Source: an uncultured Phycisphaerales bacterium
GTDB taxonomy: Bacteria > Planctomycetota > Phycisphaerae > Sedimentisphaerales > Anaerohalosphaeraceae
Assembly (NCBI GenBank): GCA_937868095.1
Contig: CALMLO010000042.1
Span: forward strand, 1-64,000
Direction of reading: 5' to 3'
DNA: 64,000 nt
Shown here piece by piece: positions 1-64,000 of the stretch. Position 1 is the stretch's first letter. Each line of letters starts with the position of its first letter. The position numbers were made by a program, and so were the translations under genes. Below the pieces are notes generated by a model. It saw only the letters and a list, made by a program, of their open reading frames with translations. It ran no database searches and was not told the DNA's origin.

Positions 1-2
1 AC

Positions 3-59
3 CCCTATTATCGGCAGGAATACGCTCGTTTATTTAACTTTTCAAAGATCAATAAGTAG
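3..59 (+). CDS. C-terminal tail of a protein truncated by the window start, possibly an RHS/polymorphic toxin
   Basis: An open frame runs in from the left edge and reads PYYRQEYARLFNFSKINK before two consecutive TAG stops at 57-62. Only 18 residues are visible, so nothing can be assigned from sequence alone. The assignment rests on context: the following genes alternate RHS tips and small AT-rich genes, and a toxin tip followed by a small gene would continue that pattern. It could equally be any unrelated protein end. Confidence 0.35.
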   Translation, partial: PYYRQEYARLFNFSKINK

Positions 60-70
60 TAGGTGCTATT

Positions 71-310
71 ATGGATATAACATCTGAAATGGAATCTGTT
101 TTGAAAGAGATTATTAAACAAAGAATTCCGGAATATAGCAATGCTATTTCAAAACCTGAAATTATGACTTCCGATCAAATTAATACTATCTGTTCAGAAT
201 TAGCTGATGAATTATGCGAATCTGGACTGGACAAGAATGATACACCAAATGAAAGGGGCGAGATTATTTATAAATTAATTAGTTATATAAATCAATATCA
301 TAAAAGATAA
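71..310 (+). CDS. Small acidic hypothetical protein, candidate immunity protein
   Basis: This is a 79-residue acidic protein with no signal peptide or membrane segment. It starts 11 nt after the stop of the preceding partial gene, with a purine-rich AGTAGTAGG stretch just upstream that can act as ribosome binding site. The C-terminal half contains ELADELCESGLDKNDTPNERG, with a repeated pattern of acidic and hydrophobic residues suggesting two or three helices. I do not recognise a named family. Its A+T richness, small size and position between a truncated upstream gene and an RHS tip fit an immunity protein for the toxin ending at 59, which is inference from context. Confidence 0.6.
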   Translation: MDITSEMESVLKEIIKQRIPEYSNAISKPEIMTSDQINTICSELADELCESGLDKNDTPNERGEIIYKLISYINQYHKR

Positions 311-342
311 TGTATCTGAATTGGGGCCATCAGTAGAGTGCG

Positions 343-1266
343 ATGAGAGAACGGCTGCGGACGGCCGTAGATGGCTCGACTTTGGATGAATCCTATGCGT
401 ATGACAATATGGGTCGGCGGGTTTTGGTGGATGCCGATGGAACCCAAACCGTGTATGTGTATGATGGGGCGCAGATGATTGCGGAATATTCACTCGTGAG
501 CCAGACGCTGACTCTGAAGAAGCGGTTTATCTACGGTCCGGGGATTGATGAACCGGTCTGTATGATTACCTATTCCGGGGGCAGTGAGAGCGGGCGGTAT
601 TTCTATCACTATGACGGACAGGGCAATGTCATTGCCTTATCAAACAGCAGCGGTGACGTGGTCGAAGAATATGAGTATGATGTATACGGCTCTGTGTTAG
701 TAGATGGTACCTATAACCGTTCGCAGGTGGGCAATCCGTATCTGTTTACCGGCCGGCGGTGGGACAGCACCACAGAACTGTACTATTACCGCATGCGGAA
801 TATACAGCCCGATCTGGCCGGATACATCGACGGGATGAACCTGTACGCCTACTGCGGCAACAATCCGCTGAACTGGATTGATCCGTGGGGTTTGGATAAA
901 TTAAATACTGGTTCACTAAATCCTCCCGAAGGATTTCCTAAGCCACCGGGCTGGACACCTGATTGGGAGTGGATTCCGACAGATGATCCTCGAGGAGGTG
1001 GAGAGTGGAAAGATCCTGGTGGAGGAACTTGGAGGCCGCATCCTGATCCTGGCGGTGAACATGGCGGTGATCATTATGATTACACTCCTCCGGGGCGTAG
1101 AGGCAGAAAATACAGAAAGAAAATTGGATCTGATGGAAGTGAAATTGCAAAAAAAATTACACTTGGTGCTTATATTGTCGGAGGAAGCTTGATTCTAGAT
1201 GATATAATGTTAGGTGGTCCGACAGGCGAAGGCATTGTACCGGCTCTTATTATTATAGGCTGGTAA
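343..1266 (+). CDS. Orphan RHS-core tip with variable C-terminal domain (307 aa)
   Basis: Residues 10-180 are RHS/YD-repeat sequence, with YD strands (YAYDNMGRR, YVYDGAQMIAEY, YDGQGNVIAL) and the hallmark ending NPLNWIDPWGL. After that the sequence changes to a unique tail rich in Gly, Pro, Asp and His (GGEWKDPGGGTWRPHPDPGG), then a basic stretch and a hydrophobic end. Full RHS proteins have 1000 or more residues, so this is a displaced tip: no signal peptide, no N-terminal domains, and no convincing ribosome binding site before ATG 343. The conserved PxLxRFLQxDP segment just before GYIDGMN is missing through an in-frame deletion. It is probably a silent or recombining toxin cassette, possibly unexpressed. 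The tail resembles HxD-rich polymorphic toxin tails, but I cannot name the toxin family. Confidence 0.7.
   Translation: MRERLRTAVDGSTLDESYAYDNMGRRVLVDADGTQTVYVYDGAQMIAEYSLVSQTLTLKKRFIYGPGIDEPVCMITYSGGSESGRYFYHYDGQGNVIALSNSSGDVVEEYEYDVYGSVLVDGTYNRSQVGNPYLFTGRRWDSTTELYYYRMRNIQPDLAGYIDGMNLYAYCGNNPLNWIDPWGLDKLNTGSLNPPEGFPKPPGWTPDWEWIPTDDPRGGGEWKDPGGGTWRPHPDPGGEHGGDHYDYTPPGRRGRKYRKKIGSDGSEIAKKITLGAYIVGGSLILDDIMLGGPTGEGIVPALIIIGW
816..890 (+). repeat. RHS core direct repeat, copy A
   Basis: This 75-bp block encodes AGYIDGMNLYAYxGNNPxxWIDPWG and is repeated at 2168-2242 in the same orientation; by my count about 67 of 75 bases agree. It marks the junction between the shared RHS core and the variable tip. 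Such shared segments can allow homologous recombination that swaps tips. Confidence 0.8.
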
Positions 1267-1347
1267 TTACGATGCTGAAATTTTGAAACTTGTATGTATA
1301 AGAAAAGCCCACATTGATCGATGAGAGATCTTGTATGGAGTTAACTG

Positions 1348-2088
1348 ATGAAAAATGTTAGAACTCAAATTGTTATTGAACAACAGACAAAAGCAATGGA
1401 GGGAGATATTTCTTTCTTCCTCCCTAAAGAAAATAATCTTTCGAGAGGTTATCATCTGCCCATTGCGATCTTAATAAAAAAATTGGGAAATACCACAAAG
1501 GCAGAAAACGAGGATTGTGAGATACGACGAGTATATTTGGGGACCAAAGACGAAGAAATTCTTGACCCAATAATTAACCGAATGAGCGATTTTTTACCTT
1601 CATTCTGTGATTGCCTGTCCGAAAAATATAAAAACAAATACTTACAATTAATCTATTTTGCGAACATGGGTGAACGAAGTCTTTTTATATCCTCTGTTTT
1701 GGCGTCGATTGATTTTACCAGAATAGATAGCTATTTTATTAGTGAGATTCTAAAGGTAAAAGGGTATTATTCAAGGAATCGAGCTCGCTTGAGTTTTATT
1801 TGGCCGGCCGAGAATGCTTTTTGTGTCTTGAGAGAATCCAGTCCGGGCGACTTTGTAATCGTTGGTATACTTATACAAAAGGATAAAATAGGAGGTGAAC
1901 TTGAGTCTTTAATGAAGCATGACATTCTTGACAAGAAGTCTTTTGACATCCTCATTGGAAAAGAAATTGTAAAGGCATTTTGGTTTTGTGACACGGATTA
2001 TGATAAAATAACTTTCTGGCATAAGGAAATAGTTGCCGAGAATCTACTCCCAATATTTGAAAGTATTGTGGATCAAGTTGAATGTTAA
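1348..2088 (+). CDS. Hypothetical protein, candidate RHS-tip immunity protein (246 aa)
   Basis: This is a soluble 246-residue protein with no signal peptide or transmembrane segment. It is Lys/Ile/Glu-rich and encoded by clearly A+T-richer DNA than the genes after 3.4 kb. I do not recognise the family or see catalytic motifs. Hydrophobic and charged residues alternate as in a mixed alpha/beta fold (for example FVIVGILIQKDK near residue 170). It sits 81 nt after one orphan RHS tip and its 3' end overlaps the start of the next, the usual position of an immunity gene. The function is inferred from position only. The start ATG 1348 lies just after TGGAGTTAACTG, giving a usable ribosome binding site. 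Confidence 0.65.
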   Translation: MKNVRTQIVIEQQTKAMEGDISFFLPKENNLSRGYHLPIAILIKKLGNTTKAENEDCEIRRVYLGTKDEEILDPIINRMSDFLPSFCDCLSEKYKNKYLQLIYFANMGERSLFISSVLASIDFTRIDSYFISEILKVKGYYSRNRARLSFIWPAENAFCVLRESSPGDFVIVGILIQKDKIGGELESLMKHDILDKKSFDILIGKEIVKAFWFCDTDYDKITFWHKEIVAENLLPIFESIVDQVEC

Positions 2089-2621
2089 GCTGGATGAGTC
2101 AAGAACAAGATTATTACCGCACCCGAATATACCGCCCTGCCCTTAGCCGATTCCTCCAGGCCGACCCGGCCGGATACATCGACGGGATGAACCTGTATGC
2201 CTACTACGGGAATAATCCCATCCACTGGATTGATCCGTGGGGATTGTGTAAAAATGATGACAAGAGTATAGGAGAGAAAATCATTGATGCAATTGAAGCA
2301 CTCGAAAACAGTGCGGCGGGCGAAGTCTTAAATTCAATGAATGATGGTTTTTGTGCGTGGATTGATGGTGTAATTCCGTTTGGTGACCCGTTAGATGACA
2401 CATATGAATGGATGGGTTTCAGCAAGGGAATGGAACATGTTTCGCGCGATGCAGCATTAGCGGCTGCTGGGGCGGGTGCTGCTAAATTTAATCCATGGCT
2501 GGGGAAGACCGCAGTACATGGCCCTCATGGAGGAGCGCATAATTACAGGCATTTGCAGTTTATGATTCGTATAGGAAGACATTCCACAGGTCATTTTCGT
2601 ATACCATTATGGCCTAAATGA
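2082..2621 (+). CDS. Second orphan RHS tip with a different C-terminal domain (179 aa)
   Basis: The frame enters RHS core at about residue 10 (YYRTRIYRPALSRFLQADP), continues through GYIDGMNLYAYYGNNP and ends the core at WIDPWGL near residue 55. The remaining ~125 residues are unrelated to the first cassette: a predicted helical stretch, an Ala/Gly-rich segment and a His/Arg-rich end (HGPHGGAHNYRHLQF and IGRHSTGHFRIPL). That end could be a nuclease-like toxin, but no family is recognised. Unlike the first cassette it retains the RFLQADP segment. The first residues (MLSWMSQEQ) overlap the end of the preceding gene and are unlikely to be a native start, so this is a displaced tip rather than an intact gene. 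Confidence 0.65.
   Translation: MLSWMSQEQDYYRTRIYRPALSRFLQADPAGYIDGMNLYAYYGNNPIHWIDPWGLCKNDDKSIGEKIIDAIEALENSAAGEVLNSMNDGFCAWIDGVIPFGDPLDDTYEWMGFSKGMEHVSRDAALAAAGAGAAKFNPWLGKTAVHGPHGGAHNYRHLQFMIRIGRHSTGHFRIPLWPK
2168..2242 (+). repeat. RHS core direct repeat, copy B
   Basis: This is the second copy of the 75-bp RHS core block found at 816-890. Differences are mostly at codon third positions, plus the change of PLN to PIH before WIDPWG, so the copy is under, or recently escaped from, coding constraint. Confidence 0.8.
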
Positions 2622-3034
2622 CAATATACAAGAAAGGCATTGCGATGGCAAAACAAACAATAAGGGACCCTGAATCCTTGCTTGCTGCAATAAGCACTAT
2701 TCATGATTCGGGTTTTAAAGTTGATGATGTAGAGTATAACCCAACTGAGAAGACAGTAACGATCAATACTACCGAGTATGAATACAAAGGTAAGTTTGTT
2801 CAGATACAAACAAAAAAGATAGCAGCCAAGCACAAACTTATCTTGTCTAATATTGAGAATTATGAAATAATTCCAAAAGATAAGAAAGGGTATCAAGTTG
2901 TTTTTGAGGATTACATCGATTGTGCCAACATAGAGGCAGAGAGACTAATTATAATATGTACGTTTCATGATATTCAGTTGATATTTAGCAACCTTTACGG
3001 AGAATTGATGTCATTTCCTCCTAATGTCTGCTAA
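2618..3034 (+). CDS. Hypothetical protein, candidate immunity protein for the second RHS tip
   Basis: This 138-residue soluble protein overlaps the end of the preceding RHS tip by an ATGA junction, which suggests translational coupling. ATG 2645 (MAKQTIRDPE) is an alternative start with AAGGCATTGCG upstream. The sequence is Lys/Ile-rich with alternating strands (VTINTTEYEYKGKFV and KGYQVVFEDYIDC) consistent with a beta-rich fold. No family is recognised. Immunity to the toxin tip at 2082-2621 is inferred from the tight coupling and the repeated tip-then-small-gene pattern. Confidence 0.65.
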   Translation: MTIYKKGIAMAKQTIRDPESLLAAISTIHDSGFKVDDVEYNPTEKTVTINTTEYEYKGKFVQIQTKKIAAKHKLILSNIENYEIIPKDKKGYQVVFEDYIDCANIEAERLIIICTFHDIQLIFSNLYGELMSFPPNVC

Positions 3035-3431
3035 TAACTCGTACGCCTTACAGCCCACCTATCCCTCGACACTTAACATTTTGTTCTTTGGCAAGTTCCC
3101 AAGCCATCTCCCCAACCATCCTTTATTGGGGGGGGGCGGCGGGGTTGGAGAGGGAAGGGGTAGGGTTTTGGGGGTGGAGCAAAAAATTGTGTAAAAAGTA
3201 AGCAAAAAACGGGGGAATGGCTTGCCGGAGGGGGTTGGGGTGGAGTATGACGAAAACAATGGATATTGTCTAACTTCTTTTGGGTAGAAAAAAAGCACTA
3301 CGCCCCTTGTGCGCCTTCAGGATTGAGAAAACAGCCATTTTTTAAAATTTTTCGTAGAAGAATAAGGCCTTCGGCAAGTTATTTAATAGGAAGAATCTCG
3401 AAAGCGGAGTCTGCCGGTTCAGGGATTTTGG
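3035..3431. other. 397-nt intergenic region at the RHS island edge
   Basis: No credible gene is seen here. The left part has low complexity; the middle is strongly G-rich on the plus strand (see 3128-3178) and a second G-rich patch lies around 3210-3245. The right part is A+T-rich and must hold the promoter of the sigma factor gene at 3432, but I see no clear sigma-70 hexamers, which would be compatible with self-activation by an ECF sigma factor. Confidence 0.5.
3128..3178 (+). other. G-rich tract with G-quadruplex potential
   Basis: A run of nine G at 3128-3136 is followed by further G tracts. Positions 3152-3174 read GGG-AA-GGGG-TA-GGG-TTTT-GGGGG, which satisfies the usual four-tract G-quadruplex pattern with loops of 2, 2 and 4 nt. 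It lies between the AT-rich RHS island and the sigma/FecR locus. Confidence 0.6.
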
Positions 3432-3965
3432 ATGGATTCCAACAGCCAAAAAACGGAGGCATTTTTAACGCTGGTGATGGCCAATCAGCGGCGGATTAAT
3501 TCGTATATTTTGTCTCTTGTGCCCAACTTTAACGACGCGGATGACATTATGCAGGAAACCATCACGGTGATGTGGCGGAAATTTGACCGTTTTGAAATCG
3601 GAACGGACTTTGCCGGCTGGGGGCTGAAGGTCGCCTATTACTGCATTATGAATTACCGAAGAAGCAAGAGCAAAGACAAGGTGCTTTTCAGCGACAATCT
3701 TTTTGAGCAAATTCAGGAAATCGCCAAACAAAAGGAAGGCCATACGGATTTGCGGATTCAGCATCTGCGCCGCTGCATTGAAAAACTTCAGACCGCCGAT
3801 CAGCGTTTTCTGAAAGCCCGGTATGAATTGAATTATGATGTCAAGACGCTGGCCGCTCAGCTGGACCGGTCGGTTCAATATGTGTATAAGCATTTATCAA
3901 GGATTCATCATACGCTGGCTCTTTGCGTAAAGCGCTCTCTGCGAGAACAGGAGATGCTGCCATGA
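3432..3965 (+). CDS. ECF RNA polymerase sigma factor, Rhodopirellula/Verrucomicrobium type
   Basis: This 177-residue protein has the two-domain layout of ECF sigma factors. Region 2 spans about residues 15-75, with the DDIMQETITVMWRKFDRF core-binding/-10 motif and aromatic-rich DNA melting segment (FAGWGLKVAYYCIMNYRR). Region 4 spans about 110-165 (LQTADQRFLKARYELNYDV, then a helix-turn-helix around TLAAQLDRSVQYVYKHLSRI). The next gene, a FecR-like membrane protein, starts in the ATGA overlap of its stop codon, so the two are translated as a sigma/anti-sigma pair. It presumably directs transcription of the downstream secreted carbohydrate-active genes. A similar sigma factor lies on the other strand at 19486-20004, which supports paralogy within one system. 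Confidence 0.9.
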   Translation: MDSNSQKTEAFLTLVMANQRRINSYILSLVPNFNDADDIMQETITVMWRKFDRFEIGTDFAGWGLKVAYYCIMNYRRSKSKDKVLFSDNLFEQIQEIAKQKEGHTDLRIQHLRRCIEKLQTADQRFLKARYELNYDVKTLAAQLDRSVQYVYKHLSRIHHTLALCVKRSLREQEMLP

Positions 3966-5671
3966 CTGACCGTGAATTTCTCCGCATTTCGGAACTGCTG
4001 CTTTACTGCTGCAACGGTTCAGCCGGACCGGATGAGATGGCGGAACTGGAATCGCTGCTGGAGGGAAAGCGGGAGGCGCTGGAGTACTGCGTGGACGTCT
4101 TAATGGATTTGAATTATTTTCACTGTCTGGCTCAGACTCCCCTCTCGCAGCCGGAAAGCAGCCGGCCGACGGAAACGGACTTTTTCATGTGTGAACTGGA
4201 CCCGCAGGAACAATTGGCGCTGCTGGGGGATTTTGCGGAGTATGAAAAGCGGGCGGCGGCTATGAAAATTGCGCCGCCGGCGAAGCCCGCCGCCCCGCCT
4301 GCTGCGGAAAAAGCCCCCTGCCGGCGGCAGGAGCGGACAGTGAACAAATATTCTCTGGCAGCGGCTATTCTGAGTGCGGCGGCCATTCTGATGATTATCA
4401 TCTATGCTCATCTGGCTCCCGGGCCTGCCAGCGAAGTCGCCGCTGTTTTGGATTCCATCGATGCCGAGTGGTCGGCCGGTCTTCCTGCCCATGCCGGCGG
4501 CCGGCTGGCCGCCGATGCCAAGCCGATTCGATTGACTCGCGGTCTGGTGAAACTTCAAACCGATGAGATGGTCAATATCGTCCTGGAAGCACCGACGGAA
4601 TTTTTGTTCCGCTCGTCCTCAGAAATCGTCCTTCATTACGGAAAACTGTTTGCCCGCGTTTCCGAACAGGGTTCCGGATTTTCCGTGGTGACTCCCAATT
4701 CCAAAATTGTTGACCTTGGGACGGAATTCGGCGTTGTCTGTCATCTCGACGGAAATACGGATGTTCACCTTTACCGCGGCCGGGCCAACTTGTTTGCCGG
4801 CGAAAAACAAAAACGAAAAATCTCGGAACTGCTTGCGGCCGGCAGCGCCCGACGGGTTGATTCGCTGAGTGCTGCGATCCGGGAAATCACCCTGAATGAA
4901 CAGGCCCTGGCGAGACATATTGACTCGAAGTCGAAATTTGTCTGGCGGGGCCAGCGGACTCTTTGTCTGGCGGACCTGCTGCTGGGCGGCAACGGATTCG
5001 GCACGGCCGAAAAGCAGAGCATAGAATATGATCCGGCGGACGGCTCCATTACCGACAGCGGAGTCGTGGGGTATCGTCCAAGCCCTGTTCCCCTTGCCGC
5101 CGTCAAGGAAAGCCCGTACATAGACAGTCTTTTTGTGCCGGACAGCCGGGGCGGAGAAATTCAAGTGAGTACAGCGGGCCATCGGTTCACGGGGTGCCCT
5201 GAAACCAGCGGGTTGTATTACTCCAATGCCTGCTGTCTGAAGGACTGGAGGTTTTTTGAGCCCCTCCAGCAGAAATATGAACAATCGCGGAAAAGGAATG
5301 CGGATTCCGGGGCTCTCTACCTGCACAGCAATCTTGGGATGACGATCGACCTGGATGCCGTGCGGCGTACGGTGCCGGGGCTGCGCATTGCCTCTTTTTC
5401 CGCCTTTGCCGGGATTCTCCGCGTAGGGAAGAACCTGCCTGATTATGCCGAAGCGGATGTGTGGGTACTGATAGACGGGCAGCTGCGTGCTTCGCGAAAG
5501 CAGCTTCGGGCTGAAGACGGCTTTGAGATTTATGTGCCCCTTGCGGATTCAGACCGCTTTCTGACGCTGCTTGTGACGGATGGGGGGCGTGTGCTGGCAA
5601 AGAACTGGCCTGCCAATCATCTGGACACCTGCGGTTTTGCGGAGCCGGTCTTTGAACTGGTTCCTCGATAA
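3962..5671 (+). CDS. FecR-like anti-sigma protein with C-terminal NPCBM-like carbohydrate-binding domain
   Basis: ATG 3962 was chosen because it forms an ATGA overlap with the sigma factor stop and begins the conserved acidic N-terminus (MTDREFLRISELLLYCC). The 569-residue protein has a cytoplasmic N-terminal helical part (1-125), one membrane segment at about 131-150, a FecR domain at about 190-285 (VDLGTEFGVVCHLDG) and an extracytoplasmic C-terminal domain at about 400-567. That end (DVWVLIDGQL, FLTLLVTDGGRVL, then LDTCGFAEPVFEL) resembles NPCBM-type modules of GH98-like proteins; I rate this as probable, not certain. FecR proteins transmit outside signals to a partner ECF sigma factor. Here a glycan ligand for the outer domain is inferred. 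Confidence 0.8.
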   Translation: MTDREFLRISELLLYCCNGSAGPDEMAELESLLEGKREALEYCVDVLMDLNYFHCLAQTPLSQPESSRPTETDFFMCELDPQEQLALLGDFAEYEKRAAAMKIAPPAKPAAPPAAEKAPCRRQERTVNKYSLAAAILSAAAILMIIIYAHLAPGPASEVAAVLDSIDAEWSAGLPAHAGGRLAADAKPIRLTRGLVKLQTDEMVNIVLEAPTEFLFRSSSEIVLHYGKLFARVSEQGSGFSVVTPNSKIVDLGTEFGVVCHLDGNTDVHLYRGRANLFAGEKQKRKISELLAAGSARRVDSLSAAIREITLNEQALARHIDSKSKFVWRGQRTLCLADLLLGGNGFGTAEKQSIEYDPADGSITDSGVVGYRPSPVPLAAVKESPYIDSLFVPDSRGGEIQVSTAGHRFTGCPETSGLYYSNACCLKDWRFFEPLQQKYEQSRKRNADSGALYLHSNLGMTIDLDAVRRTVPGLRIASFSAFAGILRVGKNLPDYAEADVWVLIDGQLRASRKQLRAEDGFEIYVPLADSDRFLTLLVTDGGRVLAKNWPANHLDTCGFAEPVFELVPR

Positions 5672-5759
5672 ACATTCGGACGGAGAAGTGAATTCTGAAG
5701 GTCCTGGGATTCTCTCAGGCCTTCTAAAAAAGAAAAGTTTTATAGGAAAGGGGTGTCTT

Positions 5760-7157
5760 ATGAAAAGAGGCGTGATTTGGGTAAGTATTTTATGCGTGTT
5801 AGCATCGGGAGGGGCTGCGTGGGCCAATCTGCTGAAAAATCCAGGATTTGAGGAAGGCGAGACCGGACAAATCGGCCGGGTTCCTATTCCCGGCTGGCTC
5901 ACGTGGAATACGAACGGCTGGCATCATAATGATGCCGGGGCCGTCATCGACACCAAAGCGGTAAAACTCTGGTGGAGCGACAGCGGGATTTACCAGGACT
6001 TTCCTGCGGAGGCGGGGCATACGTACCGTTTGAGCGGCTATATGCTGCATACGTCTGCCGATCCGCTGCGCAACCCTGACAGCAATCCCCAGACAGAGGG
6101 CGACAAAACGGGCGATTTTCGGGTGGAATGGTACAATGCGCTGGGTGCCATGCTGCGGGAAGATGCCTTCGGTCAAATCACGAAAAATGATCCGACCGAC
6201 ACCTGGCTGCTCTATACGGCGGATATTACGGCTCCGCCCGGGACGGCTTATGGGCGATACCTGATCCGGATGTACGGCTCGAGGGGAGACGGCGCTGTCA
6301 ATTATGATAACGCCTGCGTCTATGATATAGCCCTCTATGGTCAGGCATACGGCCCGAATCCGGCTGACGGGGCAACGGTTGATCTGACGCTGGCCAGTCT
6401 GTCCTGGCAAAGCCATGACCCGGAGGATGTCTTTACGTTTGATGTCTATCTGGAGGCCGAAGGTCCTGTGGTCGATCCGAATTTCTACTCGGCACCGATT
6501 GCGGTCGGCCTGACCGAAAACAGCGTTACCCTGGCGGACGCCGGCGTTACGCTGATGGACAACACCCTGTACACATGGCGAGTGGACACAACCGACCCCA
6601 ACAACGGCTTTCCTATCGTCTTTCAGGGTCCCGTGTGGACCTTCCAGATTGGAGATGTGCCGCCGGCAGTGGATGCGGGAGCCAATCAGTATGTCTGGCT
6701 TGTCAACGGGGAAGGACATTTTACCTTGTCCGGCTCCTACACAGATGACGGCAAGAGCCCCATCATTCGGGCGGAATACGTGGAGGGCACCCATGAAAAA
6801 GCCGGAGCCACAGTGGTGACGATGGGCCCGCAAACGTGGGATCCTGCCGCAAGAACGGTAACCGTGAATGTGTCCGTTACCAATTCGGTACCCGGCCAGG
6901 CGGCGACGGGCTGGTATGGTTTCATTCTTGAAGTGGAAGACGGGGCTGGGGTTGGAACGGACGGTGTCCATGCCGGCGTGTATGGTACCTGTCTTGAGGC
7001 CGCCATGGAAGACCCGGCAGATAATACCATTGAGACGAATTGGCCCAACGGGCATGGCGACATCAACGGCGACTGCAAAACCGACATGGAGGACCTGGCT
7101 CTATTGGCTCTCAGTTGGGTGGATTGCATGACGGTCAAGGCCGGCTGTACTCCGTAA
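5760..7157 (+). CDS. Secreted carbohydrate-binding protein with C-terminal dockerin-like EF-hand
   Basis: The start ATG 5760 follows AGGAAAGGGG and begins a signal peptide (MKRGVIWVSILCVLASGG) with cleavage near AWA-NLL. Residues ~25-200 form a jelly-roll-type module starting NLLKNPGFEEG, closely matching the N-terminal module of the GH30 protein at 8023 (both have IPGW, GWHHNDAG and W/F-rich strands). Residues ~200-300 look fibronectin-like (YGPNPADGATVD, WRVDTTDPNNG), then an Ig/PKD-like segment follows. The C-terminus carries one calcium-loop motif (GDINGDCKTDMEDLALLALSW) as in dockerin type I tails. No catalytic residues are recognised. It is the first target gene after the sigma/FecR pair and is probably cotranscribed or sigma-dependent. 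Confidence 0.75.
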   Translation: MKRGVIWVSILCVLASGGAAWANLLKNPGFEEGETGQIGRVPIPGWLTWNTNGWHHNDAGAVIDTKAVKLWWSDSGIYQDFPAEAGHTYRLSGYMLHTSADPLRNPDSNPQTEGDKTGDFRVEWYNALGAMLREDAFGQITKNDPTDTWLLYTADITAPPGTAYGRYLIRMYGSRGDGAVNYDNACVYDIALYGQAYGPNPADGATVDLTLASLSWQSHDPEDVFTFDVYLEAEGPVVDPNFYSAPIAVGLTENSVTLADAGVTLMDNTLYTWRVDTTDPNNGFPIVFQGPVWTFQIGDVPPAVDAGANQYVWLVNGEGHFTLSGSYTDDGKSPIIRAEYVEGTHEKAGATVVTMGPQTWDPAARTVTVNVSVTNSVPGQAATGWYGFILEVEDGAGVGTDGVHAGVYGTCLEAAMEDPADNTIETNWPNGHGDINGDCKTDMEDLALLALSWVDCMTVKAGCTP

Positions 7158-7193
7158 GCGGCTGAAAATCAGCATAGCAGACAGAGCTGAACA

Positions 7194-7244
7194 GCATAGG
7201 CACTATGCGGTTGTGAAGTGTGTGCTGTACCGGGCGTTCCGGTA
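7194..7244 (+). other. Two small hairpins in the intergenic region
   Basis: Two perfect stems lie between the stop at 7157 and the start at 7305: 7194-7199 with 7203-7208 (GCATAG/CTATGC) and 7228-7233 with 7239-7244 (TACCGG/CCGGTA). Neither is followed by a T run, so they are more likely RNA-processing or stability elements than terminators. Confidence 0.35.
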
Positions 7245-7304
7245 TAGAGAGAGTATTGGATGGGAGAAATTTTAAATTTGAAACAATTTTGGAGGAATGG
7301 AACG

Positions 7305-7946
7305 ATGAAGAAAGGCCTGATTGTATTATCGGCATTTGCCGCCATCGCCGGCATGACAAGTGCCAATCTGCTTACCAACGGCGATTTCAATGACCCCCCT
7401 TCCGAGGAAACGCCGACCGGCTGGACTGCATGGGCGTGGGGCTGGGGTTGGGCCAACCATGAAAACAAGCCGGAAATCTCGTATGACGGCTCCTATTATG
7501 CGGTTGCCGGCGGCGGTCAATGGGACGGCGGAGGCGGATTTTATCAGATTGTCCCGGCAGCGGAAGGGGTTACCTACACGCTGACTGTCCTCAGCGGTGC
7601 CGATGCCTGGTGGCTTCCCACCGGGAAAATGATTATGTTCTTTCTGGATGCCGAAGGCGTGGAAATAGGCCAAGTGAGCCGAAACACGGTTGACCCGGCT
7701 GTGTATGGAGAGAACTACGACATCCCCCATCCGTGGGAGAGTTATTCTTTAACGGCAATGACCCCTGCCGGCACAACCCAGATTAAAGTCGAACTGGCCT
7801 GCAACTGGCCTGCGGCTGGAAGTGTCTGGTTTGAAAATGCGGTGCTGGTGCCGGAGCCGACCGCCATTTCGCTTCTGGCTTTGGGCGGCTTGCTTCTCTG
7901 CTTCTCAGACGCCGAAGATAAGGCAAAGGAGAAGGCGGGTATCTGA
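7305..7946 (+). CDS. Secreted carbohydrate-binding-like protein with PEP-CTERM sorting signal
   Basis: ATG 7305 has a strong GGAGGAA ribosome binding site and starts a signal peptide (MKKGLIVLSAFAAIAGM, cleaved near TSA-NLL). The 213-residue product has one jelly-roll-like domain opening NLLTNGDFNDP, rich in Trp and Gly (WAWGWGW, GGGGFYQIV), similar to CBM4/9-type modules. The C-terminus has the PEP-CTERM motif VPEPTAISLLALGGLLL, which an exosortase would recognise for cell-surface sorting. The usual Arg-rich end is absent: the hydrophobic stretch is followed by an acidic/Lys mix (FSDAEDKAKEKAGI), whereas the +1 frame here encodes RQRRRR. It lies between two glycan-related genes on the same strand. 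Confidence 0.75.
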   Translation: MKKGLIVLSAFAAIAGMTSANLLTNGDFNDPPSEETPTGWTAWAWGWGWANHENKPEISYDGSYYAVAGGGQWDGGGGFYQIVPAAEGVTYTLTVLSGADAWWLPTGKMIMFFLDAEGVEIGQVSRNTVDPAVYGENYDIPHPWESYSLTAMTPAGTTQIKVELACNWPAAGSVWFENAVLVPEPTAISLLALGGLLLCFSDAEDKAKEKAGI

Positions 7947-7956
7947 TTGGTTTTCA

Positions 7957-7986
7957 AGACCCCCGGCCGGCATAGACCGGGGGTCT
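7957..7986 (+). terminator. Strong intergenic hairpin, possible attenuating terminator
   Basis: A perfect 10-bp stem, AGACCCCCGG (7957-7966) with CCGGGGGTCT (7977-7986), encloses a 10-nt loop between the PEP-CTERM gene and the GH30 gene. The following ATTATAG is a poor U run, so partial termination or mRNA end-stabilisation is more likely than full termination. Confidence 0.5.
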
Positions 7987-8022
7987 ATTATAGTCTATCG
8001 CTGTTTTATTCAGGGGATTGGA

Positions 8023-10098
8023 ATGATGAAAAAGTATTTACAGGCCGCGTCGGCAATCGGCGTTTTGAGCGTTTTCTGGGTGTGCACGGTTTTTGCCGGA
8101 AACAATCTGCTTACCAACGGAGGGTTTGAGGAGGGCGACCTTGGCCAATTGGGCTCTGTTTCGATTCCGGGCTGGCACAGTTGGGGGGATGCCGGCTGGC
8201 ATCACAATGACGCCGGCCGGGTGATCGGCAGCAAGGGGATGAAGTTCTGGTGGGACAGCTGCGGACTGTGGCAGGACTATGCAGCGATTCCCTCGGCAAC
8301 CTATCTCTACAGTGTGCAGGTTATGGATTGCAGCGCAGATACCTCGGCCATCAACTGGAATCTGCAGCTTGAAGCGGAGTTTTATGATGCAGGGCATTCG
8401 GCCATTGTGAAAACCGTGCTTGCGGTGTTTGATTCTTCGATTGAGCCGGATGATACGTGGGTTCGAATCAGCGGGGCTATTACCGCACCGGCTGAGACGG
8501 CCTACGGACGGGTGGTTCTTCGGCTGGGAAACTGGCGAAGCGGCATCGGCGGGGCCATCTATTTTGATGAGGTTTCGGTTACTCTAAGCAATCATGCTGA
8601 TTATAATAACGACTTCTATGTCAACTACGAGGATTATCAGTTTCTTTCAAGCCGATGGCAGCAGGCGGCGCCGCAATACGATTTAAACAGCGACAGCCGA
8701 ATTGACATTCACGATCTGGCCTTGTTTGCACAGGATTGGATGGAATGGGTGGAGCCGGCCGGAGCGGAGTCTATTGCTGTCAACCCGGCGGTGACCTATC
8801 AGGAAATTGACGGATTCGGCGCTTCCCTGACGGATTCATCCGCCTGGCTGATTCATGAGTTTCTCACTGCTTCCGAACGGCAGGCCGTTCTGACTGATTT
8901 GTTTGATCCGGAGGAGGGAATCGGCTTATGTTATCTTCGTCAGCCGATGGGTTCTTCTGATTTTCGGCTGAAGGATTACAGTTATGATGACCTGCCGGCG
9001 GGCGTGACAAGCGACTATTCGCTGGCGTATTTTTCCATCGCTTATGATGAATCCTATATCATTCCGACCCTTCAGGAAATTCTTTCCATCAATCCAAATG
9101 TGAAAATCATGGGCAGCCCGTGGAGCCCGCCGGTCTGGATGAAAACCAGCGGCCATATCGGGGGAGGTCGGCTGAAAGATGATGTGTATTCAACCTATGC
9201 CAATTATTTTGTGCGTTTTGTTCAGGCCTATGAGGCCCATGGAATCCCCATTGATGCGGTAACGCTGCAAAACGAGCCCTACTATGAACCGTGGAGTTAT
9301 CCGGGCTGCCGGATGGAGCCGGCCGACCAGATTAAACTGGTCAAAGTAATGGGGCCTGCGTTTCAGCAAAATCAGATTGCGGCAAAAATCCTTATCTGGG
9401 ACCACAATTGGGACAATCCGAATTATCCTCTTACAGTGCTCAGCGACGCAACAGCCAGGTCATACATCGCCGGCACGGCCTTCCATCATTACGGAGGCGA
9501 TGTCTCCGCTCAGAGTGCAGTGCACGATGCCTATCCCGACAAAGCAATTTATTTCACGGAGGGTTCGGACGGCACGTGGAATGACGGCGGATTTGAGGCA
9601 GACCTGATACGAAACGGGACCTTTGTTGTTCAGACGCTTCGCAACTGGGCCCGAACGATTATTAAATGGAATCTGGCCCTCGACGAGAACAATGGGCCGA
9701 AAATTGCCGGCGGCTGCGATACCTGCTATGGGGTCATTACGATTAACCGCTCTACACGGCAAGTGTCGCCGCGGCCGCAGTATTACGCCCTCGGCCACGC
9801 TGCGAAATTTCTGCGTCCCGGGGCTGTTCGAATTGCCTCCGGCAGCGGTCAGGTGCAGACGGCGGCCTTCCGAAATACGGACGGAAGCGTGGTTTTGTAT
9901 GCCGTCAATCCGAATGCTTTTCCAATTCCCCTGAAACTTGAATGGAATGGACAATGGACGGTGGGGATGATTGCCGGCCGTTCCATTATGACGTTTTGCT
10001 GGGAGAATACTCCCGATGCACCGGTGAAGGTCTTTCTGACAACCGGCGACCAGCGTTCACTTCTGGAGCAGCAGCGAAATCTCCGTTTTCACGATTAA
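8023..10098 (+). CDS. GH30 glycoside hydrolase with N-terminal CBM-like and internal dockerin-like domains
   Basis: Tandem ATGs at 8023/8026 follow CAGGGGATTG and start a signal peptide ending near VFA-GNN. Domain order in 691 residues: jelly-roll module ~25-190 (NNLLTNGGFEEG, like the protein at 5760); two EF-hand-like dockerin repeats ~195-245 (DYNNDFYVNYED and DLNSDSRIDIHDLALF); GH30 catalytic barrel and side beta-domain ~250-680. The catalytic part has QEIDGFGASLTDSSAW, the general acid Glu418 in LQNEPYYEP and the nucleophile Glu513 in YFTEGSDG, plus the typical ending of a beta-sandwich (VVLYAVNPNAF). GH30 enzymes cleave beta-1,6-glucan, beta-glucosides, xylan or related chains; the substrate cannot be fixed here. 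The long open frame extends upstream to 7822 without a stop, but the signal peptide fixes 8023. Confidence 0.9.
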   Translation: MMKKYLQAASAIGVLSVFWVCTVFAGNNLLTNGGFEEGDLGQLGSVSIPGWHSWGDAGWHHNDAGRVIGSKGMKFWWDSCGLWQDYAAIPSATYLYSVQVMDCSADTSAINWNLQLEAEFYDAGHSAIVKTVLAVFDSSIEPDDTWVRISGAITAPAETAYGRVVLRLGNWRSGIGGAIYFDEVSVTLSNHADYNNDFYVNYEDYQFLSSRWQQAAPQYDLNSDSRIDIHDLALFAQDWMEWVEPAGAESIAVNPAVTYQEIDGFGASLTDSSAWLIHEFLTASERQAVLTDLFDPEEGIGLCYLRQPMGSSDFRLKDYSYDDLPAGVTSDYSLAYFSIAYDESYIIPTLQEILSINPNVKIMGSPWSPPVWMKTSGHIGGGRLKDDVYSTYANYFVRFVQAYEAHGIPIDAVTLQNEPYYEPWSYPGCRMEPADQIKLVKVMGPAFQQNQIAAKILIWDHNWDNPNYPLTVLSDATARSYIAGTAFHHYGGDVSAQSAVHDAYPDKAIYFTEGSDGTWNDGGFEADLIRNGTFVVQTLRNWARTIIKWNLALDENNGPKIAGGCDTCYGVITINRSTRQVSPRPQYYALGHAAKFLRPGAVRIASGSGQVQTAAFRNTDGSVVLYAVNPNAFPIPLKLEWNGQWTVGMIAGRSIMTFCWENTPDAPVKVFLTTGDQRSLLEQQRNLRFHD

Positions 10099-10154
10099 CC
10101 GCTGTTCAAGAGAGACACGGCGGTCTTTTGTCTTTGCCTGAGTTTTCAAAATAA

Positions 10155-10185
10155 AAAAGCCGTCTCGTTTGAAGAGACGGCTTTT
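10155..10185. terminator. Bidirectional rho-independent terminator
   Basis: A perfect 12-bp stem AAAAGCCGTCTC (10155-10166) pairs with GAGACGGCTTTT (10174-10185) around a 7-nt loop. T/A runs on both sides make it work for both strands. It separates the convergent GH30 and PEP-CTERM genes and is the midpoint of the two-sided sigma/FecR locus. Confidence 0.9.
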
Positions 10186-10226
10186 CAGAAAATCATCATT
10201 TACGCGAAAAGGTTTAGGAAATGTTC

Positions 10227-10895
10227 TTATCCTTTCCGGCGCAGGCAGCACAGCGAACCGGCCGCCAGAAGCAGACAGCTCATCGGTTCAGGGATTTCGA
10301 CAAACAGTCCATCGTACCAGGTCCGGTCGTTCCAGCCGCTTCCGGGCAAATCATCAATATAGACCCGAATCTGTCCGTTGCCGTCCGCCGCAATCGTTCC
10401 GACTGTGCCGGTGAAGACCCAACGATCTCCGTCCTGAATGTCTCCTATTCTCGTGCCGGCTATTGCGCCGATGTTTGCATTGCCCACACGGTCATACAGA
10501 ATCATGCTGTCCAATGAAAAACCGACGCGTATAGTCCAGTTTTGTCCATTAGCCGACCAGTACACCACATCCACCTGATACTTCCGGCCCGGTGTCAGAC
10601 CTGAGATGGTTGTGACAATCGCCATGCAGTCTTCTACGCCGCTGCCGGTGCCGCTGGCTTCAAAGATATCCTTCGTGGGGCCGTTCAGCACCCCTTCCTG
10701 ATCATATCCGAAGGCCCTTCGTCCCCACAGGCCGTCCTGCGCCGCGGCTGTGGTCCACCAATCGGAATTGCTGCCGGTGAGGGCGTTGACCGTGTTGCCG
10801 GAAGGGCCGCCTTCCGCATCCACGTAAATCACCGCCGGGGCCTGCCCGGCGAGCAGGCCGACTAAACACAGTACCAATCCAACCTTTTTCATCAT
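10227..10895 (-). CDS. Secreted PEP-CTERM protein made of one 'SANGQNW' module
   Basis: The start at 10895 (tandem ATG) has a GGAGGAAAGA ribosome binding site and a signal peptide (MKKVGLVLCLVGLLAG, cleaved near APA-VIY). The 222-residue product is almost entirely one domain of about 180 residues (YVDAEGGPSGNTVNALTGS, WSANGQNWTIRVGF, RTWYDGLFVE). The same domain forms the N-terminus of the proteins at 13542-15569 and, more diverged, 15632-17617. I do not recognise a named family. The C-terminus is a canonical PEP-CTERM anchor: IPEPMSCLLLAAGSLCCLRRKG. It is the last gene of the minus-strand half of the locus, ending before the shared terminator. Confidence 0.8.
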   Translation of the reverse strand: MMKKVGLVLCLVGLLAGQAPAVIYVDAEGGPSGNTVNALTGSNSDWWTTAAAQDGLWGRRAFGYDQEGVLNGPTKDIFEASGTGSGVEDCMAIVTTISGLTPGRKYQVDVVYWSANGQNWTIRVGFSLDSMILYDRVGNANIGAIAGTRIGDIQDGDRWVFTGTVGTIAADGNGQIRVYIDDLPGSGWNDRTWYDGLFVEIPEPMSCLLLAAGSLCCLRRKG

Positions 10896-10993
10896 TCTTT
10901 CCTCCAAAATAATCTTTACGAAACCTGTTTCAAAACCAACCACTTCCCTTCTATCTACAAACACACTTCACACACGTTTTTTTACCCTTACCC

Positions 10994-13480
10994 TTATGGA
11001 CAATTGGACGCGGGAACAAGCGTACACTCCTGCCAGGCCGCAGCCAGCTCGGCCAGCTCGTACAGGTTGACCGTACAATCCGGCTGTCCGTCGGGGCCCG
11101 TCCAATCCAGTGCAGGACCATCCAGACACAGGCCGGCCTGTTCATTCCAGCCGCTTTCGAGCCACTGGCTGCTGAGGACCGCTATATCATCCAAATCCAC
11201 TCGACAATTCCCATCGAAGTCATAGGGCTCCAGCCGATAGCAGGCAAGCCCTTTTTCGTAAAGCGTCTGAACCGCCTGTTCGTTCATTGCAAAACTGTAA
11301 ATCTGAACTTCGTCAATCAGTCCCGTCCAGTACCGTGCCGCATCCGAGCGATTGCCGATATAAACCGGATCGGTCCTCACATTTACCGCCTCGGGTGTCA
11401 GCGTCGAAGCATCCAGCTGCCCATCCACATACAAGTTGATACTCCTGCCGTCATAGGCGGCGGCCAGATGATGCCACTGATTGTCCACCACCGGTATATC
11501 GCCGTTCGCCTGATATTCATAGGAGGGGGAATTGAAATGGAAAGAGACAGCATTCGTCTCATTGTTGCGGCACAGGCGCCACGAATAACGGCCTTTGCCG
11601 ATAATTGAAGCCCACGCTGTGCTCAAGCCGCCGGTTTTTACCCAGACGGAAATCGTCCCGCCGTCCTCCAGGGTCAAGTCGGCACTGTTGGCACAATACA
11701 GATAACTGCTGCCGTTCAAACTGACAGATTGTCCGGCGTATCCCGTATTGAACACAGGAGCCCCTACCCCCACTGCATCATAGCCGTTGCCGCTGACATC
11801 CTGATAATTGCCGTCCATCGGCCAATAGGCCAGCAAATCGGCGAGCATCAGGGGAACTGAGGAAGAAACCGCAGACCCCGCTGAATTGGACACCACACAA
11901 TAATACCAGCCGAGATCGGAAGGTTGAACATCTTCCAGGACCAATACGGCTGAGCCCTCCGCAATCAGAAAATCGGAACCCGATGAATCCTGCTTATACC
12001 AGGCATAGTGGAGCGGCTCCAGGCCGACGGCTTCCACAGCGAAAACGGCTTTTCCGCCTACCGGTACACCGACCGGTTCGGGCTGGTTAAGAATCTCCGG
12101 TTCACCCGGCAAAACCGGCTCCGGGTCAAACATCCCGACAATTTGTGTATTATAATTGGTATAAGTCGAATAGGTGCCCCGCATCCAGAGCAGAATGGTT
12201 CCCTCTCCGCCGATAGGGATAATCGGGCGGATATTGTCCACTGTGGAGTTCTTGGTAATATATTCCCATGTCCAGGCCGCCCCGCCATCGCTTGCGGTGC
12301 CTCGCAGAATCTCGTAATGGCGTTTTCCATCCGAGCTGCTGATTAGCGGGGTTCCGGTAACCGGATGGGCGTTTGCTGAAATATAAACCACCTCCGGATA
12401 TTCGGGGTGAATGGCCGCCAGGCCGGAATAATCATTTTCCGCCGAATACAGGGCACTGCCTGCATAGGCCAGCGGATAGACCTGCATTCGGCTGCCGTCC
12501 CAGCGGGCATAAAAATAGCGCAAATCGCTGCCGTCAAAACTTCCGCTGGAGGCCGCCTGAACGGAAAAAATCATCACCGGGTTTCCCGCGGCATCCAGAT
12601 GAATATCGGTCGGCCAGGCGCGATGTGTCCAGTCGCCGGCGTAAACGAGGGTCAGTTCTTCCGGGGCGGCTGCATTCGTCGTGGTAATATCCCGGACTTT
12701 GACTGCGTCCATTCGATAGAGACCGCCCTGATAGACAAAGCCGGCAAAGATACTCGTGCCGCCATAGCCGCCGTTGTAATATTCCCTCGGATGCGCATTG
12801 GAACAGACAAAAAACACCTTGTCCGTATTGTTGGAGGCATACTTGACATAGGGCCGCTGTCCGTCTTTCCGCACGAGCCAGCCGCCGTAGGACCAGGTTT
12901 GGCCGTTGTCATCTGATACAATAAAGTTGGGGTTGTAGTTTTCGCCGCGATAAAAATCATAGATTCGTCCGCTGCCGCTGTTTTCGCTGCTGAGCCGGAA
13001 CAGATTGGAATAGGAAGTGCTGGCTCCCCGAACCAGCCGGACATCCGACCCCCACACTGTTGAATCATACGGATTTGTGCTGATGCGGCAGTGAATCAGA
13101 CTGTCGGATAAATGCCGGGTGTACATCGCCAGCAGGCGGCCGTCGGGCAACTCCAGAAAGGCCGGCACATCGTGATCATCCGCCTGAAGATTATCGTGCA
13201 GCGTTGTTCGCAGAAGATTCCCGCTGTCCAGGTCATAGGTGGTCACTTCAATATCGCCGCTGCGGGCACTTCCGCCGACACCGGCACCATTGGCAATGGA
13301 GCCAATAATCAGCTTTCGCCCCTGTATAATGACCCGCTCATCCTGATACCAGCACCAGCCGCCGTTGTCATTAAAAACTATCAGTGAGCCGGCACCGGCA
13401 GAAAAAGCCATCCATCCTGTGCAAAGCAAAACCATTGCTGTCTGTATCTGTTTGATAACTCGCAGAAGATGCTCCATCAT
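10994..13480 (-). CDS. Secreted BNR_4-family protein with Ig, LamG and dockerin-like tail; putative polysaccharide lyase/hydrolase
   Basis: This 828-residue protein begins with a signal peptide (about 1-32, ending near FSAGAGS). Residues ~33-450 match the BNR_4 propeller type: GGWCWYQDERVII at the start, DLDSGNLLRTTLHDNLQADDHDVPAF, FIVSDDNGQTW, and AGDWTHRAWPTD. This fold includes PL24/PL25 ulvan lyases and many uncharacterised glycan-active proteins, so catalysis is likely but the substrate is unknown. Residues ~465-550 form an Ig-like domain (HYAWYKQDSSGS, SDLGWYYCVVSNSAG), ~555-735 a LamG domain (AYWPMDGNYQDVSGNGYDA, WHHLAAAYDG), and the C-terminus two dockerin-like loops (DFDGNCRVDLDDIAVL and DCTVNLYELAELAAAW). 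It sits in the minus-strand operon headed by the second sigma/FecR pair. Confidence 0.8.
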   Translation of the reverse strand: MMEHLLRVIKQIQTAMVLLCTGWMAFSAGAGSLIVFNDNGGWCWYQDERVIIQGRKLIIGSIANGAGVGGSARSGDIEVTTYDLDSGNLLRTTLHDNLQADDHDVPAFLELPDGRLLAMYTRHLSDSLIHCRISTNPYDSTVWGSDVRLVRGASTSYSNLFRLSSENSGSGRIYDFYRGENYNPNFIVSDDNGQTWSYGGWLVRKDGQRPYVKYASNNTDKVFFVCSNAHPREYYNGGYGGTSIFAGFVYQGGLYRMDAVKVRDITTTNAAAPEELTLVYAGDWTHRAWPTDIHLDAAGNPVMIFSVQAASSGSFDGSDLRYFYARWDGSRMQVYPLAYAGSALYSAENDYSGLAAIHPEYPEVVYISANAHPVTGTPLISSSDGKRHYEILRGTASDGGAAWTWEYITKNSTVDNIRPIIPIGGEGTILLWMRGTYSTYTNYNTQIVGMFDPEPVLPGEPEILNQPEPVGVPVGGKAVFAVEAVGLEPLHYAWYKQDSSGSDFLIAEGSAVLVLEDVQPSDLGWYYCVVSNSAGSAVSSSVPLMLADLLAYWPMDGNYQDVSGNGYDAVGVGAPVFNTGYAGQSVSLNGSSYLYCANSADLTLEDGGTISVWVKTGGLSTAWASIIGKGRYSWRLCRNNETNAVSFHFNSPSYEYQANGDIPVVDNQWHHLAAAYDGRSINLYVDGQLDASTLTPEAVNVRTDPVYIGNRSDAARYWTGLIDEVQIYSFAMNEQAVQTLYEKGLACYRLEPYDFDGNCRVDLDDIAVLSSQWLESGWNEQAGLCLDGPALDWTGPDGQPDCTVNLYELAELAAAWQECTLVPASNCP

Positions 13481-13494
13481 AAACCCCCAGAAGA

Positions 13495-13522
13495 GGGGTC
13501 TGTACCGACGGGCACAGACCCC
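13495..13522. other. Intergenic hairpin between LamG gene and BNR_4 gene
   Basis: A perfect 9-bp stem GGGGTCTGT (13495-13503) pairs with ACAGACCCC (13514-13522) in the short gap between the stop of the upstream minus-strand gene (13542) and the BNR_4 start (13480). There is no T run on the minus strand after it, so an mRNA processing or stabilising role is more likely than termination. Its G/C pattern resembles the hairpin at 7957-7986. Confidence 0.4.
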
Positions 13523-13541
13523 GGTTTCAATACCTTTTGTT

Positions 13542-15569
13542 TCAATAACACGCAGAAGAAGGAATCAAACTGCACACCAGCCACTGACGGGCTAAAGCCG
13601 CCAAATCATACAAATCTACCCTGCAATCCGGCTCTCCCTGCGGACCGCTGAAATCCATCTCCGGATTGCCAAGGCAGATGGACGCATCCGGCACAAAATC
13701 CACATACAGTTGTGCAACGGCTGCCGCATCCAAAGCATAATTATAAATCCGCACATCATCCAGACCGCCGTGGAACGGCCAGCTGAAGACATCCGCATCG
13801 CTCAGCTCCGTAGCTCCCAGAACCAGATTGGCGGCGGTGCCGCCGCTGAAGGGGACGACGCCGGAGGAGACCAACTCTCCGTTGCGATAGAGAGAAACCG
13901 TCGTGCCGTCAAAAGTAACCGCCACATGGGCCCATTGGCCGATTGGAAGCGGGTTGGAGGAAACCGACTGATTGCTGCCGTTCTTGTAAACCACATTGTT
14001 GTTTGACTGGTCCACTTCCAGCTGCCACATCATCCCTTCTTCGGTAAAGGCGTTGCGTTTTGCCATCAAGCCCTGCCAGGATACAGGATTCGTGGGGCCT
14101 GCCCACCACGCCCACAGCGAAATTGTCAGCCGGCCGCTGATAGCGGAAGGATTCCAGGTGCCTGAATTGCCGAAACCGTTTGCACTGTCAATCTGAACGG
14201 CGCCGGCGGTTTGTCCGTCCACACCCTCAAAAAAGGCCGGACTTCCCTGGACAATTACAGGATGGCCTTCGCCGGTGATGTCTTCATATCGGCCGTCGTG
14301 ATAATTGGAAAGGTTCAGCGTCCAATGAGCGGTCAATCGTTTGACCGTTATGCCGGCTGTCTGGGAATCTGCTGTACCGAGTTCATTGCCGGCACGGCAC
14401 CAGTAAAACCCTTCATCTTCCGGCAAGGCCCTAATCGACAATTGAGAGCTGGAAGCCCCCCAAATATGCTCTGCTTCATCGGACAAGGGCTGACTGGTAT
14501 CGCCGGAGGTTCCCTTATACCACTGATAGTTAAAATCGCCGGCTCCCGCCGCGGCCGAGAGTACCGCCGTTTCCCCAGGGAAGATCGCTGTACTGACCGG
14601 CTGGTATCCAATCGGCGGATTAAAATCAGGAACGGTCTTCACTGTCTGGAATGACCATACCATACCCGCAATCACCGTATTGTCTTTCAGCAGTTCATCT
14701 ACCCGCCAGTAATAGGTTTTATTGTTCTGGAGAGCCGGCATCGCCGTCTGGCTGAGTCCCGCCGGCAGAGACGCCAGCAAATCTTCTGCATCCGCCAGGT
14801 TGGGATCATCATCAAAATAAACCTTGTGGAGAAGAATCTTCGGATTTTCCCGACTCAGATTGTTCGGGTCCCGCATGGGCATGAAGGATAGAACCGATGT
14901 GGAAAGAGCCACATTTACGGCTCCATCGGCCGGCGAGGGTGCAAAGGGTATATTATAAACTTCATAAAGAATGCCGTCATACCAGGTGCGATCATACCAG
15001 CCGCCCTGGGATGCATCCGAGGGCTTGTCATCTACATAGACCGACAGCGTTCCGCTGCTGTCGGCGGCGGCATACCCCAGCGATGCCGTCAGTTCGTTGC
15101 GATCGCCTTCGATTTTTCCGGTCGCTGTTCCCGCTGTTGCGCCGGTCGCCCCTGTAAAATCATAAAGCGGCAGATTGGCCGGCGTCAGGCCCGCCCGTAT
15201 GCACCAGTTCTGCCCATTGGCTGACCAGTACACCACCCACAGATTATAATACATGCCTGCCTGCAGCCCTGAAAGCACTGTCTTGACCATAGGGCTGTTT
15301 TCACGTCCGCTGCCTGTTCCGCTGGATTCAAAAACATCGCTGTCTCCGCCCAGTGTAAAATTGGGATTGTTGGCAAAACCGCTCCGCCGACCCCAGAGGT
15401 TGTCCTGCGACGGCGAAGACACCCACCAGTCCGTTGGGCTGCCGGTTACCGCATTCACTGTATTGCCGCCGGCTCCGCCGCGGGCATCCACATAAGTGCG
15501 GGCAGCAAAACACGTCCCGCAGACCAGGACGACTCCGATAAAACCCATTTTATATTGTGCCGTTTTCAT
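13542..15569 (-). CDS. Large secreted multidomain glycan-binding protein: SANGQNW module, Fn3/Ig, LamG, dockerin-like
   Basis: The signal peptide MKTAQYKMGFIGVVLVCG is cleaved near CFA-ART. Residues ~24-210 form the same module as the PEP-CTERM protein at 10227 (YVDARGGAGGNTVNAVTGS, WSANGQNWCIRAGL, RTWYDGILYE). Next come a fibronectin-like segment (NIPFAPSPADGAVNVALS, TYYWRVDELL), an Ig-like domain (FNYQWYKGTSGD, EGFYWCRAGNELG), and a LamG domain ~430-630 (TAHWTLNLSNYHDGRYED, WAHVAVTFDGTT, GGLDDVRIYNYAL). The end has a degenerate dockerin-like loop (PDCRVDLYDLAALARQWL). No catalytic domain is visible, so it is probably a surface or secreted adhesin or scaffold for polysaccharide. The paralogue at 15632-17617 lies immediately upstream in the same operon. 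Confidence 0.75.
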   Translation of the reverse strand: MKTAQYKMGFIGVVLVCGTCFAARTYVDARGGAGGNTVNAVTGSPTDWWVSSPSQDNLWGRRSGFANNPNFTLGGDSDVFESSGTGSGRENSPMVKTVLSGLQAGMYYNLWVVYWSANGQNWCIRAGLTPANLPLYDFTGATGATAGTATGKIEGDRNELTASLGYAAADSSGTLSVYVDDKPSDASQGGWYDRTWYDGILYEVYNIPFAPSPADGAVNVALSTSVLSFMPMRDPNNLSRENPKILLHKVYFDDDPNLADAEDLLASLPAGLSQTAMPALQNNKTYYWRVDELLKDNTVIAGMVWSFQTVKTVPDFNPPIGYQPVSTAIFPGETAVLSAAAGAGDFNYQWYKGTSGDTSQPLSDEAEHIWGASSSQLSIRALPEDEGFYWCRAGNELGTADSQTAGITVKRLTAHWTLNLSNYHDGRYEDITGEGHPVIVQGSPAFFEGVDGQTAGAVQIDSANGFGNSGTWNPSAISGRLTISLWAWWAGPTNPVSWQGLMAKRNAFTEEGMMWQLEVDQSNNNVVYKNGSNQSVSSNPLPIGQWAHVAVTFDGTTVSLYRNGELVSSGVVPFSGGTAANLVLGATELSDADVFSWPFHGGLDDVRIYNYALDAAAVAQLYVDFVPDASICLGNPEMDFSGPQGEPDCRVDLYDLAALARQWLVCSLIPSSACY

Positions 15570-15631
15570 GGTTTACTCTCCTATCCTTTCCTATCATCAA
15601 ACCCCTTGCCATGCTATATCGCCTTCGCTTT

Positions 15632-17617
15632 TTACCGACATGCGTTTGCCCCGATCAGATTGCACTCCATCCATCCGGCAGCAAATTCAATCAGGTCTGC
15701 GATATCCGTTCGACAGTCCCCGTTGAAATCATAAATCGGATTTTCAAAGCAGATTTCCGTTCCGGGCACAAAGTCCACATAGAGTTGGGCGGCTTCGGCG
15801 GCTGTCAGCGGATAGTTATAGACGCGCAGGTCATCGAGCGCTCCATTATAGAAGGATGCGGCTGTGCCGCCGTTGTTCTGAGCGCCGATGTACATTGGAT
15901 ACTGCCAGCCGGTAAACCCGCTGACGGCCGTTGCTGTGCCGGAATAGGCCAATCTGCCGTCCAGATAAATCCGCCCCTGCCCGGCCGCACAATCCCAGGC
16001 GAACGTCAGCAGATGCCACTGGCCATTGCGAAGGTTAATCGGAGAAGAAAACTGCAAGAGCATCTGAGAGGAAGCCGCATTCTGAACATACAACTGCAGC
16101 GCGTTGCTGTTGGAATAATGGATATTCAGCATGGTTCCGTCAGAGGTATTGGCGTTGCCGATGAAACTGTGGGCTCCCGTAACGGAGGAGTTTATCCAGA
16201 ACGAAACGGTTCCCTCCGCCAAACCGCCTTCTTCGCTGCTGTTGGGATATCCGGCGGTGCCGATGCTCATATAGCGGGTACCGTCAAAGACGAGGGCCTG
16301 TCCGTTAATGCCGGCGATATAAACTGCTCCGCTCATCGTGCCGTGATTTGTCCCCGCCGAGTCATTCAGATTTCCGTCGAATGCATAATGTTCGATAAGT
16401 TTTTTGAGGAAGATTTTGGCTGCCTGAGAATCCGCACTGCCGCTGCTGTTGACGGCCCGACACCAATAATACCCTGCATCTTCGGGCCGAACATAAATCC
16501 GAAGCTGTGAACCGGCTGACCCCTCAATATGTCCGGGCTCGTCCGAAACCGGAGAGCTTGTTATGCCGGACCGGCCCTTATACCATTGATAAAGGAAGGC
16601 ATCATCCTGGCCGGGTGAAACACCCGCTTGAGCCGTCAGAACAGCCAGCTGATTTTCAAAAACCGCTATCCCCGTCGGCTGGGTCCCGTAAGGCGGCTCA
16701 AAAGACGGGATTGTCTGTGTTGTCCGAAAAGACCATACTTCCCCCTGAATCGTATTGGGGTCTTTCGGCCCTGAAGAACGGATACTCTCATCCACCCTCC
16801 AGTAATAAATCGCATTATTCTCCACGTCAACGGTCCAGCTTTGCGCCGTTGGGTCCGGCGTGACCGGCACAGCCAACGGAACCGCCCCCAGCAGATTGGG
16901 ATCATTCTTGCGAATATAAAGATAGTGTCCTGTTACATAAGGACTCGGCGATGTCGGATTGGCCGGGTCGGCCGGCATTGACCAATAGAGGGTCAGATTC
17001 TGTCCGCCGGGAACATCCACTGCTTCTTCAGCGGGAATGGGAGCAAAAGCCCCCAACGCATGATAAGTCAGGCCGTCATACCAGCTTCGATACGTACTGG
17101 GAATATCATCGATATAAACCGAAATCCGGCCGGTGCCGTCCGCCTGGGCAATGCCGATAAGTCCCTCATATTCATAGCGATCTGCATCCACGGCGCCGGT
17201 TTGACGGCTGCTCTCATTATTCGTGTTAAACTCGGCCAAACTGCTCGGCTGCAAACCGGCCATCAGCCGAATATTCTGACCGGATGGATTCCAGTACACC
17301 ACAGAAACGGCATATCGGAATCCCGGCAGCAAACCGGAAATCGTCGTAACCAGCATCGGACAATCGCCGAGATAGGATGTGCTGCCGTTGGCCTCCCAAA
17401 GCGTCATCTCATTGCCGCAGACAGTGCGAAGTTTCCAAAGACCTGCCGCATCGCCTGTTCCGCTGTTCCAGGGAATTTGGCCGCTGACCGCGGCGGTATT
17501 GCTTTCTGAGGCATCTGCATAAACCCCCTGGTAAACACTCCCCGTCCAGCCCCATACGCCGGCAGCGCAAACCAGCCAAAATAGAACCAGAAAGATTCTG
17601 AATGGAATGCTTTTCAT
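15632..17617 (-). CDS. Large secreted multidomain glycan-binding protein, paralogue of the next gene
   Basis: The signal peptide MKSIPFRIFLVLFWLVCA is cleaved near VWG-WTG. The ~190-residue N-terminal module is a diverged copy of the one at 10227 and 13542 (VVYWNPSGQNIRLMAGL, VYIDDIPSTYRSWYDGL). It is followed by a fibronectin-like region (AIYYWRVDESIRSSG), an Ig-like domain (FLYQWYKGRSGI, AGYYWCRAVNSSGS), LamG (EHYAFDGNLNDSAGTNHG, WHLLTFAWDC, GALDDLRVYNYPL) and a clear dockerin-like loop (YDFNGDCRTDIADLIEF). It is 661 residues and lacks recognisable catalytic residues. It follows the FecR-LamG gene on the same strand by 165 nt and starts after GAAAGGGGTTACTT. Confidence 0.75.
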   Translation of the reverse strand: MKSIPFRIFLVLFWLVCAAGVWGWTGSVYQGVYADASESNTAAVSGQIPWNSGTGDAAGLWKLRTVCGNEMTLWEANGSTSYLGDCPMLVTTISGLLPGFRYAVSVVYWNPSGQNIRLMAGLQPSSLAEFNTNNESSRQTGAVDADRYEYEGLIGIAQADGTGRISVYIDDIPSTYRSWYDGLTYHALGAFAPIPAEEAVDVPGGQNLTLYWSMPADPANPTSPSPYVTGHYLYIRKNDPNLLGAVPLAVPVTPDPTAQSWTVDVENNAIYYWRVDESIRSSGPKDPNTIQGEVWSFRTTQTIPSFEPPYGTQPTGIAVFENQLAVLTAQAGVSPGQDDAFLYQWYKGRSGITSSPVSDEPGHIEGSAGSQLRIYVRPEDAGYYWCRAVNSSGSADSQAAKIFLKKLIEHYAFDGNLNDSAGTNHGTMSGAVYIAGINGQALVFDGTRYMSIGTAGYPNSSEEGGLAEGTVSFWINSSVTGAHSFIGNANTSDGTMLNIHYSNSNALQLYVQNAASSQMLLQFSSPINLRNGQWHLLTFAWDCAAGQGRIYLDGRLAYSGTATAVSGFTGWQYPMYIGAQNNGGTAASFYNGALDDLRVYNYPLTAAEAAQLYVDFVPGTEICFENPIYDFNGDCRTDIADLIEFAAGWMECNLIGANACR

Positions 17618-17782
17618 AAGTAACCCCTTTCTGAAAAATACCCGCCTTTACTCACTAACAACAACTCCTAAAACCGCTCTTCATCCCAAAAATTACCCTG
17701 TCAAGGCAAGCGTGGATTTTCGCCTCCCCCGCCGGCTGATATCCAACCTTCTTTGGGTTATTTCCACCACCTGCCTTCCGAA
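17618..17782 (-). promoter_or_regulatory. Intergenic region between FecR-LamG gene and the LamG operon
   Basis: On the minus strand a TTGACA occurs about 80 nt before the start at 17617, but no good -10 lies at the right distance. The region may carry a promoter for the target sigma factor rather than for the housekeeping one. No open frame of note is present. Confidence 0.3.
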
Positions 17783-19489
17783 TTAATTCCCCTGCGGCTT
17801 GCCTGCTTCGTAATAGCATCGCAGTTCCTCGGGGGACAAAACCCGATTAAAAACTGCTGCCTCGTCCAGAACGCCGTGAAACCGTTTAAACGAATAATCT
17901 GTACCCGGCACTTCGACATCGCCGATGAGCAGGTCCGCCGCCGCCGGCTCCGCATGATAGGCATAAGGAACAGTCCCAACCAGACGCCCATCTACATAAA
18001 AGGAAAGAAGATTGCCATCATGGGTAACCGCCAGGAAATACCACCGCGACGGTTCGAGAACAATCGGCGGGCTATTCGTTTTGGTAAAGTTCTGATACCG
18101 CAGAAACTGAATGGTGTATGCCTCCTGTCCGGCCGCAGCCCATCCGTTAAAATAACTCAACTGATAATTAACATGGTTTCCATCTCGGCACGAAAGGATA
18201 TGCCCGCCCAGTGCCTCCGGATGCGGAGCAAGGTTGACCCAAACCGCCACGGTAATCGCATTCGAGATGCAGAACGCCGGATGATACGGGATGCGAATAC
18301 CCTGCCGGCGGGCGCGGTCAAACGCGAGGGCTGTTTTTTGGGGCCACCGCCCTTTCACCCATTGCGGCTTGGCGGCAAATCCATCCCCCAGCAGACCATC
18401 CGGCACCTCTGAACGTTCGGAAACAGCGTTGAGCAGGACATCGGGTTTTTCCAAGTCTTTTTCAAAGGGGCAGTAAACCATCAGAGAGGGGTCCCGCCGA
18501 AGCGTATAGGAATAGGATTTCCAGCGATAATATCCGGTATCGTTCTGGGCCTGAAAACGAACGTCCATTTCCTCGGAGCGAACAAAACTGAATGGGTCGA
18601 TTTTCTTGTCCATAATCCGCCGGGCTGTATCGGCCTGTACCCCCTGGCCGACATTTAAGAGCCGCCGCTGGTGAAACCGAACGGGATTGGAAGAATCCCG
18701 AATTTCAACAAGGCCCTCATACACATAGGTCTCCGTCATTCCGGTCGGCAACACGCTTACACCAAATTCCGTGCCGTAATCCACTACACTGGCGGCCGGA
18801 GAACGAACCACAAATCCATCGGGTGAAGAGGCCGCCATTTTGGCCACTACTTTGCCTTCCTGCAGAAAAATCTGGCTACCGGACTCGAGGACCAAATGAG
18901 AAGGCCCCTCGATAACCAGCACGGTGCCGCCCTCAAAAAGAAGTTCTGCACAGCCGCTCCGTAAATGCAGCTCGCCGACTCGTAAATCACTGCCCCAGTT
19001 GAGAGCGCTGGAAGTTTCCTGCCAGCGGGCATCGACGGTTTTTGTCAGATGAGCCGCAATCGGACGCGAAACACCTGTAAACAAATAGGCATACGCCAGC
19101 AGAAAAATCAGGGCCGCGGAAGAAAGAATCAGTGCATATACAGACATTTTGCTGGTGCGGGGGGCCGGCCTGGAGCGGTCTGCTTTTTCGCTGTCTGCCT
19201 TTGATTCCGTGAGTTTGGGCAGTTCGATGGTTTCCGCTGTTTTCTCGCTGTAAGCCAGGGCCTGCCAGAGTTCCATATTCAGTCCGCTGTCCTCAGGAAT
19301 ATCCTGTTCGTCGGCTGTCTGAAAGGTCCGCAGATGCGTAAGAATGACCATATATTCCGCATAGCGTTCTATCGCGGCCGGCTCTTTCTGGAGGATTTCC
19401 TTCAGACGGGCAAACTCTTCAGGGCGAATCGTCCCTTCTACGGCGGCCGTAATCAATCCGTAAAACTGAATCCACTCATTCTGCGTCAT
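17783..19489 (-). CDS. FecR-like anti-sigma protein with extracytoplasmic LamG domain
   Basis: The 568-residue product starts in an ATGA overlap with the sigma factor gene ending at 19486, the same coupling as in the left-hand pair. Layout: helical cytoplasmic part 1-110, one membrane segment at about 117-138 (MSVYALILSSAALIFLLAYA), FecR domain ~165-265 (VVDYGTEFGVSVLPTG, ETYVYEGLVEI), and a LamG/concanavalin-like domain ~375-560 (LMVYCPFEKDLEK, ITVAVWVNLAPH, WYFLAVTHDGNLLSFYVDG, GVLDEAAVFNRVL). The LamG part is placed outside the membrane and could bind polysaccharide, giving a one-component sensor that releases or activates the sigma factor. Ligand and mechanism are inferred. Confidence 0.85.
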   Translation of the reverse strand: MTQNEWIQFYGLITAAVEGTIRPEEFARLKEILQKEPAAIERYAEYMVILTHLRTFQTADEQDIPEDSGLNMELWQALAYSEKTAETIELPKLTESKADSEKADRSRPAPRTSKMSVYALILSSAALIFLLAYAYLFTGVSRPIAAHLTKTVDARWQETSSALNWGSDLRVGELHLRSGCAELLFEGGTVLVIEGPSHLVLESGSQIFLQEGKVVAKMAASSPDGFVVRSPAASVVDYGTEFGVSVLPTGMTETYVYEGLVEIRDSSNPVRFHQRRLLNVGQGVQADTARRIMDKKIDPFSFVRSEEMDVRFQAQNDTGYYRWKSYSYTLRRDPSLMVYCPFEKDLEKPDVLLNAVSERSEVPDGLLGDGFAAKPQWVKGRWPQKTALAFDRARRQGIRIPYHPAFCISNAITVAVWVNLAPHPEALGGHILSCRDGNHVNYQLSYFNGWAAAGQEAYTIQFLRYQNFTKTNSPPIVLEPSRWYFLAVTHDGNLLSFYVDGRLVGTVPYAYHAEPAAADLLIGDVEVPGTDYSFKRFHGVLDEAAVFNRVLSPEELRCYYEAGKPQGN

Positions 19490-20004
19490 ACATTCAGCCC
19501 CCAGCCCGACAGTGTTTTCTGAATGCAGTCCTGAAGCACAAAATAGACAAAGGATATCCTTTTATAAAGGGTATGAATAGAGCGGTTTGTTTTGCGGGCG
19601 ATGTCGGCGATGGAAATATTCTGGAAATACTTCATCCGAATCAGATTGAAATCCTCTTCGCTCAACTTCTTCAGGCAGCCGGTCAGGGCGGCCTTTCGCT
19701 CATTGAGCCGGCTGGCAATTTTTTCGTGGGCACTCCCTAACTCGTCAAGCAATGAGTCCTCGAAACAGAACTCCTTCTTTTTGGCCCGATAATAGTTGGC
19801 AATTTTGTATCGTGCGATTTGCTTGGCCCAGGCCCAAAAATTGCTCCCCGGCTGGTATGTATCAAATTTAGACCACATCAGGGAAGCCGTTTCCTGCAGG
19901 AGGTCTTCAGCATCGGAGTAATTGGGAACCAGCATAATGATGAAACTGAACAGCTGGTTGTTGTAGGTCAAAAACAACTTCAAAAAGGTATCTTTGGATT
20001 CCAT
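19486..20004 (-). CDS. ECF RNA polymerase sigma factor, Rhodopirellula/Verrucomicrobium type
   Basis: This 172-residue protein has region 2 at about 10-75 (VPNYSDAEDLLQETASLMWSK, then FWAWAKQIARYKIANYYR) and region 4 at about 105-160 (LSEEDFNLIRMKYFQ, then a helix-turn-helix around SIADIARKTNRSIHTLYKRI). It is clearly related to the sigma factor at 3432 in length and motifs. Its start has a GAAGAGAT ribosome binding site. It heads the minus-strand series FecR-LamG, two LamG proteins, BNR_4 and the PEP-CTERM protein, which it probably controls. Confidence 0.9.
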   Translation of the reverse strand: MESKDTFLKLFLTYNNQLFSFIIMLVPNYSDAEDLLQETASLMWSKFDTYQPGSNFWAWAKQIARYKIANYYRAKKKEFCFEDSLLDELGSAHEKIASRLNERKAALTGCLKKLSEEDFNLIRMKYFQNISIADIARKTNRSIHTLYKRISFVYFVLQDCIQKTLSGWGLNV

Positions 20005-20283
20005 ATCTCTTCAATCACCCTTTAAAAACCTGTCTTCCTTTATCAGATGTCAACAGAGAGCACTTTTAGTATTTTTTCGGGAAAATAAATAAAAAAGAAC
20101 ATCGAGGGGGATTGTCCAACGTCAAATGCTCTTTCTGACTCATCCCCCACAGCCGGCCGTTGAGGACGTGAGAGTTCTACGCTAATTTACTCCACAATTA
20201 GGGAGAAAACGAATGGAGAAAAAGGCGGCCATTTCCTCAAATCTTAAAAGGGGCACCAAATCCGCGGTGATTCTGTACGGTTT

Positions 20284-21708
20284 TTATCCTGAATAGTCCC
20301 CTTCTGCTCCAAACTGTACGTTCTTTTCTACGATATTTTCCGCATGAATGATTTCTCTTGCCTTGTCGGTAATTTCATCGACTCTCACATTTTCGAGGAA
20401 GATATCGCGAACCGGTTCCTCTGCTTCGCCGTGAATCCAAAGCCCGTACTGGGCCTTGTCCACCTGAATATTCTTTAACTGAATGTTCCGGATTTTTGTG
20501 AGGCGGCGCTCGTATGTCGGCACGAGGTCCCGCCACTGGTAAAGAACATCCGTGTCAATCTCGAGGACCGCCTTGGCCGGCTTGCTGCCGTGAAACTGAA
20601 TGTTCTCCACAAAGATATCCTCAACAAATCCGCCGCGGCGATGATTGGTCTTGATTAAGACACAACTGCGCACAAACCCTTCATAGGGGCGGTATTCACA
20701 ATCGTGCATATAGACATTCCGCACGCCGGCGGACATCTCACTGCCGACAGCCAGCAGGTTATGCCCCAAAATGACTGTACAATAACGGATGACGATATTC
20801 TCACTGGGCCGCCCTATCCGCCAGCCATCGTGATTGCGGCCGGCTTTAATCACAATCGGATCATCTCCCTGATCAAACTGACAGTATTCAATCAAGACAT
20901 TCCTGCAGAACTCCGGATCGACTCCATCGGTGTTCCGGCCCCGACATTGCACATCCAGCCCCCGAATAATCACATTCTCGCAAAGCACCGGATGAATTGT
21001 CCAGAAAGGGCTGTTCCGTATCGTGATATTCTCCAGCAGAACATTTTTGCAGCGATTGGGCTGAATAAAGGGGGGCCGGAGGTTGATGCCGTCTCTTGCC
21101 ATATTGCGTTCCTGAACCGGAACATTTTTGACAGCCATCTCATACAATTCCTTAAGCCCCTGGAGGTGCGCCGGCGGCCTGTCCATCCATCGCTTCCATT
21201 TATCCTGAATGCAAATCAGTTTCCCCTTGCCGGTAATGGCAATATTTCGGCATTGATAGGCATAGATGAGGGGCGAGTAGTTATAACATTCCAACCCTTC
21301 CCACATCGTAGGGACGGCGGGAAGATAATCATTGGGGTCATCAGAAAAAAGCAGTTCGGCTCCTTCGGCCAGATGGAGATTCACATTGCTCTTCAGGTGA
21401 ACGGCACCGGTAAGCCATTTGCCTTTGGGGACCACAACGCGTCCGCCTCCGGCTTTGCTGCAGGCCTCTACAGCCCTGCTTATCGCCTGTGTTGCCTTGA
21501 GCGTGCCGCCCTCCTGCGCACCATAATCAGTGATAGGAAAATCCCTTTCCGGGAAAACAGGGCGCTGGATGTCCGGCATAGGAAAAGGGGCCTTTATCGG
21601 CTGGATATCCTGCGGCATCGTCCAATCCGCACGGCCTGTGGCCCATGCCCCGAAAAGTCCCAACCAAACAAAGATTCCAACAGCAGCCGGTTTACTATTT
21701 TTGCTCAT
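20284..21708 (-). CDS. Secreted GH28 family (polygalacturonase-like) glycoside hydrolase
   Basis: This 474-residue protein has a signal peptide (about 1-27) and a right-handed beta-helix of the GH28 type. The N-terminal part has FPITDYGAQEGG, AVEACSKAGGGRVVVPKG and HLKSNVNLHLAEGAEL, all typical of the family. Catalytic aspartates are in NTDGVDPE and GDDPIVIKAG. The third motif reads LGHN-LLAVGSEMSAGVRNV, with GHN instead of the usual GHG, and the fourth reads VLIKTNHRRGG, with Leu where Arg is common (RIK). GH28 enzymes hydrolyse galacturonan or rhamnogalacturonan. It lies 75 nt downstream of the helical secreted protein at 21784 and may belong to the same transcript or use its own promoter. 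Confidence 0.85.
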   Translation of the reverse strand: MSKNSKPAAVGIFVWLGLFGAWATGRADWTMPQDIQPIKAPFPMPDIQRPVFPERDFPITDYGAQEGGTLKATQAISRAVEACSKAGGGRVVVPKGKWLTGAVHLKSNVNLHLAEGAELLFSDDPNDYLPAVPTMWEGLECYNYSPLIYAYQCRNIAITGKGKLICIQDKWKRWMDRPPAHLQGLKELYEMAVKNVPVQERNMARDGINLRPPFIQPNRCKNVLLENITIRNSPFWTIHPVLCENVIIRGLDVQCRGRNTDGVDPEFCRNVLIEYCQFDQGDDPIVIKAGRNHDGWRIGRPSENIVIRYCTVILGHNLLAVGSEMSAGVRNVYMHDCEYRPYEGFVRSCVLIKTNHRRGGFVEDIFVENIQFHGSKPAKAVLEIDTDVLYQWRDLVPTYERRLTKIRNIQLKNIQVDKAQYGLWIHGEAEEPVRDIFLENVRVDEITDKAREIIHAENIVEKNVQFGAEGDYSG

Positions 21709-21725
21709 TTGCCGTTCCTTACACC

Positions 21726-21739
21726 TTTTGCATGCAAAA
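21726..21739. promoter_or_regulatory. 14-bp perfect palindrome upstream of the GH28 gene
   Basis: TTTTGCATGCAAAA is a perfect inverted repeat located 17-31 nt upstream of the GH28 start codon (21708, minus strand). Its length and position suit a dimeric repressor operator, such as one for a LacI- or GntR-type regulator, but no regulator gene is nearby. A G+C-rich stem with a central A run around 21758-21774 precedes it in transcript sense. Confidence 0.35.
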
Positions 21740-21783
21740 CAGAGGGAGACTTCCTGCGGCTTTTTGCCGCCGGCAAGCCCTGC

Positions 21784-23544
21784 CTAAAAGCGGCGGTCTT
21801 CCTCTGCGAGGGCTTTCAACCGCTCCTGCCATACGCCGGGCGGCGGAGCATACAGCGTCTGAAGAATGCGGACGGCATGCTTGACATCCTCCCGCGATAC
21901 ATCAGCGCTCTTTGCACAGCAGAATAATTCATAATATTTTGCCCGCCACCAATGCCAGGAGCGGCTTTTTTCCGTTCGGTTTTGCGGTTCAAATGCGCTT
22001 CGCACCGTTTGCCAATCCCTGGCCGCCTCGGTCCATCGCCCCTGCTGCATCCGGCGGAAGGCCCGACAGCGAATGACCGGCTCAAGACCGGATGCCTGGC
22101 GTTCCTGAAGAAACCGGTCGAGTTTCTCCTCCAGGTCGGGGGAAACCTGGGGCAGCCGAGCGGCCATCTCGGCCCAGAGCAGCTGGGCGCGCCGGCGGTC
22201 CTGCTCGCTGAGCCCAGCGCAAGCAGCCAGATAAGCGGCTCGCTCCATCACCAGCGGTTCCAGCGTCTTATTCGATGAGGCGGCAAACTCCTCCAGCCGC
22301 TCGGTGAAGCCCTCCAGAACATATAAATCAAATGCGGCATTTCGACAGTCAGGCGGAATGCCGGAAAGAACGGCTGCCGCCTGCCCATAGGAATCTTTCA
22401 AGGTTAACGCCTGAACATACAGATAGCCGAGGATGGGCTCTCCCTCTTCGACTTCGCCCTGGAGGAACTGGACAATCTTCTCCACATTCCGGCGGTCCGG
22501 CTGGGTAAACAAATAATGAACATAACCGGCGGCGGCCTCTTTTCGCAAGGCGGCGATGGAGGGCGTCTGTTTATCGAGCGAACGAATCCACTGAATCCAC
22601 TGCTGCTCAAACTGTTCGCGCTCGTTCGGGTCCTGGGTTCGAGCAGCCCGCGCCGCAAACGTCTGCATCTTCTCCTCGAGGGCGGGACGCACTGATTTGT
22701 TAAACCATTCCGTCTCCTGCTCCTTCCGCAGCGCTGTTATAAACTCACGGGCCTGCGGCCAGGTCTGCTGTACCTGCTCCAATGCCTGCCGGCGGCCGGT
22801 TCCTTCCTGAAGAAACGCGTATTCAATCGCCCATTCAAAATCCTCTTTTGCGGCGATTTTCCGCTGGAATAGAGCCGCCAGCGATTCCTCAAAAGGCCCG
22901 CCGGAGAATAACCCAAACCTCTTCTGCAAAAGCAGCATTCTTTCCTGGGCCGGCTTGCTTAAATCATCGCGAAGCATCATCTGATGAAGGAGCATCTGAA
23001 GTTGTTCCTCATCGCCGGCTGCGGCCCGCCGCCACAAGGCCAGCACCTGAAGAATCTGCTCCTGTCCCTGCCAGCGGGCGCTGGGCTGTCCGCATTCCTC
23101 AATCACCTGCGTGAGGAGCTGATCTTTTCGTTCTTCGTCACAGAGGGCCGTCCAGAACAAAAGATAAGTTTTCAGATACTGCCCTTCGAGCAGCGCCTGC
23201 CGGGCAGCGGACCACACATTTGTCCGGCCGTAGCGTTCTTCCCAATCCTGACCCCCATATTCTTCCATTTGCTGAATGAATTGAGTCAGTTTTTCGAGGA
23301 GTTCAGCTGTCCGGCGGCTTGTCTGAGCGGACAATTCAGCCAGGGCCTTGCTCTGGCCGGCATCCGCAAACCGCCCCAGACAAAGCAAACTTAATCGGGC
23401 CGGAGCCGACTGAACCAAAAACTCTTCTTTCAGACGTGCCATCTCGGCAACCGTCTCTTTGACCAAATCCGGCGAGGGTCCTGACAAGACAGCCGACATC
23501 CCTGCCAGCAGAACAACAATCAATCCCTTACTCTGCCCCATCAT
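21784..23544 (-). CDS. Secreted or periplasmic all-helical repeat protein of unknown function (586 aa)
   Basis: The protein opens with a signal peptide (MMGQSKGLIVVLLAGMSAVL, cleaved near LSG-PSP) and is otherwise rich in Gln, Glu, Ala and Leu with helical periodicity. Paired helices in the TPR/Sel1 style seem likely (for example QAAAVLSGIPPDCRNAAFDL and RGRWTEAARDW-like segments), but no canonical repeat consensus could be confirmed. Its start lies inside the end of the exbD gene (17-nt overlap), so it is translationally coupled to ExbD. It may be a periplasmic partner of an ExbB/ExbD-type energy module. I do not recognise a family name. Confidence 0.6.
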   Translation of the reverse strand: MMGQSKGLIVVLLAGMSAVLSGPSPDLVKETVAEMARLKEEFLVQSAPARLSLLCLGRFADAGQSKALAELSAQTSRRTAELLEKLTQFIQQMEEYGGQDWEERYGRTNVWSAARQALLEGQYLKTYLLFWTALCDEERKDQLLTQVIEECGQPSARWQGQEQILQVLALWRRAAAGDEEQLQMLLHQMMLRDDLSKPAQERMLLLQKRFGLFSGGPFEESLAALFQRKIAAKEDFEWAIEYAFLQEGTGRRQALEQVQQTWPQAREFITALRKEQETEWFNKSVRPALEEKMQTFAARAARTQDPNEREQFEQQWIQWIRSLDKQTPSIAALRKEAAAGYVHYLFTQPDRRNVEKIVQFLQGEVEEGEPILGYLYVQALTLKDSYGQAAAVLSGIPPDCRNAAFDLYVLEGFTERLEEFAASSNKTLEPLVMERAAYLAACAGLSEQDRRRAQLLWAEMAARLPQVSPDLEEKLDRFLQERQASGLEPVIRCRAFRRMQQGRWTEAARDWQTVRSAFEPQNRTEKSRSWHWWRAKYYELFCCAKSADVSREDVKHAVRILQTLYAPPPGVWQERLKALAEEDRRF

Positions 23545-24043
23545 CCGACTCTGTCATTACAAAGGTAATCTGTTCCAATCCGAGGACCCGGAGGAGGTCA
23601 TACACCTTCACCACATAATCCCACTGGACATCATCGCTGCAAACCAATTCAACAGGGTCTTGCGGCCTTCGCTGCTGGCTGCGGCAGAGCTGTTCGACCG
23701 TCTCCGCCAAAACCGCCAGGCCCGTTTCAGGGCTTTCCCTGGACAGCATCACTTTCTTCTGGGCTGCAACTTCGGCCAGACATTCTTCTCCGGCCGATGT
23801 CAGATAAAGAATCAGCGGCTCAATCATCTGCACACGAATTGAGGAATCCGGACTCGACAAAGCAATCGGTACAAACGCCTCCGGCAGCCGAAACATCGCT
23901 GTAAGCACAAAAAAGGTGAGCAGAAGAAAAATCACGTCGATCATGGGGGCCATCTGCAGCCCCCCTGCCGAGCGGCCGGCACCGAAGAGTCCTTCCATGA
24001 CGCGCTGCTGAAAGGTGGATTGAATGCTTTTGGCTGATTTCAT
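23528..24043 (-). CDS. ExbD/TolR family biopolymer transport protein
   Basis: This 171-residue protein has a single N-terminal membrane helix at about residues 30-52, LQMAPMIDVIFLLLTFF, with the conserved Asp of the proton path and the MAPMIDVIFLLL signature. A periplasmic ExbD domain follows (LAVLAETVEQL, DDVQWDYVVKVYDLLRVLGL). ExbD normally works with the polytopic ExbB/MotA-like protein to energise outer-membrane processes, but no exbB is adjacent. It lies 28 nt after the oxidoreductase gamma gene and overlaps the secreted helical protein gene downstream. Confidence 0.88.
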   Translation of the reverse strand: MKSAKSIQSTFQQRVMEGLFGAGRSAGGLQMAPMIDVIFLLLTFFVLTAMFRLPEAFVPIALSSPDSSIRVQMIEPLILYLTSAGEECLAEVAAQKKVMLSRESPETGLAVLAETVEQLCRSQQRRPQDPVELVCSDDVQWDYVVKVYDLLRVLGLEQITFVMTESDDGAE

Positions 24044-24071
24044 CGGAAACCCCCGATGAGCTTCACATGAT

Positions 24072-24656
24072 TCATTTGCCGGCCTGCAATTTGGAGGCAG
24101 CTTTCTCCAGCCGGCTTTGCTCCATTCCCGCGTTCAATGCAGCCAGATTCACCGCCGTCATGGCAGGATTTTTCATGGAAAACAATTCTTCCACCGCTTT
24201 TTCTATACTTTTGCGGCCAATCAGGCCCGTATGCCGGACAAATGCCCCCAGCGCCGCCAAGTTCGCCACCTTCAGATTGCCGAGGGATTGCGCAATATCC
24301 GTGGCCGGCACCCACACATAGTCGATATCCTTCCGCCTGGGGCCCCGCTTGACCAGCGAAGAATTGACCAAAAGAAGACCGCCGGCAGCAACATCGGGCT
24401 CAAATTTATCCAGCGAGGGCTGATTGAGGACAATTGCGACATCCGGTACCTCTACAAACGGACAGGCAATCTCCTCATCGCTCACAATGACTGCGGCAAA
24501 GGCCGTCCCGCCCCGCATTTCGGCCCCGTAGGCCACCATGCCGGTAACATTTTTGCCCTCTATCAGTGCTGCGCGGGCAACCAGATTGCCCGTCAGGACA
24601 ACTCCCTGGCCGCCAAAGCCGGCAATAATAATCCTCGTTTCCGAAGTTTGACTCAT
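24072..24656 (-). CDS. 2-oxoacid:ferredoxin oxidoreductase, gamma subunit
   Basis: At 194 residues this has the usual length for the gamma (PorG/VorC/KorC-type) domain. The N-terminus IIIAGFGGQGVVLTGNLVARAAL is the family hallmark (GFGGQGV). MRGGTAFAAVIVSDEEIACP and ALNQPSLDKFEPDVAAGG-like motifs follow. It is the last oxidoreductase gene in the order ferredoxin (delta), alpha, beta, gamma. The complex oxidatively decarboxylates 2-oxoacids to acyl-CoA, reducing ferredoxin, in the cytoplasm. Confidence 0.9.
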   Translation of the reverse strand: MSQTSETRIIIAGFGGQGVVLTGNLVARAALIEGKNVTGMVAYGAEMRGGTAFAAVIVSDEEIACPFVEVPDVAIVLNQPSLDKFEPDVAAGGLLLVNSSLVKRGPRRKDIDYVWVPATDIAQSLGNLKVANLAALGAFVRHTGLIGRKSIEKAVEELFSMKNPAMTAVNLAALNAGMEQSRLEKAASKLQAGK

Positions 24657-24667
24657 TCTGAACCCCT

Positions 24668-25396
24668 TCAGCGGTCTCGAAACACCCCCAGCGGAAAGAC
24701 CGCTTTCATCTTCTCGTTGACAAAGTCAACCGCCTGCGCCGGCGTCAGTTTCCAATCCGTCGGGCACATCGAAAGCACCTCGACCAGCGAGAACCCCTTG
24801 CCGGCAATCTGCTTTTCAAAGGCCTTTTTGACGGCTTTTTTGGCCCGCAGAATATCCTTCGGGCTGCTCACGGCCACCCGTTCCAGGTAGCTGGGGCCGT
24901 CCAAAGCACTGAGCATTTCGCATATTCTGATAGGTCCTCCTTCGCCATGCTTGCCCCGGCCCTCCGGCGTTGTGGTGCTCCATTGTCCTTTGATTGTTGT
25001 CGGAGCCATCTGGCCGCCTGTCATCCCGTAAATGGCATTGTTGACAAAGATGACGGTGATATTTTCGCCTCGATTGGCCGCATGAATGGTTTCGGTCGTT
25101 CCGATGGCGGCCAAATCCCCATCCCCCTGATAGGTAAAGATAATTCGGTCCGGCAGCATCCGTTTCATTCCCGTTGCCACCGCCGGCGGTCTTCCGTGCG
25201 CACATTCAATAATATCGCAATCGAAGTAATTATAAAAGAGAACCGCACATCCAACCGGCGCAGTTCCTATGGTACGCTCGCGGATTCCCAATTCATCGAT
25301 TGCCTCGGCTACCAGCCGATGGACGATTCCATGGCCGCAACCCGGGCAGTAATGGGTCAGCACATTCTTCAGCGTCCTGGGGCGATGGAACTCCAT
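24668..25396 (-). CDS. 2-oxoacid:ferredoxin oxidoreductase, beta (thiamine diphosphate) subunit
   Basis: This 242-residue protein has the TPP-binding subunit motifs: [18 protein letters not shown] with the conserved CPGCGH, the GDG of [20 protein letters not shown] that starts the TPP-Mg site, and [20 protein letters not shown]. It starts one base after the stop of the alpha subunit gene (25397), so the two are tightly coupled. It belongs to the branched-chain (Vor) or 2-oxoglutarate (Kor) type; the exact substrate is uncertain. Confidence 0.92.
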
Positions 25397-26491
25397 TTAT
25401 CGTTTTCCTCTGGCTGTACTCGGTTTGCTTTTTTCATTCGCCAGACGGCGTATCTGCTCTACAATTTCTTCCTGAGAAGGATACCAGCCGCCTCCCTTGC
25501 CCAGAAAAGCCACGGGCCGGCGGCATTCGATGGCCAGTTTGACATCCTCCACAAATTGTCCGTGGCTCATCTCCACCACCAAAAAGGATTTTGCTCGTTC
25601 CGCGGCCCTTCGATAAACATCCGAGGGGAACGGCCAGACACATAAAGGACGAATCAGGCCGGCTTTTATTCCTTCGCGGCGGGCCGCCTTGACGGCGCCC
25701 TTGGCTGCACGGCCGGAAATGCCGTAGGCCGCTATAATCACCTCCGCATCGTCTGTCTGGTACTGCTCAACGAGGGAAAGTTCCCGCTGAATCCGGGCGT
25801 ATTTTTCCTGGAGATGAAGGTTATGCTTCATCAGCCCGTCCGCCGGATGGAGAAACAGCGTCCGAACAACGCGGCTGTTTCGCCCTTTGCAGCCGTCCAA
25901 GATATAATCCTTCGGCGGCAGGTCCAAAATCGGATGATACGGGTGCTTTTCCGCCGGTTCAGCCATCTGCCCCAAAATCCCGTCGCCGAGAATCATCACC
26001 GGATTGCGGTAATAGTCCGCATAATCAAACGCATTCAGAGTTAAATCATACAGTTCCTGCAGCGTTGCCGGCGTAAGCACAATCAGCCGATAATCCCCGT
26101 GCCCGCCTCCTTTGACGGCCTGAAAATAATCCCCCTGTGCGGCTCGGATATTCCCCAGTCCCGGCCCGCCTCGCTGCATATTCACAATCACACAGGGCAA
26201 TTCCGCCGCGGCAATATAACTGATTCCTTCCTGTTTGAGACTGATGCCCGGGGAGGAGGAACTGGTCATACATCGGGCGCCGGCGGCAGATGCACCAAAA
26301 ATCATATTGATTGCCGCAATTTCACTTTCTGCCTGGATAAAGACGCCGCCGGCCTGCGGCATACGCCATGACATCCGCTCCGGCACCTCGTTCTGCGGGG
26401 TAATCGGATAGCCGGCATAAAAGCGGCAGCCCGCCTCGATGGCGGCTTCCACCAGCAATTCGTTACCCTTAAAAAGAACCTTTTCTGCCAT
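25397..26491 (-). CDS. vorB: 2-oxoacid:ferredoxin oxidoreductase, alpha subunit (VorB-like)
   Basis: This 364-residue protein starts KVLFKGNELLVEAAIEAG and has YAGYPITPQNEVPE, then AESEIAAINMIFGASAAGAR and SSSPGISLKQEGISYI, the usual alpha-domain signature of the Vor/Kor group. The C-terminal part has a transketolase-C-like region (AAYGISGRAAKGAVKAARREG, RPLCVWPFP). The four-gene order delta-alpha-beta-gamma matches 3-methyl-2-oxobutanoate:ferredoxin oxidoreductases, which oxidise branched-chain 2-oxoacids from amino acid breakdown, but 2-oxoglutarate cannot be excluded without a tree. Confidence 0.88.
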   Translation of the reverse strand: MAEKVLFKGNELLVEAAIEAGCRFYAGYPITPQNEVPERMSWRMPQAGGVFIQAESEIAAINMIFGASAAGARCMTSSSSPGISLKQEGISYIAAAELPCVIVNMQRGGPGLGNIRAAQGDYFQAVKGGGHGDYRLIVLTPATLQELYDLTLNAFDYADYYRNPVMILGDGILGQMAEPAEKHPYHPILDLPPKDYILDGCKGRNSRVVRTLFLHPADGLMKHNLHLQEKYARIQRELSLVEQYQTDDAEVIIAAYGISGRAAKGAVKAARREGIKAGLIRPLCVWPFPSDVYRRAAERAKSFLVVEMSHGQFVEDVKLAIECRRPVAFLGKGGGWYPSQEEIVEQIRRLANEKSKPSTARGKR

Positions 26492-26500
26492 GCCGTTCGA

Positions 26501-26740
26501 TTACTCCGATGAAGTTGAATTGTCCGCGGAAGGCGAGTCGTCCTCAATTTCAATGGCCAAATCGGGGCACATGCGCCCGCAGGTGGCACAGTACGTACAG
26601 CGGGCCGGCTCAGTCAGCCCCGCAAAAGGATTCCCAAGCTCGTTCAGCTCTTCGGACATCGCAATAATCCGCTGGGGACAGACCAGCACGCACAAGCCGC
26701 ATCCCTTACAACGTTCCGCAAAAAAACGAATCTGAGGCAT
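26501..26740 (-). CDS. 2-oxoacid:ferredoxin oxidoreductase, delta (2x4Fe-4S ferredoxin) subunit
   Basis: ATG 26740 was chosen because it starts the conserved MPQIRFFAERCKGCG; a longer frame upstream would run through the promoter at 26781-26809. The 79-residue product has two CxxCxxCxxxCP clusters (CKGCGLCVLVCP and CTYCATCGRMCP), each binding a 4Fe-4S centre. It ends 9 nt before the alpha subunit start. It passes electrons from the TPP subunit to soluble ferredoxin. Confidence 0.9.
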   Translation of the reverse strand: MPQIRFFAERCKGCGLCVLVCPQRIIAMSEELNELGNPFAGLTEPARCTYCATCGRMCPDLAIEIEDDSPSADNSTSSE

Positions 26741-26747
26741 TTGTTCA

Positions 26748-26846
26748 CTATTCCTGAATTTTTCGGCTGTTATTGCGGCAATCATAGCGCGCCAAACCTT
26801 CACCGTCAATTAAAAATAACCCAATCGCCGGTCGGTTTTTACTCAT
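26748..26846 (-). CDS. Possible small ORF (32 aa) upstream of the vor operon
   Basis: A 32-codon frame starts with ATG at 26846 after a good AGGAGA ribosome binding site and ends 7 nt before the ferredoxin start. It encodes MSKNRPAIGLFLIDGEGLAR and twelve more residues, with one hydrophobic patch and no recognised family. The candidate vor promoter lies inside it, so either the frame is chance or the two overlap as in a leader-peptide arrangement. Evidence is weak. Confidence 0.25.
   Translation of the reverse strand: MSKNRPAIGLFLIDGEGLARYDCRNNSRKIQE
26781..26809 (-). promoter_or_regulatory. Sigma-70-type promoter of the vor operon
   Basis: On the minus strand TTGACG (26809-26804) and TATGAT (26786-26781) are separated by 17 nt. 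Transcription would start near 26774, giving a leader of roughly 34 nt before the ferredoxin ATG at 26740. AGGAAT lies 9-14 nt before that ATG. Confidence 0.6.
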
Positions 26847-26921
26847 TATGTCTCCTATGATAAAAGGCCCTATTTTTTACGAAGTCATCCCAGCAAGGTT
26901 TGCCGACAGGCAAAAAATTTC

Positions 26922-26949
26922 TTGCCCTTCTCCATTTCTTTTCTACAAT
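26922..26949 (+). promoter_or_regulatory. Sigma-70-type promoter of the MipA/OmpV gene
   Basis: TTGCCC (26922-26927) and TACAAT (26944-26949) are 16 nt apart. The start site would be near 26956, giving a short leader with an AGGAGAAAAG ribosome binding site before ATG 26989. It is divergent from the vor promoter. Confidence 0.45.
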
Positions 26950-26988
26950 TTTACAGAAAAGTCAGGTACAGCGTAAGGAGAAAAGAGT

Positions 26989-27756
26989 ATGCGTTTTGCT
27001 ATTCCTTTTGTGGGGATTTTTTTGTCAGCCGTTCCCGTCCTGGCGGCTGAACCAGAATCCGGCAATTCTGCGGTCAAAATTTGGGCAGGAGCAGGGGTAC
27101 TCTCTCTTTGGCAACCCTACAAAGGGGCAGAATCCGAATGTTATGCCGTTCCTTTTATTATCTATGAGGGGCCGAAACTGAGCATCTTCGGCCCTGTCGC
27201 CACCTACTCTTTTTTTGGCGAGGAAAATCGGTGGGCCTTTCAGGGTCTGGCACGCATCCGCGCCGAAGGATATGACGACGATGACAGCCGCTATCTGAAG
27301 GGGATGTCTGATCGAGACCCAACCGCTGAACTGGGGCTGCGATATTTGACTGATTTGGACTTTGCTGTTCTGACGCTGGATTTCAGCCATGATGTGCTGG
27401 ATGAACATCGGGGGTATGAATGCCGCCTGACCCTGCAAAAAACATTTCGCAGCATACTGGACATTGACTCGCTGAATCTAACTCCGCTGGCCGGGGTGAA
27501 CTGGCGAAGCAAACAATTGAATGATTATTACTACGGCGTACGGCCTTCGGAGGCCCGCCCGGGCCGGCCCGCCTACGATGTCGGCGGCTCTGTCGGCTGG
27601 CTGACCGGTCTTCGGCTGGACTATAAGCTGGCCGAGAAATGGTCCTTGTTCAGCATGGTCAATGTGGAATGGCTCGACAGCGAAATCACCGACAGCCCGA
27701 TTGTTAAAGATGATTTTCGAATATCTGTGGCGGCCGGCCTTCTTTGGAAGTTCTAA
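26989..27756 (+). CDS. MipA/OmpV family outer membrane protein
   Basis: This 255-residue protein has a signal peptide (MRFAIPFVGIFLSAVPVL, cleaved after LAA) and about ten predicted amphipathic strands, ending in LLWKF with the terminal Phe typical of outer-membrane beta-barrels. Family features include the early AVPFIIYEGPKLSIFGP strand pair, AELGLRYLTDLDFAVLTLDF and the GLRLDYKLAEKWSLF hairpin near the end. MipA/OmpV proteins are small barrels of unclear role, linked to peptidoglycan scaffolds or osmotic and antimicrobial resistance. Its presence supports a Gram-negative-type outer membrane. It stands alone between divergent vor and a convergent gene. Confidence 0.85.
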   Translation: MRFAIPFVGIFLSAVPVLAAEPESGNSAVKIWAGAGVLSLWQPYKGAESECYAVPFIIYEGPKLSIFGPVATYSFFGEENRWAFQGLARIRAEGYDDDDSRYLKGMSDRDPTAELGLRYLTDLDFAVLTLDFSHDVLDEHRGYECRLTLQKTFRSILDIDSLNLTPLAGVNWRSKQLNDYYYGVRPSEARPGRPAYDVGGSVGWLTGLRLDYKLAEKWSLFSMVNVEWLDSEITDSPIVKDDFRISVAAGLLWKF

Positions 27757-27771
27757 AATTATCGGCTGCTG

Positions 27772-28839
27772 CTATACATTAAACCGAAAACAGATAATAT
27801 CGCCGTCCTGGACGATGTAATTTTTTCCCTCCAGCCGCATTTTTCCGGCGGCTTTGACGGCCTTTTCATCACCCAGCTGCCTCAGGTCAGCAAAAGCCAT
27901 CGTCTCCGCACGGATAAAGCCGCGCTGAATATCGCTGTGCACCTTGCCGGCGGCCTCGTGAGCACTGATGCCCGCCCGAATCGGCCAGGCCCGAACCTCG
28001 TCCTTGCCGACCGTCAGAAAACTAATCAGCCCCAGCGTTCGATAGCAGCTTTGTACAAACTGTACGGAGGCGGGCTTAGAAATGCCTAAATCCTTCATAA
28101 ACTCGGCTCTGCTGTCCGGGTCCAGCTGAGCCAGTTCGCTTTCAATTTCGGCAGACAGGCAAATCACCTCCGCATCGCCGGCCGCCTTCCCCAAATCCAT
28201 GGGCTGGGCCAGCTGATTTTCGCCCACATTCACCACAATCAGCATAGGACGCAGCGTGAGAAAGCCCAGGGACTTAATCAGTTCCAGTTCGTTGCTGCTT
28301 AAGTCTGCACTGCTGAGGGGCTTTTCCGATTCAAGGATCTGCTGGAGTTTGTACTGGAGAGCCAGTTCCTCTTTATCGCGGGCCTGGGTTTTGGTCGGCT
28401 TGTTCATCTGCTTTTCCAGCCGATCAATACGCGTTGTAACCAATTCCAAATCCGCCAGCAGCAGTTCTGTTTTGAGTTCCTCCAAATCCTTGCGGGGATC
28501 GACGCGGTTTCGATAGGCAGGCACCGCCTCATTTTCAAAAGCACGCAGAACTACAACAAACAAATCCGCGGTTCGAATCTGCCCGAATAAACGGCGTGCC
28601 GCCGCCCGCCCATGCTCATCCATAAAATTCAGCCCTGGCAAATCCAGACAATCAATTGCTGCCGGAACGGTTTTGGCCGGCTTATAAAGAGAAGTAAGCC
28701 AATCCAGCCGTTCGTCCGGCACCGGTACCATCGCTTCGTGAATTTCCTGAGTTCCCGACGGGGCCGGCGGTCTGCCGCTGACGGCTGAAATAAGGGTGCT
28801 TTTGCCCGACTGCATCATTCCAAGCAGAGCAGCTTTCAT
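27772..28839 (-). CDS. YchF/OLA1-like GTPase, divergent subfamily
   Basis: This 355-residue Obg-related ATPase/GTPase has the P-loop GMMQSGKSTLISAVSG, switch II DLPGLNFMDEHG, and NVGEN where GTPases have NKxD, as in YchF. A coiled insertion at ~115-180 is followed by a C-terminal TGS-like domain (DEVRAWPIRAG, GFIRAETMAF, GKNYIVQDGDIICFRF). It differs from canonical YchF in the P-loop, where GxPNVGKST is replaced, so it is a paralogous subtype. YchF proteins bind ribosomes and act in translation stress control. Its start overlaps the stop of the fumarase-beta-like gene (ATGA), indicating cotranscription. Confidence 0.85.
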   Translation of the reverse strand: MKAALLGMMQSGKSTLISAVSGRPPAPSGTQEIHEAMVPVPDERLDWLTSLYKPAKTVPAAIDCLDLPGLNFMDEHGRAAARRLFGQIRTADLFVVVLRAFENEAVPAYRNRVDPRKDLEELKTELLLADLELVTTRIDRLEKQMNKPTKTQARDKEELALQYKLQQILESEKPLSSADLSSNELELIKSLGFLTLRPMLIVVNVGENQLAQPMDLGKAAGDAEVICLSAEIESELAQLDPDSRAEFMKDLGISKPASVQFVQSCYRTLGLISFLTVGKDEVRAWPIRAGISAHEAAGKVHSDIQRGFIRAETMAFADLRQLGDEKAVKAAGKMRLEGKNYIVQDGDIICFRFNV

Positions 28840-29390
28840 CCTTTACTCCGTTGTTCGTAGATACTGCTTCCGTAACAATCATAGGCCACAATGGCAGGAA
28901 AATCCCTGAAAACCAGCCGGCGAACCGCTTCCGGCCCTAAGTCTTCGTAAGCAATTGGACGGCTGTCAACAATATGCCTGGAAAGAAGTGCTCCAAAGCC
29001 GCCCATTGCAGAAAAATGGACCGCCCGATATTGTACAAGTGCCTCCTGAACCTGTCTGGAGCGGCAGCCCTTGCCGATGGTCCCCTTCAGGCCCGCCTTC
29101 AGGAGCAGCGGGGTAAACGCATCCATTCGGCCGGCTGTGGTAGGGCCGGCTGAGCCAATCACCCTGCCGGGAGGCGGCGGTGTCGGCCCGACATAATAAA
29201 TGACGGCCCCCTGTACATCGAAGGGGAGGGGTTGGCCTTTTTCCAGAAGTGCGGCCAGCCGCCGATGGGCCTGGTCCCGAGCCGCATAAACAACGCCGCT
29301 CAGAGTTACCCACGCTCCCGCCCGCAGCGAAGAAATCTGCTGGTCCGTAAGCGGTGTTGAAAGTTTTATTGAAGCCGTTTCCTGTTCCAT
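28836..29390 (-). CDS. Fumarate/tartrate dehydratase class I, beta subunit-like protein
   Basis: This ~184-residue protein matches the beta (C-terminal) domain of class I iron-sulfur fumarases: LTDQQISSLRAGAWVTLSG, YYVGPTPPPPGRVIGSAGPT, TTAGRMDAFTPLLLKAGL with the conserved GPTTxxRMD, and IGKG. Alone it cannot be a full dehydratase, since the 4Fe-4S site is on the alpha subunit, and no alpha gene is in this window. ATG 29390 is preferred to a GTG two codons upstream. A TAAGAT at 29405-29400 would put the transcription start within about 3 nt of it, and no Shine-Dalgarno is seen. It overlaps the YchF-like gene downstream. Confidence 0.8.
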   Translation of the reverse strand: MEQETASIKLSTPLTDQQISSLRAGAWVTLSGVVYAARDQAHRRLAALLEKGQPLPFDVQGAVIYYVGPTPPPPGRVIGSAGPTTAGRMDAFTPLLLKAGLKGTIGKGCRSRQVQEALVQYRAVHFSAMGGFGALLSRHIVDSRPIAYEDLGPEAVRRLVFRDFPAIVAYDCYGSSIYEQRSKG

Positions 29391-29489
29391 AGGCACTTTA
29401 TCTTACTGGAGAGGCCGGAAATTTTCGACAAAAAAGTCCCCTTTCTGAAAAACTATCGAAACTTCCCTTTTTCTCTTCAAAAAATACTG

Positions 29490-29516
29490 TTGTTTTGGGC
29501 CGGCTGACGGTATAAT
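29490..29516 (+). promoter_or_regulatory. Promoter with perfect -10, implying a leaderless mRNA
   Basis: TATAAT at 29511-29516 is consensus; a poor -35 (TTGTTT, 29490-29495) lies 15 nt upstream. The expected start site, about 7 nt beyond the -10, falls on the ATG at 29523, and there is no Shine-Dalgarno sequence. Confidence 0.5.
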
Positions 29517-29522
29517 AGCCGT

Positions 29523-30161
29523 ATGGCCAAATACCCGATTTTTCTTGAGATGGCCGGCCGGCGTGCGGTAGTTATCGGTGCCGGACCTGTGGCCCTTCGC
29601 AAAATCCAGGGGCTTGCCAAGGCGGGAGCTCGCGTTACTGTAGTTGCTGAACAAGTTTTGCCGGAAATTGAGGAAATTCTTCTTCAGCTGAATACAAAAA
29701 TCATTCTCAGCCGCTACCACAAAGATTTTCTTGTGTCTGCTGTCCTGGTAATCGCCTCCACCAATCTGGCAGAACTCAACCGCCGGATTTATGAAGATTG
29801 CCAGGAGTTGGAAATTCTCTGCAACGTGGCAGATCAGCCCGAATTGTGCGATTTCTTTGTCCCTGCGGTCGTCAAACGCGGAGATTTGCAGATTGCCATC
29901 GGCACCGAAGGGCACTGTCCGGCTTATGCCGGCCACTTGCGACAGAAACTGGAGGAAATCTTTACGGAAAGCCACGGCCAGTTTGTGGAAGAATTGGCGA
30001 AAGTTCGCACCCGCATCATCGAGACAATTCCAGACAGCGATCAGCGCAAAGTCCTGCTGGGTAAGCTGGCCAGCGATGATTCTTTTCAGTATTTTACCGA
30101 ACATGGCCCGACCCAATGGCATCACCATGCGGAGGAACTGATTCAGCAATGCCCTCTCTAA
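29523..30161 (+). CDS. Precorrin-2 dehydrogenase / sirohydrochlorin ferrochelatase (CysG N-terminal / Met8p type)
   Basis: This 212-residue protein has a Rossmann NAD-binding start (PIFLEMAGRRAVVIGAGPVALRK) followed by ARVTVVAEQV and VIASTNLAELNRRIYEDC, then LCNVADQPELCDFFVPAVVKRGDLQIAIGTEG, all hallmarks of the dehydrogenase that makes sirohydrochlorin. The C-terminal dimerisation part (EELAKVRTRIIETIPDSDQR) completes the family length, without the methyltransferase domain of full CysG. It acts in siroheme or heme d1-type tetrapyrrole synthesis in the cytoplasm. Translation probably begins at or next to the mRNA 5' end. A SixA-like gene follows 28 nt downstream. Confidence 0.92.
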   Translation: MAKYPIFLEMAGRRAVVIGAGPVALRKIQGLAKAGARVTVVAEQVLPEIEEILLQLNTKIILSRYHKDFLVSAVLVIASTNLAELNRRIYEDCQELEILCNVADQPELCDFFVPAVVKRGDLQIAIGTEGHCPAYAGHLRQKLEEIFTESHGQFVEELAKVRTRIIETIPDSDQRKVLLGKLASDDSFQYFTEHGPTQWHHHAEELIQQCPL

Positions 30162-30189
30162 CGGAACCGGCAAAATCAGGAAAGGGGAA

Positions 30190-30654
30190 ATGATCAATCT
30201 ATATCTGATTCAGCATGCGGCGGCCTTTCCGAAAGAGCAGTATGCTGACCAGCCGCTGACCGAAGAAGGATACTGGCAAGCCCAGCGAACAGCAGAGTTT
30301 GTCAAACGGCTTCATCTTTCCGTCGGCGCCGTCTGGCACAGCGGCAAAACAAGAGCACTTCAAACAGCCAAACTTTTCTGTGCTGCTTTGGAGGAACCCG
30401 TGCCGCTTCTCCTGCACGAAGGACTTTCTCCCAACGATGCTCCCGAGCCCATCGCTGAAGAAATCCAAAAAACAGGGCAAGACCTGATGATTGTCGGGCA
30501 TCTGCCGTTTCTGTCGCGGCTGGCGGGGCTTTTGCTTACCGGCAACCCTCTCGCAGAACCGGCGGCTTTTGAAAAGGCCTCCGTTGTCTGTCTGCGGCAA
30601 AACGAGGACGGCCGCTGGCAACTGGGCTGGATGGTCACCCCCGATATTTTATGA
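30190..30654 (+). CDS. SixA-like phosphohistidine phosphatase (histidine phosphatase family)
   Basis: The 154-residue protein has the small-SixA layout. The N-terminal motif reads LYLIQHAAA, where the phosphoacceptor His9 is kept but the usual Arg of RHG is Gln and the Gly is Ala. The second conserved His is in LMIVGHLPFLSRLAGLLL, and the SGKTRALQTAK segment holds the conserved Arg near the active site. SixA removes phosphate from histidine-phosphorylated proteins, but other phosphomonoesters are possible. An AGGAAAGGGG ribosome binding site precedes the ATG, and it is likely cotranscribed with the siroheme gene. Confidence 0.82.
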   Translation: MINLYLIQHAAAFPKEQYADQPLTEEGYWQAQRTAEFVKRLHLSVGAVWHSGKTRALQTAKLFCAALEEPVPLLLHEGLSPNDAPEPIAEEIQKTGQDLMIVGHLPFLSRLAGLLLTGNPLAEPAAFEKASVVCLRQNEDGRWQLGWMVTPDIL

Positions 30655-30680
30655 ATCGGCCCCGCCGCCGGCCTCCGCGA

Positions 30681-30699
30681 AACCGCCTAAGAGGCGGTT
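30681..30699. terminator. Hairpin between convergent genes
   Basis: An 8-bp perfect stem AACCGCCT (30681-30688) with AGGCGGTT (30692-30699) and a 3-nt loop lies between the sixA-like stop (30654) and the end of the minus-strand gene (30710). It lacks a good T run, so termination may be weak or Rho-assisted. Confidence 0.4.
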
Positions 30700-30709
30700 G
30701 GCAGATATC

Positions 30710-32719
30710 TTAGCCCTCCCGCCCCATAAAACCGCCTGGTACCATCATACCCGGCACTCCAGCAGGTCCCAAGCCGCCCGGCGTCTGCAATCCCTGCGGA
30801 GGGGGAGTCCGGCCGATAAAGATCTCGTTTTCGGCCTCTCGTTCAGCATCCTGGATTTCACGATAGATTTTGCGAAGTTCCTGAGACCAGTTCGGCTGTC
30901 GAATGGGAAGTTTCTCGAACACTGCAACATCCTGCGTATAAAGCATTCCCATAAATTCACGCCTTCGCAAAGCAGCCGTACCAGACCAATCTATCTCGGC
31001 GCTCTGGTCAATATAAACATAAGGTGTTGTGAAATCGATGGTTTCTGAAAGTGCCGAATCCAATCCGCCCCCCTCGACCGGCATCGGCATTCCTCCTGCC
31101 ATACCCAATGCCGCCCCCCCGGCTTCAACACCCAGAGTAGAGGTTTTCTTGACCTCAACGGCTGTTCCAATTACCTGACCCGGCAGGACTTCAAATTTTT
31201 CACTTCGCCATCGCCCTAAATAAAATTTGGATACCTGGACCTGAACCGCGGTCGGGTCCGTTTTGGAAATATCCATTGGGAAAATATGCAGTTTTTTAGG
31301 AACAACTGCCAGCAGCGGTTCCTTATTCTTGGCAAGGGTTTCAGCAAAAGGCGACCATAAAACAACCTGGTTCTTGAACTCCTGCTGGTTTGGCTTGAAC
31401 CAGTCCTTGCCGGCAATCGGATTAAAAAAGCCGATGCGAATACGGTATTGATAGGTTTTGCCCGGCTTTGCGGTATCATCATGCGCCCAAATCAGCAGGG
31501 GCTCCGTTCGTTTCCACCAATCATCTACGAGCAGTTCTTTCAGATAATCCCGATAGACATCCTCTACGGTACGCTGTCGAACACCGGGGCGTGTCGGCCG
31601 TTCCATTCCTCCCCCCACTCCCATCGGCGTTTCGGGGGTCATTTCCATCTCAGCACCGGGTCTTGCGGCGCCCCGCGGTCTCCTGGCCGGCTGCATTGGT
31701 GTGGGTGTTGGTGTGGGTATCTCTCGCCGCCCCGCCTCTGGAATTATTCTTCTCCCCCCCATCGGCATCCCTGTTTCCGGCTGGGTCTGCTGGGTCTGCT
31801 GAGCTCGTCGGGCCTCGTCTTGCTGCTGCTGAATGAGTTTTTGTACTTCTTCAAGATACGACGGCGGCATCCAATACTGATAACGGGAAGTGGCAAAATC
31901 ATAGGGCCGCTGCTGAAGCAGCGCTACTTGTTTTGTGCGATCCTTATATTGCTCAATCTGGATTTGAACCCCGCCGGGCGGAAGGTCCTCCACTCGCTCA
32001 GGCAGCTGCTCAAAGATTTTCCGATAGGCAACCGTTTGAGGAATCGATACTCTCTCCCAAGCCCCCCAGCTGCCATCCTCCATCTGTTCCCTTCGCTGAA
32101 TCTCCAGTCGTGCTGCGACAGGCGTTGCCAAAACAGGGTCTTGATGAGCGGGCCTGACGCCCAGTCCCATAAAAGCAGATTGAAACTGCTGGACAATCCG
32201 GCGAACATCGAGGCGAGCAGAAATCGTAATAAAATCAATATCCCCAATTTGGGTTGGAACCATTTCATAAGGAATTTCAGGCGTAACCTCTTCCGTAGGC
32301 ACATAGGCCGCAGAGCGGATAAAGGCCATCTGAACATCTTCCAAGGCCGGGATTTCAGGAACAGCATATTCCCGATCGGATTCAATCGGCTGACGGCCGA
32401 TTCCAGGCGTCAGCGGAAAAACATTCTGACTCAAAGAGGGAACCGAACAGCTTAAAAGACGCTCAAAAGACGAAACATAATCAGGAGGCGTAATCACTGC
32501 CGTGTCTGAACGCCCTTCTATGCGTTCCCGAAGACGTTCGGCTTTCTGCGCAAGCCGGGATTGAGCGGAAGAAGGTGATTCTTTTCGTCCATCAATCACG
32601 GGCCCAAACGGATTGCGAAAAACAAACACCCACAGCAACCCTACACTTACCAGACCAATCAAGCCAAGAACTATTTTGTCCAAATGCCGTTCGATAAAAT
32701 TTTCTCGTTTTTTGCTCAT
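30710..32719 (-). CDS. Single-pass membrane protein of the PilM/N/O-like cluster, unknown function (669 aa)
   Basis: A short basic cytoplasmic N-terminus is followed by a membrane helix at ~15-33 (IVLGLIGLVSVGLLWVFVF), so most of the protein is extracytoplasmic. No enzyme motif is seen. A low-complexity central part (~300-395) is rich in Gln, Pro, Met, Gly and Arg (QQQQDEARRAQQTQQTQ, PTPTPTPMQPARRPRG), between two folded parts. The C-terminal part has alternating strands (YQYRIRIGFFNP, VQVQVSKFYLGRW) and ends in a Gly/Pro/Met tail. It is third in the order PilM-N fusion, PilO-like, this gene, 61 nt after the previous one. A PilP-like role, linking an inner-membrane platform to the periplasm, is inferred from position only. 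Confidence 0.65.
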   Translation of the reverse strand: MSKKRENFIERHLDKIVLGLIGLVSVGLLWVFVFRNPFGPVIDGRKESPSSAQSRLAQKAERLRERIEGRSDTAVITPPDYVSSFERLLSCSVPSLSQNVFPLTPGIGRQPIESDREYAVPEIPALEDVQMAFIRSAAYVPTEEVTPEIPYEMVPTQIGDIDFITISARLDVRRIVQQFQSAFMGLGVRPAHQDPVLATPVAARLEIQRREQMEDGSWGAWERVSIPQTVAYRKIFEQLPERVEDLPPGGVQIQIEQYKDRTKQVALLQQRPYDFATSRYQYWMPPSYLEEVQKLIQQQQDEARRAQQTQQTQPETGMPMGGRRIIPEAGRREIPTPTPTPMQPARRPRGAARPGAEMEMTPETPMGVGGGMERPTRPGVRQRTVEDVYRDYLKELLVDDWWKRTEPLLIWAHDDTAKPGKTYQYRIRIGFFNPIAGKDWFKPNQQEFKNQVVLWSPFAETLAKNKEPLLAVVPKKLHIFPMDISKTDPTAVQVQVSKFYLGRWRSEKFEVLPGQVIGTAVEVKKTSTLGVEAGGAALGMAGGMPMPVEGGGLDSALSETIDFTTPYVYIDQSAEIDWSGTAALRRREFMGMLYTQDVAVFEKLPIRQPNWSQELRKIYREIQDAEREAENEIFIGRTPPPQGLQTPGGLGPAGVPGMMVPGGFMGREG

Positions 32720-32780
32720 GAAAACCGCCCTGAGTATCTTAATTCATTTTCGGCGTTCAAACTCCCCATTCCTCTCTCCG

Positions 32781-34103
32781 CTACATACCCACTCCCGGCG
32801 ACAGGGGGGCATTCGCCGACTGGCCGAGCAGCACTTTAATCGGCTCCGGCTTAATCATATCATAGGCCTTTCGGTAAAACAGGTACTCACAAACCAAATC
32901 CACCCGCATCACGGCATCCGTGCCGTACCGATAATACATATGGGTGGGGCTTTGCTTGTCGATAGCAGAAAAAGTGCTCGCAAGGATGGTAATCTGGTTG
33001 TGGCGTGCCTGCCGCTGGGGACCGTTTTCCTGAAACCCTTCCCTGTAAGTATGGGGTTTGCTCGAACAAAGTTCTTTTAGAAAGGCCTGCGTAAACCGGC
33101 TGTCCACAATGACTGACACGGCAAAATGGACTACATCAATATCTTCATTGCACATGCGGGTCGTCCACGGCAGGGTGCCCAGCGGGCTGGCCATACCAGG
33201 CAAAATGTATGCCGGCTGGTCGGCAGCAAGTCCGGTCGTGAAAGTTCCCATTCCGCGAGGAACGTTCAGTGGGGAATATCCCGTCGGAAGATCGGACACC
33301 GGGCGCTGAAAACTGACCCCCAGGAGGCGTTTAACAGGCGAATCTGCAACTCGTGCTGAGCCGGTATTCATGGTCTCCACAGTCGCAGCGACATCTTCAT
33401 AAATCCAATAGGCCGTTTGAGCAAACCAGCAATCCCGAAGAGCAAGGTCGGCTCCGAGAAACTGAAAGGATTCCCAAAAATCGTACCAGGCAAAAACCCG
33501 CGGATTGGCATACATTGCTATCCGTTCAGCCCGTTCCATGCAAAGCGCATTGACCATCGGATTGTCTGTGAGTGAAGCTGCTCCTGGTGCAGCAGTCATT
33601 CCAGCTCCGAGGTATTCTCCCCCCCGCATTATCCCGCCGACTCCTCCCACTCCGCCCACCCCACCACCGGCAGCACGAATTTCGGCCTCAGAAGGGGCAT
33701 CCAGGGCTTTGAGCCGAGTCGTAATCATGCTCTCTACAGCCGCCCGATAACGGCGGCCGAAGTCCAAATAAATCTGGGAGGAAGTATCCTCCGATTTCGG
33801 AAAAATACCATATTTAATCAGTTCCCGCTGGGTAGTCTGAAGGGCCATTGTCTGAACAGCCTTGACTTCTTCCTGAAGCTGCTGAAGAACCCGCTTCACC
33901 TGTTCGGCTTGCTCCTTTGGAGGCGTAGTCTGTGCCAGTCTGTCCAGATCAGATGCCATTTTTTCCCAATTTTGTTTTTTGACGCTTATGGTCCGTCCGA
34001 GCAGAAGGATGGGGACAAAGAAAATCAGACCAGCCAGAAGCAGCCCCGCCGGCAGAAGCAGGGCCGAATATTTTTTGAGAAACGCCTTAATGAAATCCAT
34101 CAT
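32781..34103 (-). CDS. Single-pass membrane protein, PilO-like by position and layout (440 aa)
   Basis: This protein has a short cytoplasmic start, a membrane helix at ~13-36 (LLLPAGLLLAGLIFFVPILL), then a coiled-coil region ~40-100 (MASDLDRLAQTT, QLQEEVKAVQTMAL) and an extracytoplasmic domain of about 340 residues. That layout (helix, coiled coil, alpha/beta domain) is like PilO/PilN, but the sequence is too diverged to assign. A Gly-rich insert (~147-163, GGGVGGVGGVGG) interrupts it. It lies 48 nt after the PilM-PilN fusion, so cotranscription is likely. Function in a pilus or secretion platform is inferred. Confidence 0.65.
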   Translation of the reverse strand: MMDFIKAFLKKYSALLLPAGLLLAGLIFFVPILLLGRTISVKKQNWEKMASDLDRLAQTTPPKEQAEQVKRVLQQLQEEVKAVQTMALQTTQRELIKYGIFPKSEDTSSQIYLDFGRRYRAAVESMITTRLKALDAPSEAEIRAAGGGVGGVGGVGGIMRGGEYLGAGMTAAPGAASLTDNPMVNALCMERAERIAMYANPRVFAWYDFWESFQFLGADLALRDCWFAQTAYWIYEDVAATVETMNTGSARVADSPVKRLLGVSFQRPVSDLPTGYSPLNVPRGMGTFTTGLAADQPAYILPGMASPLGTLPWTTRMCNEDIDVVHFAVSVIVDSRFTQAFLKELCSSKPHTYREGFQENGPQRQARHNQITILASTFSAIDKQSPTHMYYRYGTDAVMRVDLVCEYLFYRKAYDMIKPEPIKVLLGQSANAPLSPGVGM

Positions 34104-34151
34104 TTTTCCCTTTGAAAGACTGCTTCGTCAGAAAACCCTCTCTCCCTTTTT

Positions 34152-36518
34152 CTACTCAACAAACAGCATTCCTCCGCCGCCGCCGCCATAAGGGGCTGCG
34201 GGTCCGTAGGAACCGGAAGATTGCTGGGGCAAAGCCGGTGCATCTTTCCATGCAAACTTGGCCTGAATGCGAAACCAATAATCCCGGATGATATATTGAG
34301 GTTCGCCAAAGGGAGTTTGTTTGACCCTGCCCAAATCTCTCTCCGTATAAGCAGGATTTTTTTGAATATCTTCCTGAGTAACGTAAGCAAGTGTTTTGCT
34401 GATTTCCTCTTCGGTCATCGGGTCAATCAGTACAATTTCGCGAGTAACTCGAGCAGGCACAGCACCTCCCGGCATTCCAGGGATACCTATCGTTGGCGTC
34501 TGCGTCACCCCTATCCCCCCTCGAGCCGGCTGTTCAGAAGGAAACCGCTCCACTTCTCTCTTGATACCTATGCCCACCGGCATCTGCGAATCGGCCGGAT
34601 CAACCGGACCCCATTCATCCTTAAAATTCCGAATGTCGCCTTTGCCAAAGAGTTCAAATGGAGTATCGGGGAAAAACGCTTTGAGATTTTCAAAACGTGT
34701 TACTACCCCCCATCGGCTTCGATCGCCCCCCACTCCCGGCGGGTCCAGCAACTGGGAGATTTCCTTATAAGGGCTATACCCCTCAATCACCACCACAAAA
34801 CCTGAACGAACCGTCGGCTGGGCACCCCCTGTCCCCATTTCCCCCCCCGGCATAAGCCCTTCCCCCGGCATCATCGCCGGAGGAACAGCAGCAGGATAAA
34901 CGGGGGCAAAACCGCCAACGCCAATCCCGCCCCCCATTCCAACCGTCGCAGAAGAAACAATGGGGGGGAAGGCCGCCGCCGCCAAATCGGCCGCATACCT
35001 CACATCCAGTTTGGTCACAAACATAATTTTCCGTTCTGGACGAGGAATCGAACGGACCACCTGCACATCACCATTGATATAAGCATCATATAAAGCAGCG
35101 ATTTCAGGTGTATTTTCTTTGTTCGGAAAGCATCTCAGAATTGTTTCATTCAGAAGAGGAACAACTTCCCGATATTTAAATAGGTCCCGTTCTTTCTGAA
35201 TCTGCTGCTCAAACACAGGTTTTTGGCTTTCCAGTTCGGATACAGCGGAATTAAGTTCCTGCGCCTGAGCCATCATGGATGTGACCATTTGCAGGTCGCT
35301 GCTCTCCCGGCTGTACTGCTGAAGAACCCGGAAGGACCAGAGCAGACAAATCAGACTGACAGCCAGAAAAACAGCTGCGGCTGCCGTAAATGCCCTCGCC
35401 TTGCGAGTCCAGGCCATAGCCCGTGCTATTTTTTTAGGGAGGAGGTTTGTCTCGATTTTGGATTCTCCCAGCAGTTGAACCCCTAACCCATAAACCACTC
35501 CAAAATCGGAGAGATTTTCGTGGAATTTTGCGGCGGAAATCTCGGACGACAACCGCAGGCGTTCAAACGAATCAGGTTTGACTACCGGAATGCCGAGACT
35601 TTGCTGGAGATACTTGGTCAGCCCCTGGAGTTTAAAACCGCCCCCGAGCGCAATCACCCTGGAAAACCCCTTATCCCGTCCTGCACCGCTGGAGGCATAA
35701 AACCCCAGACTTCGCTGGACTTCCCCTCCTAAATCCGTATACACCGATTTCATTGCCGTAAAAATCTGCCGCATATACTTGCTCATCGGCGCAGTCCGTT
35801 TGAGCTTCTCGGCTTTCGCAAACTTCAGTTTGAATGCATCCGCAATCGCCTCGGTAAACGTATTGCCGCCAATTCGAATGCTTCTTTGCCAGACCGAATC
35901 CCGCGTGGCAATTACCAGTGATGTGTTTTCGGCCCCCATATCGAGAAGTATTGTTGCTTTCCCTGCTGAAGAAGTAATCTCCTGAATATCATAGACGGCA
36001 TAGTTGTAAAGGGCAATCGGGCTAATCTGCACACAGGTCACCCGGAGATTTTCCCGCGTAAAATAATCCAGCATTTCGGCAATCACTTCATTCTTGATGG
36101 CAAAAATTCCTACTTCCGTATCGGGGCTGTCCGGATTTTTCAGCAGCTGCCAGTCCCATTCCACTTCATTAATATCGAAAGGAATCTGCTGTACGGCCTC
36201 GAGGGGGACAATCTTGGGGATTTTTTTCGGATCCACCGGGGGCATTTTGACCAACCGTGCAAAACTGTTTTGACCTGGGATGGCAATAGCAATTTCTTCT
36301 CTGCCGACCTCATTTTGAGTCACAAAAGTTCGAAGGGTCTGTCGAATCGTCTCCTGGCGTTCTGCCTGGGTAATATCGGCCGCAGAAATGATTTTGGAGT
36401 GCTCCAGATAATCAAACCCCACTACTTCCAGCCCTTCCGCTCCGGGTCGGACCCGCAAGGCCTTTAATGAACAGGTCCCGATGTCAATTCCCCACACAGC
36501 ACGCGACGCTTTGGCCAT
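34152..36518 (-). CDS. PilM-like actin-fold ATPase fused to a PilN-like membrane part (788 aa)
   Basis: Residues ~1-360 are PilM: VWGIDIGTCSLKALRV (phosphate 1 loop), IAIPGQNSFARLVKMPPVD, LEAVQQIPFDINEVEWDW, LLDMGAENTSLVIA (phosphate 2) and VIALGGGFKLQGL (adenosine motif). A membrane helix at ~377-396 (AFTAAAAVFLAVSLICLLWS) follows, then a coiled coil (~400-440) and an extracytoplasmic part carrying Gly/Met/Pro-rich insertions. That combination corresponds to PilM joined to a PilN-type protein, which are normally separate. PilM/N form the inner-membrane assembly platform of type IV pili or type II secretion. The C-terminal ~390 residues are longer than typical PilN and end in a GGGGGG tract. 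Confidence 0.85.
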   Translation of the reverse strand: MAKASRAVWGIDIGTCSLKALRVRPGAEGLEVVGFDYLEHSKIISAADITQAERQETIRQTLRTFVTQNEVGREEIAIAIPGQNSFARLVKMPPVDPKKIPKIVPLEAVQQIPFDINEVEWDWQLLKNPDSPDTEVGIFAIKNEVIAEMLDYFTRENLRVTCVQISPIALYNYAVYDIQEITSSAGKATILLDMGAENTSLVIATRDSVWQRSIRIGGNTFTEAIADAFKLKFAKAEKLKRTAPMSKYMRQIFTAMKSVYTDLGGEVQRSLGFYASSGAGRDKGFSRVIALGGGFKLQGLTKYLQQSLGIPVVKPDSFERLRLSSEISAAKFHENLSDFGVVYGLGVQLLGESKIETNLLPKKIARAMAWTRKARAFTAAAAVFLAVSLICLLWSFRVLQQYSRESSDLQMVTSMMAQAQELNSAVSELESQKPVFEQQIQKERDLFKYREVVPLLNETILRCFPNKENTPEIAALYDAYINGDVQVVRSIPRPERKIMFVTKLDVRYAADLAAAAFPPIVSSATVGMGGGIGVGGFAPVYPAAVPPAMMPGEGLMPGGEMGTGGAQPTVRSGFVVVIEGYSPYKEISQLLDPPGVGGDRSRWGVVTRFENLKAFFPDTPFELFGKGDIRNFKDEWGPVDPADSQMPVGIGIKREVERFPSEQPARGGIGVTQTPTIGIPGMPGGAVPARVTREIVLIDPMTEEEISKTLAYVTQEDIQKNPAYTERDLGRVKQTPFGEPQYIIRDYWFRIQAKFAWKDAPALPQQSSGSYGPAAPYGGGGGGMLFVE

Positions 36519-36566
36519 GACTATCCTTTCTTACTGTGGCTCCTGCCGGGCATTCTGCAAAAAACC

Positions 36567-36596
36567 TTGCATCAGCCCCGTCTTCGATTCTATAGT
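36567..36596 (+). promoter_or_regulatory. Sigma-70-type promoter of mtaB
   Basis: TTGCAT (36567-36572) and TATAGT (36591-36596) are 18 nt apart. The start site would be about 36603, only about 3 nt before the ATG at 36606, and no Shine-Dalgarno is visible. It is divergent from the pilM-like gene. Confidence 0.5.
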
Positions 36597-36605
36597 AAGC
36601 CGTCT

Positions 36606-37943
36606 ATGAAACGCTTTATCATCTACACACTCGGCTGCAAAGTCAACCAGTACGAAAGCTGCCAGATTGACCAATGGCTGCGTTCACAGGGTCTTACTCC
36701 AGCTCCCCCTCCGGCAAATGCCGACCTTGCCGTCATCAATACCTGCTGTGTTACCCAAACTGCCTCCTCCAAAAGCCGTCAGGCAATCCGCAAGCTCCAA
36801 AAACAGCACCCTGAGGCCACATTTGTCGTTACCGGATGCCTGCCCGCCGGTCCCGTCGAGGAAACAGCAGACTTGTCCGCAAAAACAGTCTGGATAGCGA
36901 ATAAACGCCAACTTCTGGATACGCTGCATTCTCTTTTGGCCAATTCCAGACAGTCCAATCACGAAATTTTTAATAAAACATCATCTCATTATAAAATCAA
37001 GCACAAAAACAACCTTGCGGCAGAGGAAATTGATTTTACCGACCCCTTTGGTCCGTTGGAACGTTTTTCCGGCCAAACGCGTGCTTTTCTAAAAATCCAG
37101 GACGGCTGCGATGCCCACTGTACGTATTGCATTGTCCGGAAAATTCGAACACAGATGTGGAGCAAGCCGGCTGAAATGATTATCGAAGAAGCCAGGGCCC
37201 TTGCTGCATCCGGACATCGTGAAATTGTGTTGACAGGCATTTTTCTTGGGGCATGGGGGCGCAGCAGCGCCTGCCGGCATCGATGGGACCCTGCGGAGCC
37301 CAACCCGCTGCCTTCCCTGCTTCGGCAGCTTTTGACCATTCCAAACCTCGTTCGTCTTCGACTTAGTTCGCTTGAGCCGGGGGATGTAACAGACGAACTA
37401 ATTGAAATATATCGACAATATCCAAATCTTGCCCCTCATTTTCATCTTCCGCTCCAGTCCGGTTCAAATACTGTTCTGAAGCGAATGGCTCGACAGTACA
37501 CTGCCGAGGAATTTCTGGCCATCTGCCGCAAACTTAAAGAACGTTTAGACAGTCCCGCCCTTACAACGGATATTATTGCGGGATTCCCAGGGGAAACAGA
37601 GGAAGACTTTGAGAAGACAATCGAAGTCTGCCGGCAGGTTGAATTTGCAAAAATGCATATTTTCCCATTCAGTCCCCGCAGAGGCACACCAGCAGATCAA
37701 ATGAAGCCGAAGGTTCCTTCTGAAGTGATTCGCCAGCGCACCAAGATACTCCAGCAGATGGATCGACATCTTCAGGAAAAATTCCGGCAGCGTTTTATCG
37801 GCAAAAAAGTCCGCGTGATTCTTGAACAGACCCATCCCCCCCAAGGCCGCTGCGATCACTATTTTACCGTGGACTGCTCAGCTGCCGAATCGACCGGGCC
37901 TCTCTCGAAAGGACAAGTGGTTTACGTCACCGTTTCTCAATAA
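36606..37943 (+). CDS. mtaB: tRNA (N6-threonylcarbamoyladenosine(37)-C2)-methylthiotransferase
   Basis: ATG 36606 starts the conserved YTLGCKVNQYES, the MtaB-type methylthiotransferase N-domain with cysteines for the auxiliary cluster (also CCVTQTASSKSRQ and VTGCLPAG). The radical SAM core has CDAHCTYCIVRKIRTQMWSKP at about 190. HFHLPLQSGSNTVLKRMARQYTAEEF and TTDIIAGFPGETEEDFEKT follow, and the short TRAM-like end (KKVRVILEQ) completes 445 residues. MtaB adds the methylthio group to t6A37 of tRNAs decoding ANN codons. It stands alone, with the carB promoter just downstream. Confidence 0.9.
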   Translation: MKRFIIYTLGCKVNQYESCQIDQWLRSQGLTPAPPPANADLAVINTCCVTQTASSKSRQAIRKLQKQHPEATFVVTGCLPAGPVEETADLSAKTVWIANKRQLLDTLHSLLANSRQSNHEIFNKTSSHYKIKHKNNLAAEEIDFTDPFGPLERFSGQTRAFLKIQDGCDAHCTYCIVRKIRTQMWSKPAEMIIEEARALAASGHREIVLTGIFLGAWGRSSACRHRWDPAEPNPLPSLLRQLLTIPNLVRLRLSSLEPGDVTDELIEIYRQYPNLAPHFHLPLQSGSNTVLKRMARQYTAEEFLAICRKLKERLDSPALTTDIIAGFPGETEEDFEKTIEVCRQVEFAKMHIFPFSPRRGTPADQMKPKVPSEVIRQRTKILQQMDRHLQEKFRQRFIGKKVRVILEQTHPPQGRCDHYFTVDCSAAESTGPLSKGQVVYVTVSQ

Positions 37944-38005
37944 GCCGCTTTCCCTTCCTGCAAACCTCTCTTCGACATCTTTGAAAAAATATCTGCTTTT
38001 TGTTC

Positions 38006-38034
38006 TTGTATATTTGTTGAGCTTTGTTTACTGT
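38006..38034 (+). promoter_or_regulatory. Possible sigma-70 promoter of carB
   Basis: TTGTAT (38006-38011) and TACTGT (38029-38034) are 17 nt apart, about 50 nt upstream of the carB ATG at 38084. GGAG lies about 10 nt before the ATG as a ribosome binding site. Confidence 0.4.
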
Positions 38035-38083
38035 ATTTGCCCAAATCCCAGCGACACCCGACATTGTTTATGGAGACTGCGAT

Positions 38084-41000
38084 ATGCCCAAACGAAATGA
38101 CATCAAAAAGGTAATGATTATCGGCTCAGGCCCTATCGTCATCGGCCAGGCCTGTGAATTTGATTATTCCGGCACGCAGGCGTGCAAAGCGCTTCGAAAA
38201 CTCGGTTTTGAAATCGTGCTGGTCAACTCCAACCCTGCTACGATTATGACAGACCCGGAGATGGCAGACATAACATATATAGAACCTCTTAATCTTGATT
38301 ATATGACCAAAATCATCGAGAAGGAGCGTCCTGATGCCCTTCTGCCCAATCTGGGGGGACAAAGCGGGCTGAATCTTTGCTCGGAACTGGCGGCCAGCGG
38401 TGTCCTCGAAAAATACGGCGTTAAGGTGATTGGAGTGCAGGTGGATGCCATCAAACGAGGGGAAGACCGCATCGAATTTAAAAAGACAATGCAGCGGCTG
38501 GGAATAGATATGCCTCGCAGCCAACCTGCCTATACCGTTCAGGAAGCAGAAGAGATCGCCAAAGAGTTGGGATTTCCACTGGTAATCCGTCCGGCCTACA
38601 CGATGGGCGGCACAGGCAGCGGGTTGGTTTACAACATCGATGAACTTCGCACAATCGCCGCCCGCGGGCTTGAAGCCAGCATGGTGCATCAAATTCTTGT
38701 CGAAGAATCCGTCCAAGGGTGGGAAGAGCTTGAACTGGAAATCGTTCGCGACAGCAAGGGGCAGAAAATCACCGTTTGTTTTATCGAAAATATCGACCCC
38801 ATGGGCGTCCATACCGGCGATTCTTTATGCACAGCGCCCATGCTGACCATCGGCAAGGACCTCCAGCAAAAACTCCAGGACTATTCTTATGCCATTGCTG
38901 ATGCCATCGAAGTCATCGGCGGCACCAACATCCAATTCGCTCATGATCCCAAAACAGGACGGGTTGTGGTAATCGAAATCAACCCCCGCACCTCGCGCTC
39001 CTCGGCTCTGGCTTCCAAAGCAACCGGTTTTCCGATTGCTCTTGTTTCCGCCATGCTGGCGGGCGGCCTGACGCTGGACGAGATTCCCTACTGGAGGGAA
39101 GGAACCCTCGAGAAATACACACCATGGGGAGATTACGTTGTGGTCAAGTTTGCCCGTTGGGCCTTTGAAAAATTTAAAGGAATCGAGGACAAACTGGGTA
39201 CACAGATGCGGGCGGTCGGGGAAGTCATGAGTATCGGCAAGACTTACAAAGAGGCCCTTCAGAAAGCCGTCCGCTCCCTTGAAATCGGACGATACGGGCT
39301 GGGCTTTGCCAAAAATTTCTATCATCTGTCTCTGGAAGAATTGATGCTCCGGCTCAATCATCCCACCAGTGAACGGCAGTTTCTAATGTATGAAGCCCTC
39401 CGCAAGGGTGCCTCCGTCAAGGCCCTGGCCGAGAAAACTTCGATTAAAGAATGGTTCATCCAGCAGATGGCCGAACTGGTTCAGCTGGAGGAAATCCTCC
39501 TCCAATACAAAGGCAAAACGCTGCCGGATGCCCTGCTGGAACAGGCCAAAAAGGACGGGTTTGCAGACCGGTATCTGGCCAAACTTCTGGGCTGTCAAGA
39601 AGAACAAATCCGCTCCCATCGGATGCGTCTGGGCATTGTGGAGGGATGGGAGGCGGTCCCCGTAAGCGGTGTTGAAAATGCGGCCTATTATTTTTCCACC
39701 TACAACGCTCCAGACCGGGTGCCCACCTCCCAAAAACCCAAAGTGATGGTGCTGGGCGGGGGTCCCAACCGTATCGGCCAGGGGATCGAGTTTGACTACT
39801 GCTGTGTTCACGCCGCCTTCGCCTTGCGGGAAGCCGGCATTGAAACCATCATGGTCAACTGCAACCCCGAAACCGTCTCTACGGATTACGACACCTCTGA
39901 CAAACTGTATTTTGAACCGCTGACGGTGGAAGACGTGCTCAGCATTTATGAAAAAGAAAAACCGCTGGGGGTGATTGTTCAGTTTGGAGGACAAACGCCC
40001 CTGAATATCGCCCGTCAGCTCGAAGAAGCCGGCGTGAACATTCTGGGGACTTCTACCAACAGCATTGACCTGGCCGAAGACCGCGATCGTTTCCGCACTA
40101 TGATGGAAAAACTCGGCATTCCGATGCCGAGGGCCGGAACGGCTTCCACCATCGAGGACGCCCTTCGAGTCGCCGAAGAGATCGGCTATCCGCTGATGCT
40201 GCGGCCCTCTTATGTACTCGGCGGTCGGGGAATGGAAATTATCCACGACGAAGCAATGCTCCGCGAATATATGGCTGCCGCCGTCGATGTCTCTCCGGAA
40301 CGGCCGATTCTCATCGATAAATTCCTTGTCAATGCGGTGGAAACCGAAGCCGATGCCATCGCCGACGGAACGGATGCCTTCATCCCGGCCGTGATGGAGC
40401 ATATCGAACAGGCCGGCATCCACTCCGGCGATTCGGCGTGCGTGATTCCGCCGGTGTCTATACCGAAAAAACACTTCGATACCATCTGCGAATACACGCG
40501 AAAAATCGCCATCGAGCTGCACGTCGTCGGGCTGATGAATATGCAGTACGCCATTGCGGATGATATCGTCTATGTTCTCGAAGCCAATCCGCGGGCATCG
40601 CGTACCGTCCCGCTGGTCTCCAAGGTCTGCAGCCTGTCGATGGCGCGGCTCGCCACGGAGGTTATGCTTGGCAAGAAACTCAAAGACCTCCGTTTGAAAA
40701 CCCGAAAAATCCGCTATTTCGGCGCCAAGGAATCCGTCCTGCCGTTCAATATGCTCCCGGAAGTGGACCCGGTGCTGGGCCCGGAAATGCGTTCCACCGG
40801 CGAGGTGCTCGGGCTGGCTGATTCATTCGGAATGGCCTTTTTCAAATCTCAGGAGGCCGCCCGCCAGCCCCTTCCGTTGGAGGGGACGGTGCTGATTACC
40901 GTATCCGACCCTGACAAAGATGCGATTGTGCCGGTTGCCAAACAGTTTGCCGCCATTGGTTTCCGGATTATCGCCACAGAAGGCACCTGTGCCCACCTTC

Positions 41001-41284
41001 AGAAGAAAGGGATTCCCGCCGAGAAGATTTTCAAACTCCATGAAGGACGTCCCAATATTCTTGATGCCATTAAAAATAAAGAGATTCATCTGGTCATCAA
41101 CACCCCCATCGGCAGGCGGGGGGTTACCGACGACTCCTACATTCGCAAAGCGGCCATTCAGTACAAGATTCCTTATATTACAACCGTCGCCGCCGCCGCT
41201 GCCAGTGTCAAAGGAATCGCCGCCCGAAAAGCCGGTCCGATTACGGTCCGCTCCCTGCAAAGTTATCACGCAGAAATCCGATAA
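38084..41284 (+). CDS. carB: Carbamoyl-phosphate synthase large subunit
   Basis: Start ATG 38084 (GGAG-preceded) gives MPKRNDIKKVMIIGSGP. The 1066-residue protein has the full two-half architecture. The N-half ATP-grasp includes IVIGQACEFDYSGTQA, IRPAYTMGGTGSG and INPRTSRSSALASKATG; the oligomerisation segment contains LMLRLNHPTSERQFL; the C-half ATP-grasp repeats VLGGGPNRIGQGIEFDY, LMLRPSYVLGGRGM and EANPRASRTVPLVSKV. The C-terminal allosteric MGS domain ends RGVTDDSYIRKAAIQYKIPY. It makes carbamoyl phosphate from glutamine-derived ammonia, bicarbonate and two ATP for pyrimidines and arginine. The small subunit carA is not in the window. Confidence 0.96.
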   Translation: MPKRNDIKKVMIIGSGPIVIGQACEFDYSGTQACKALRKLGFEIVLVNSNPATIMTDPEMADITYIEPLNLDYMTKIIEKERPDALLPNLGGQSGLNLCSELAASGVLEKYGVKVIGVQVDAIKRGEDRIEFKKTMQRLGIDMPRSQPAYTVQEAEEIAKELGFPLVIRPAYTMGGTGSGLVYNIDELRTIAARGLEASMVHQILVEESVQGWEELELEIVRDSKGQKITVCFIENIDPMGVHTGDSLCTAPMLTIGKDLQQKLQDYSYAIADAIEVIGGTNIQFAHDPKTGRVVVIEINPRTSRSSALASKATGFPIALVSAMLAGGLTLDEIPYWREGTLEKYTPWGDYVVVKFARWAFEKFKGIEDKLGTQMRAVGEVMSIGKTYKEALQKAVRSLEIGRYGLGFAKNFYHLSLEELMLRLNHPTSERQFLMYEALRKGASVKALAEKTSIKEWFIQQMAELVQLEEILLQYKGKTLPDALLEQAKKDGFADRYLAKLLGCQEEQIRSHRMRLGIVEGWEAVPVSGVENAAYYFSTYNAPDRVPTSQKPKVMVLGGGPNRIGQGIEFDYCCVHAAFALREAGIETIMVNCNPETVSTDYDTSDKLYFEPLTVEDVLSIYEKEKPLGVIVQFGGQTPLNIARQLEEAGVNILGTSTNSIDLAEDRDRFRTMMEKLGIPMPRAGTASTIEDALRVAEEIGYPLMLRPSYVLGGRGMEIIHDEAMLREYMAAAVDVSPERPILIDKFLVNAVETEADAIADGTDAFIPAVMEHIEQAGIHSGDSACVIPPVSIPKKHFDTICEYTRKIAIELHVVGLMNMQYAIADDIVYVLEANPRASRTVPLVSKVCSLSMARLATEVMLGKKLKDLRLKTRKIRYFGAKESVLPFNMLPEVDPVLGPEMRSTGEVLGLADSFGMAFFKSQEAARQPLPLEGTVLITVSDPDKDAIVPVAKQFAAIGFRIIATEGTCAHLQKKGIPAEKIFKLHEGRPNILDAIKNKEIHLVINTPIGRRGVTDDSYIRKAAIQYKIPYITTVAAAAASVKGIAARKAGPITVRSLQSYHAEIR

Positions 41285-41384
41285 CAGCAAAAACACTTTT
41301 CCGGCAAACTTCGAATCCTTATCAAAAAAAGGATGTCAAAGGTCCTGTATCCATAAATTTTTTTTAATTTTTTAAAAATCCTTC
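41285..41384. other. Intergenic region between carB and the trp leader
   Basis: This stretch has a 6-bp stem ATCCTT/AAGGAT (41315-41320 and 41329-41334) and long T/A runs around 41358-41373 that may serve as a weak carB terminator. It directly precedes the trp promoter. No gene is seen. Confidence 0.4.
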
Positions 41385-41413
41385 TTGATTGGCCAAACAA
41401 AATCCGCTATACT
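41385..41413 (+). promoter_or_regulatory. Sigma-70 promoter of the trp operon
   Basis: TTGATT (41385-41390) and TATACT (41408-41413) are separated by exactly 17 nt, a near-consensus promoter. Transcription is expected about 7 nt beyond the -10, at 41420-41421, which coincides with the ATG of the leader peptide. Confidence 0.75.
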
Positions 41414-41420
41414 TGTTTCT

Positions 41421-41474
41421 ATGAATAGAATCGTTTCCGTTCAAAAAGGGTATTGGCGACGACCGCAGGCATAG
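41421..41474 (+). CDS. trpL: trp operon leader peptide, 17 aa, single Trp, apparently leaderless
   Basis: ATG 41421 opens a 17-codon frame, MNRIVSVQKGYWRRPQA, ending at TAG 41472-41474. The single Trp codon (codon 12, 41454-41456) lies just before the first attenuator strand, and the preceding GY resembles the KGWWR context of the Escherichia coli leader. There is no Shine-Dalgarno sequence, and the promoter at 41385-41413 puts the mRNA 5' end at the ATG, so translation would begin on a leaderless transcript. Ribosome stalling at Trp 12 when charged tRNA-Trp is scarce would free the downstream strand. Leaderless trpL is known in Sinorhizobium. Confidence 0.7.
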   Translation: MNRIVSVQKGYWRRPQA

Positions 41475-41552
41475 GCCGGCGGTCAGCAGACACCCTTTTT
41501 CTGCTTCCAGGAACTATCCCTTCGCGACCCGGCCTTAAACGGGTCTTTTTTT
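41443..41552 (+). promoter_or_regulatory. trp attenuator with mutually exclusive hairpins
   Basis: Strand 1 is GACCGC (41461-41466), inside codons just after Trp 12. Strand 2 is GGCCGGCGGTC (41474-41484). Strand 3 is GACCCGGCC (41526-41534). Strand 4 is CGGGTC (41540-41545) followed by T7. Strand 1 pairs with the end of strand 2 (41479-41484), and strand 3 pairs with strand 4 to make the terminator. Alternatively GGCCGG of strand 2 pairs with CCGGCC of strand 3 (with GTC/GAC extension) and blocks termination. An outer 9-bp stem AAAAAGGGT (41443-41451) with ACCCTTTTT (41492-41500) further stabilises the 1:2 form. Confidence 0.75.
41526..41552 (+). terminator. Rho-independent terminator of the trp attenuator
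   Basis: Stem GACCCG (41526-41531) with CGGGTC (41540-41545), 8-nt loop, directly followed by seven T (41546-41552). It lies 31 nt before the trpE start and would stop transcription when the leader peptide is translated without stalling. Confidence 0.85.
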
Positions 41553-41583
41553 ATTCCCAGAAACCAAAAAGGACGCAAAACAG

Positions 41584-43221
41584 ATGAGTGATTATCAAAC
41601 AAGAATCAAGCAAGCCAAACCGGGACAAATCATTCCGATGGTCCGTGAAATTGAGATGGCCTGCCCCGTCGAGTTTTTCTCGCGCCTGAGCGATTACGGA
41701 CGGGCCGAACACTGCTGCCTGCTCGAATCCCGCGATTACCTGTCGGAAGCCAAAGGCAATGAACTGACGTTCGGCACCGCCGACCCCGCTCTTTACCTGA
41801 CCGGCAAGGCCGACCAATTTGAGATTCGCGCCCTCAACTCCACCGGCCGGCGAATCATTCAGCACTTGGCCGAGCACCCCGAGCGGTTTTCTTTCTGCCG
41901 CACAATTAAGTTCACTGACGGCCTCATCACCGGCATCCTCCAGCGAAACGCCGAAAAAACCGACGAACTGTCCCGCCTCAAAAGCGTCAGCCAGATGGAT
42001 GTTATCCGGGCGGTTGCCTTTGCCTTTGAACTGGCCAGCCCCCCTTTCCGGGTCACCTGCGGACTGTTTGGTGCTGTCAGTTATGATTTTATCGATCAAT
42101 TTGAGACCCTGCCGCCCAATCGGCAGGACGTGCTGAACAATCCTGATTACGAGCTGTATTTTGCAGACAACATCTTTCTGATGGACCATCATCAGAGCAA
42201 AGGGTATCTCATCGTTAATGCTATCATCACCAACGGCAACCGCCAGGCCATTTATGAAGAGGCAATGGAACGGTTCGACCGCTATCTTCAGCAGGTCCAG
42301 GCCAATCGTCCTGAGCCGGCATTTTGGGAAGGCCCCCTCCCGCCTGCCGGCACGGATACCCCCCGGCCTGAATATGAATCGATGGTTCAAAAAGCCAAAG
42401 AACACATTCGCAACGGAGACATTTTTCAGGTGGTTTTGAGCCGAACCCTTACCGAGCCGTGTCCAGCCGAACCGCTGGATGTCTATCGCCGCCTTCGCCT
42501 GCTGAACCCGTCTCCTTATATGTTTTATTTTCACACCAGCCGAACCTGCCTCATCGGCGCCAGCCCCGAACTGAACCTTCGGGTAAGCGGAAAAAAGGAT
42601 CGGATTGTTGAAATCCGCCCTATTGCCGGCACCAAACCGCGCGGCTGGGTCGGCGGGGTCATCGACCCGGAAACGGATATGCGGTACGAAGCCGAACTGC
42701 ATCTGGATCATAAGGAACTGGCCGAACATATGATGCTGGTGGACCTGGCCCGAAACGACATCGCCCGCGTCGCCTGCCCGGGCTCCCGACTGGTTAACGA
42801 GCTGCTTACTGTCGAACACTATGAATCGGTGATGCATCTGGTAAGCAACGTCAAAGGCAAACTGCGGCCCGACCTGGATGCCCTCAGCGCCTATCTGGCC
42901 ACAATGAACATGGGCACGCTGACGGGTGCTCCCAAGATTGAGGCAATGAAAATCATCCGGCAGCTCGAACCGGACAAACGCGGCTACTACGGCGGCGCTG
43001 TGATGTATCTGACGGTGGACGGGCAGTTTGACAGCTGCATCACCATCCGAAGTTTGCAGATTCGAGACCATACGGCCTACATTCGGGCCGGTGCCGGCAT
43101 CGTCCACGACAGCATTCCCGAGATGGAGTTCGACGAAACAGAAAACAAGGCCAGATCGTGTCTGAAGGCCGTCCGACTTGCCTCCGCCCAAGCGGCCCAA
43201 CAACCTCTGCCCTATCCATAA
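41584..43221 (+). CDS. trpE: Anthranilate synthase component I
   Basis: This 545-residue protein starts after AAGGACGCAAAACAG. The N-terminal regulatory part includes CLLESRD, the Trp-binding LLES motif of feedback-sensitive TrpE. The C-terminal chorismate-binding part has IFQVVLSRTL, PSPYMFYFHTS, IGASPELNLRVSG, EIRPIAGTKPRG, DLARNDIARV, VMHLVSNVKG, GTLTGAPKIEAMKII and YYGGAVMYLTVDG. It makes anthranilate from chorismate with ammonia from TrpG. It is the first structural gene after the attenuator. TrpE and TrpG are separate genes here, with a 9-nt gap. Confidence 0.95.
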   Translation: MSDYQTRIKQAKPGQIIPMVREIEMACPVEFFSRLSDYGRAEHCCLLESRDYLSEAKGNELTFGTADPALYLTGKADQFEIRALNSTGRRIIQHLAEHPERFSFCRTIKFTDGLITGILQRNAEKTDELSRLKSVSQMDVIRAVAFAFELASPPFRVTCGLFGAVSYDFIDQFETLPPNRQDVLNNPDYELYFADNIFLMDHHQSKGYLIVNAIITNGNRQAIYEEAMERFDRYLQQVQANRPEPAFWEGPLPPAGTDTPRPEYESMVQKAKEHIRNGDIFQVVLSRTLTEPCPAEPLDVYRRLRLLNPSPYMFYFHTSRTCLIGASPELNLRVSGKKDRIVEIRPIAGTKPRGWVGGVIDPETDMRYEAELHLDHKELAEHMMLVDLARNDIARVACPGSRLVNELLTVEHYESVMHLVSNVKGKLRPDLDALSAYLATMNMGTLTGAPKIEAMKIIRQLEPDKRGYYGGAVMYLTVDGQFDSCITIRSLQIRDHTAYIRAGAGIVHDSIPEMEFDETENKARSCLKAVRLASAQAAQQPLPYP

Positions 43222-43230
43222 GGAGAAACC

Positions 43231-43842
43231 ATGGAACCCGTACGCGTCCTGTTCATTGATAACTTTGACTCATTCACCTATAACCTTGTCGATGAATTTG
43301 CCAAGCGCAAATGCCCGACTCTGGTGTACCGCTCAGACACGCCTCTTCCGGCCCTGCTCCGTGCCGCCGACCAGTTCGAGGCCCAGCTTCTGGTTATTTC
43401 CCCCGGTCCAGGCACCCCTTCGGCGGCAGGCGTTTCCCTGGAAGCCATCGACCATTTCCACACAAAACTGCCTATCTTTGGGGTCTGCTTAGGCCATCAG
43501 GCCATTGTCCAATATTTTGGAGGGGTCATCAGCCACGCCCCCTGCGTGATGCACGGAAAGGCCTCACGAATCACCCATACGGGAAAAGGTCTATTTCAGG
43601 GTCTGGAAAATCCTCTCCATGCCGGCCGCTACCATAGTCTGTGTGCGGCCACCCTCCCTGACTGCCTGGAACAAACAGCCGTCTTTGAAAACATCGTGAT
43701 GGGTATCCAGCACAAAGAGCTGCCGATTTACGGTGTCCAGTTTCACCCCGAAAGCATTCTTACGCCTACAGGGGGAAAAATCATCGAAAATGTCCTGAAA
43801 ATTGCCTCTCATCGCAAACAAACCGTTGTTAAGACAAATTAG
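43231..43842 (+). CDS. trpG: Anthranilate synthase component II (glutamine amidotransferase)
   Basis: This 203-residue class I amidotransferase has LFIDNFDSFTYNLVDEF at the start, LLVISPGPGTPSAAG, the nucleophile Cys in FGVCLGHQAI, and the His/Glu pair in GVQFHPESILTP. It supplies ammonia to TrpE. AGGAGAAACC precedes its ATG. PabA activity for folate is possible as well, but the position in the trp operon favours TrpG. Confidence 0.93.
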   Translation: MEPVRVLFIDNFDSFTYNLVDEFAKRKCPTLVYRSDTPLPALLRAADQFEAQLLVISPGPGTPSAAGVSLEAIDHFHTKLPIFGVCLGHQAIVQYFGGVISHAPCVMHGKASRITHTGKGLFQGLENPLHAGRYHSLCAATLPDCLEQTAVFENIVMGIQHKELPIYGVQFHPESILTPTGGKIIENVLKIASHRKQTVVKTN

Positions 43843-43853
43843 GAGAGAATCGT

Positions 43854-44873
43854 ATGACCAAAATCACCAAATATCTTGAAATTATTCTGGAGGGCAATGA
43901 CCTTACTTTCGAGCAGGCCAAGCAGCTGCTGGATACCATCTTTGAAGGGGATGTGGCCGAAGTTCAGATTGCGGCTTTCCTGGCTGCCATGCGAGTAAAA
44001 AAGGCCTCTGTGGGCGAACTGGCGGGGCTGGCTTCTTCCCTTCGAGAACATGCCGTAACGGTCTATGCGGGCGTGGACAATCTTGTCGATACCTGCGGCA
44101 CAGGAGGGGCGGCTCTGAAAACCTTCAACATCTCCACCACCGCTGCCTTCGTCGCCGCCGGCGCCGGCGCGTATATTGCCAAACACGGCAATCGAGGCAT
44201 CACCAGCGTCTGCGGCTCCGCTGACCTGCTTGTTGCCCTCGGCGTCAATATCGACGCCGGCCCGGACACCGTGGCCCGCTGCATTCGAGAAGCGCATATC
44301 GGGTTTATGTTTGCTCCTAAGTTCCACCCGGCGATGAGACATGTCCAGCCCATTCGCAAAACGCTCGATTTCACCACCGCTTTCAATCTTTTGGGGCCCC
44401 TGGCTAATCCTGCTCATGCCTCAGCCCAGGTGATGGGGGTTTCCGAGGCCTCTCTGATGCCGCGTATCGCCGAAACCCTCAAAGTGCTCGGCCTGCGCCG
44501 GGCGATGGTCGTCCACAGCAACGGTTTGGACGAAATCAGCACAATGGGCCCTACGCGGATTTTTCATCTTTACACCGACGGCTCCGTTGCAGAGGAAATT
44601 TTTGATGCAGAACGGTACGGCATTCCCAAAGCAGAATACGACGAACTTGCCGGCGGTGATGTGGATACCAACGCCCATATCCTGCGGGAAATTCTGTTTG
44701 AAAAAGCCGACGGTCCGCGAAAAGATATTGTGCTTTTGAATGCCGCTGCTGCTATAATAGCGGCAGGTCTGGCTGATGACTTCGCAGAAGGCATCGAAAA
44801 GGCCGATGAGTCCATCTGTTCCGGAAAGGCCGCCGAATGCCTGGAAAAACTGGTTGAATTAAGCAATCACTGA
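43854..44873 (+). CDS. trpD: Anthranilate phosphoribosyltransferase
   Basis: This 339-residue protein has the phosphoribosyl pyrophosphate site VDTCGTGGAALKTFNISTT, then KHGNRGITSVCGSADLL, FAPKFHPAMRHVQPIR and FNLLGPLANPAHA, all TrpD signatures. It transfers phosphoribose to anthranilate. AGGAGAGAATCGT precedes the ATG, and trpF follows 17 nt later with no trpC between. Confidence 0.95.
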   Translation: MTKITKYLEIILEGNDLTFEQAKQLLDTIFEGDVAEVQIAAFLAAMRVKKASVGELAGLASSLREHAVTVYAGVDNLVDTCGTGGAALKTFNISTTAAFVAAGAGAYIAKHGNRGITSVCGSADLLVALGVNIDAGPDTVARCIREAHIGFMFAPKFHPAMRHVQPIRKTLDFTTAFNLLGPLANPAHASAQVMGVSEASLMPRIAETLKVLGLRRAMVVHSNGLDEISTMGPTRIFHLYTDGSVAEEIFDAERYGIPKAEYDELAGGDVDTNAHILREILFEKADGPRKDIVLLNAAAAIIAAGLADDFAEGIEKADESICSGKAAECLEKLVELSNH

Positions 44874-44890
44874 AACGTCTCCAAAAGCGT

Positions 44891-45529
44891 ATGATCTTTA
44901 CAAAAATAAAAATCTGTGGAATTACCAATCTGGAAGACGCCCTGGCGGCCGTCAGATTCGGCGCAGACATGCTGGGTTTTATCTTCTATCCCAAAAGCCC
45001 TCGATACATCGACCGGGAAAAGGCGTGGGAAATCATCCGCCAAATCCCCACTTCGATTGATACGGTCGGCGTCTTTGTCAATCCCTCCATTCAGGAGATT
45101 CAGGAAACCGCCCAGCAGGGCTGGTTCAACTGGATTCAGCTTCACGGAGAGGAAACAGCCGATTTCTGCCGTTCCCTGCACTGGCTGAACATTCGCCTGA
45201 TCAAGGCCGTTCGGGTCAAAAACCGTTCCGACATCGAGCAGTCCCTTACGTACCCGACGGATGCGATCCTGCTGGACACCTATACCGACGGCCTTTACGG
45301 CGGCAGCGGAGAAACCTTCGACTGGTCCTGGATCGGCTACCCGCCCCGGCGGCTCTTTCTCTCCGGCGGCATCGGCCCTCACAATATCCTGGAGGCCCTC
45401 GAAGTCGGTACGTATGCCATCGACATCAACAGCAGTGTGGAAAGTACGCCCGGCAAAAAAGACCACGAGAAAATGAAACAGCTCTTTGATACCATCAGCC
45501 GCATTCACGGCAGAAAGGTCCGCAAATGA
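44891..45529 (+). CDS. trpF: Phosphoribosylanthranilate isomerase
   Basis: This 212-residue TIM barrel begins [14 protein letters not shown] with the catalytic Cys of KICG, then [36 protein letters not shown] with the catalytic Asp, and [10 protein letters not shown], the phosphate loop. It isomerises N-(5'-phosphoribosyl)anthranilate. Its stop overlaps the trpB start by 4 nt. In this operon it follows trpD directly, without the indole-glycerol-phosphate synthase gene. Confidence 0.93.
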
Positions 45530-46713
45530 AACACAAAGGACGATTCGGCCCTTTTGGCGGGTATTATGTGCCAGAAGTGCTTATTCCAGCCCTTGAGGAA
45601 ATTGAATCCGCCTTCGAGCAGTTTCGCAATGACAGGAGATTTCTTCAGGAACTGAACACGCTCTTTACGGATTATGCTGGACGTCCCACCCCCCTCTATC
45701 ACGCCCGACGTTTCAGCGAAGTGACGGGCTTTCCGGTCTATCTCAAACGAGAAGATCTCCTCCACGGCGGGGCTCACAAAATCAACAATGCCCTCGGACA
45801 AGGGCTTCTGGCCCGCTATATGGGCAAAAGCAAACTGATTGCGGAAACCGGTGCCGGCCAGCACGGTCTGGCGACGGCTATCGTCGGGGCTCTTTTGGGA
45901 ATGGAAACCAAAATCTTTATGGGTTTTACCGATGTGGCCCGTCAGAACGTAAACGTCCGCAAAATGCGTCTTCTCGGTGCGGAAGTCATTGCCGTCGAAG
46001 GGGGAACCGGAACCCTCAAAGATGCCATCAATGAAGCGTTCCGATACTGGACAGCCCACGTCGAAGACACCTTCTACCTGTTTGGAACGGCCGGCGGTCC
46101 GCATCCTTATCCGACGATTGTGCGGCACTTTCAGTCCCCCATTGGGCAGGAAGCTCGCCGGCAATGCCTTGAAAAGACCGGGCGGCTGCCGGACATCGTA
46201 ACGGCCTGCGTGGGGGGCGGCTCCAACGCCATCGGCATCTTTTCGGCTTTTCTCGACGATCCGCAAGTCCGGCTGGTCGGCGTGGAAGGCGGCGGCAAAG
46301 GACTCCAGACCACCCAGCACTGTGCCACCCTCTGCCGGGGCAGAGTCGGTATTCTGCACGGCGCTCGCACCTATCTGCTTCAGGACGAGAACGGCCAAAT
46401 CCGCGATACAGAATGCATCTCCGCCGGCTTGGATTACCCGGGCGTCGGGCCTGAACACGCCCACCTCAAGGAAACAGGCCGTGCCGAGTACGTCAGTGTC
46501 GAAGATGAAGAGGTTCTCGATACCTTTTTCCTGTTCTCGAAGACTGAAGGCATCCTGCCTGCTCTCGAAAGCACCCATGCCCTTGCCTGGCTGTGTCAGC
46601 AAAAAGGCATCCTTCCTCCGGAAACCATCGTCATTGCGAACCTGTCCGGACGCGGCGACAAAGACATCGATATCGTTGAACACCACAGACCCCTTGCTTC
46701 GAGGTCCTTATGA
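45526..46713 (+). CDS. trpB: Tryptophan synthase beta chain
   Basis: At 395 residues it is a TrpB1-type beta chain: [19 protein letters not shown], the PLP lysine in [40 protein letters not shown] for phosphate binding, and [16 protein letters not shown]. It condenses indole and serine to tryptophan. It overlaps trpF by ATGA and trpA by ATGA, so translation of the three genes is coupled. Confidence 0.96.
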
Positions 46714-47531
46714 ATGCTTATCAAGCGTGCTTTTCCAAACTCGACCGTGCGGCTCTGATTCCTTTTTTCGTCATCGGCGATCCCTCCTACGACGTGAGCG
46801 CTGAACTGGTGAAAGCCGCCATTGATGCCGGTGCCGACATTCTCGAGCTGGGAATCCCGTTTTCAGACCCGGTGGCAGACGGCCCTACCATCCAGAAGGC
46901 CGACCTGCGGGCTTTGAAAGCCGGCATGACCCCCGCGCGGGCAATTGAGTTCATCCGCGAAATTACGGCCTATAAACCCATTCCCATTGGTCTTTTGGTT
47001 TACTACAATCTTTTGGTTCAGTACGGCGTGAACAGATTCTTTGAAGACTTCAAGCAGGCCGGCGGCACAAGTGTACTGGTTGCAGACCTTTCGATTGATG
47101 ACGCCGATGAAATCATTCCTTCGGCCCGGCGGGTGGGGCTGGAAACGGTCTTTATGGCCACCCCCAACACTCCTGACGGGCGGCTGCGGTTCATTTCCGA
47201 AAAAACCACCGGTTTTATTTATGCCGTCTCTCTGCTGGGAACCACGGGGGAGCGAGCGGCACTTTCCCAAACCGTTCGCCCGTTCCTTTCCCGCCTTAAG
47301 CGTCTGACCGACAAGCCGATTTGCGTAGGATTCGGCATCAGCAGTCCTGAACATGCATTTGAGGTAGCCCAAGCCGGTGCGGACGGCGTCATCATCGGCA
47401 GCCGCATCGTCAAATTTATTGAAGAAAATCCGGAGAACCCTGCCCGAATAAAAGAGAACATCACCCGTTTTATCCGAGATGTGCTGGACAAGCTGCCCCC
47501 CCAATCGCCAAAGAGCCGTCCGTCCTCCTAA
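46710..47531 (+). CDS. trpA: Tryptophan synthase alpha chain
   Basis: This 273-residue TIM barrel has the catalytic Glu in [20 protein letters not shown], catalytic Asp in [25 protein letters not shown] and the phosphate-binding [14 protein letters not shown] plus GVIIGSRIV. It cleaves indole-3-glycerol phosphate to indole, which is channelled to TrpB. It overlaps the trpB stop. Its 3' end overlaps the end of the minus-strand gene at 47528 by 4 nt, with no terminator hairpin visible. Confidence 0.95.
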
Positions 47532-47881
47532 AAAGCAGCCGGCACCGTCTTATCTTCCTTGCGGAAAGATTCAAGAGACTGCGGCTCGGCCACTTTTCGA
47601 TAGCCGAGGGCTTTAATAACCTCCAGCACCTCCGTCCAGGTAGGGAAGGGCCGCTGATTGGCCCGTTTATATTGGTCGATGGCCATCAGAAATTCGAACT
47701 GCTCATCGGTCATTTCACCTTCTTCGGCTACTCGACGTTCTTCCGTGCGCCGACGTCCGGGCCCGCGGCGTCGATCCCACCCGCTTCGACGATCCATTAC
47801 ATTTTTTCGCCGCTCAACAAAAGTCCGACGCTCCTGGGGCTGTTCCTTTTGTGCTTCAGTTTCTTTTTTGGTGTCTGCCAT
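47528..47881 (-). CDS. Small basic protein with Arg-rich repeats, unknown function (117 aa)
   Basis: ATG 47881 ([11 protein letters not shown]) is preferred over an upstream GTG at 47890. The N-terminal third is Lys/Glu/Gln-rich and probably disordered. The middle has an Arg repeat [15 protein letters not shown], and the C-terminal ~50 residues look folded ([39 protein letters not shown]). The Arg region could bind nucleic acid, but nothing in the sequence proves it. No family name is known to me. It is 54 nt downstream of the DUF2007 gene on the same strand. Confidence 0.65.
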
Positions 47882-47935
47882 TTTTATCACAACCTCTTCA
47901 ATAAACAGCGGTTTGGCTTTTCTCCGTTGACTGAT

Positions 47936-48256
47936 TTACTCCGTTTCCTCGCCGTCAGGTTCTTCCAGCCACCTGTCGCTTCCGTGAAAAAACACGTCGA
48001 AAAAGTTCTCAAACGGTGCCTGCGAAGCAATCAGCGAGTGAGCTTCATCCAGCACCTCCTCGGGAACAAGCACAGCAATGCCCGGCGAGGGGGTCCCTGC
48101 CGTTTCCGGCTGCCGAATAAAGGCAGAAATTCCATTTTCTTCGAGCAGATTTTTATAATAACGGGCCAGTTCCAGGTCTTCGGCAAAGGCCACCGTTACA
48201 AACTCCCCTACCGGGCTTTTATTTGTTCGTTTGTTTGGCTTCTTGGGTTCTGCCAT
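47936..48256 (-). CDS. DUF2007-like small protein (106 aa)
   Basis: The folded core, residues ~18-75 (FVTVAFAEDLELARYYKNLLEENGI, then GIAVLVPEEVLDEAHSLI), matches the DUF2007 pattern: a beta-alpha-beta unit that places a short loop between the alpha helix and the second strand. The N-terminus is basic and the C-terminus is acidic. GGAGAGGA precedes the ATG at 48256. DUF2007 proteins are thought to have signalling roles, but no function has been established here. It leads a two-gene minus-strand unit with the Arg-rich protein. Confidence 0.75.
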   Translation of the reverse strand: MAEPKKPNKRTNKSPVGEFVTVAFAEDLELARYYKNLLEENGISAFIRQPETAGTPSPGIAVLVPEEVLDEAHSLIASQAPFENFFDVFFHGSDRWLEEPDGEETE

Positions 48257-48295
48257 GGTCCTCTCCGCGTTCTGAGGATTCCTGCTTATTCCGGT

Positions 48296-48403
48296 TCAAT
48301 TGCCCTCTTCATCGACAAAGCCGGCAACCTGATTAAACGGAATCCGAAGAAAAACTCCTTCCTTATCGCCGCTGAAAAGGGATGGGACGAGAGGAACGGT
48401 CAT
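48296..48403 (-). CDS. Possible small ORF (35 aa) upstream of the DUF2007 gene
   Basis: A short frame with ATG 48403 reads MTVPLVPSLFSGDKEGVF and continues to DEEGN before its stop at 48298-48296. The composition (a hydrophobic beta-like core with Gly and acidic turns) looks protein-like. A longer reading from ATG 48448 adds 15 residues. No ribosome binding site or homologue is known, so this is speculative. Confidence 0.2.
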   Translation of the reverse strand: MTVPLVPSLFSGDKEGVFLRIPFNQVAGFVDEEGN

Positions 48404-48450
48404 AGGGACTTTTGCGTTTATACGCTCTCTGAGCGTAAAATTTTGCATTT

Positions 48451-48481
48451 TTGACAAATTTTTTATTGCAAACCCTATCAA
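48451..48481 (+). promoter_or_regulatory. Putative promoter of the histone-like gene
   Basis: A consensus TTGACA (48451-48456) is followed 19 nt later by TATCAA (48476-48481). The spacing is long; an alternative is TTGCAA (48466-48471) with CACAAT 17 nt downstream. Either gives a 5' leader of roughly 70-80 nt with CGGAGGTGCCGT before the ATG. Confidence 0.4.
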
Positions 48482-48568
48482 ACATAGCCACAATACGCCG
48501 AAAAGCATATGGCGGCATCGTCGTGCCGCTTTTATGGGAACTTCAACTTTTTTACACGGAGGTGCCGT

Positions 48569-48790
48569 ATGGCAAAGAAGAAAGCCGCAAAGAAGCCTGC
48601 CGCCAAGGGCAGCAAGACGGAAATGCTGGTCGTTGCCAGCAAGGTCAAGACCTACATTAAGTCCAAAGGGATGATGACTGCCAGCGATACTCTCGGGGCC
48701 TTGAATGAGAAGATCTATAAGGTCCTGGATGCCGCTGTCCAAAGAACACAGGCCAATCGCCGAAGCACCGTCAAACCGCAGGATCTTTAG
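48569..48790 (+). CDS. Short histone-fold DNA-binding protein with basic N-terminal tail (73 aa)
   Basis: ATG 48569 follows a good GGAGG site. The 73-residue product has a Lys/Ala tail, MAKKKAAKKPAAKGSK, then a histone-fold-like segment: helix 1 ~20-33 (VVASKVKTYIKSKG), helix 2 ~38-63 (ASDTLGALNEKIYKVLDAAV) and a loop-2-type end RRSTVKPQDL. The third helix is nearly absent, as in truncated (alpha3-type) bacterial histones such as Bdellovibrio Bd0055. It probably dimerises and binds DNA to organise the nucleoid. The tail is unusually lysine-rich, resembling eukaryotic H1/H4 tails in composition only. A strong terminator follows, so the gene is a monocistron. Confidence 0.8.
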   Translation: MAKKKAAKKPAAKGSKTEMLVVASKVKTYIKSKGMMTASDTLGALNEKIYKVLDAAVQRTQANRRSTVKPQDL

Positions 48791-48835
48791 GAGACCCTTG
48801 GGGAAATATCTGGGTCATCCAGTATCAAAGAATGG

Positions 48836-48870
48836 AAAGCCGCTTCTGCAAGAAGAAGTGGCTTTTTTTT
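48836..48870 (+). terminator. Rho-independent terminator after the histone-like gene
   Basis: Stem AAAGCCGCTTCT (48836-48847) pairs with AGAAGTGGCTTT (48854-48865), with one G-U pair and a 6-nt loop, and runs into eight T (48863-48870). Confidence 0.88.
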
Positions 48871-49092
48871 ATCTGGAAACCTGTCAAAATAGATAAACCT
48901 TTTTTCCCTTTTCCCTTTTTCAAATCAGACGCTGAACTTTCCTTCTTTTTTTCAGTAAAATTTCTTTAGTCCTTTCGAAGATATTTTATAATTGATTTAA
49001 ATTGAGAAGGTGGTAGGATTGCAGCATCAAATAGATCGATCATCTAAGTTTAGTATTGCAAAAGGAAATGGTGTGAGTAAACGGGGTCTCTT
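48871..49092 (+). promoter_or_regulatory. A+T-rich leader region of the alpha-glucan operon
   Basis: This region has a consensus TATAAT at 48987-48992 with no convincing -35, which would give a leader of about 94 nt before ATG 49093. Poly-T stretches lie before it. No gene is seen in it. Confidence 0.35.
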
Positions 49093-50439
49093 ATGAAGGT
49101 ATTTATGCTTGGTTGGGAGTTTCCGCCTTTTATCAGCGGGGGCTTAGGGACAGCTTGCTATGGACTGACCAAGGCGTTAAGCAATTTAGGCGTCAAGATA
49201 ATCTTTGTGCTACCCAAACCCATTGGGCCGGAAACGCCGACTCATGTTCAGATGCTCACGCCCCAGCACTGCCGCTTTAGCCGGACCGTTACGGGGACCA
49301 CTGAAAAAACAAACGAATTGCTCAACGTTCAGTTCCAGACAGTCAGCAGTACGCCGCTGCAGCCCTATATGACCCCCCAGCAGTACCAGAAACGGCTGGA
49401 GGAAATCATCCGCCAAAAGCAGCTCTTGTCCACCCAGTCCCAGCAGACACTCGATCAGTGGCTGGAGCGAGAGATTGAAAGTTTGAGCGTCGGCCCCGGC
49501 CAGTACACCGGCGATATGTACACAGAAGTACACCGTTATGCCGCTGCGGCTGTTCATCTGGCCCTCCAGCAGGATTTTGACGTCATTCACGCCCATGACT
49601 GGATGACTTTCCCGGCGGGGATTGCTGTTTCCGCCGTGACCGGAAAACCGCTGATTGTTCATGTTCACTCGACCGAATTTGACCGCAGCGGTGAACATGT
49701 CAACCAAATGATTTATGACATTGAACGCCGGGGGCTTCACGCAGCCGCCAAAGTCATTGCCGTCAGTTATCTGACCCGCAATATTCTGATGACGCGGTAC
49801 GGAGTCTCGGGAGATAAAATTGAAGTGATTTATAACGGGGTCGATCCCGAGGACAATGACGACCGCATTTCCAGTCAGCAAGTGGGTATTCGAAGCGATG
49901 AAAAAATCGTCCTCTTTCTGGGACGCATCACGATGCAGAAAGGCCCTGAGTATTTTCTAATGGCCGCCCGCAAGGTCCTCGAAGAGATGGATAATGTGAA
50001 ATTTGTCATGGCCGGTACCGGCGATATGATGCACCGAATCATCGAAATGGCTGCCCAAATGGGCATTGGGCACAAAGTTCTTTTCACCGGGTTTCTGCGG
50101 GGTGAAGATGTCAAAAGAGTCTATCAGATGGCCGATTTGTATGTGATGCCTTCTGTATCCGAACCGTTCGGAATTGCTCCGCTGGAAGCCCTCAATCATG
50201 ATGTGCCTGTCATTATCAGCAAGCAAAGCGGCGTCGCTGAAGTGCTCACCCACGTGCTGAAGGTGGACTTCTGGGATATTCAGGAGATGGCCAATAAAAT
50301 CATCGCCGTCCTGAAATATCCGCCGCTCCAAATGACCCTTCGGGAACACGGGAACTTTGAGGTACGCAAACTGAAATGGTCTGGAGCGGCCCAAAAATGC
50401 CTGAAGGTCTATCAGGAAGTCGCCCAGGTTGCTGTATAA
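49093..50439 (+). CDS. Glycogen/starch synthase-like GT4/GT5 glycosyltransferase
   Basis: This 448-residue GT-B enzyme begins KVFMLGWEFPPFISGGLGTACYGL, the glycogen-synthase-like glycine loop (GGLG). It continues with DVIHAHDWMTFPAGI, VHVHSTEFDRSG and VIYNGVDPEDND, then the C-terminal nucleotide-sugar domain: VLFLGRITMQKGPEYFL, VKFVMAGTGDMMHRI and SVSEPFGIAPLEAL with the EPFGIAPLE nucleotide-binding loop. An insertion at ~75-150 (Gln-rich, EEIIRQKQLLSTQSQQT) is unusual. It likely extends alpha-glucan from UDP- or ADP-glucose. It is the first of three genes for alpha-glucan metabolism. Confidence 0.85.
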   Translation: MKVFMLGWEFPPFISGGLGTACYGLTKALSNLGVKIIFVLPKPIGPETPTHVQMLTPQHCRFSRTVTGTTEKTNELLNVQFQTVSSTPLQPYMTPQQYQKRLEEIIRQKQLLSTQSQQTLDQWLEREIESLSVGPGQYTGDMYTEVHRYAAAAVHLALQQDFDVIHAHDWMTFPAGIAVSAVTGKPLIVHVHSTEFDRSGEHVNQMIYDIERRGLHAAAKVIAVSYLTRNILMTRYGVSGDKIEVIYNGVDPEDNDDRISSQQVGIRSDEKIVLFLGRITMQKGPEYFLMAARKVLEEMDNVKFVMAGTGDMMHRIIEMAAQMGIGHKVLFTGFLRGEDVKRVYQMADLYVMPSVSEPFGIAPLEALNHDVPVIISKQSGVAEVLTHVLKVDFWDIQEMANKIIAVLKYPPLQMTLREHGNFEVRKLKWSGAAQKCLKVYQEVAQVAV

Positions 50440-50466
50440 AATTTGCTTGAGAAGTGAGGTTTCTGT

Positions 50467-51687
50467 ATGCCGTCCGTTTGTTTTTACTTTCAGGTTCATC
50501 AGCCGTTTCGGCTTCGCCATTATACGGTTTTCGACAAATCCGGAAATTATTTTGACGAGTTCAAAAACGCATCCATCTGCCGGAAGGTCGCCAACAAGTG
50601 CTATCTGCCCTCTAACCGGCTTCTGCTGAAAATGATTCAGCGGTACGAAGGCCGCTTTAAGGTCTCCTTCAGCATCACCGGCGTGGCCATCGAACAATTC
50701 AAGAAATACTGCCCCGAAGTCATCAGCACCTTTGATGCCCTCGCCGAAACCGGCTGCGTGGAGTTTTTGGCGGAAACGTACTACCACAGTCTCAGCTTCC
50801 TCTATTCCCGAAACGAATTTTACGAAGAAGTCCGCCAGCACATCGAGCTGATGCAGAAAATGTGGGGACAGACGCCTCGCGTCTTTCGAAACACTGAATT
50901 AATTTATAACAACCAGCTGGCTGAAACACTCGAAGAAATGAATCTGTTTGATGCGGTGATAACGGAAGGCGCTGACCGGATTTTGGGCCATCGCAATGCC
51001 AATTTCGTTTATCGTCCTCCCAACTGCAAGCACCTGAAACTCCTGCTGAAGAACTACTCCCTCTCGGATGATATTGCCTTCCGCTTCAGCAACCGCGGCT
51101 GGGAAGAATGGCCGTTAGATGCGCCCAAGTTTGCCCGCTGGATCGATCAGATCAACGGCTGCGGGCATACTGTCAATCTCTTCATGGATTACGAAACTTT
51201 CGGCGAGCACCAATGGGAAGAAACGGGTATTTTTGATTTTATGTACCATCTGCCCGAATATATTCTGCGTCACCCTGACAACGACTTCAAAACCCCAAGC
51301 GAGGTGGTGCGCAGCTACCCTGTCATGGACGTAATCGACGTCCCTCACGTCATCAGCTGGGCCGACCTGGAACGGGACCTGTCCGCATGGCTGGGCAACG
51401 CCATGCAGTCCAACGCCCTCCACGAAGTCTATAAAATGGAAAAACTCGTCAAGCAGACCAACAACCCCCAGATTATTGAAGACTGGAAAAAGCTGCTCAC
51501 TTCCGACCACTTCTATTATATGTGCACCAAATACTTTTCTGACGGTGATGTGCATAAGTACTTCAATCCCTACGAATCTCCTTATGATTCCTATATTAAT
51601 TATATGAACGTGCTCAATCACCTGCGGGAGCGGTGCAAACAGGCCTTAACGGAACAGAAGGTCTCTGAACAGGCCTCGGCCTCCTAA
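50467..51687 (+). CDS. GH57 family alpha-amylase-like glycoside hydrolase
   Basis: The 406-residue protein starts VCFYFQVHQPFRLRHYTVF, the GH57 region 1 HQP motif. FRNTELIYNNQLAETLEEM follows, with the catalytic nucleophile region conserved as in other GH57 (FRNTE, Glu). WDQINGCGHTVNLFMDYETFGEHQWEETG contains the DYETFGEH motif whose Asp is the usual acid/base. GH57 enzymes cleave alpha-1,4-glucans or have branching activity. It is spaced 27 nt from the glycosyltransferase and 43 nt from the debranching enzyme. Whether it is an amylase or a branching enzyme cannot be settled here. Confidence 0.88.
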   Translation: MPSVCFYFQVHQPFRLRHYTVFDKSGNYFDEFKNASICRKVANKCYLPSNRLLLKMIQRYEGRFKVSFSITGVAIEQFKKYCPEVISTFDALAETGCVEFLAETYYHSLSFLYSRNEFYEEVRQHIELMQKMWGQTPRVFRNTELIYNNQLAETLEEMNLFDAVITEGADRILGHRNANFVYRPPNCKHLKLLLKNYSLSDDIAFRFSNRGWEEWPLDAPKFARWIDQINGCGHTVNLFMDYETFGEHQWEETGIFDFMYHLPEYILRHPDNDFKTPSEVVRSYPVMDVIDVPHVISWADLERDLSAWLGNAMQSNALHEVYKMEKLVKQTNNPQIIEDWKKLLTSDHFYYMCTKYFSDGDVHKYFNPYESPYDSYINYMNVLNHLRERCKQALTEQKVSEQASAS

Positions 51688-51730
51688 GGCCCTTGCAATC
51701 TATGCTCCCCTCTCCCAAGAAAGAAGCCTC

Positions 51731-53743
51731 ATGATGAAACCGCATAGCGAGGCCATCCTGGCCGTGAACCCGGCTGATTTGCCCCTCGAGGGACTGCTGA
51801 ACCGTGAATGGCTGCTCACGAATCGCCGCGGGGGATTTGCCTTTTCCACCCTGGCCTGCTGCAATACCCGCCGCTATCACGGCCTTTTGATTGGTGCTGC
51901 CCGTCCTCCAGCCGCCCGAATTCTGGGACTGGCCAACTGTCTTGAGAAAATTGTTGTTGAAAAGGATGCTCTCGAGTTCAGCTGTTTTGAATTTGACCGC
52001 ACGCTTCATCCCCGAGGCCACGAATATTTGACCTCTTTTTACCGCGACTGCGGCGTCCATTTGGAATACGAACTGGGCGTTGCCCATTGTACCAAATCCA
52101 TCTATCTTCACCCGACAGAGGACACGGTCGCTGTCGAATATACCTTTACAAACCTCGCACGCCCCTTTACGTTCTCGCTGCGACCTTTTGCGGCAATGAG
52201 AGACTATCACGGCCTTCAGAATGCCTCTGCTCCGCTGACAGCCGAGGTGAACAAGTCCCGCACCGTCCGCATTCTGGGCCCCTCCGCGGAGAACCTTTCC
52301 CTCCATCTGTTCAGCAGCACAATGGATTTCGAATCGTCAGGCGAGTGGTGGTACCGCTTTTATTACCGCATCGACGCCCAGCGAGGCCAGGATTGTTTTG
52401 AAGACCTCTGGTCGCCCGGCTGGTACTCCTGCCGCATTGATCATCCCTCTTCCATTATTTTGTGGGCTGCTTTGAAGGATTCCGCCGCCGAGTTCGTTCC
52501 GCCGGATTTGACAGACTTGATTGAGATGCTCCGGAAGCATCAGCAGGAAATATGCCGTCCCGCTTTTCAGCGCGACCCGATTCAAAAGGCCCTGTTTCTT
52601 TCCGCCGACCAATTTGTCGTTGAACGAACCCTTCACGGACGAACCGCCCCGACTATTGTGGCCGGCTACCCGTGGTTTCTCGACTGGGGACGCGATGCCT
52701 TTATCGCCCTGCCGGGTATCTGTCTGAGCACCGGCCGGCCGGAAACAGCCGCAGGAGTCCTGCAAACCTTTGCCGAGGCCGTCAGCGAAGGAATGATTCC
52801 CAACCGATTTGACGACTACGACGGCACGCCCCATTACAACAGCATTGATGCCTCTCTATGGTTTATTCGCGCCGCCTTCCGGTGGCTCGAGTGCACACAG
52901 GACAATTCCGCCTTCGAACGGAATTTCCTTCCTGCCATACAATCGATTCTCAAATATTATCAGGAAGGCACTCGCTTCGGCATCCACGCTGATTCCGATG
53001 GTCTTATCACCGGCGGCGACGCCCAGACGCAGCTGACCTGGATGGACGCCAAATGCGGCGGGGTTGCCTTCACCCCGCGACACGGCAAAGCCGTCGAAAT
53101 CAACGCCCTCTGGTACAATGCCCTCTGTCAAACAGCAGCGTATCTCGAATCCAAAAACTCCTCTCAGTCCGAATTGTATCAGACCCTCTCCAAACAGGTT
53201 AAGCAAAGTTTCAATCAGTTGTTCTGGAACGAACAGACGGAATGTTTAAACGACTGCATTTCACCGGAAGGTATTGCCGATTCGTCGATTCGTCCCAATC
53301 AGATTTTCGCTGTTTGCCTGCCCCACAGTCCTCTCTCCGCCAACCGTCAGAAACGCGTGGTTCATCTTGTCCGCCAGGAATTGCTGACCCCTTACGGCCT
53401 GCGCACCCTCAGTCCGAAAGACAGCCGATACATCGGCCGCTACGAAGGGGATGTCTTCCATCGGGATGCGGCTTATCATCAGGGAACCGTCTGGCCCTGG
53501 CTGATGGGCGGATTCCTCGAGGCCTTCCTGAAAGTCAATCAAAACAGCCCCCAAGCCCGCAAACAGGCCGCTGCAATGCTTTCCCCTCTGATTTATCACT
53601 TTGCCAACCAGGGCTGTCTGGGCAGCATTTCAGAAATTTTCGATGGCGATCCTCCGCATTATCCTCGGGGCTGTCCGGCCCAGGCATGGAGCGTCGCCGA
53701 AGTCCTGCGAATCTGGCTTTTGCTCCAGCAGACCTCTCAATAA
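51731..53743 (+). CDS. Glycogen debranching enzyme, amylo-alpha-1,6-glucosidase type (GH133-like)
   Basis: This 670-residue protein has the N-terminal beta-sandwich of the bacterial/archaeal GDE family (REWLLTNRRGGFAFSTLACCNTRRYHGLLIGA) followed by an alpha/alpha barrel. Its motifs are PTIVAGYPWFLDWGRDAFIALPG, TPHYNSIDASLWFIRAAF, GLITGGDAQTQLTWMDA, GKAVEINALWYNALC and YHQGTVWPWLMGGFLEAF. It removes alpha-1,6 branch glucose from glycogen-like polymer. It is the third gene of the alpha-glucan cluster. Its last codons overlap the convergent rnz gene end by 7 nt. Confidence 0.9.
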   Translation: MMKPHSEAILAVNPADLPLEGLLNREWLLTNRRGGFAFSTLACCNTRRYHGLLIGAARPPAARILGLANCLEKIVVEKDALEFSCFEFDRTLHPRGHEYLTSFYRDCGVHLEYELGVAHCTKSIYLHPTEDTVAVEYTFTNLARPFTFSLRPFAAMRDYHGLQNASAPLTAEVNKSRTVRILGPSAENLSLHLFSSTMDFESSGEWWYRFYYRIDAQRGQDCFEDLWSPGWYSCRIDHPSSIILWAALKDSAAEFVPPDLTDLIEMLRKHQQEICRPAFQRDPIQKALFLSADQFVVERTLHGRTAPTIVAGYPWFLDWGRDAFIALPGICLSTGRPETAAGVLQTFAEAVSEGMIPNRFDDYDGTPHYNSIDASLWFIRAAFRWLECTQDNSAFERNFLPAIQSILKYYQEGTRFGIHADSDGLITGGDAQTQLTWMDAKCGGVAFTPRHGKAVEINALWYNALCQTAAYLESKNSSQSELYQTLSKQVKQSFNQLFWNEQTECLNDCISPEGIADSSIRPNQIFAVCLPHSPLSANRQKRVVHLVRQELLTPYGLRTLSPKDSRYIGRYEGDVFHRDAAYHQGTVWPWLMGGFLEAFLKVNQNSPQARKQAAAMLSPLIYHFANQGCLGSISEIFDGDPPHYPRGCPAQAWSVAEVLRIWLLLQQTSQ

Positions 53744-54639
53744 CTGGGAGCGGAGGTGTCTGCCTGGCGGCTGTTATTATTTCGTCGGCGAAGTACCGGC
53801 AAATGCTCCATCAGCAGCACCACCTTCGCATATACAGAAGACGGCAGTTTTTCTTTCAGCATTCGCCGGGCCTCTTCCAAACTTGTCCGCTGTGTCAAAT
53901 GCGTGATAATCACATACTGATTGTTCATTCTCTCCAGCAGCGGGGCCAGTTCCTCGATATGCATATGCCGGCCCGCTTCCGCCCGCCCTGTATGCTCCTC
54001 TTCATAAAAGGTGCATTCGGCAATTAACAGGCGGCTGTTAGAAATATAATCCAGTTGGGAAAAGTCCGCATATTGGGTATCCCCCAGATAACTGACCAGA
54101 GGAACCTCCAGCGGCAAATCAATCTCCACGCCCTGACGCTTCAGTTCTACTAATTGCGGACCCGTGAGTCCCTGATACTCCGGCCGCAGCTTCTTTCGAC
54201 GTTCAAGAACAGAAAAACCCACCGCCCCATAGGTATGCTTGGCGGGAAATACCCTCACAAACAGATTGGGCTTAACCGGATACTCATCTCCCGGCTCAAC
54301 ACCTACCAGATTGGCCTTGATCCGGCTGCCGTCCAACTTGCTCCAGGCATCAAGAATTTGACGAATCGGCCCGATTGTATTGGGCGGAGCCAGAATTGTC
54401 CCTGCCGGCATGCCGCAAAACTGCCGATGCGAAAGGTAATACGCAACTCCGGCCGCATGGTCCATATGACCGTGCGTCAAAAGCACATGATTAATCGGAA
54501 TCACCTGATCAGGGGCCTTGCCGATATCAAAACACACATCCAGCTGCGGAAGAGCAACCACCGTTTCCTCACCCGCAACTGAATATCCTAATAGGTCCAG
54601 ATTCCCTATTTGCAGATTGACCAGATTATGACTTGGCAT
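53737..54639 (-). CDS. rnz: Ribonuclease Z (tRNA 3'-processing metallo-beta-lactamase fold)
   Basis: This 300-residue protein has DVCFDIGKAPDQVIPINHVLLTHGHMDHAAGVAYYL, containing the metal ligands HxHxDH, and further ligands in YLGDTQYADFS, IAECTFYEEEH and HMHIEELAPLLERMNNQYVIITHL, the last with the C-terminal His. It lacks the long flexible arm of some RNase Z. Related one-domain hydrolases exist, so the rnz assignment is likely but not proven. It is transcribed divergently from the DUF434 gene with its own sigma-70-type promoter. Confidence 0.75.
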   Translation of the reverse strand: MPSHNLVNLQIGNLDLLGYSVAGEETVVALPQLDVCFDIGKAPDQVIPINHVLLTHGHMDHAAGVAYYLSHRQFCGMPAGTILAPPNTIGPIRQILDAWSKLDGSRIKANLVGVEPGDEYPVKPNLFVRVFPAKHTYGAVGFSVLERRKKLRPEYQGLTGPQLVELKRQGVEIDLPLEVPLVSYLGDTQYADFSQLDYISNSRLLIAECTFYEEEHTGRAEAGRHMHIEELAPLLERMNNQYVIITHLTQRTSLEEARRMLKEKLPSSVYAKVVLLMEHLPVLRRRNNNSRQADTSAPSY

Positions 54640-54660
54640 ATCACCTTTCTCAAAAACCGA

Positions 54661-54689
54661 ATCGTAGGAAAAACAACCCCCCCTGTCAA
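54661..54689 (-). promoter_or_regulatory. Sigma-70 promoter of the RNase Z gene
   Basis: TTGACA (54689-54684) and TACGAT (54666-54661) on the minus strand are 17 nt apart. The start site near 54654 leaves a leader of about 15 nt with AAAGGTGAT before the ATG at 54639. The spacer includes a run of seven G. Confidence 0.6.
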
Positions 54690-54702
54690 CTTTTTCCTTT
54701 TC

Positions 54703-54731
54703 TTGAAGGAATCCTTTTTGTCGGGTATCCT
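54703..54731 (+). promoter_or_regulatory. Sigma-70 promoter of the DUF434 gene, implying a leaderless mRNA
   Basis: TTGAAG (54703-54708) and TATCCT (54726-54731) are exactly 17 nt apart. The expected start, about 7 nt after the -10, is position 54738, which is the A of the ATG. No Shine-Dalgarno lies upstream. Confidence 0.65.
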
Positions 54732-54737
54732 GTCTTT

Positions 54738-55484
54738 ATGTCCGATAAACGACTCCATCGCGGACCTCATCCAGATGACAGCCGTCTGTTTTCCGACAGC
54801 CAAATTCCTGTTCTGCGTCAGGCGGTTATGGACTACAGCTGGCTGCTGAGCCGTGGATATGCGGAAACCAGTGCTCTGAAGTTGGTAGGCGACCATTTCA
54901 GTCTGGACAGCCGGCAGCGGCTGGCTGTCATGCGCTCAAGTTGTTCAACAACCCGGCTGGCCAACCGACGACAAAAAGAAATCCCCGCTTCCGCCATCGC
55001 CGGACAGACCGTTTTGCTCGACGGCTATAACATCCTTATCACGTTGGAGGCCGCCTTAAGCGGGGCCGTTCTCCTTGTCGGGCAAGACGGGTGTATTCGC
55101 GATCTGTCCGGGCTGCACGGCAGCTGGCGCAAGGTTTGTGAGACTCTTGCGGCCATTGAACTGGCCGCCGGCACCTTAAAAAGACTAAACCCCCGCCAGG
55201 CCGTGTGGCTTTTGGATCGACCTGTCTCCAACTCAGGCCGCCTCAAAGCCCTTCTTCAAGAGTATTTCGAGCAGCAGAATCTCCATTGGCAGGTCGAAAT
55301 TCACCCCAATCCCGACCTGATTCTTCGCCAAACCAGTGAACCTGTCTCAACAAGTGACAGTGCCGTCCTCGACCAATGCTGCCGATGGTTTAACCTGTCC
55401 CGTACCGCGCTCCAAAACATTTCTCCTTCCCCAAAACCGTTATTTCTCATCGATTTAAGTACCTCGACAGCCCCATCGGCGTAA
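54738..55484 (+). CDS. DUF434 (and DUF5616-like) domain protein
   Basis: ATG 54738 was preferred to an upstream frame beginning at 54633 because it is placed by the promoter and starts the conserved RGPHPDDSRLFSD. The 248-residue protein has a DUF434 domain ~5-60 (VMDYSWLLSRGYAETSALKLVGDHF, with LVGDHF conserved) and a C-terminal part ~90-248 with YNILITLEAALSG, LIHGSWR-like and LLDRPVSNSGRLKALLQE and a final IDLS. Function is unknown for the family; a nucleotide- or RNA-related role has been suggested only by fold. No other gene is close on the same strand. Confidence 0.75.
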   Translation: MSDKRLHRGPHPDDSRLFSDSQIPVLRQAVMDYSWLLSRGYAETSALKLVGDHFSLDSRQRLAVMRSSCSTTRLANRRQKEIPASAIAGQTVLLDGYNILITLEAALSGAVLLVGQDGCIRDLSGLHGSWRKVCETLAAIELAAGTLKRLNPRQAVWLLDRPVSNSGRLKALLQEYFEQQNLHWQVEIHPNPDLILRQTSEPVSTSDSAVLDQCCRWFNLSRTALQNISPSPKPLFLIDLSTSTAPSA

Positions 55485-55505
55485 TCACTTTCTCCTGTTG
55501 AGTTG

Positions 55506-55533
55506 TTGCTTGAGCCGAAAAGTAGGGTATAAT
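55506..55533 (+). promoter_or_regulatory. Sigma-70 promoter of the leuS operon
   Basis: TTGCTT (55506-55511) and consensus TATAAT (55528-55533) are 16 nt apart. Transcription would begin near 55540, leaving a 60-nt leader before the leuS ATG at 55601. No T-box-like structure is obvious in that short leader. Confidence 0.6.
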
Positions 55534-55600
55534 AGTGCTTTTCAATTTGAAACAGTCATTACAGACAGACAATTACTGATATTGAACCCTGGAAGCAAAA

Positions 55601-58210
55601 ATGGAAAACGGCCGTTATGATTTTAATGCCATTGAAAAGAAATGGCAGGATTACTGGCTCCAAAATAAAACCTTCAAAGCCCCTGATGGCTCCTCACTCC
55701 GGCCCTCTCAGCAGCCCCCCGCTCCCAATCCGAAAGCTCCGCTTGAACAGCGGCCCAAATATTATGTACTCGATATGTTCCCCTATCCGTCGGCTCAAGG
55801 ACTTCACGTGGGCCATCCCGAAGGTTATACCGCCAGCGACATTGTCGCCCGTTATAGAAGAATGAAGGGCTATAACGTGCTTCATCCCATCGGATGGGAT
55901 GCGTTCGGCCTGCCCGCCGAACAATATGCTGTCCAGACGGGCACTCATCCCGCTGTGACCACACAGAAAAACATCGAGAATATGCGGCGTCAAATCCAAT
56001 CGCTGGGCTTCAGCTACGATTGGGACCGGCAGGTCGATACGACTGACATCCGCTATTACAAATGGACCCAATGGATTTTTCTGAAATTCTACAACAGCTG
56101 GTTTGACGAAAACCTTCAAAAGGCCCGTCCCATTGAAGAATTGCCGATACCACCGGATATTGCTGCACAGGGTGAGCAGGCCGTCCGCCAATACATCGAT
56201 GACCATCGCCTGGCTTATGAAGCCGAGGCCCCCGTGAACTGGTGTCCGGCCCTCGGCACGGTCCTGGCCAACGAAGAGGTCGTCGGCGGTGTGAGCGAGC
56301 GAGGCGGCTATCCGGTCATTCGGAAGCCCATGCGGCAATGGATGCTGAGGATTACCAAATACGCTGAGCGGCTTCTGGAAGGGCTGGAACATCTCGACTG
56401 GCCTGAGTCCATCAAAAAACTTCAGCAGGACTGGATTGGAAAAAGCATTGGAGCGGAAGTGGATTTCCCGGTGGTCGGCCATAACACCGCCCTGCGGGTG
56501 TTCACTACCCGGCCGGATACTCTTTTTGGGGCAACTTATATGGTGTTGGCGCCGGAACATCCGCTGGTCGAGCAAATTACAACACCCGAATACAGGCAGG
56601 CCGTTGAAGAATACAAAGAACAGGCCGCCCGAAAAAGCGACCTGGACCGAACGGAACTGTCCAAAGAAAAAACCGGTCAGTTTACCGGTGCCTATGCTGT
56701 CAATCCTGTCAATGGGCGGCAAATCCCCATTTGGATCAGCGATTATGTGCTCATCAGTTATGGAACAGGGGCTATTATGGCCGTTCCTGCCCACGACGAG
56801 CGGGATTTCGAGTTTGCCAAAAAATTCGGCCTGCCCATTATTCCCGTGGTCAAACCCGAAGATGAATCGCTGGCCCGCCAGGTTGAACAAGGGCAGGTCT
56901 GCTTTACCGGCGAGGGTACCGCCATCAATTCCGGGCCCTTTGAGGGGCTGTCAACACCGGAATTCAAAGAAAAAATCACCGCCTGGCTCCGCGAAAAGGG
57001 GCTGGGCCAAAAGGCCGTCAAGTATAAACTGCGCGACTGGCTCTTCAGCCGACAGCGGTACTGGGGAGAACCCTTCCCCATTCTCCACACGGAAGATGGA
57101 CGCACAATCGCTCTTTCGGAATCCGATTTGCCCCTGGCGCTGCCGAAACTGGATGACTTTAAGCCGACGGGAACCGGCGAACCGCCGCTGGCCAAGGCCG
57201 TGGACTGGGTCAATGTGACCCTGCCCGACGGTACCCGCGCCAAACGCGAAACCAACACAATGCCTCAATGGGCCGGAAGCTGCTGGTATTATCTTCGCTA
57301 TCTGGACCCCGACAATGACAAGGCCCCCTTTGACTCTGCCGCGGAGAAATACTGGATGCCCGTGGACTTGTATATCGGCGGGGCCGAGCACGCCGTACTT
57401 CATCTGCTTTATTCCCGCTTTTGGCATAAACTCCTTTATGACCTCGGCTATGTCTCTACGCCGGAACCATTCCAGAAACTTATCAATCAGGGAATGATTC
57501 TTGGCGAAGACAACCAGAAGATGAGCAAATCTCGCGGAAATGTGATCAATCCCGACCTGGTTATCAGCCAATACGGAGCCGACTCGATGCGGCTTTACGA
57601 AATGTTTATGGGGCCGCTGGAAGCAGTCAAGCCCTGGAGCATGCAGGGTGTGGAAGGGGTTCATCGCTTCCTGAACAAAGTCTGGCGGCTGGTGGTTGAC
57701 CCTGAAACAGGGGCCGTCCACAGTTCTGTTCGGGACGCCGAAGCCGACGAAGCGACGCTGCGTCTTCTTCACCAAACCATTAAAAAGGTCACATCCGACA
57801 TTGAAAACTTCGCCTTTAATACGGCTATCAGCCAGATGATGATTTTTGTCAATCATCTCAGCCGGCAAACGGTTCGCCCTAAAAAAGTGCTCGAATCGTT
57901 TATCCTGATTTTGTCACCCTTTGCTCCTCATATTGCCGAAGAACTCTGGCAGCGGCTGGGCCATACAGAGACGCTGGCTTATGAACCCTGGCCGGAGTTT
58001 GACCCGCAATTGGCGCAGGAAAAAGAAGTGGAACTAGCCCTGCAGCTGTGCGGCAAAATCAAGGACCGCTTTTGCGTCCGTGCCGATGCAGACGAACAGG
58101 AAATCGAACGGCTGGCGCTGGCTCATCCGAAAATCCAGGCCGCTCTGAACGGGCGAAAACCTAAAAAAGTCATCATTGTCAAATCTCGACTGGTCAATGT
58201 GATTGTCTGA
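55601..58210 (+). CDS. leuS: Leucyl-tRNA synthetase
   Basis: This 869-residue class Ia synthetase has the HIGH equivalent in [19 protein letters not shown], the editing domain at ~220-420 ([20 protein letters not shown], then [20 protein letters not shown] with the catalytic-site Asp), the [14 protein letters not shown] segment and [15 protein letters not shown]. The anticodon-binding domain follows (~660-790), then a C-terminal domain with CGKIKDRF. It charges tRNA-Leu in the cytoplasm. It heads a run of genes (CYTH, DGK-like, kdsA, radical SAM) that are close enough to be cotranscribed. Confidence 0.97.
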
Positions 58211-58243
58211 TAAAAACCAGAGCGGCAAACAGGAGCAATACTT

Positions 58244-58795
58244 GTGAAAATTGAAAAGGAAGCAAAGATTGCCGTTCCGACACTGAACCCCATTATGGCC
58301 GAACTTCGCCGAATCGGGGCTTCTTTGCTTCAGGAAGTGCAGGAAACAGACCTTTACCTCCAGGGGACGGACCACCCCCTCAAACGCGGCTGCGCCCTGC
58401 GGCTTCGAAGGCAGACAGGGCCGCACGGCGAAAAGGCCTTCCTGACATTCAAAGGCCCTAAACAGAAAAAACGCTTCAAAACCCGCTTTGAAGCCGAAAC
58501 CCAGGTGGGTGATTTTCAATCGGCCCAAAAAATCTTCTCGGAGCTGGGCTTTGCCCCCACCATTACCGTCCGCAAAAAAAGGCAAATCTGGACGTGGAAG
58601 CGATGCCAGATTTGTCTGGATCGGGTGCCTCCCCTGGGCTGCTTTGTAGAAGTGGAGGCCCCTACGGAAAAGGAAATTGAAAGTGCCTTACGAAAACTAT
58701 CCCTTCAGAAAGAACACCTTATTTCAGAAGGATACGCCAAGTTGTTAGCAAAGGCCCTTCCTACCCAAAGAACCCGAAAAAGAGCGGTTTTATAG
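58244..58795 (+). CDS. CYTH domain protein (class IV adenylyl cyclase/thiamine triphosphatase type)
   Basis: The product (183 residues, GTG start at 58244 with AGGAGC upstream) begins KIEKEAKIAVP, a variant of the ExExK motif, and continues with QETDLYLQ, LRLRRQTGP, AFLTFKGPKQKKRFKTRFEAET and RKKRQIWTW, CLDRVPPLGCFVEVEAP. This matches the tunnel-fold CYTH domain, whose conserved charged residues bind triphosphates and metal. Members include AC2-type cyclases and triphosphatases, which cannot be told apart here. It sits between leuS and a lipid-kinase-like gene. Confidence 0.82.
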   Translation: MKIEKEAKIAVPTLNPIMAELRRIGASLLQEVQETDLYLQGTDHPLKRGCALRLRRQTGPHGEKAFLTFKGPKQKKRFKTRFEAETQVGDFQSAQKIFSELGFAPTITVRKKRQIWTWKRCQICLDRVPPLGCFVEVEAPTEKEIESALRKLSLQKEHLISEGYAKLLAKALPTQRTRKRAVL

Positions 58796-58801
58796 CAGAA
58801 A

Positions 58802-59749
58802 ATGGCTAAAACAGACGGATACATTTTTTTGATTATCAATCCCAAATCGGGAGCCAGCAGCCGCAAACATCTTGTGGACTGCATGAGGGATTACTTTCAT
58901 CAGTCCGGCCAGCAGGTTCAAACCTTTTTCACTCAATCTCTTCCCCATGCCTGCCAGCTGGCCCAGCAGGCAGCGGTCGATTACAATTGCTCGCTTGTTG
59001 CAGCCGCCGGCGGCGATGGAACCATTCGCGAAGTCATTCACGGCCTGGAAGGCAGCGACAAACCGCTTCTGATAATCCCAGCAGGAACGGAAAATCTCCT
59101 GGCCAATGAACTGGGCTTCGACCTTCGCCCCCAAACCCTTATTCAGGCATACGAGGCATGGCAGCTTCGCCCGCTTGACCTGGGAACCGTTAACGGCAAA
59201 TGCTTTACCTCAATTTGCGGCTTCGGATTTGACGGCGAGGTAATTCATCGAATCCACGGCTGGCGAACCGGACATATAAGCCATCTCGATTATTTTTGGC
59301 CGATATGGCGATGTTTCTGGTCTCATTCTTTTCCTCCCATGCGGGTCTGTCTTGACGGGCAGGAGATATTCAGCGGACAAGGGCTGGTCTTTGTCGGCAA
59401 TATTTCCCGCTACGCCCTCGGTCTTCAAATATGCAAGTATGCTCAGTACGGCGACGGAAAACTGGACTTGTGTATCTATAAATGCCGACACCAGGCCCAT
59501 CTTCTCAAACACGCCGCCGCCACCATTTTCAAGCAGCATACTCGCGGAAAAGATGTAATTTACAGGCAAGGGACGCTGATTACCGTTGAAGCCCTCCAAG
59601 ACGGTCCGGTCTATTGCCAAATTGACGGCGACCCAGGCCCTTCGCCCCCTGCGGAAATCAAACTGATTCCGCAGGCCATCAAAGTTCTCGTACCCCCCGG
59701 GGCCAAACCCGCCGGCATGCGTACCCGACTGCGAAGAATGATTGGATAA
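58802..59749 (+). CDS. Diacylglycerol kinase/sphingosine-kinase family lipid kinase
   Basis: This 315-residue protein has the N-terminal catalytic domain of the family: YIFLIINPKSGASSRKHL, VAAAGGDGTIREVIHGL (GGDGT nucleotide motif), IPAGTENLLANELGF, then FTSICGFGFDGEVIHRI and a C-terminal part with GKLDLCIYKCRH and YRQGTLITVEALQDGPVYCQIDGDPG. It phosphorylates diacylglycerol or a related lipid at the membrane. It starts 6 nt after the CYTH stop, with a weak ribosome binding site. Confidence 0.88.
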   Translation: MAKTDGYIFLIINPKSGASSRKHLVDCMRDYFHQSGQQVQTFFTQSLPHACQLAQQAAVDYNCSLVAAAGGDGTIREVIHGLEGSDKPLLIIPAGTENLLANELGFDLRPQTLIQAYEAWQLRPLDLGTVNGKCFTSICGFGFDGEVIHRIHGWRTGHISHLDYFWPIWRCFWSHSFPPMRVCLDGQEIFSGQGLVFVGNISRYALGLQICKYAQYGDGKLDLCIYKCRHQAHLLKHAAATIFKQHTRGKDVIYRQGTLITVEALQDGPVYCQIDGDPGPSPPAEIKLIPQAIKVLVPPGAKPAGMRTRLRRMIG

Positions 59750-59752
59750 ACT

Positions 59753-60598
59753 ATGGAATCGGAAACTCAGCAAAAGACTCAATACAAAATCGGCCCGACA
59801 ACGCTCGAAATCGGCAAGACCCTTTTTGTCATTGCCGGTCCTTGTGTAATTGAAAGCGAGTCGCTCTGTCTGGATATAGCAGCCGCACTGCTCGAAATTC
59901 AGAACCAGACCCGTATTCCCTTTATTTTCAAGGCCAGTTTCGACAAGGCCAACCGCACAAGTATTGAAAGTTTCCGCGGTCCCGGACTTGAAAAAGGGCT
60001 TGAGATACTCGAAGAAGTCCGCCGCCAAACCGGCTTGCCCATTTTGACGGACGTACATGAACCCTCGCAGGCCGAACGCGTTGCACAAGTGGCGGACTGT
60101 CTCCAGATTCCTGCCTTTCTGTGCCGTCAAACTGACCTCCTTGCGGCCTGCGCGAAAACGCAAAAACCCATCAATGTCAAAAAAGGCCAATTCGTCAGCC
60201 CGGAAGAAATGAAAAATGCTGTCGGGAAGATCCGTGCCGGCGGAAACCGGCAAATCTTTCTTACCGAAAGAGGCACGTTCTTCGGCTACAACCGTTTGGT
60301 GAACGATATGACTGCAATTGCGGCCATGCAAAATCTGGGGTGTCCTGTTATTTTTGATGCGACCCACAGCACCCAACGCCCGGGCGGACTGGGCAATGCC
60401 AGTGCAGGACGACGCGACCTGGCCCCCCTTCTTGCTCGTGCCGCCGTTGCCGCCGGCGCCGATGGATTGTTTATGGAAGTCCACCCCACTCCTGAAAAAG
60501 CCCTTTGCGACGCAGACTGCATGCTTCCTCTTGCTCAGGTTCAATCGACAGTTCAAGTTTGCCAAACCATTTTTCAGGTGGTTCATAACCAAAAATGA
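59753..60598 (+). CDS. kdsA: 3-deoxy-8-phosphooctulonate synthase (KDO-8-phosphate synthase)
   Basis: This 281-residue TIM barrel has FVIAGPCVIESESLCLDIA, FKASFDKANRTSIESFRGPGL, LPILTDVHEPSQAERVA, IPAFLCRQTDLLAAC, INVKKGQFVSPEEMKN, TERGTFFGYNRLVNDMTA, and FDATHSTQRPGG, then DGLFMEVHPTPEKAL. It condenses phosphoenolpyruvate with arabinose 5-phosphate to KDO-8-P for lipopolysaccharide. It overlaps the radical SAM gene by 4 nt. Confidence 0.95.
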   Translation: MESETQQKTQYKIGPTTLEIGKTLFVIAGPCVIESESLCLDIAAALLEIQNQTRIPFIFKASFDKANRTSIESFRGPGLEKGLEILEEVRRQTGLPILTDVHEPSQAERVAQVADCLQIPAFLCRQTDLLAACAKTQKPINVKKGQFVSPEEMKNAVGKIRAGGNRQIFLTERGTFFGYNRLVNDMTAIAAMQNLGCPVIFDATHSTQRPGGLGNASAGRRDLAPLLARAAVAAGADGLFMEVHPTPEKALCDADCMLPLAQVQSTVQVCQTIFQVVHNQK

Positions 60599-61536
60599 AT
60601 AAACAACCTCCAAAGTATCGCTATCTTTTCGGGCCGGTCCCTTCGCGGCGACTTGGGCGAAGTCTGGGCGTGGACCCTGTCCCCTTCAAAACCTGCACCC
60701 AAAACTGCCTATACTGCCAATTAGGAAGGGACTCTTGTCCGACGCTCGAACGAAAAGTTTATGTTCCTCCGGAACAAATCATCGCAGAAATTCAGCAATG
60801 GCTTACTGAAGGAATCGCCGCCGACTATATTACAATCAGCGGTTCAGGCGAACCAACCCTCCACAGCCGACTGGACAAGATTATCGATGGCATTCATCAA
60901 TGCACAAATATTCCGGTTGCCCTGATTACCAACGGCAGTTTATTCTGGCAGCCGGATGTCCGAAAACAAAGCGTCCTTGCCGATGTCGTCCTTCCTTCGT
61001 TAGATGCGGCAGATCCGGAAACCTTCAGGAAACTCAACCAGCCGCATAAAGACCTTTCTTTTGAACTGTTTCTTGAGGGACTTTGTCTGTTCAGAAAAGA
61101 GTATTGCGGACCGATTTGGCTGGAAGTCTTTCTTTGCGACGGGATTAATACCGATTCCGCCTCGATTTCCAACCTCCGTCGTCTGATTGGGCAAATCAAT
61201 CCGGACAAGGTTCAGATAAATACGGCTGTCCGCCCTACCGCTCATCCTCAGATTAAGGCCGTACCGGCGGAAATCCTTCAGGCAATTGCCCCCCAGCTTC
61301 GCAACGATGCAGAAGTAATCGCTGATTTTCCTAAACATGCTGATTCTGAACACACTCTTGTTTCTGAACAGATGATTCTGGATACTCTCAGACGCCGGCC
61401 CTGCGGCCTTGAGGAATTGGCAGCCAGTCTTCAGATTGCCCCTTCTTTGGCCGCTAAGCATCTTCAGCATCTTCTCAAAACGAATCTCATTCGAGTGGAA
61501 AACCGAGATGGAAAATCTTATTTTTGTACAAATTAA
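60595..61536 (+). CDS. Radical SAM protein of the TYW1-like (COG0731) group with a C-terminal winged-helix end
   Basis: This 313-residue protein starts YRYLFGPVPSRRLGRSLGVD, then the radical SAM cluster CTQNCLYCQLGRDS (CxxxCxxC), ADYITISGSGEPTLHS, ALITNGSLFW and LPSLDAADPETFRKLNQPH, matching the wyosine-synthetase-like Fe-S oxidoreductases of COG0731. Residues ~255-313 form a winged helix (LRRRPCGLEELAASLQI, AKHLQHLLKTNLIRVENRDG), which could bind nucleic acid. The substrate is unknown. It is the last gene of the leuS run, overlapping kdsA by ATGA. Confidence 0.82.
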   Translation: MNKQPPKYRYLFGPVPSRRLGRSLGVDPVPFKTCTQNCLYCQLGRDSCPTLERKVYVPPEQIIAEIQQWLTEGIAADYITISGSGEPTLHSRLDKIIDGIHQCTNIPVALITNGSLFWQPDVRKQSVLADVVLPSLDAADPETFRKLNQPHKDLSFELFLEGLCLFRKEYCGPIWLEVFLCDGINTDSASISNLRRLIGQINPDKVQINTAVRPTAHPQIKAVPAEILQAIAPQLRNDAEVIADFPKHADSEHTLVSEQMILDTLRRRPCGLEELAASLQIAPSLAAKHLQHLLKTNLIRVENRDGKSYFCTN

Positions 61537-61630
61537 GCAACCTTTTCCTTTTTCTTTCCTGAGATTCTCTGTCTTCAAAGGGCTTTTATTATCGGTCCTG
61601 CCTTTTCACGTCAGGATGCACCTGTCCGTT

Positions 61631-61659
61631 TTGCAGGAGAAAAAACAAAAAAATACTTT
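61631..61659 (+). promoter_or_regulatory. Possible sigma-70 promoter of the small gene at 61720
   Basis: TTGCAG (61631-61636) and TACTTT (61654-61659) are 17 nt apart. The leader (about 54 nt) contains a 7-bp stem CCGATAA (61677-61683) with TTATCGG (61703-61709) close to the start codon, which could mask it. Evidence is moderate. Confidence 0.4.
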
Positions 61660-61719
61660 AGAAATGGTCTTTTCGACCGATAAAAGATGTAGTGATTTTC
61701 ACTTATCGGAACGTAATTT

Positions 61720-61989
61720 ATGAATACAGAAAAAAAACAACTGGTTCTTAATAAAGGTGGAGAAAAGTATATTTTCCGTTATGAAGCCGGCCAGGAAGGG
61801 CCTCTGCTGGATGCTTTGGTATCTTGTGCCACAGACCCCCGGACCGACTTCGACTGGTTTGATGCTGCCGTTCTCAGCTTCCGGCTGACCCAATCTCTGA
61901 TTGGACAGGCCGATCAACTTTTGTACAAAGACCTCCCCTTGCCCACGCAGTCTTCTGAATTTGACGGCGACTGTGAAGACCCGGACTAA
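61720..61989 (+). CDS. Small acidic protein of unknown function (89 aa)
   Basis: The product has no signal peptide. The N-terminus KKQLVLNKGGEKYIFRYEAG is beta-like, the middle (LLDALVSCATDPRTDFDWFDAAVLSFRL) is helical with acidic patches, and the end is acidic (EFDGDCEDPD). No family is recognised. It lies 34 nt upstream of the xer-type recombinase gene in the same direction and is possibly cotranscribed with it. Confidence 0.6.
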   Translation: MNTEKKQLVLNKGGEKYIFRYEAGQEGPLLDALVSCATDPRTDFDWFDAAVLSFRLTQSLIGQADQLLYKDLPLPTQSSEFDGDCEDPD

Positions 61990-62023
61990 AGACTGGCAAG
62001 CCCTTACGAGAGAAGGAACGATT

Positions 62024-62986
62024 ATGATGAAAGACACAACGACCCTCCAGGAGTTCATTGGATACCTTAAGTTCGAAAAACATTTCTCGGACCATACGGC
62101 CAAATGCTATGGGGCAGACCTCGAGCAATTTGCTCAGTTCCTTCTCGATGAACATCGTGCCAATCCGAATACGACGGATTCCTCGGTAAGTGCCGATCAT
62201 CTTTTGCTGGCTGCGGATGTCCAAACCATCCGAAAGTTTATGGCCTTTCTCAGCGAACGGCAATACACCAAATCCACAACGGCTCGAAAACTGGCAACCC
62301 TTCGCAGCTTTTATAAGTTCCTGGTCAAGCGAGGACAACTCGGCAGCAACCCTGTTTCTTCCATCAAAACCCCCAAACAGGACAAAAAACTGCCTAAGTT
62401 TCTCGAATATGAACAGGTTCAGAAGCTGCTGAATACCCCCCCAACAGATAACTGGCTGGGGGCCAGAGACCGAGCCATGCTCGAGGTGCTTTACAGCACG
62501 GGCATGCGGGTCAGCGAGCTGGTAGCTCTCAATCTCGAAGATGTGGACTTCCTCGGCGAAGTGATTCACGTCCGCGGCAAAGGCAAAAAGGAACGGATTT
62601 GCCCTATCGGCTCCAGCGCCCTGCAGTCCATTCAGCACTATATTGAATACCGCAACAGGCGCATTCAGGCCGACCCGGGGTTCGACAGCAAGGTGCTTTT
62701 TGCCAATAAGCACGGCAAGCGGTTGAGCACACGCAGCGTCCGCCGCAAGATGGACAAATACCTGATTGCAGCCGGGCTGGACCCCGCTATCAGCCCGCAC
62801 ACACTGCGGCACAGTTTTGCCACGCATATGCTCAACAATGGAGCCGATCTGCGAAGCGTTCAGGAACTGCTCGGACACCAGTCGCTCTCAACCACCCAGA
62901 TTTACACCCATGTTACGACCAGCCGGATGAAAGAGCAGTACGAGAACGCCCATCCGCGAGAGGCGGTTCAATTCACAGCACAATAG
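62024..62986 (+). CDS. Site-specific tyrosine recombinase, XerC/XerD type
   Basis: Tandem ATGs at 62024/62027 follow GAAGGAACG, and the protein then begins the N-terminal SAM-like core-binding part (LQEFIGYLKFEKHFSDHTAKCYGADL). The 320-residue catalytic part has all active residues: Arg in TGMRVSEL, Lys in HVRGKGKKER, His-x-x-Arg in SPHTLRHSFATHM, His in LLGHQSLSTTQIY and the nucleophile Tyr in IYTHV. XerC/D resolve chromosome dimers at dif with FtsK. Whether this one is XerC or XerD, or an integrase-like paralogue, cannot be told. No attachment site is visible nearby. Confidence 0.88.
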   Translation: MMKDTTTLQEFIGYLKFEKHFSDHTAKCYGADLEQFAQFLLDEHRANPNTTDSSVSADHLLLAADVQTIRKFMAFLSERQYTKSTTARKLATLRSFYKFLVKRGQLGSNPVSSIKTPKQDKKLPKFLEYEQVQKLLNTPPTDNWLGARDRAMLEVLYSTGMRVSELVALNLEDVDFLGEVIHVRGKGKKERICPIGSSALQSIQHYIEYRNRRIQADPGFDSKVLFANKHGKRLSTRSVRRKMDKYLIAAGLDPAISPHTLRHSFATHMLNNGADLRSVQELLGHQSLSTTQIYTHVTTSRMKEQYENAHPREAVQFTAQ

Positions 62987-63056
62987 GACGATAGAAAGAA
63001 CACCGCCCTTCTTCGATTCTCTGCCGCCCCCTGACGGCAATCAAGATGTTTCCTGC

Positions 63057-64000
63057 TTAGTTGGACCCCTGAAAGCCGATGTATTCAGGGATTAACACCT
63101 TGATAACTTCCACGATTTTTTGGTAATCCTGGGTGTAAGCCGCCTCAACCAGCCGCTGGATATTCGCCCGTAAAAACTGCCGATCTTTCGGGATATTCTT
63201 CCAGACGGCGATTTTGGGATGCACCGTTGGAATCATATCCTCGCCTGCAATGGACAGTTCTTCAAACAGTTTCTCCCCAGGCCTGAGCCCCGTAAAGACG
63301 ATCTCAATATCTTCGCCCGGCCGGAAGCCGCTCAGCGTAATCAGTTCACGAGCCAAATCGACAATCTTCACCGGTTCTCCCATATCCAGGACAAAAATTT
63401 CCCCTCCTTCGCCGATGGCGGCCGCCTGAAGCACCAGCCGGCTGGCTTCGGGAATCGTCATAAAATACCGCCGCATTTCCGGATGCGTTACCGTTACGGG
63501 GCCTCCTTCGGCAATCTGTTTTTTGAAAATCGGAACCACTGAGCCGTTGGAGCCGAGCACATTTCCAAATCGGACCGTTACAAAATGGGTTTGACTGGTT
63601 TTGTTAAGGTCCTGAATATACATTTCTGCAATCCGTTTGGTGGAGCCCATAATACTGGTGGGATTGACGGCCTTGTCGGTACTGATCATCACAAAGTTTT
63701 CGGCACCGGTTCGATCCGCTGCATCCGCAACATTCATTGTTCCGATGACATTGTTTTTGACGGCCTCTCCGGGATTGATTTCCATCAAAGGCACATGCTT
63801 ATGAGCGGCAGCATGAATCACCACCTCCGGCCGAAAACGGTCAAAAATCTGATCGACACGCACACGGTCGGTAATATCACAAATCAGGGTTTCAAGAGGC
63901 ACACCCGGATGTTCTTTCCGCAGCTCCCGTTCCATAAAAAAGAGAGGATTTTCGGCCTGCTCAACCAGCAGCAGCCGAGTCGGCTCAAATTCACAGACCT
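63057..64000 (-). CDS. Polysaccharide biosynthesis NDP-sugar dehydratase/epimerase (CapD/FlaA1-like), C-terminal part
   Basis: The open frame runs in from the right edge (5' end outside the window; LLLVEQAENPLFFMEREL just inside it). The visible ~314 residues are the extended short-chain dehydrogenase domain: AAAHKHVPLMEINPGEAV, MISTDKAVNPTSIMGSTKRIAEMYI with the SDR SYKD-like context (Thr/Ser-x-Lys), RFGNVLGSNGSVVPIFKKQI, MTIPEASRLVLQAA, and GLRPGEKLFEEL. The N-terminal membrane helices typical of CapD/FlaA1 would lie outside. It makes modified UDP-sugars for surface polysaccharide or glycoprotein. Confidence 0.88.
   Translation of the reverse strand, partial: VCEFEPTRLLLVEQAENPLFFMERELRKEHPGVPLETLICDITDRVRVDQIFDRFRPEVVIHAAAHKHVPLMEINPGEAVKNNVIGTMNVADAADRTGAENFVMISTDKAVNPTSIMGSTKRIAEMYIQDLNKTSQTHFVTVRFGNVLGSNGSVVPIFKKQIAEGGPVTVTHPEMRRYFMTIPEASRLVLQAAAIGEGGEIFVLDMGEPVKIVDLARELITLSGFRPGEDIEIVFTGLRPGEKLFEELSIAGEDMIPTVHPKIAVWKNIPKDRQFLRANIQRLVEAAYTQDYQKIVEVIKVLIPEYIGFQGSN

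Follow-up and report, generated by a model that had tools for sequence, protein, structure and literature searches.

The trpEGDFBA operon of an uncultured Phycisphaerales bacterium is very probably under double control, in which repression of transcription initiation by TrpR would be followed by ribosome-mediated attenuation of readthrough. The operon occupies positions 41584-47531 of the analysed stretch of 64,000 nt (contig CALMLO010000042.1, forward strand; hereafter the window) and lacks trpC; the only IGPS gene (trpC) over cutoff in the window genome is located at C36:98249-99028, and no palindrome of the kind described below was found near it. The trp attenuator of the window is real and present throughout the order Sedimentisphaerales. 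With less assurance, we lean towards an arrangement in which one 18-bp sequence serves as candidate TrpR operator, as transcription start, and as start and first codons of a leaderless leader gene, the site thereby dictating the N-terminus of the peptide (M-x-R-N); it would have been gained or lost together with trpR on top of the order-wide attenuator, one genus combining a single Trp codon with the presence of TrpR.

Table. Features of the trp leader region and operon in the window
Feature	Position	Strand	Basis
-35 hexamer TTGATT	41385..41390	+	Sequence, promoter scan; TTGACA-like, 17 nt from -10 in most relatives
-10 hexamer TATACT	41408..41413	+	Sequence, promoter scan, comparison with relatives
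Palindrome GTTTCTATGAATAGAATC, candidate TrpR operator spanning the predicted start site and leader ATG	41415..41432	+	Genome scan, TrpR co-occurrence
Leader ORF, 17 codons, MNRIVSVQKGYWRRPQA and stop, predicted leaderless	41421..41474	+	Sequence, relatives, alignment
Outer 5' arm of 1:2 hairpin, AAAAGGGT	41444..41451	+	Folding
Trp codon 12 (TGG), control codon	41454..41456	+	Sequence, alignment
Strand 1, GACCGCAGGC	41461..41470	+	Folding, 1:2 covariation
Strand 2, AGGCCGGCGGTC, partner of 1 or 3	41473..41484	+	Folding, 1:2 and 2:3 covariation
Outer 3' arm of 1:2 hairpin, ACCCTTTT	41492..41499	+	Folding
Strand 3, GACCCGGCCT, partner of 2 or 4	41526..41535	+	Terminator scan, covariation, folding
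Strand 4, CGGGTC	41540..41545	+	Terminator scan, 3:4 covariation
T7 tract of intrinsic terminator	41546..41552	+	Sequence, terminator scan
trpE, first structural gene	41584..43221	+	NF010079, above cutoff
trpG	43231..43842	+	TIGR00566
trpD	43854..44873	+	TIGR01245
trpF	44891..45529	+	NF002298
trpB	45526..46713	+	TIGR00263
trpA	46710..47531	+	TIGR00262

The two promoter hexamers are separated by a spacer of 17 nt, and the leader ATG (41421) lies 7 nt downstream of the -10 box, a gap too short for a Shine-Dalgarno (SD) site; translation of the leader gene is therefore very probably leaderless, as had been proposed in an earlier sequence-only reading of the window. A promoter scan of the plus strand returned exactly this TTGATT/TATACT pair (score 9/12) as the only promoter-like site near the leader. 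The leader ORF ends at a stop codon at 41472-41474, and its Trp12 aligns with the first TGG of a conserved Trp run, the T of which is invariant and both G of which are conserved in at least 90% of the alignment. Downstream, the terminator consists of the stem GACCCG-8-CGGGTC (41526-41545) followed by the T7 tract. The promoter, the 17-codon ORF with its single TGG, the four strands and the T7 terminator were all recovered at the coordinates given in that reading. Scanned over the whole window, promoter-like sites (4 versus 1.6 expected) and terminator-like sites (3 versus 2.6 expected) are near chance, so that it is conservation that lifts the element above chance. Searches with Rfam trp leader families gave no match in the window at the gathering score and nothing relevant at E ≤ 10.

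The window leader folds better than its shuffled counterparts (z -3.25; 1 of 200 shuffles as good). With a ribosome placed at Trp12 and strand 4 omitted, the minimum-energy fold is the 2:3 helix (-21.6 kcal/mol), which is predicted to pair 41473-41479 with 41529-41535 and 41482-41484 with 41526-41528; 2:3 pairing in the window alone is marginal against shuffles (p 0.06). Once strand 4 is present, the terminator is predicted to be favoured at equilibrium even with the ribosome at Trp12 (probability 0.8-1.0 across stall positions), and the switch would therefore have to be kinetic, with 2:3 formed before strand 4 is made. The outer stem AAAAGGGT/ACCCTTTT lengthens the 1:2 hairpin of the window and is not evident in congeners or closest relatives.

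TrpE was found in 57 of 59 relatives. The comparison covered 80 contigs, labelled mostly Phycisphaerae, Sedimentisphaerales or Planctomycetota, and comprised 84 distinct regions upstream of trpE after duplicate removal. A short Trp-containing leader ORF precedes trpE in 83 of these 84 regions of the order Sedimentisphaerales, and an automatic search detected a terminator 30-64 nt downstream of the leader stop in 78 of the 84. Between the end of the -10 box and the ATG, leaders of the parsed set have 4-13 nt (mostly 6-10) and those of the window clade 6 or 7 nt; individual values in the parsed set may be wrong because the parser takes the best-scoring -10 box. Strand 2 starts at a nearly fixed place: counted from the first Trp codon, the distance is 14-27 nt in all leaders, and in the window it is 19 nt from the first base of that codon. 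This is about where the edge of a stalled ribosome would be expected, with strand 1 masked and strand 2 free.

All three helices covary in an alignment of 66 sequences. Paired cells amount to 76% in helix 1:2, 81% in helix 2:3 and 95% in helix 3:4, and two-sided changes occur in 7 of 9, 8 of 11 and 6 of 8 pairs, respectively; for each helix the covariation score exceeds those of all 500 shuffles and of every slid register. Helix 2:3 excludes both 1:2 and 3:4 and yet is conserved with them, which is the signature of a switch. In the genus of the window, the strand sequences depart from the order consensus, yet 1:2, 2:3 and 3:4 can still pair. The covariance comparison of trpE leaders suggested by the sequence-only reading, with its covarying helices and almost universal Trp leader ORF, thus bears out the ribosome-mediated attenuator with mutually exclusive 1:2/3:4 and 2:3 pairings that it had described.

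A covariance model derived from this alignment found matches in 53 genomes of the order among 298 genomes of the class, together with two weak ones outside the order, and gave no convincing match outside the class in a phylum-wide sample. The window copy, which was among the sequences used to build the model, is matched with E 9e-10 and a low score of 55 bits. Model matches in G206 and G483, the latter from the phylum-wide sample, show no Trp leader and were taken as false. Divergent leaders are missed by the model, including those of three genomes of family f4 (G037, G042 and G046), in which a divergent trpE has leader ORFs with Trp codons and terminators ahead of it and the 5' leader seems to be longer. 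In G042 and G046 (L245, L246), the palindrome described below and a leader ending in YNSFYWCWLPEK lie upstream of the divergent trpE, and purine-rich, AAGGA-like bases precede the leader ATG, an SD-led counterpart of the leaderless leader. Elsewhere, comparable leaders accompany other trp genes: a genome of the same class but another order (G319, L240:291), one of the two weak model matches outside Sedimentisphaerales, carries the leader MKRRNLSNFTWWWPTDIDAGG and a terminator upstream of an ORF read as trpD, and G051 of family f5 (L242:1690, minus strand) carries the leader MKNAANIWYSWWWRSRQYVGPGQ, with WWW, and a terminator upstream of trpB. The sequence-only reading was right about the attenuator of trpE and had missed these Trp-rich leaders on trpD and trpB of relatives.

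The number of Trp codons per leader is three in 47 leaders, two in 32, one in two, four in one and five in one. The single-Trp leaders are those of the window and of one congener (L003); three other congeners (L002, L004 and L006) have WW and a fourth (L005) has two separated Trp codons. Since congeners keep two Trp codons, the lone codon is most simply explained if the second TGG has been replaced by CGA or CGG, which makes it a derived state and local reduction in two of the six genomes of the genus. The sequence-only reading had taken a lone Trp codon as the typical stalling site in this lineage, which does not agree with the two to five found in the other leaders.

The start codon of the window leader lies inside the palindrome GTTTCTATnnATAGAAAC, and many leaders share the pattern GTTTCTAT-nn-ATAGAAAC, which encloses the ATG. 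In the 3.04-Mb window genome, the trp leader is the sole match to this palindrome with at most one mismatch; a second copy, with two mismatches (C41:33364-33381; L156:465-482), is located 32 nt upstream of the start of a TrpR homologue. In the comparative set, the palindrome occurs with up to three mismatches near the leader start in 24 of 84 leaders versus 4 of 4200 shuffled windows; chance occurrence is ruled out by the genome scan and by this comparison. Some palindromes with at most one mismatch beside unrelated genes in relatives were left out as sites. A near-perfect palindrome, GTTTCTTTCTATAGAAAC, was also observed just upstream of an ORF resembling a membrane transporter in G023 (L174:887), a genome in which TrpR was not found.

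The occurrence of the palindrome follows that of TrpR. At trpE, 27 of 28 TrpR-positive loci carry a candidate operator (up to three mismatches) versus 3 of 17 TrpR-negative loci (Fisher p 6e-8, a value that overstates independence, as the genomes are related); eight of the TrpR-positive loci in this comparison were inspected manually, and an operator is present in seven of them and absent from one. Since f1 genomes are related to one another, most weight falls on the cases outside the family of the window, in f4, f5 and f7. In f4, the palindrome lies over the -35 box in L022 and L023, and at the start site upstream of a different, divergent trpE in G042; in f5, it lies upstream of trpE in G043 and G388; and in f7 it lies on the leader ATG of G355, the only genome of that family with TrpR over cutoff. 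One TrpR-positive f5 genome, G392 (L254:1258), has a WWW leader and no operator upstream of trpE, and an operator at its trpR (L225). The genomes with an operator in which TrpR was not found are three drafts, 68-91% complete. Of 29 genomes with TrpR, 22 also carry the palindrome ahead of the trpR gene (shuffle p ≤ 0.026 in each case), and in several of them the trpR ATG itself falls within it, so that trpR looks leaderless too. The sequence-only reading had recognized the attenuator and overlooked both the candidate operator over the leader start codon and the trpR gene elsewhere under the same operator.

TrpR (PF01371) was detected over cutoff in 29 of 161 genomes of the order, including that of the window (G000:C41:33438-33680). 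The window protein is nearer to the TrpR of TIGR01321 than to YerC, scoring 48 bits, below the curated equivalog cutoff of 67. The TrpR alignment profile matches solved E. coli TrpR chains, and in the proteins from families f1, f4, f5 and f7 (11 aligned members) the recognition segment SLCKITRG is invariant, as are R48, R77 and G78 of the window protein, which we take to correspond to the Trp-binding residues R54, R84 and G85 of E. coli TrpR. In the window genome, the trpR homologue under the palindrome is followed by a TrpB-like gene, and the same pair is found in G029 and G027.

These observations are consistent with the following course of events. When tryptophan is plentiful, TrpR, itself encoded under the same operator, would bind the palindrome and block initiation, a role suggested by its co-occurrence with the site and by conservation. 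Transcripts escaping repression would have their first base at the leader AUG or only a few bases away from it, and the leader would thus be translated leaderless. When Trp-tRNA is scarce, the ribosome would stall at Trp12 and mask strand 1, strand 2 would pair with strand 3, and transcription would continue into trpE. A ribosome that reaches the stop codon would instead mask strand 2, allowing the 3:4 terminator to form and transcription to end.

It is distinctly unlikely that attenuation is the only control here, the palindrome being a mere constraint on the leaderless start while TrpR acts elsewhere. The 3' half of the palindrome does encode the leader N-terminus (MNRN-like), and attenuation seems sufficient by itself in the TrpR-less families; however, the 5' half, GTTTCT, which would lie upstream of the transcript start, is kept in TrpR-positive genomes and free to vary in TrpR-negative ones, and copies also lie over the -35 box in f4 (L022, L023) and at trpR, where a leader peptide plays no part. 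That 5' half lying outside the predicted transcript, together with the same copies over -35 and at trpR, also led to rejection of a role for the palindrome as a hairpin in the RNA. A leader with a longer 5' untranslated region, and hence not leaderless, is highly improbable in the window: SD-led forms exist in the order, as the AAGGA-like bases in G042 and G046 indicate, but the single plus-strand promoter-like site near the window leader argues against it, as does the short gap between -10 box and ATG, both in the window clade and in the parsed set.

Double control could also be on its way out in the genus of the window, with TrpR now the main control and the attenuator decaying. This is unlikely, although the lone Trp codon, the low covariance-model score and a terminator stem of 6 bp versus 11-15 in many relatives would fit it, as would family means of 2.2 Trp codons in TrpR-positive leaders versus 3.0 in TrpR-negative ones. 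Against it, all three helices remain possible in six of the six genomes of the genus despite their changed sequences, the reading frame, the stop position and the first TGG are retained, and other TrpR-positive genomes retain three Trp codons. The lone Trp codon shares the stall zone with Arg codons 13 and 14 (CGA CGA), and the leader might therefore also sense another shortage: a stall at either codon would leave most of strand 2 free, and the predicted terminator probability is 0.8 there versus 1.0 elsewhere. This effect on the fold is weak, however, and Arg at these positions is not conserved across the order whereas Trp is, which makes such sensing very unlikely.

The trp operon of E. coli combines TrpR repression at the promoter, through a CTAG-type operator, with the four-strand ribosome-mediated trpL attenuator, and its trpR is autoregulated. 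The predicted system of the window resembles it in the candidate TrpR site at the promoter, the four-strand attenuator and the trpR gene under the same operator. It differs in that the leader is probably leaderless, with its start codon inside the operator, in the operator sequence itself (GTTTCTATnnATAGAAAC), and in the one to five Trp codons of leaders without an Rfam match. Neither trp attenuation nor TrpR operators in Planctomycetota were found in the literature searched, which is indicative only, most subscription papers lying outside the search; nor did that literature yield any previous account of E. coli-like double control of trp in this bacterial group. A classical attenuator is kept across a planctomycete order, with the TrpR layer present only in some members of four families, and this patchy distribution over a shared attenuator amounts to a natural experiment in how the two kinds of control are joined and set off against each other.

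The closest attenuator is that of Sinorhizobium meliloti, whose trpL (rnTrpL) transcript opens directly with the ATG of a small ORF containing Trp, a trp attenuator lying behind this ORF; trpLE(G) is stated there to be free of transcription repression (PMC7298713). The ORF-initial transcript, predicted for the window, and the trp attenuator are shared; in contrast, a candidate TrpR operator overlaps the start here, in another phylum and another operon. Comparative genomics has likewise predicted attenuators ahead of amino acid genes in Actinobacteria, trp among them, with leader peptides and terminators as their parts (PMC1262725, PMC4833913); these belong to another phylum, and the parts of these sources consulted describe neither a leaderless form nor a TrpR operator. 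Within the PVC group, TrpR is known from the trpRBA operon of Chlamydia, where its gene adjoins that for the tryptophan synthase beta subunit and the second control is exerted by the iron repressor YtgR (PMC7755916). The trpR of the window genome, followed by a TrpB-like gene, recalls this arrangement, whereas the second control here would be a leader-peptide attenuator rather than YtgR.
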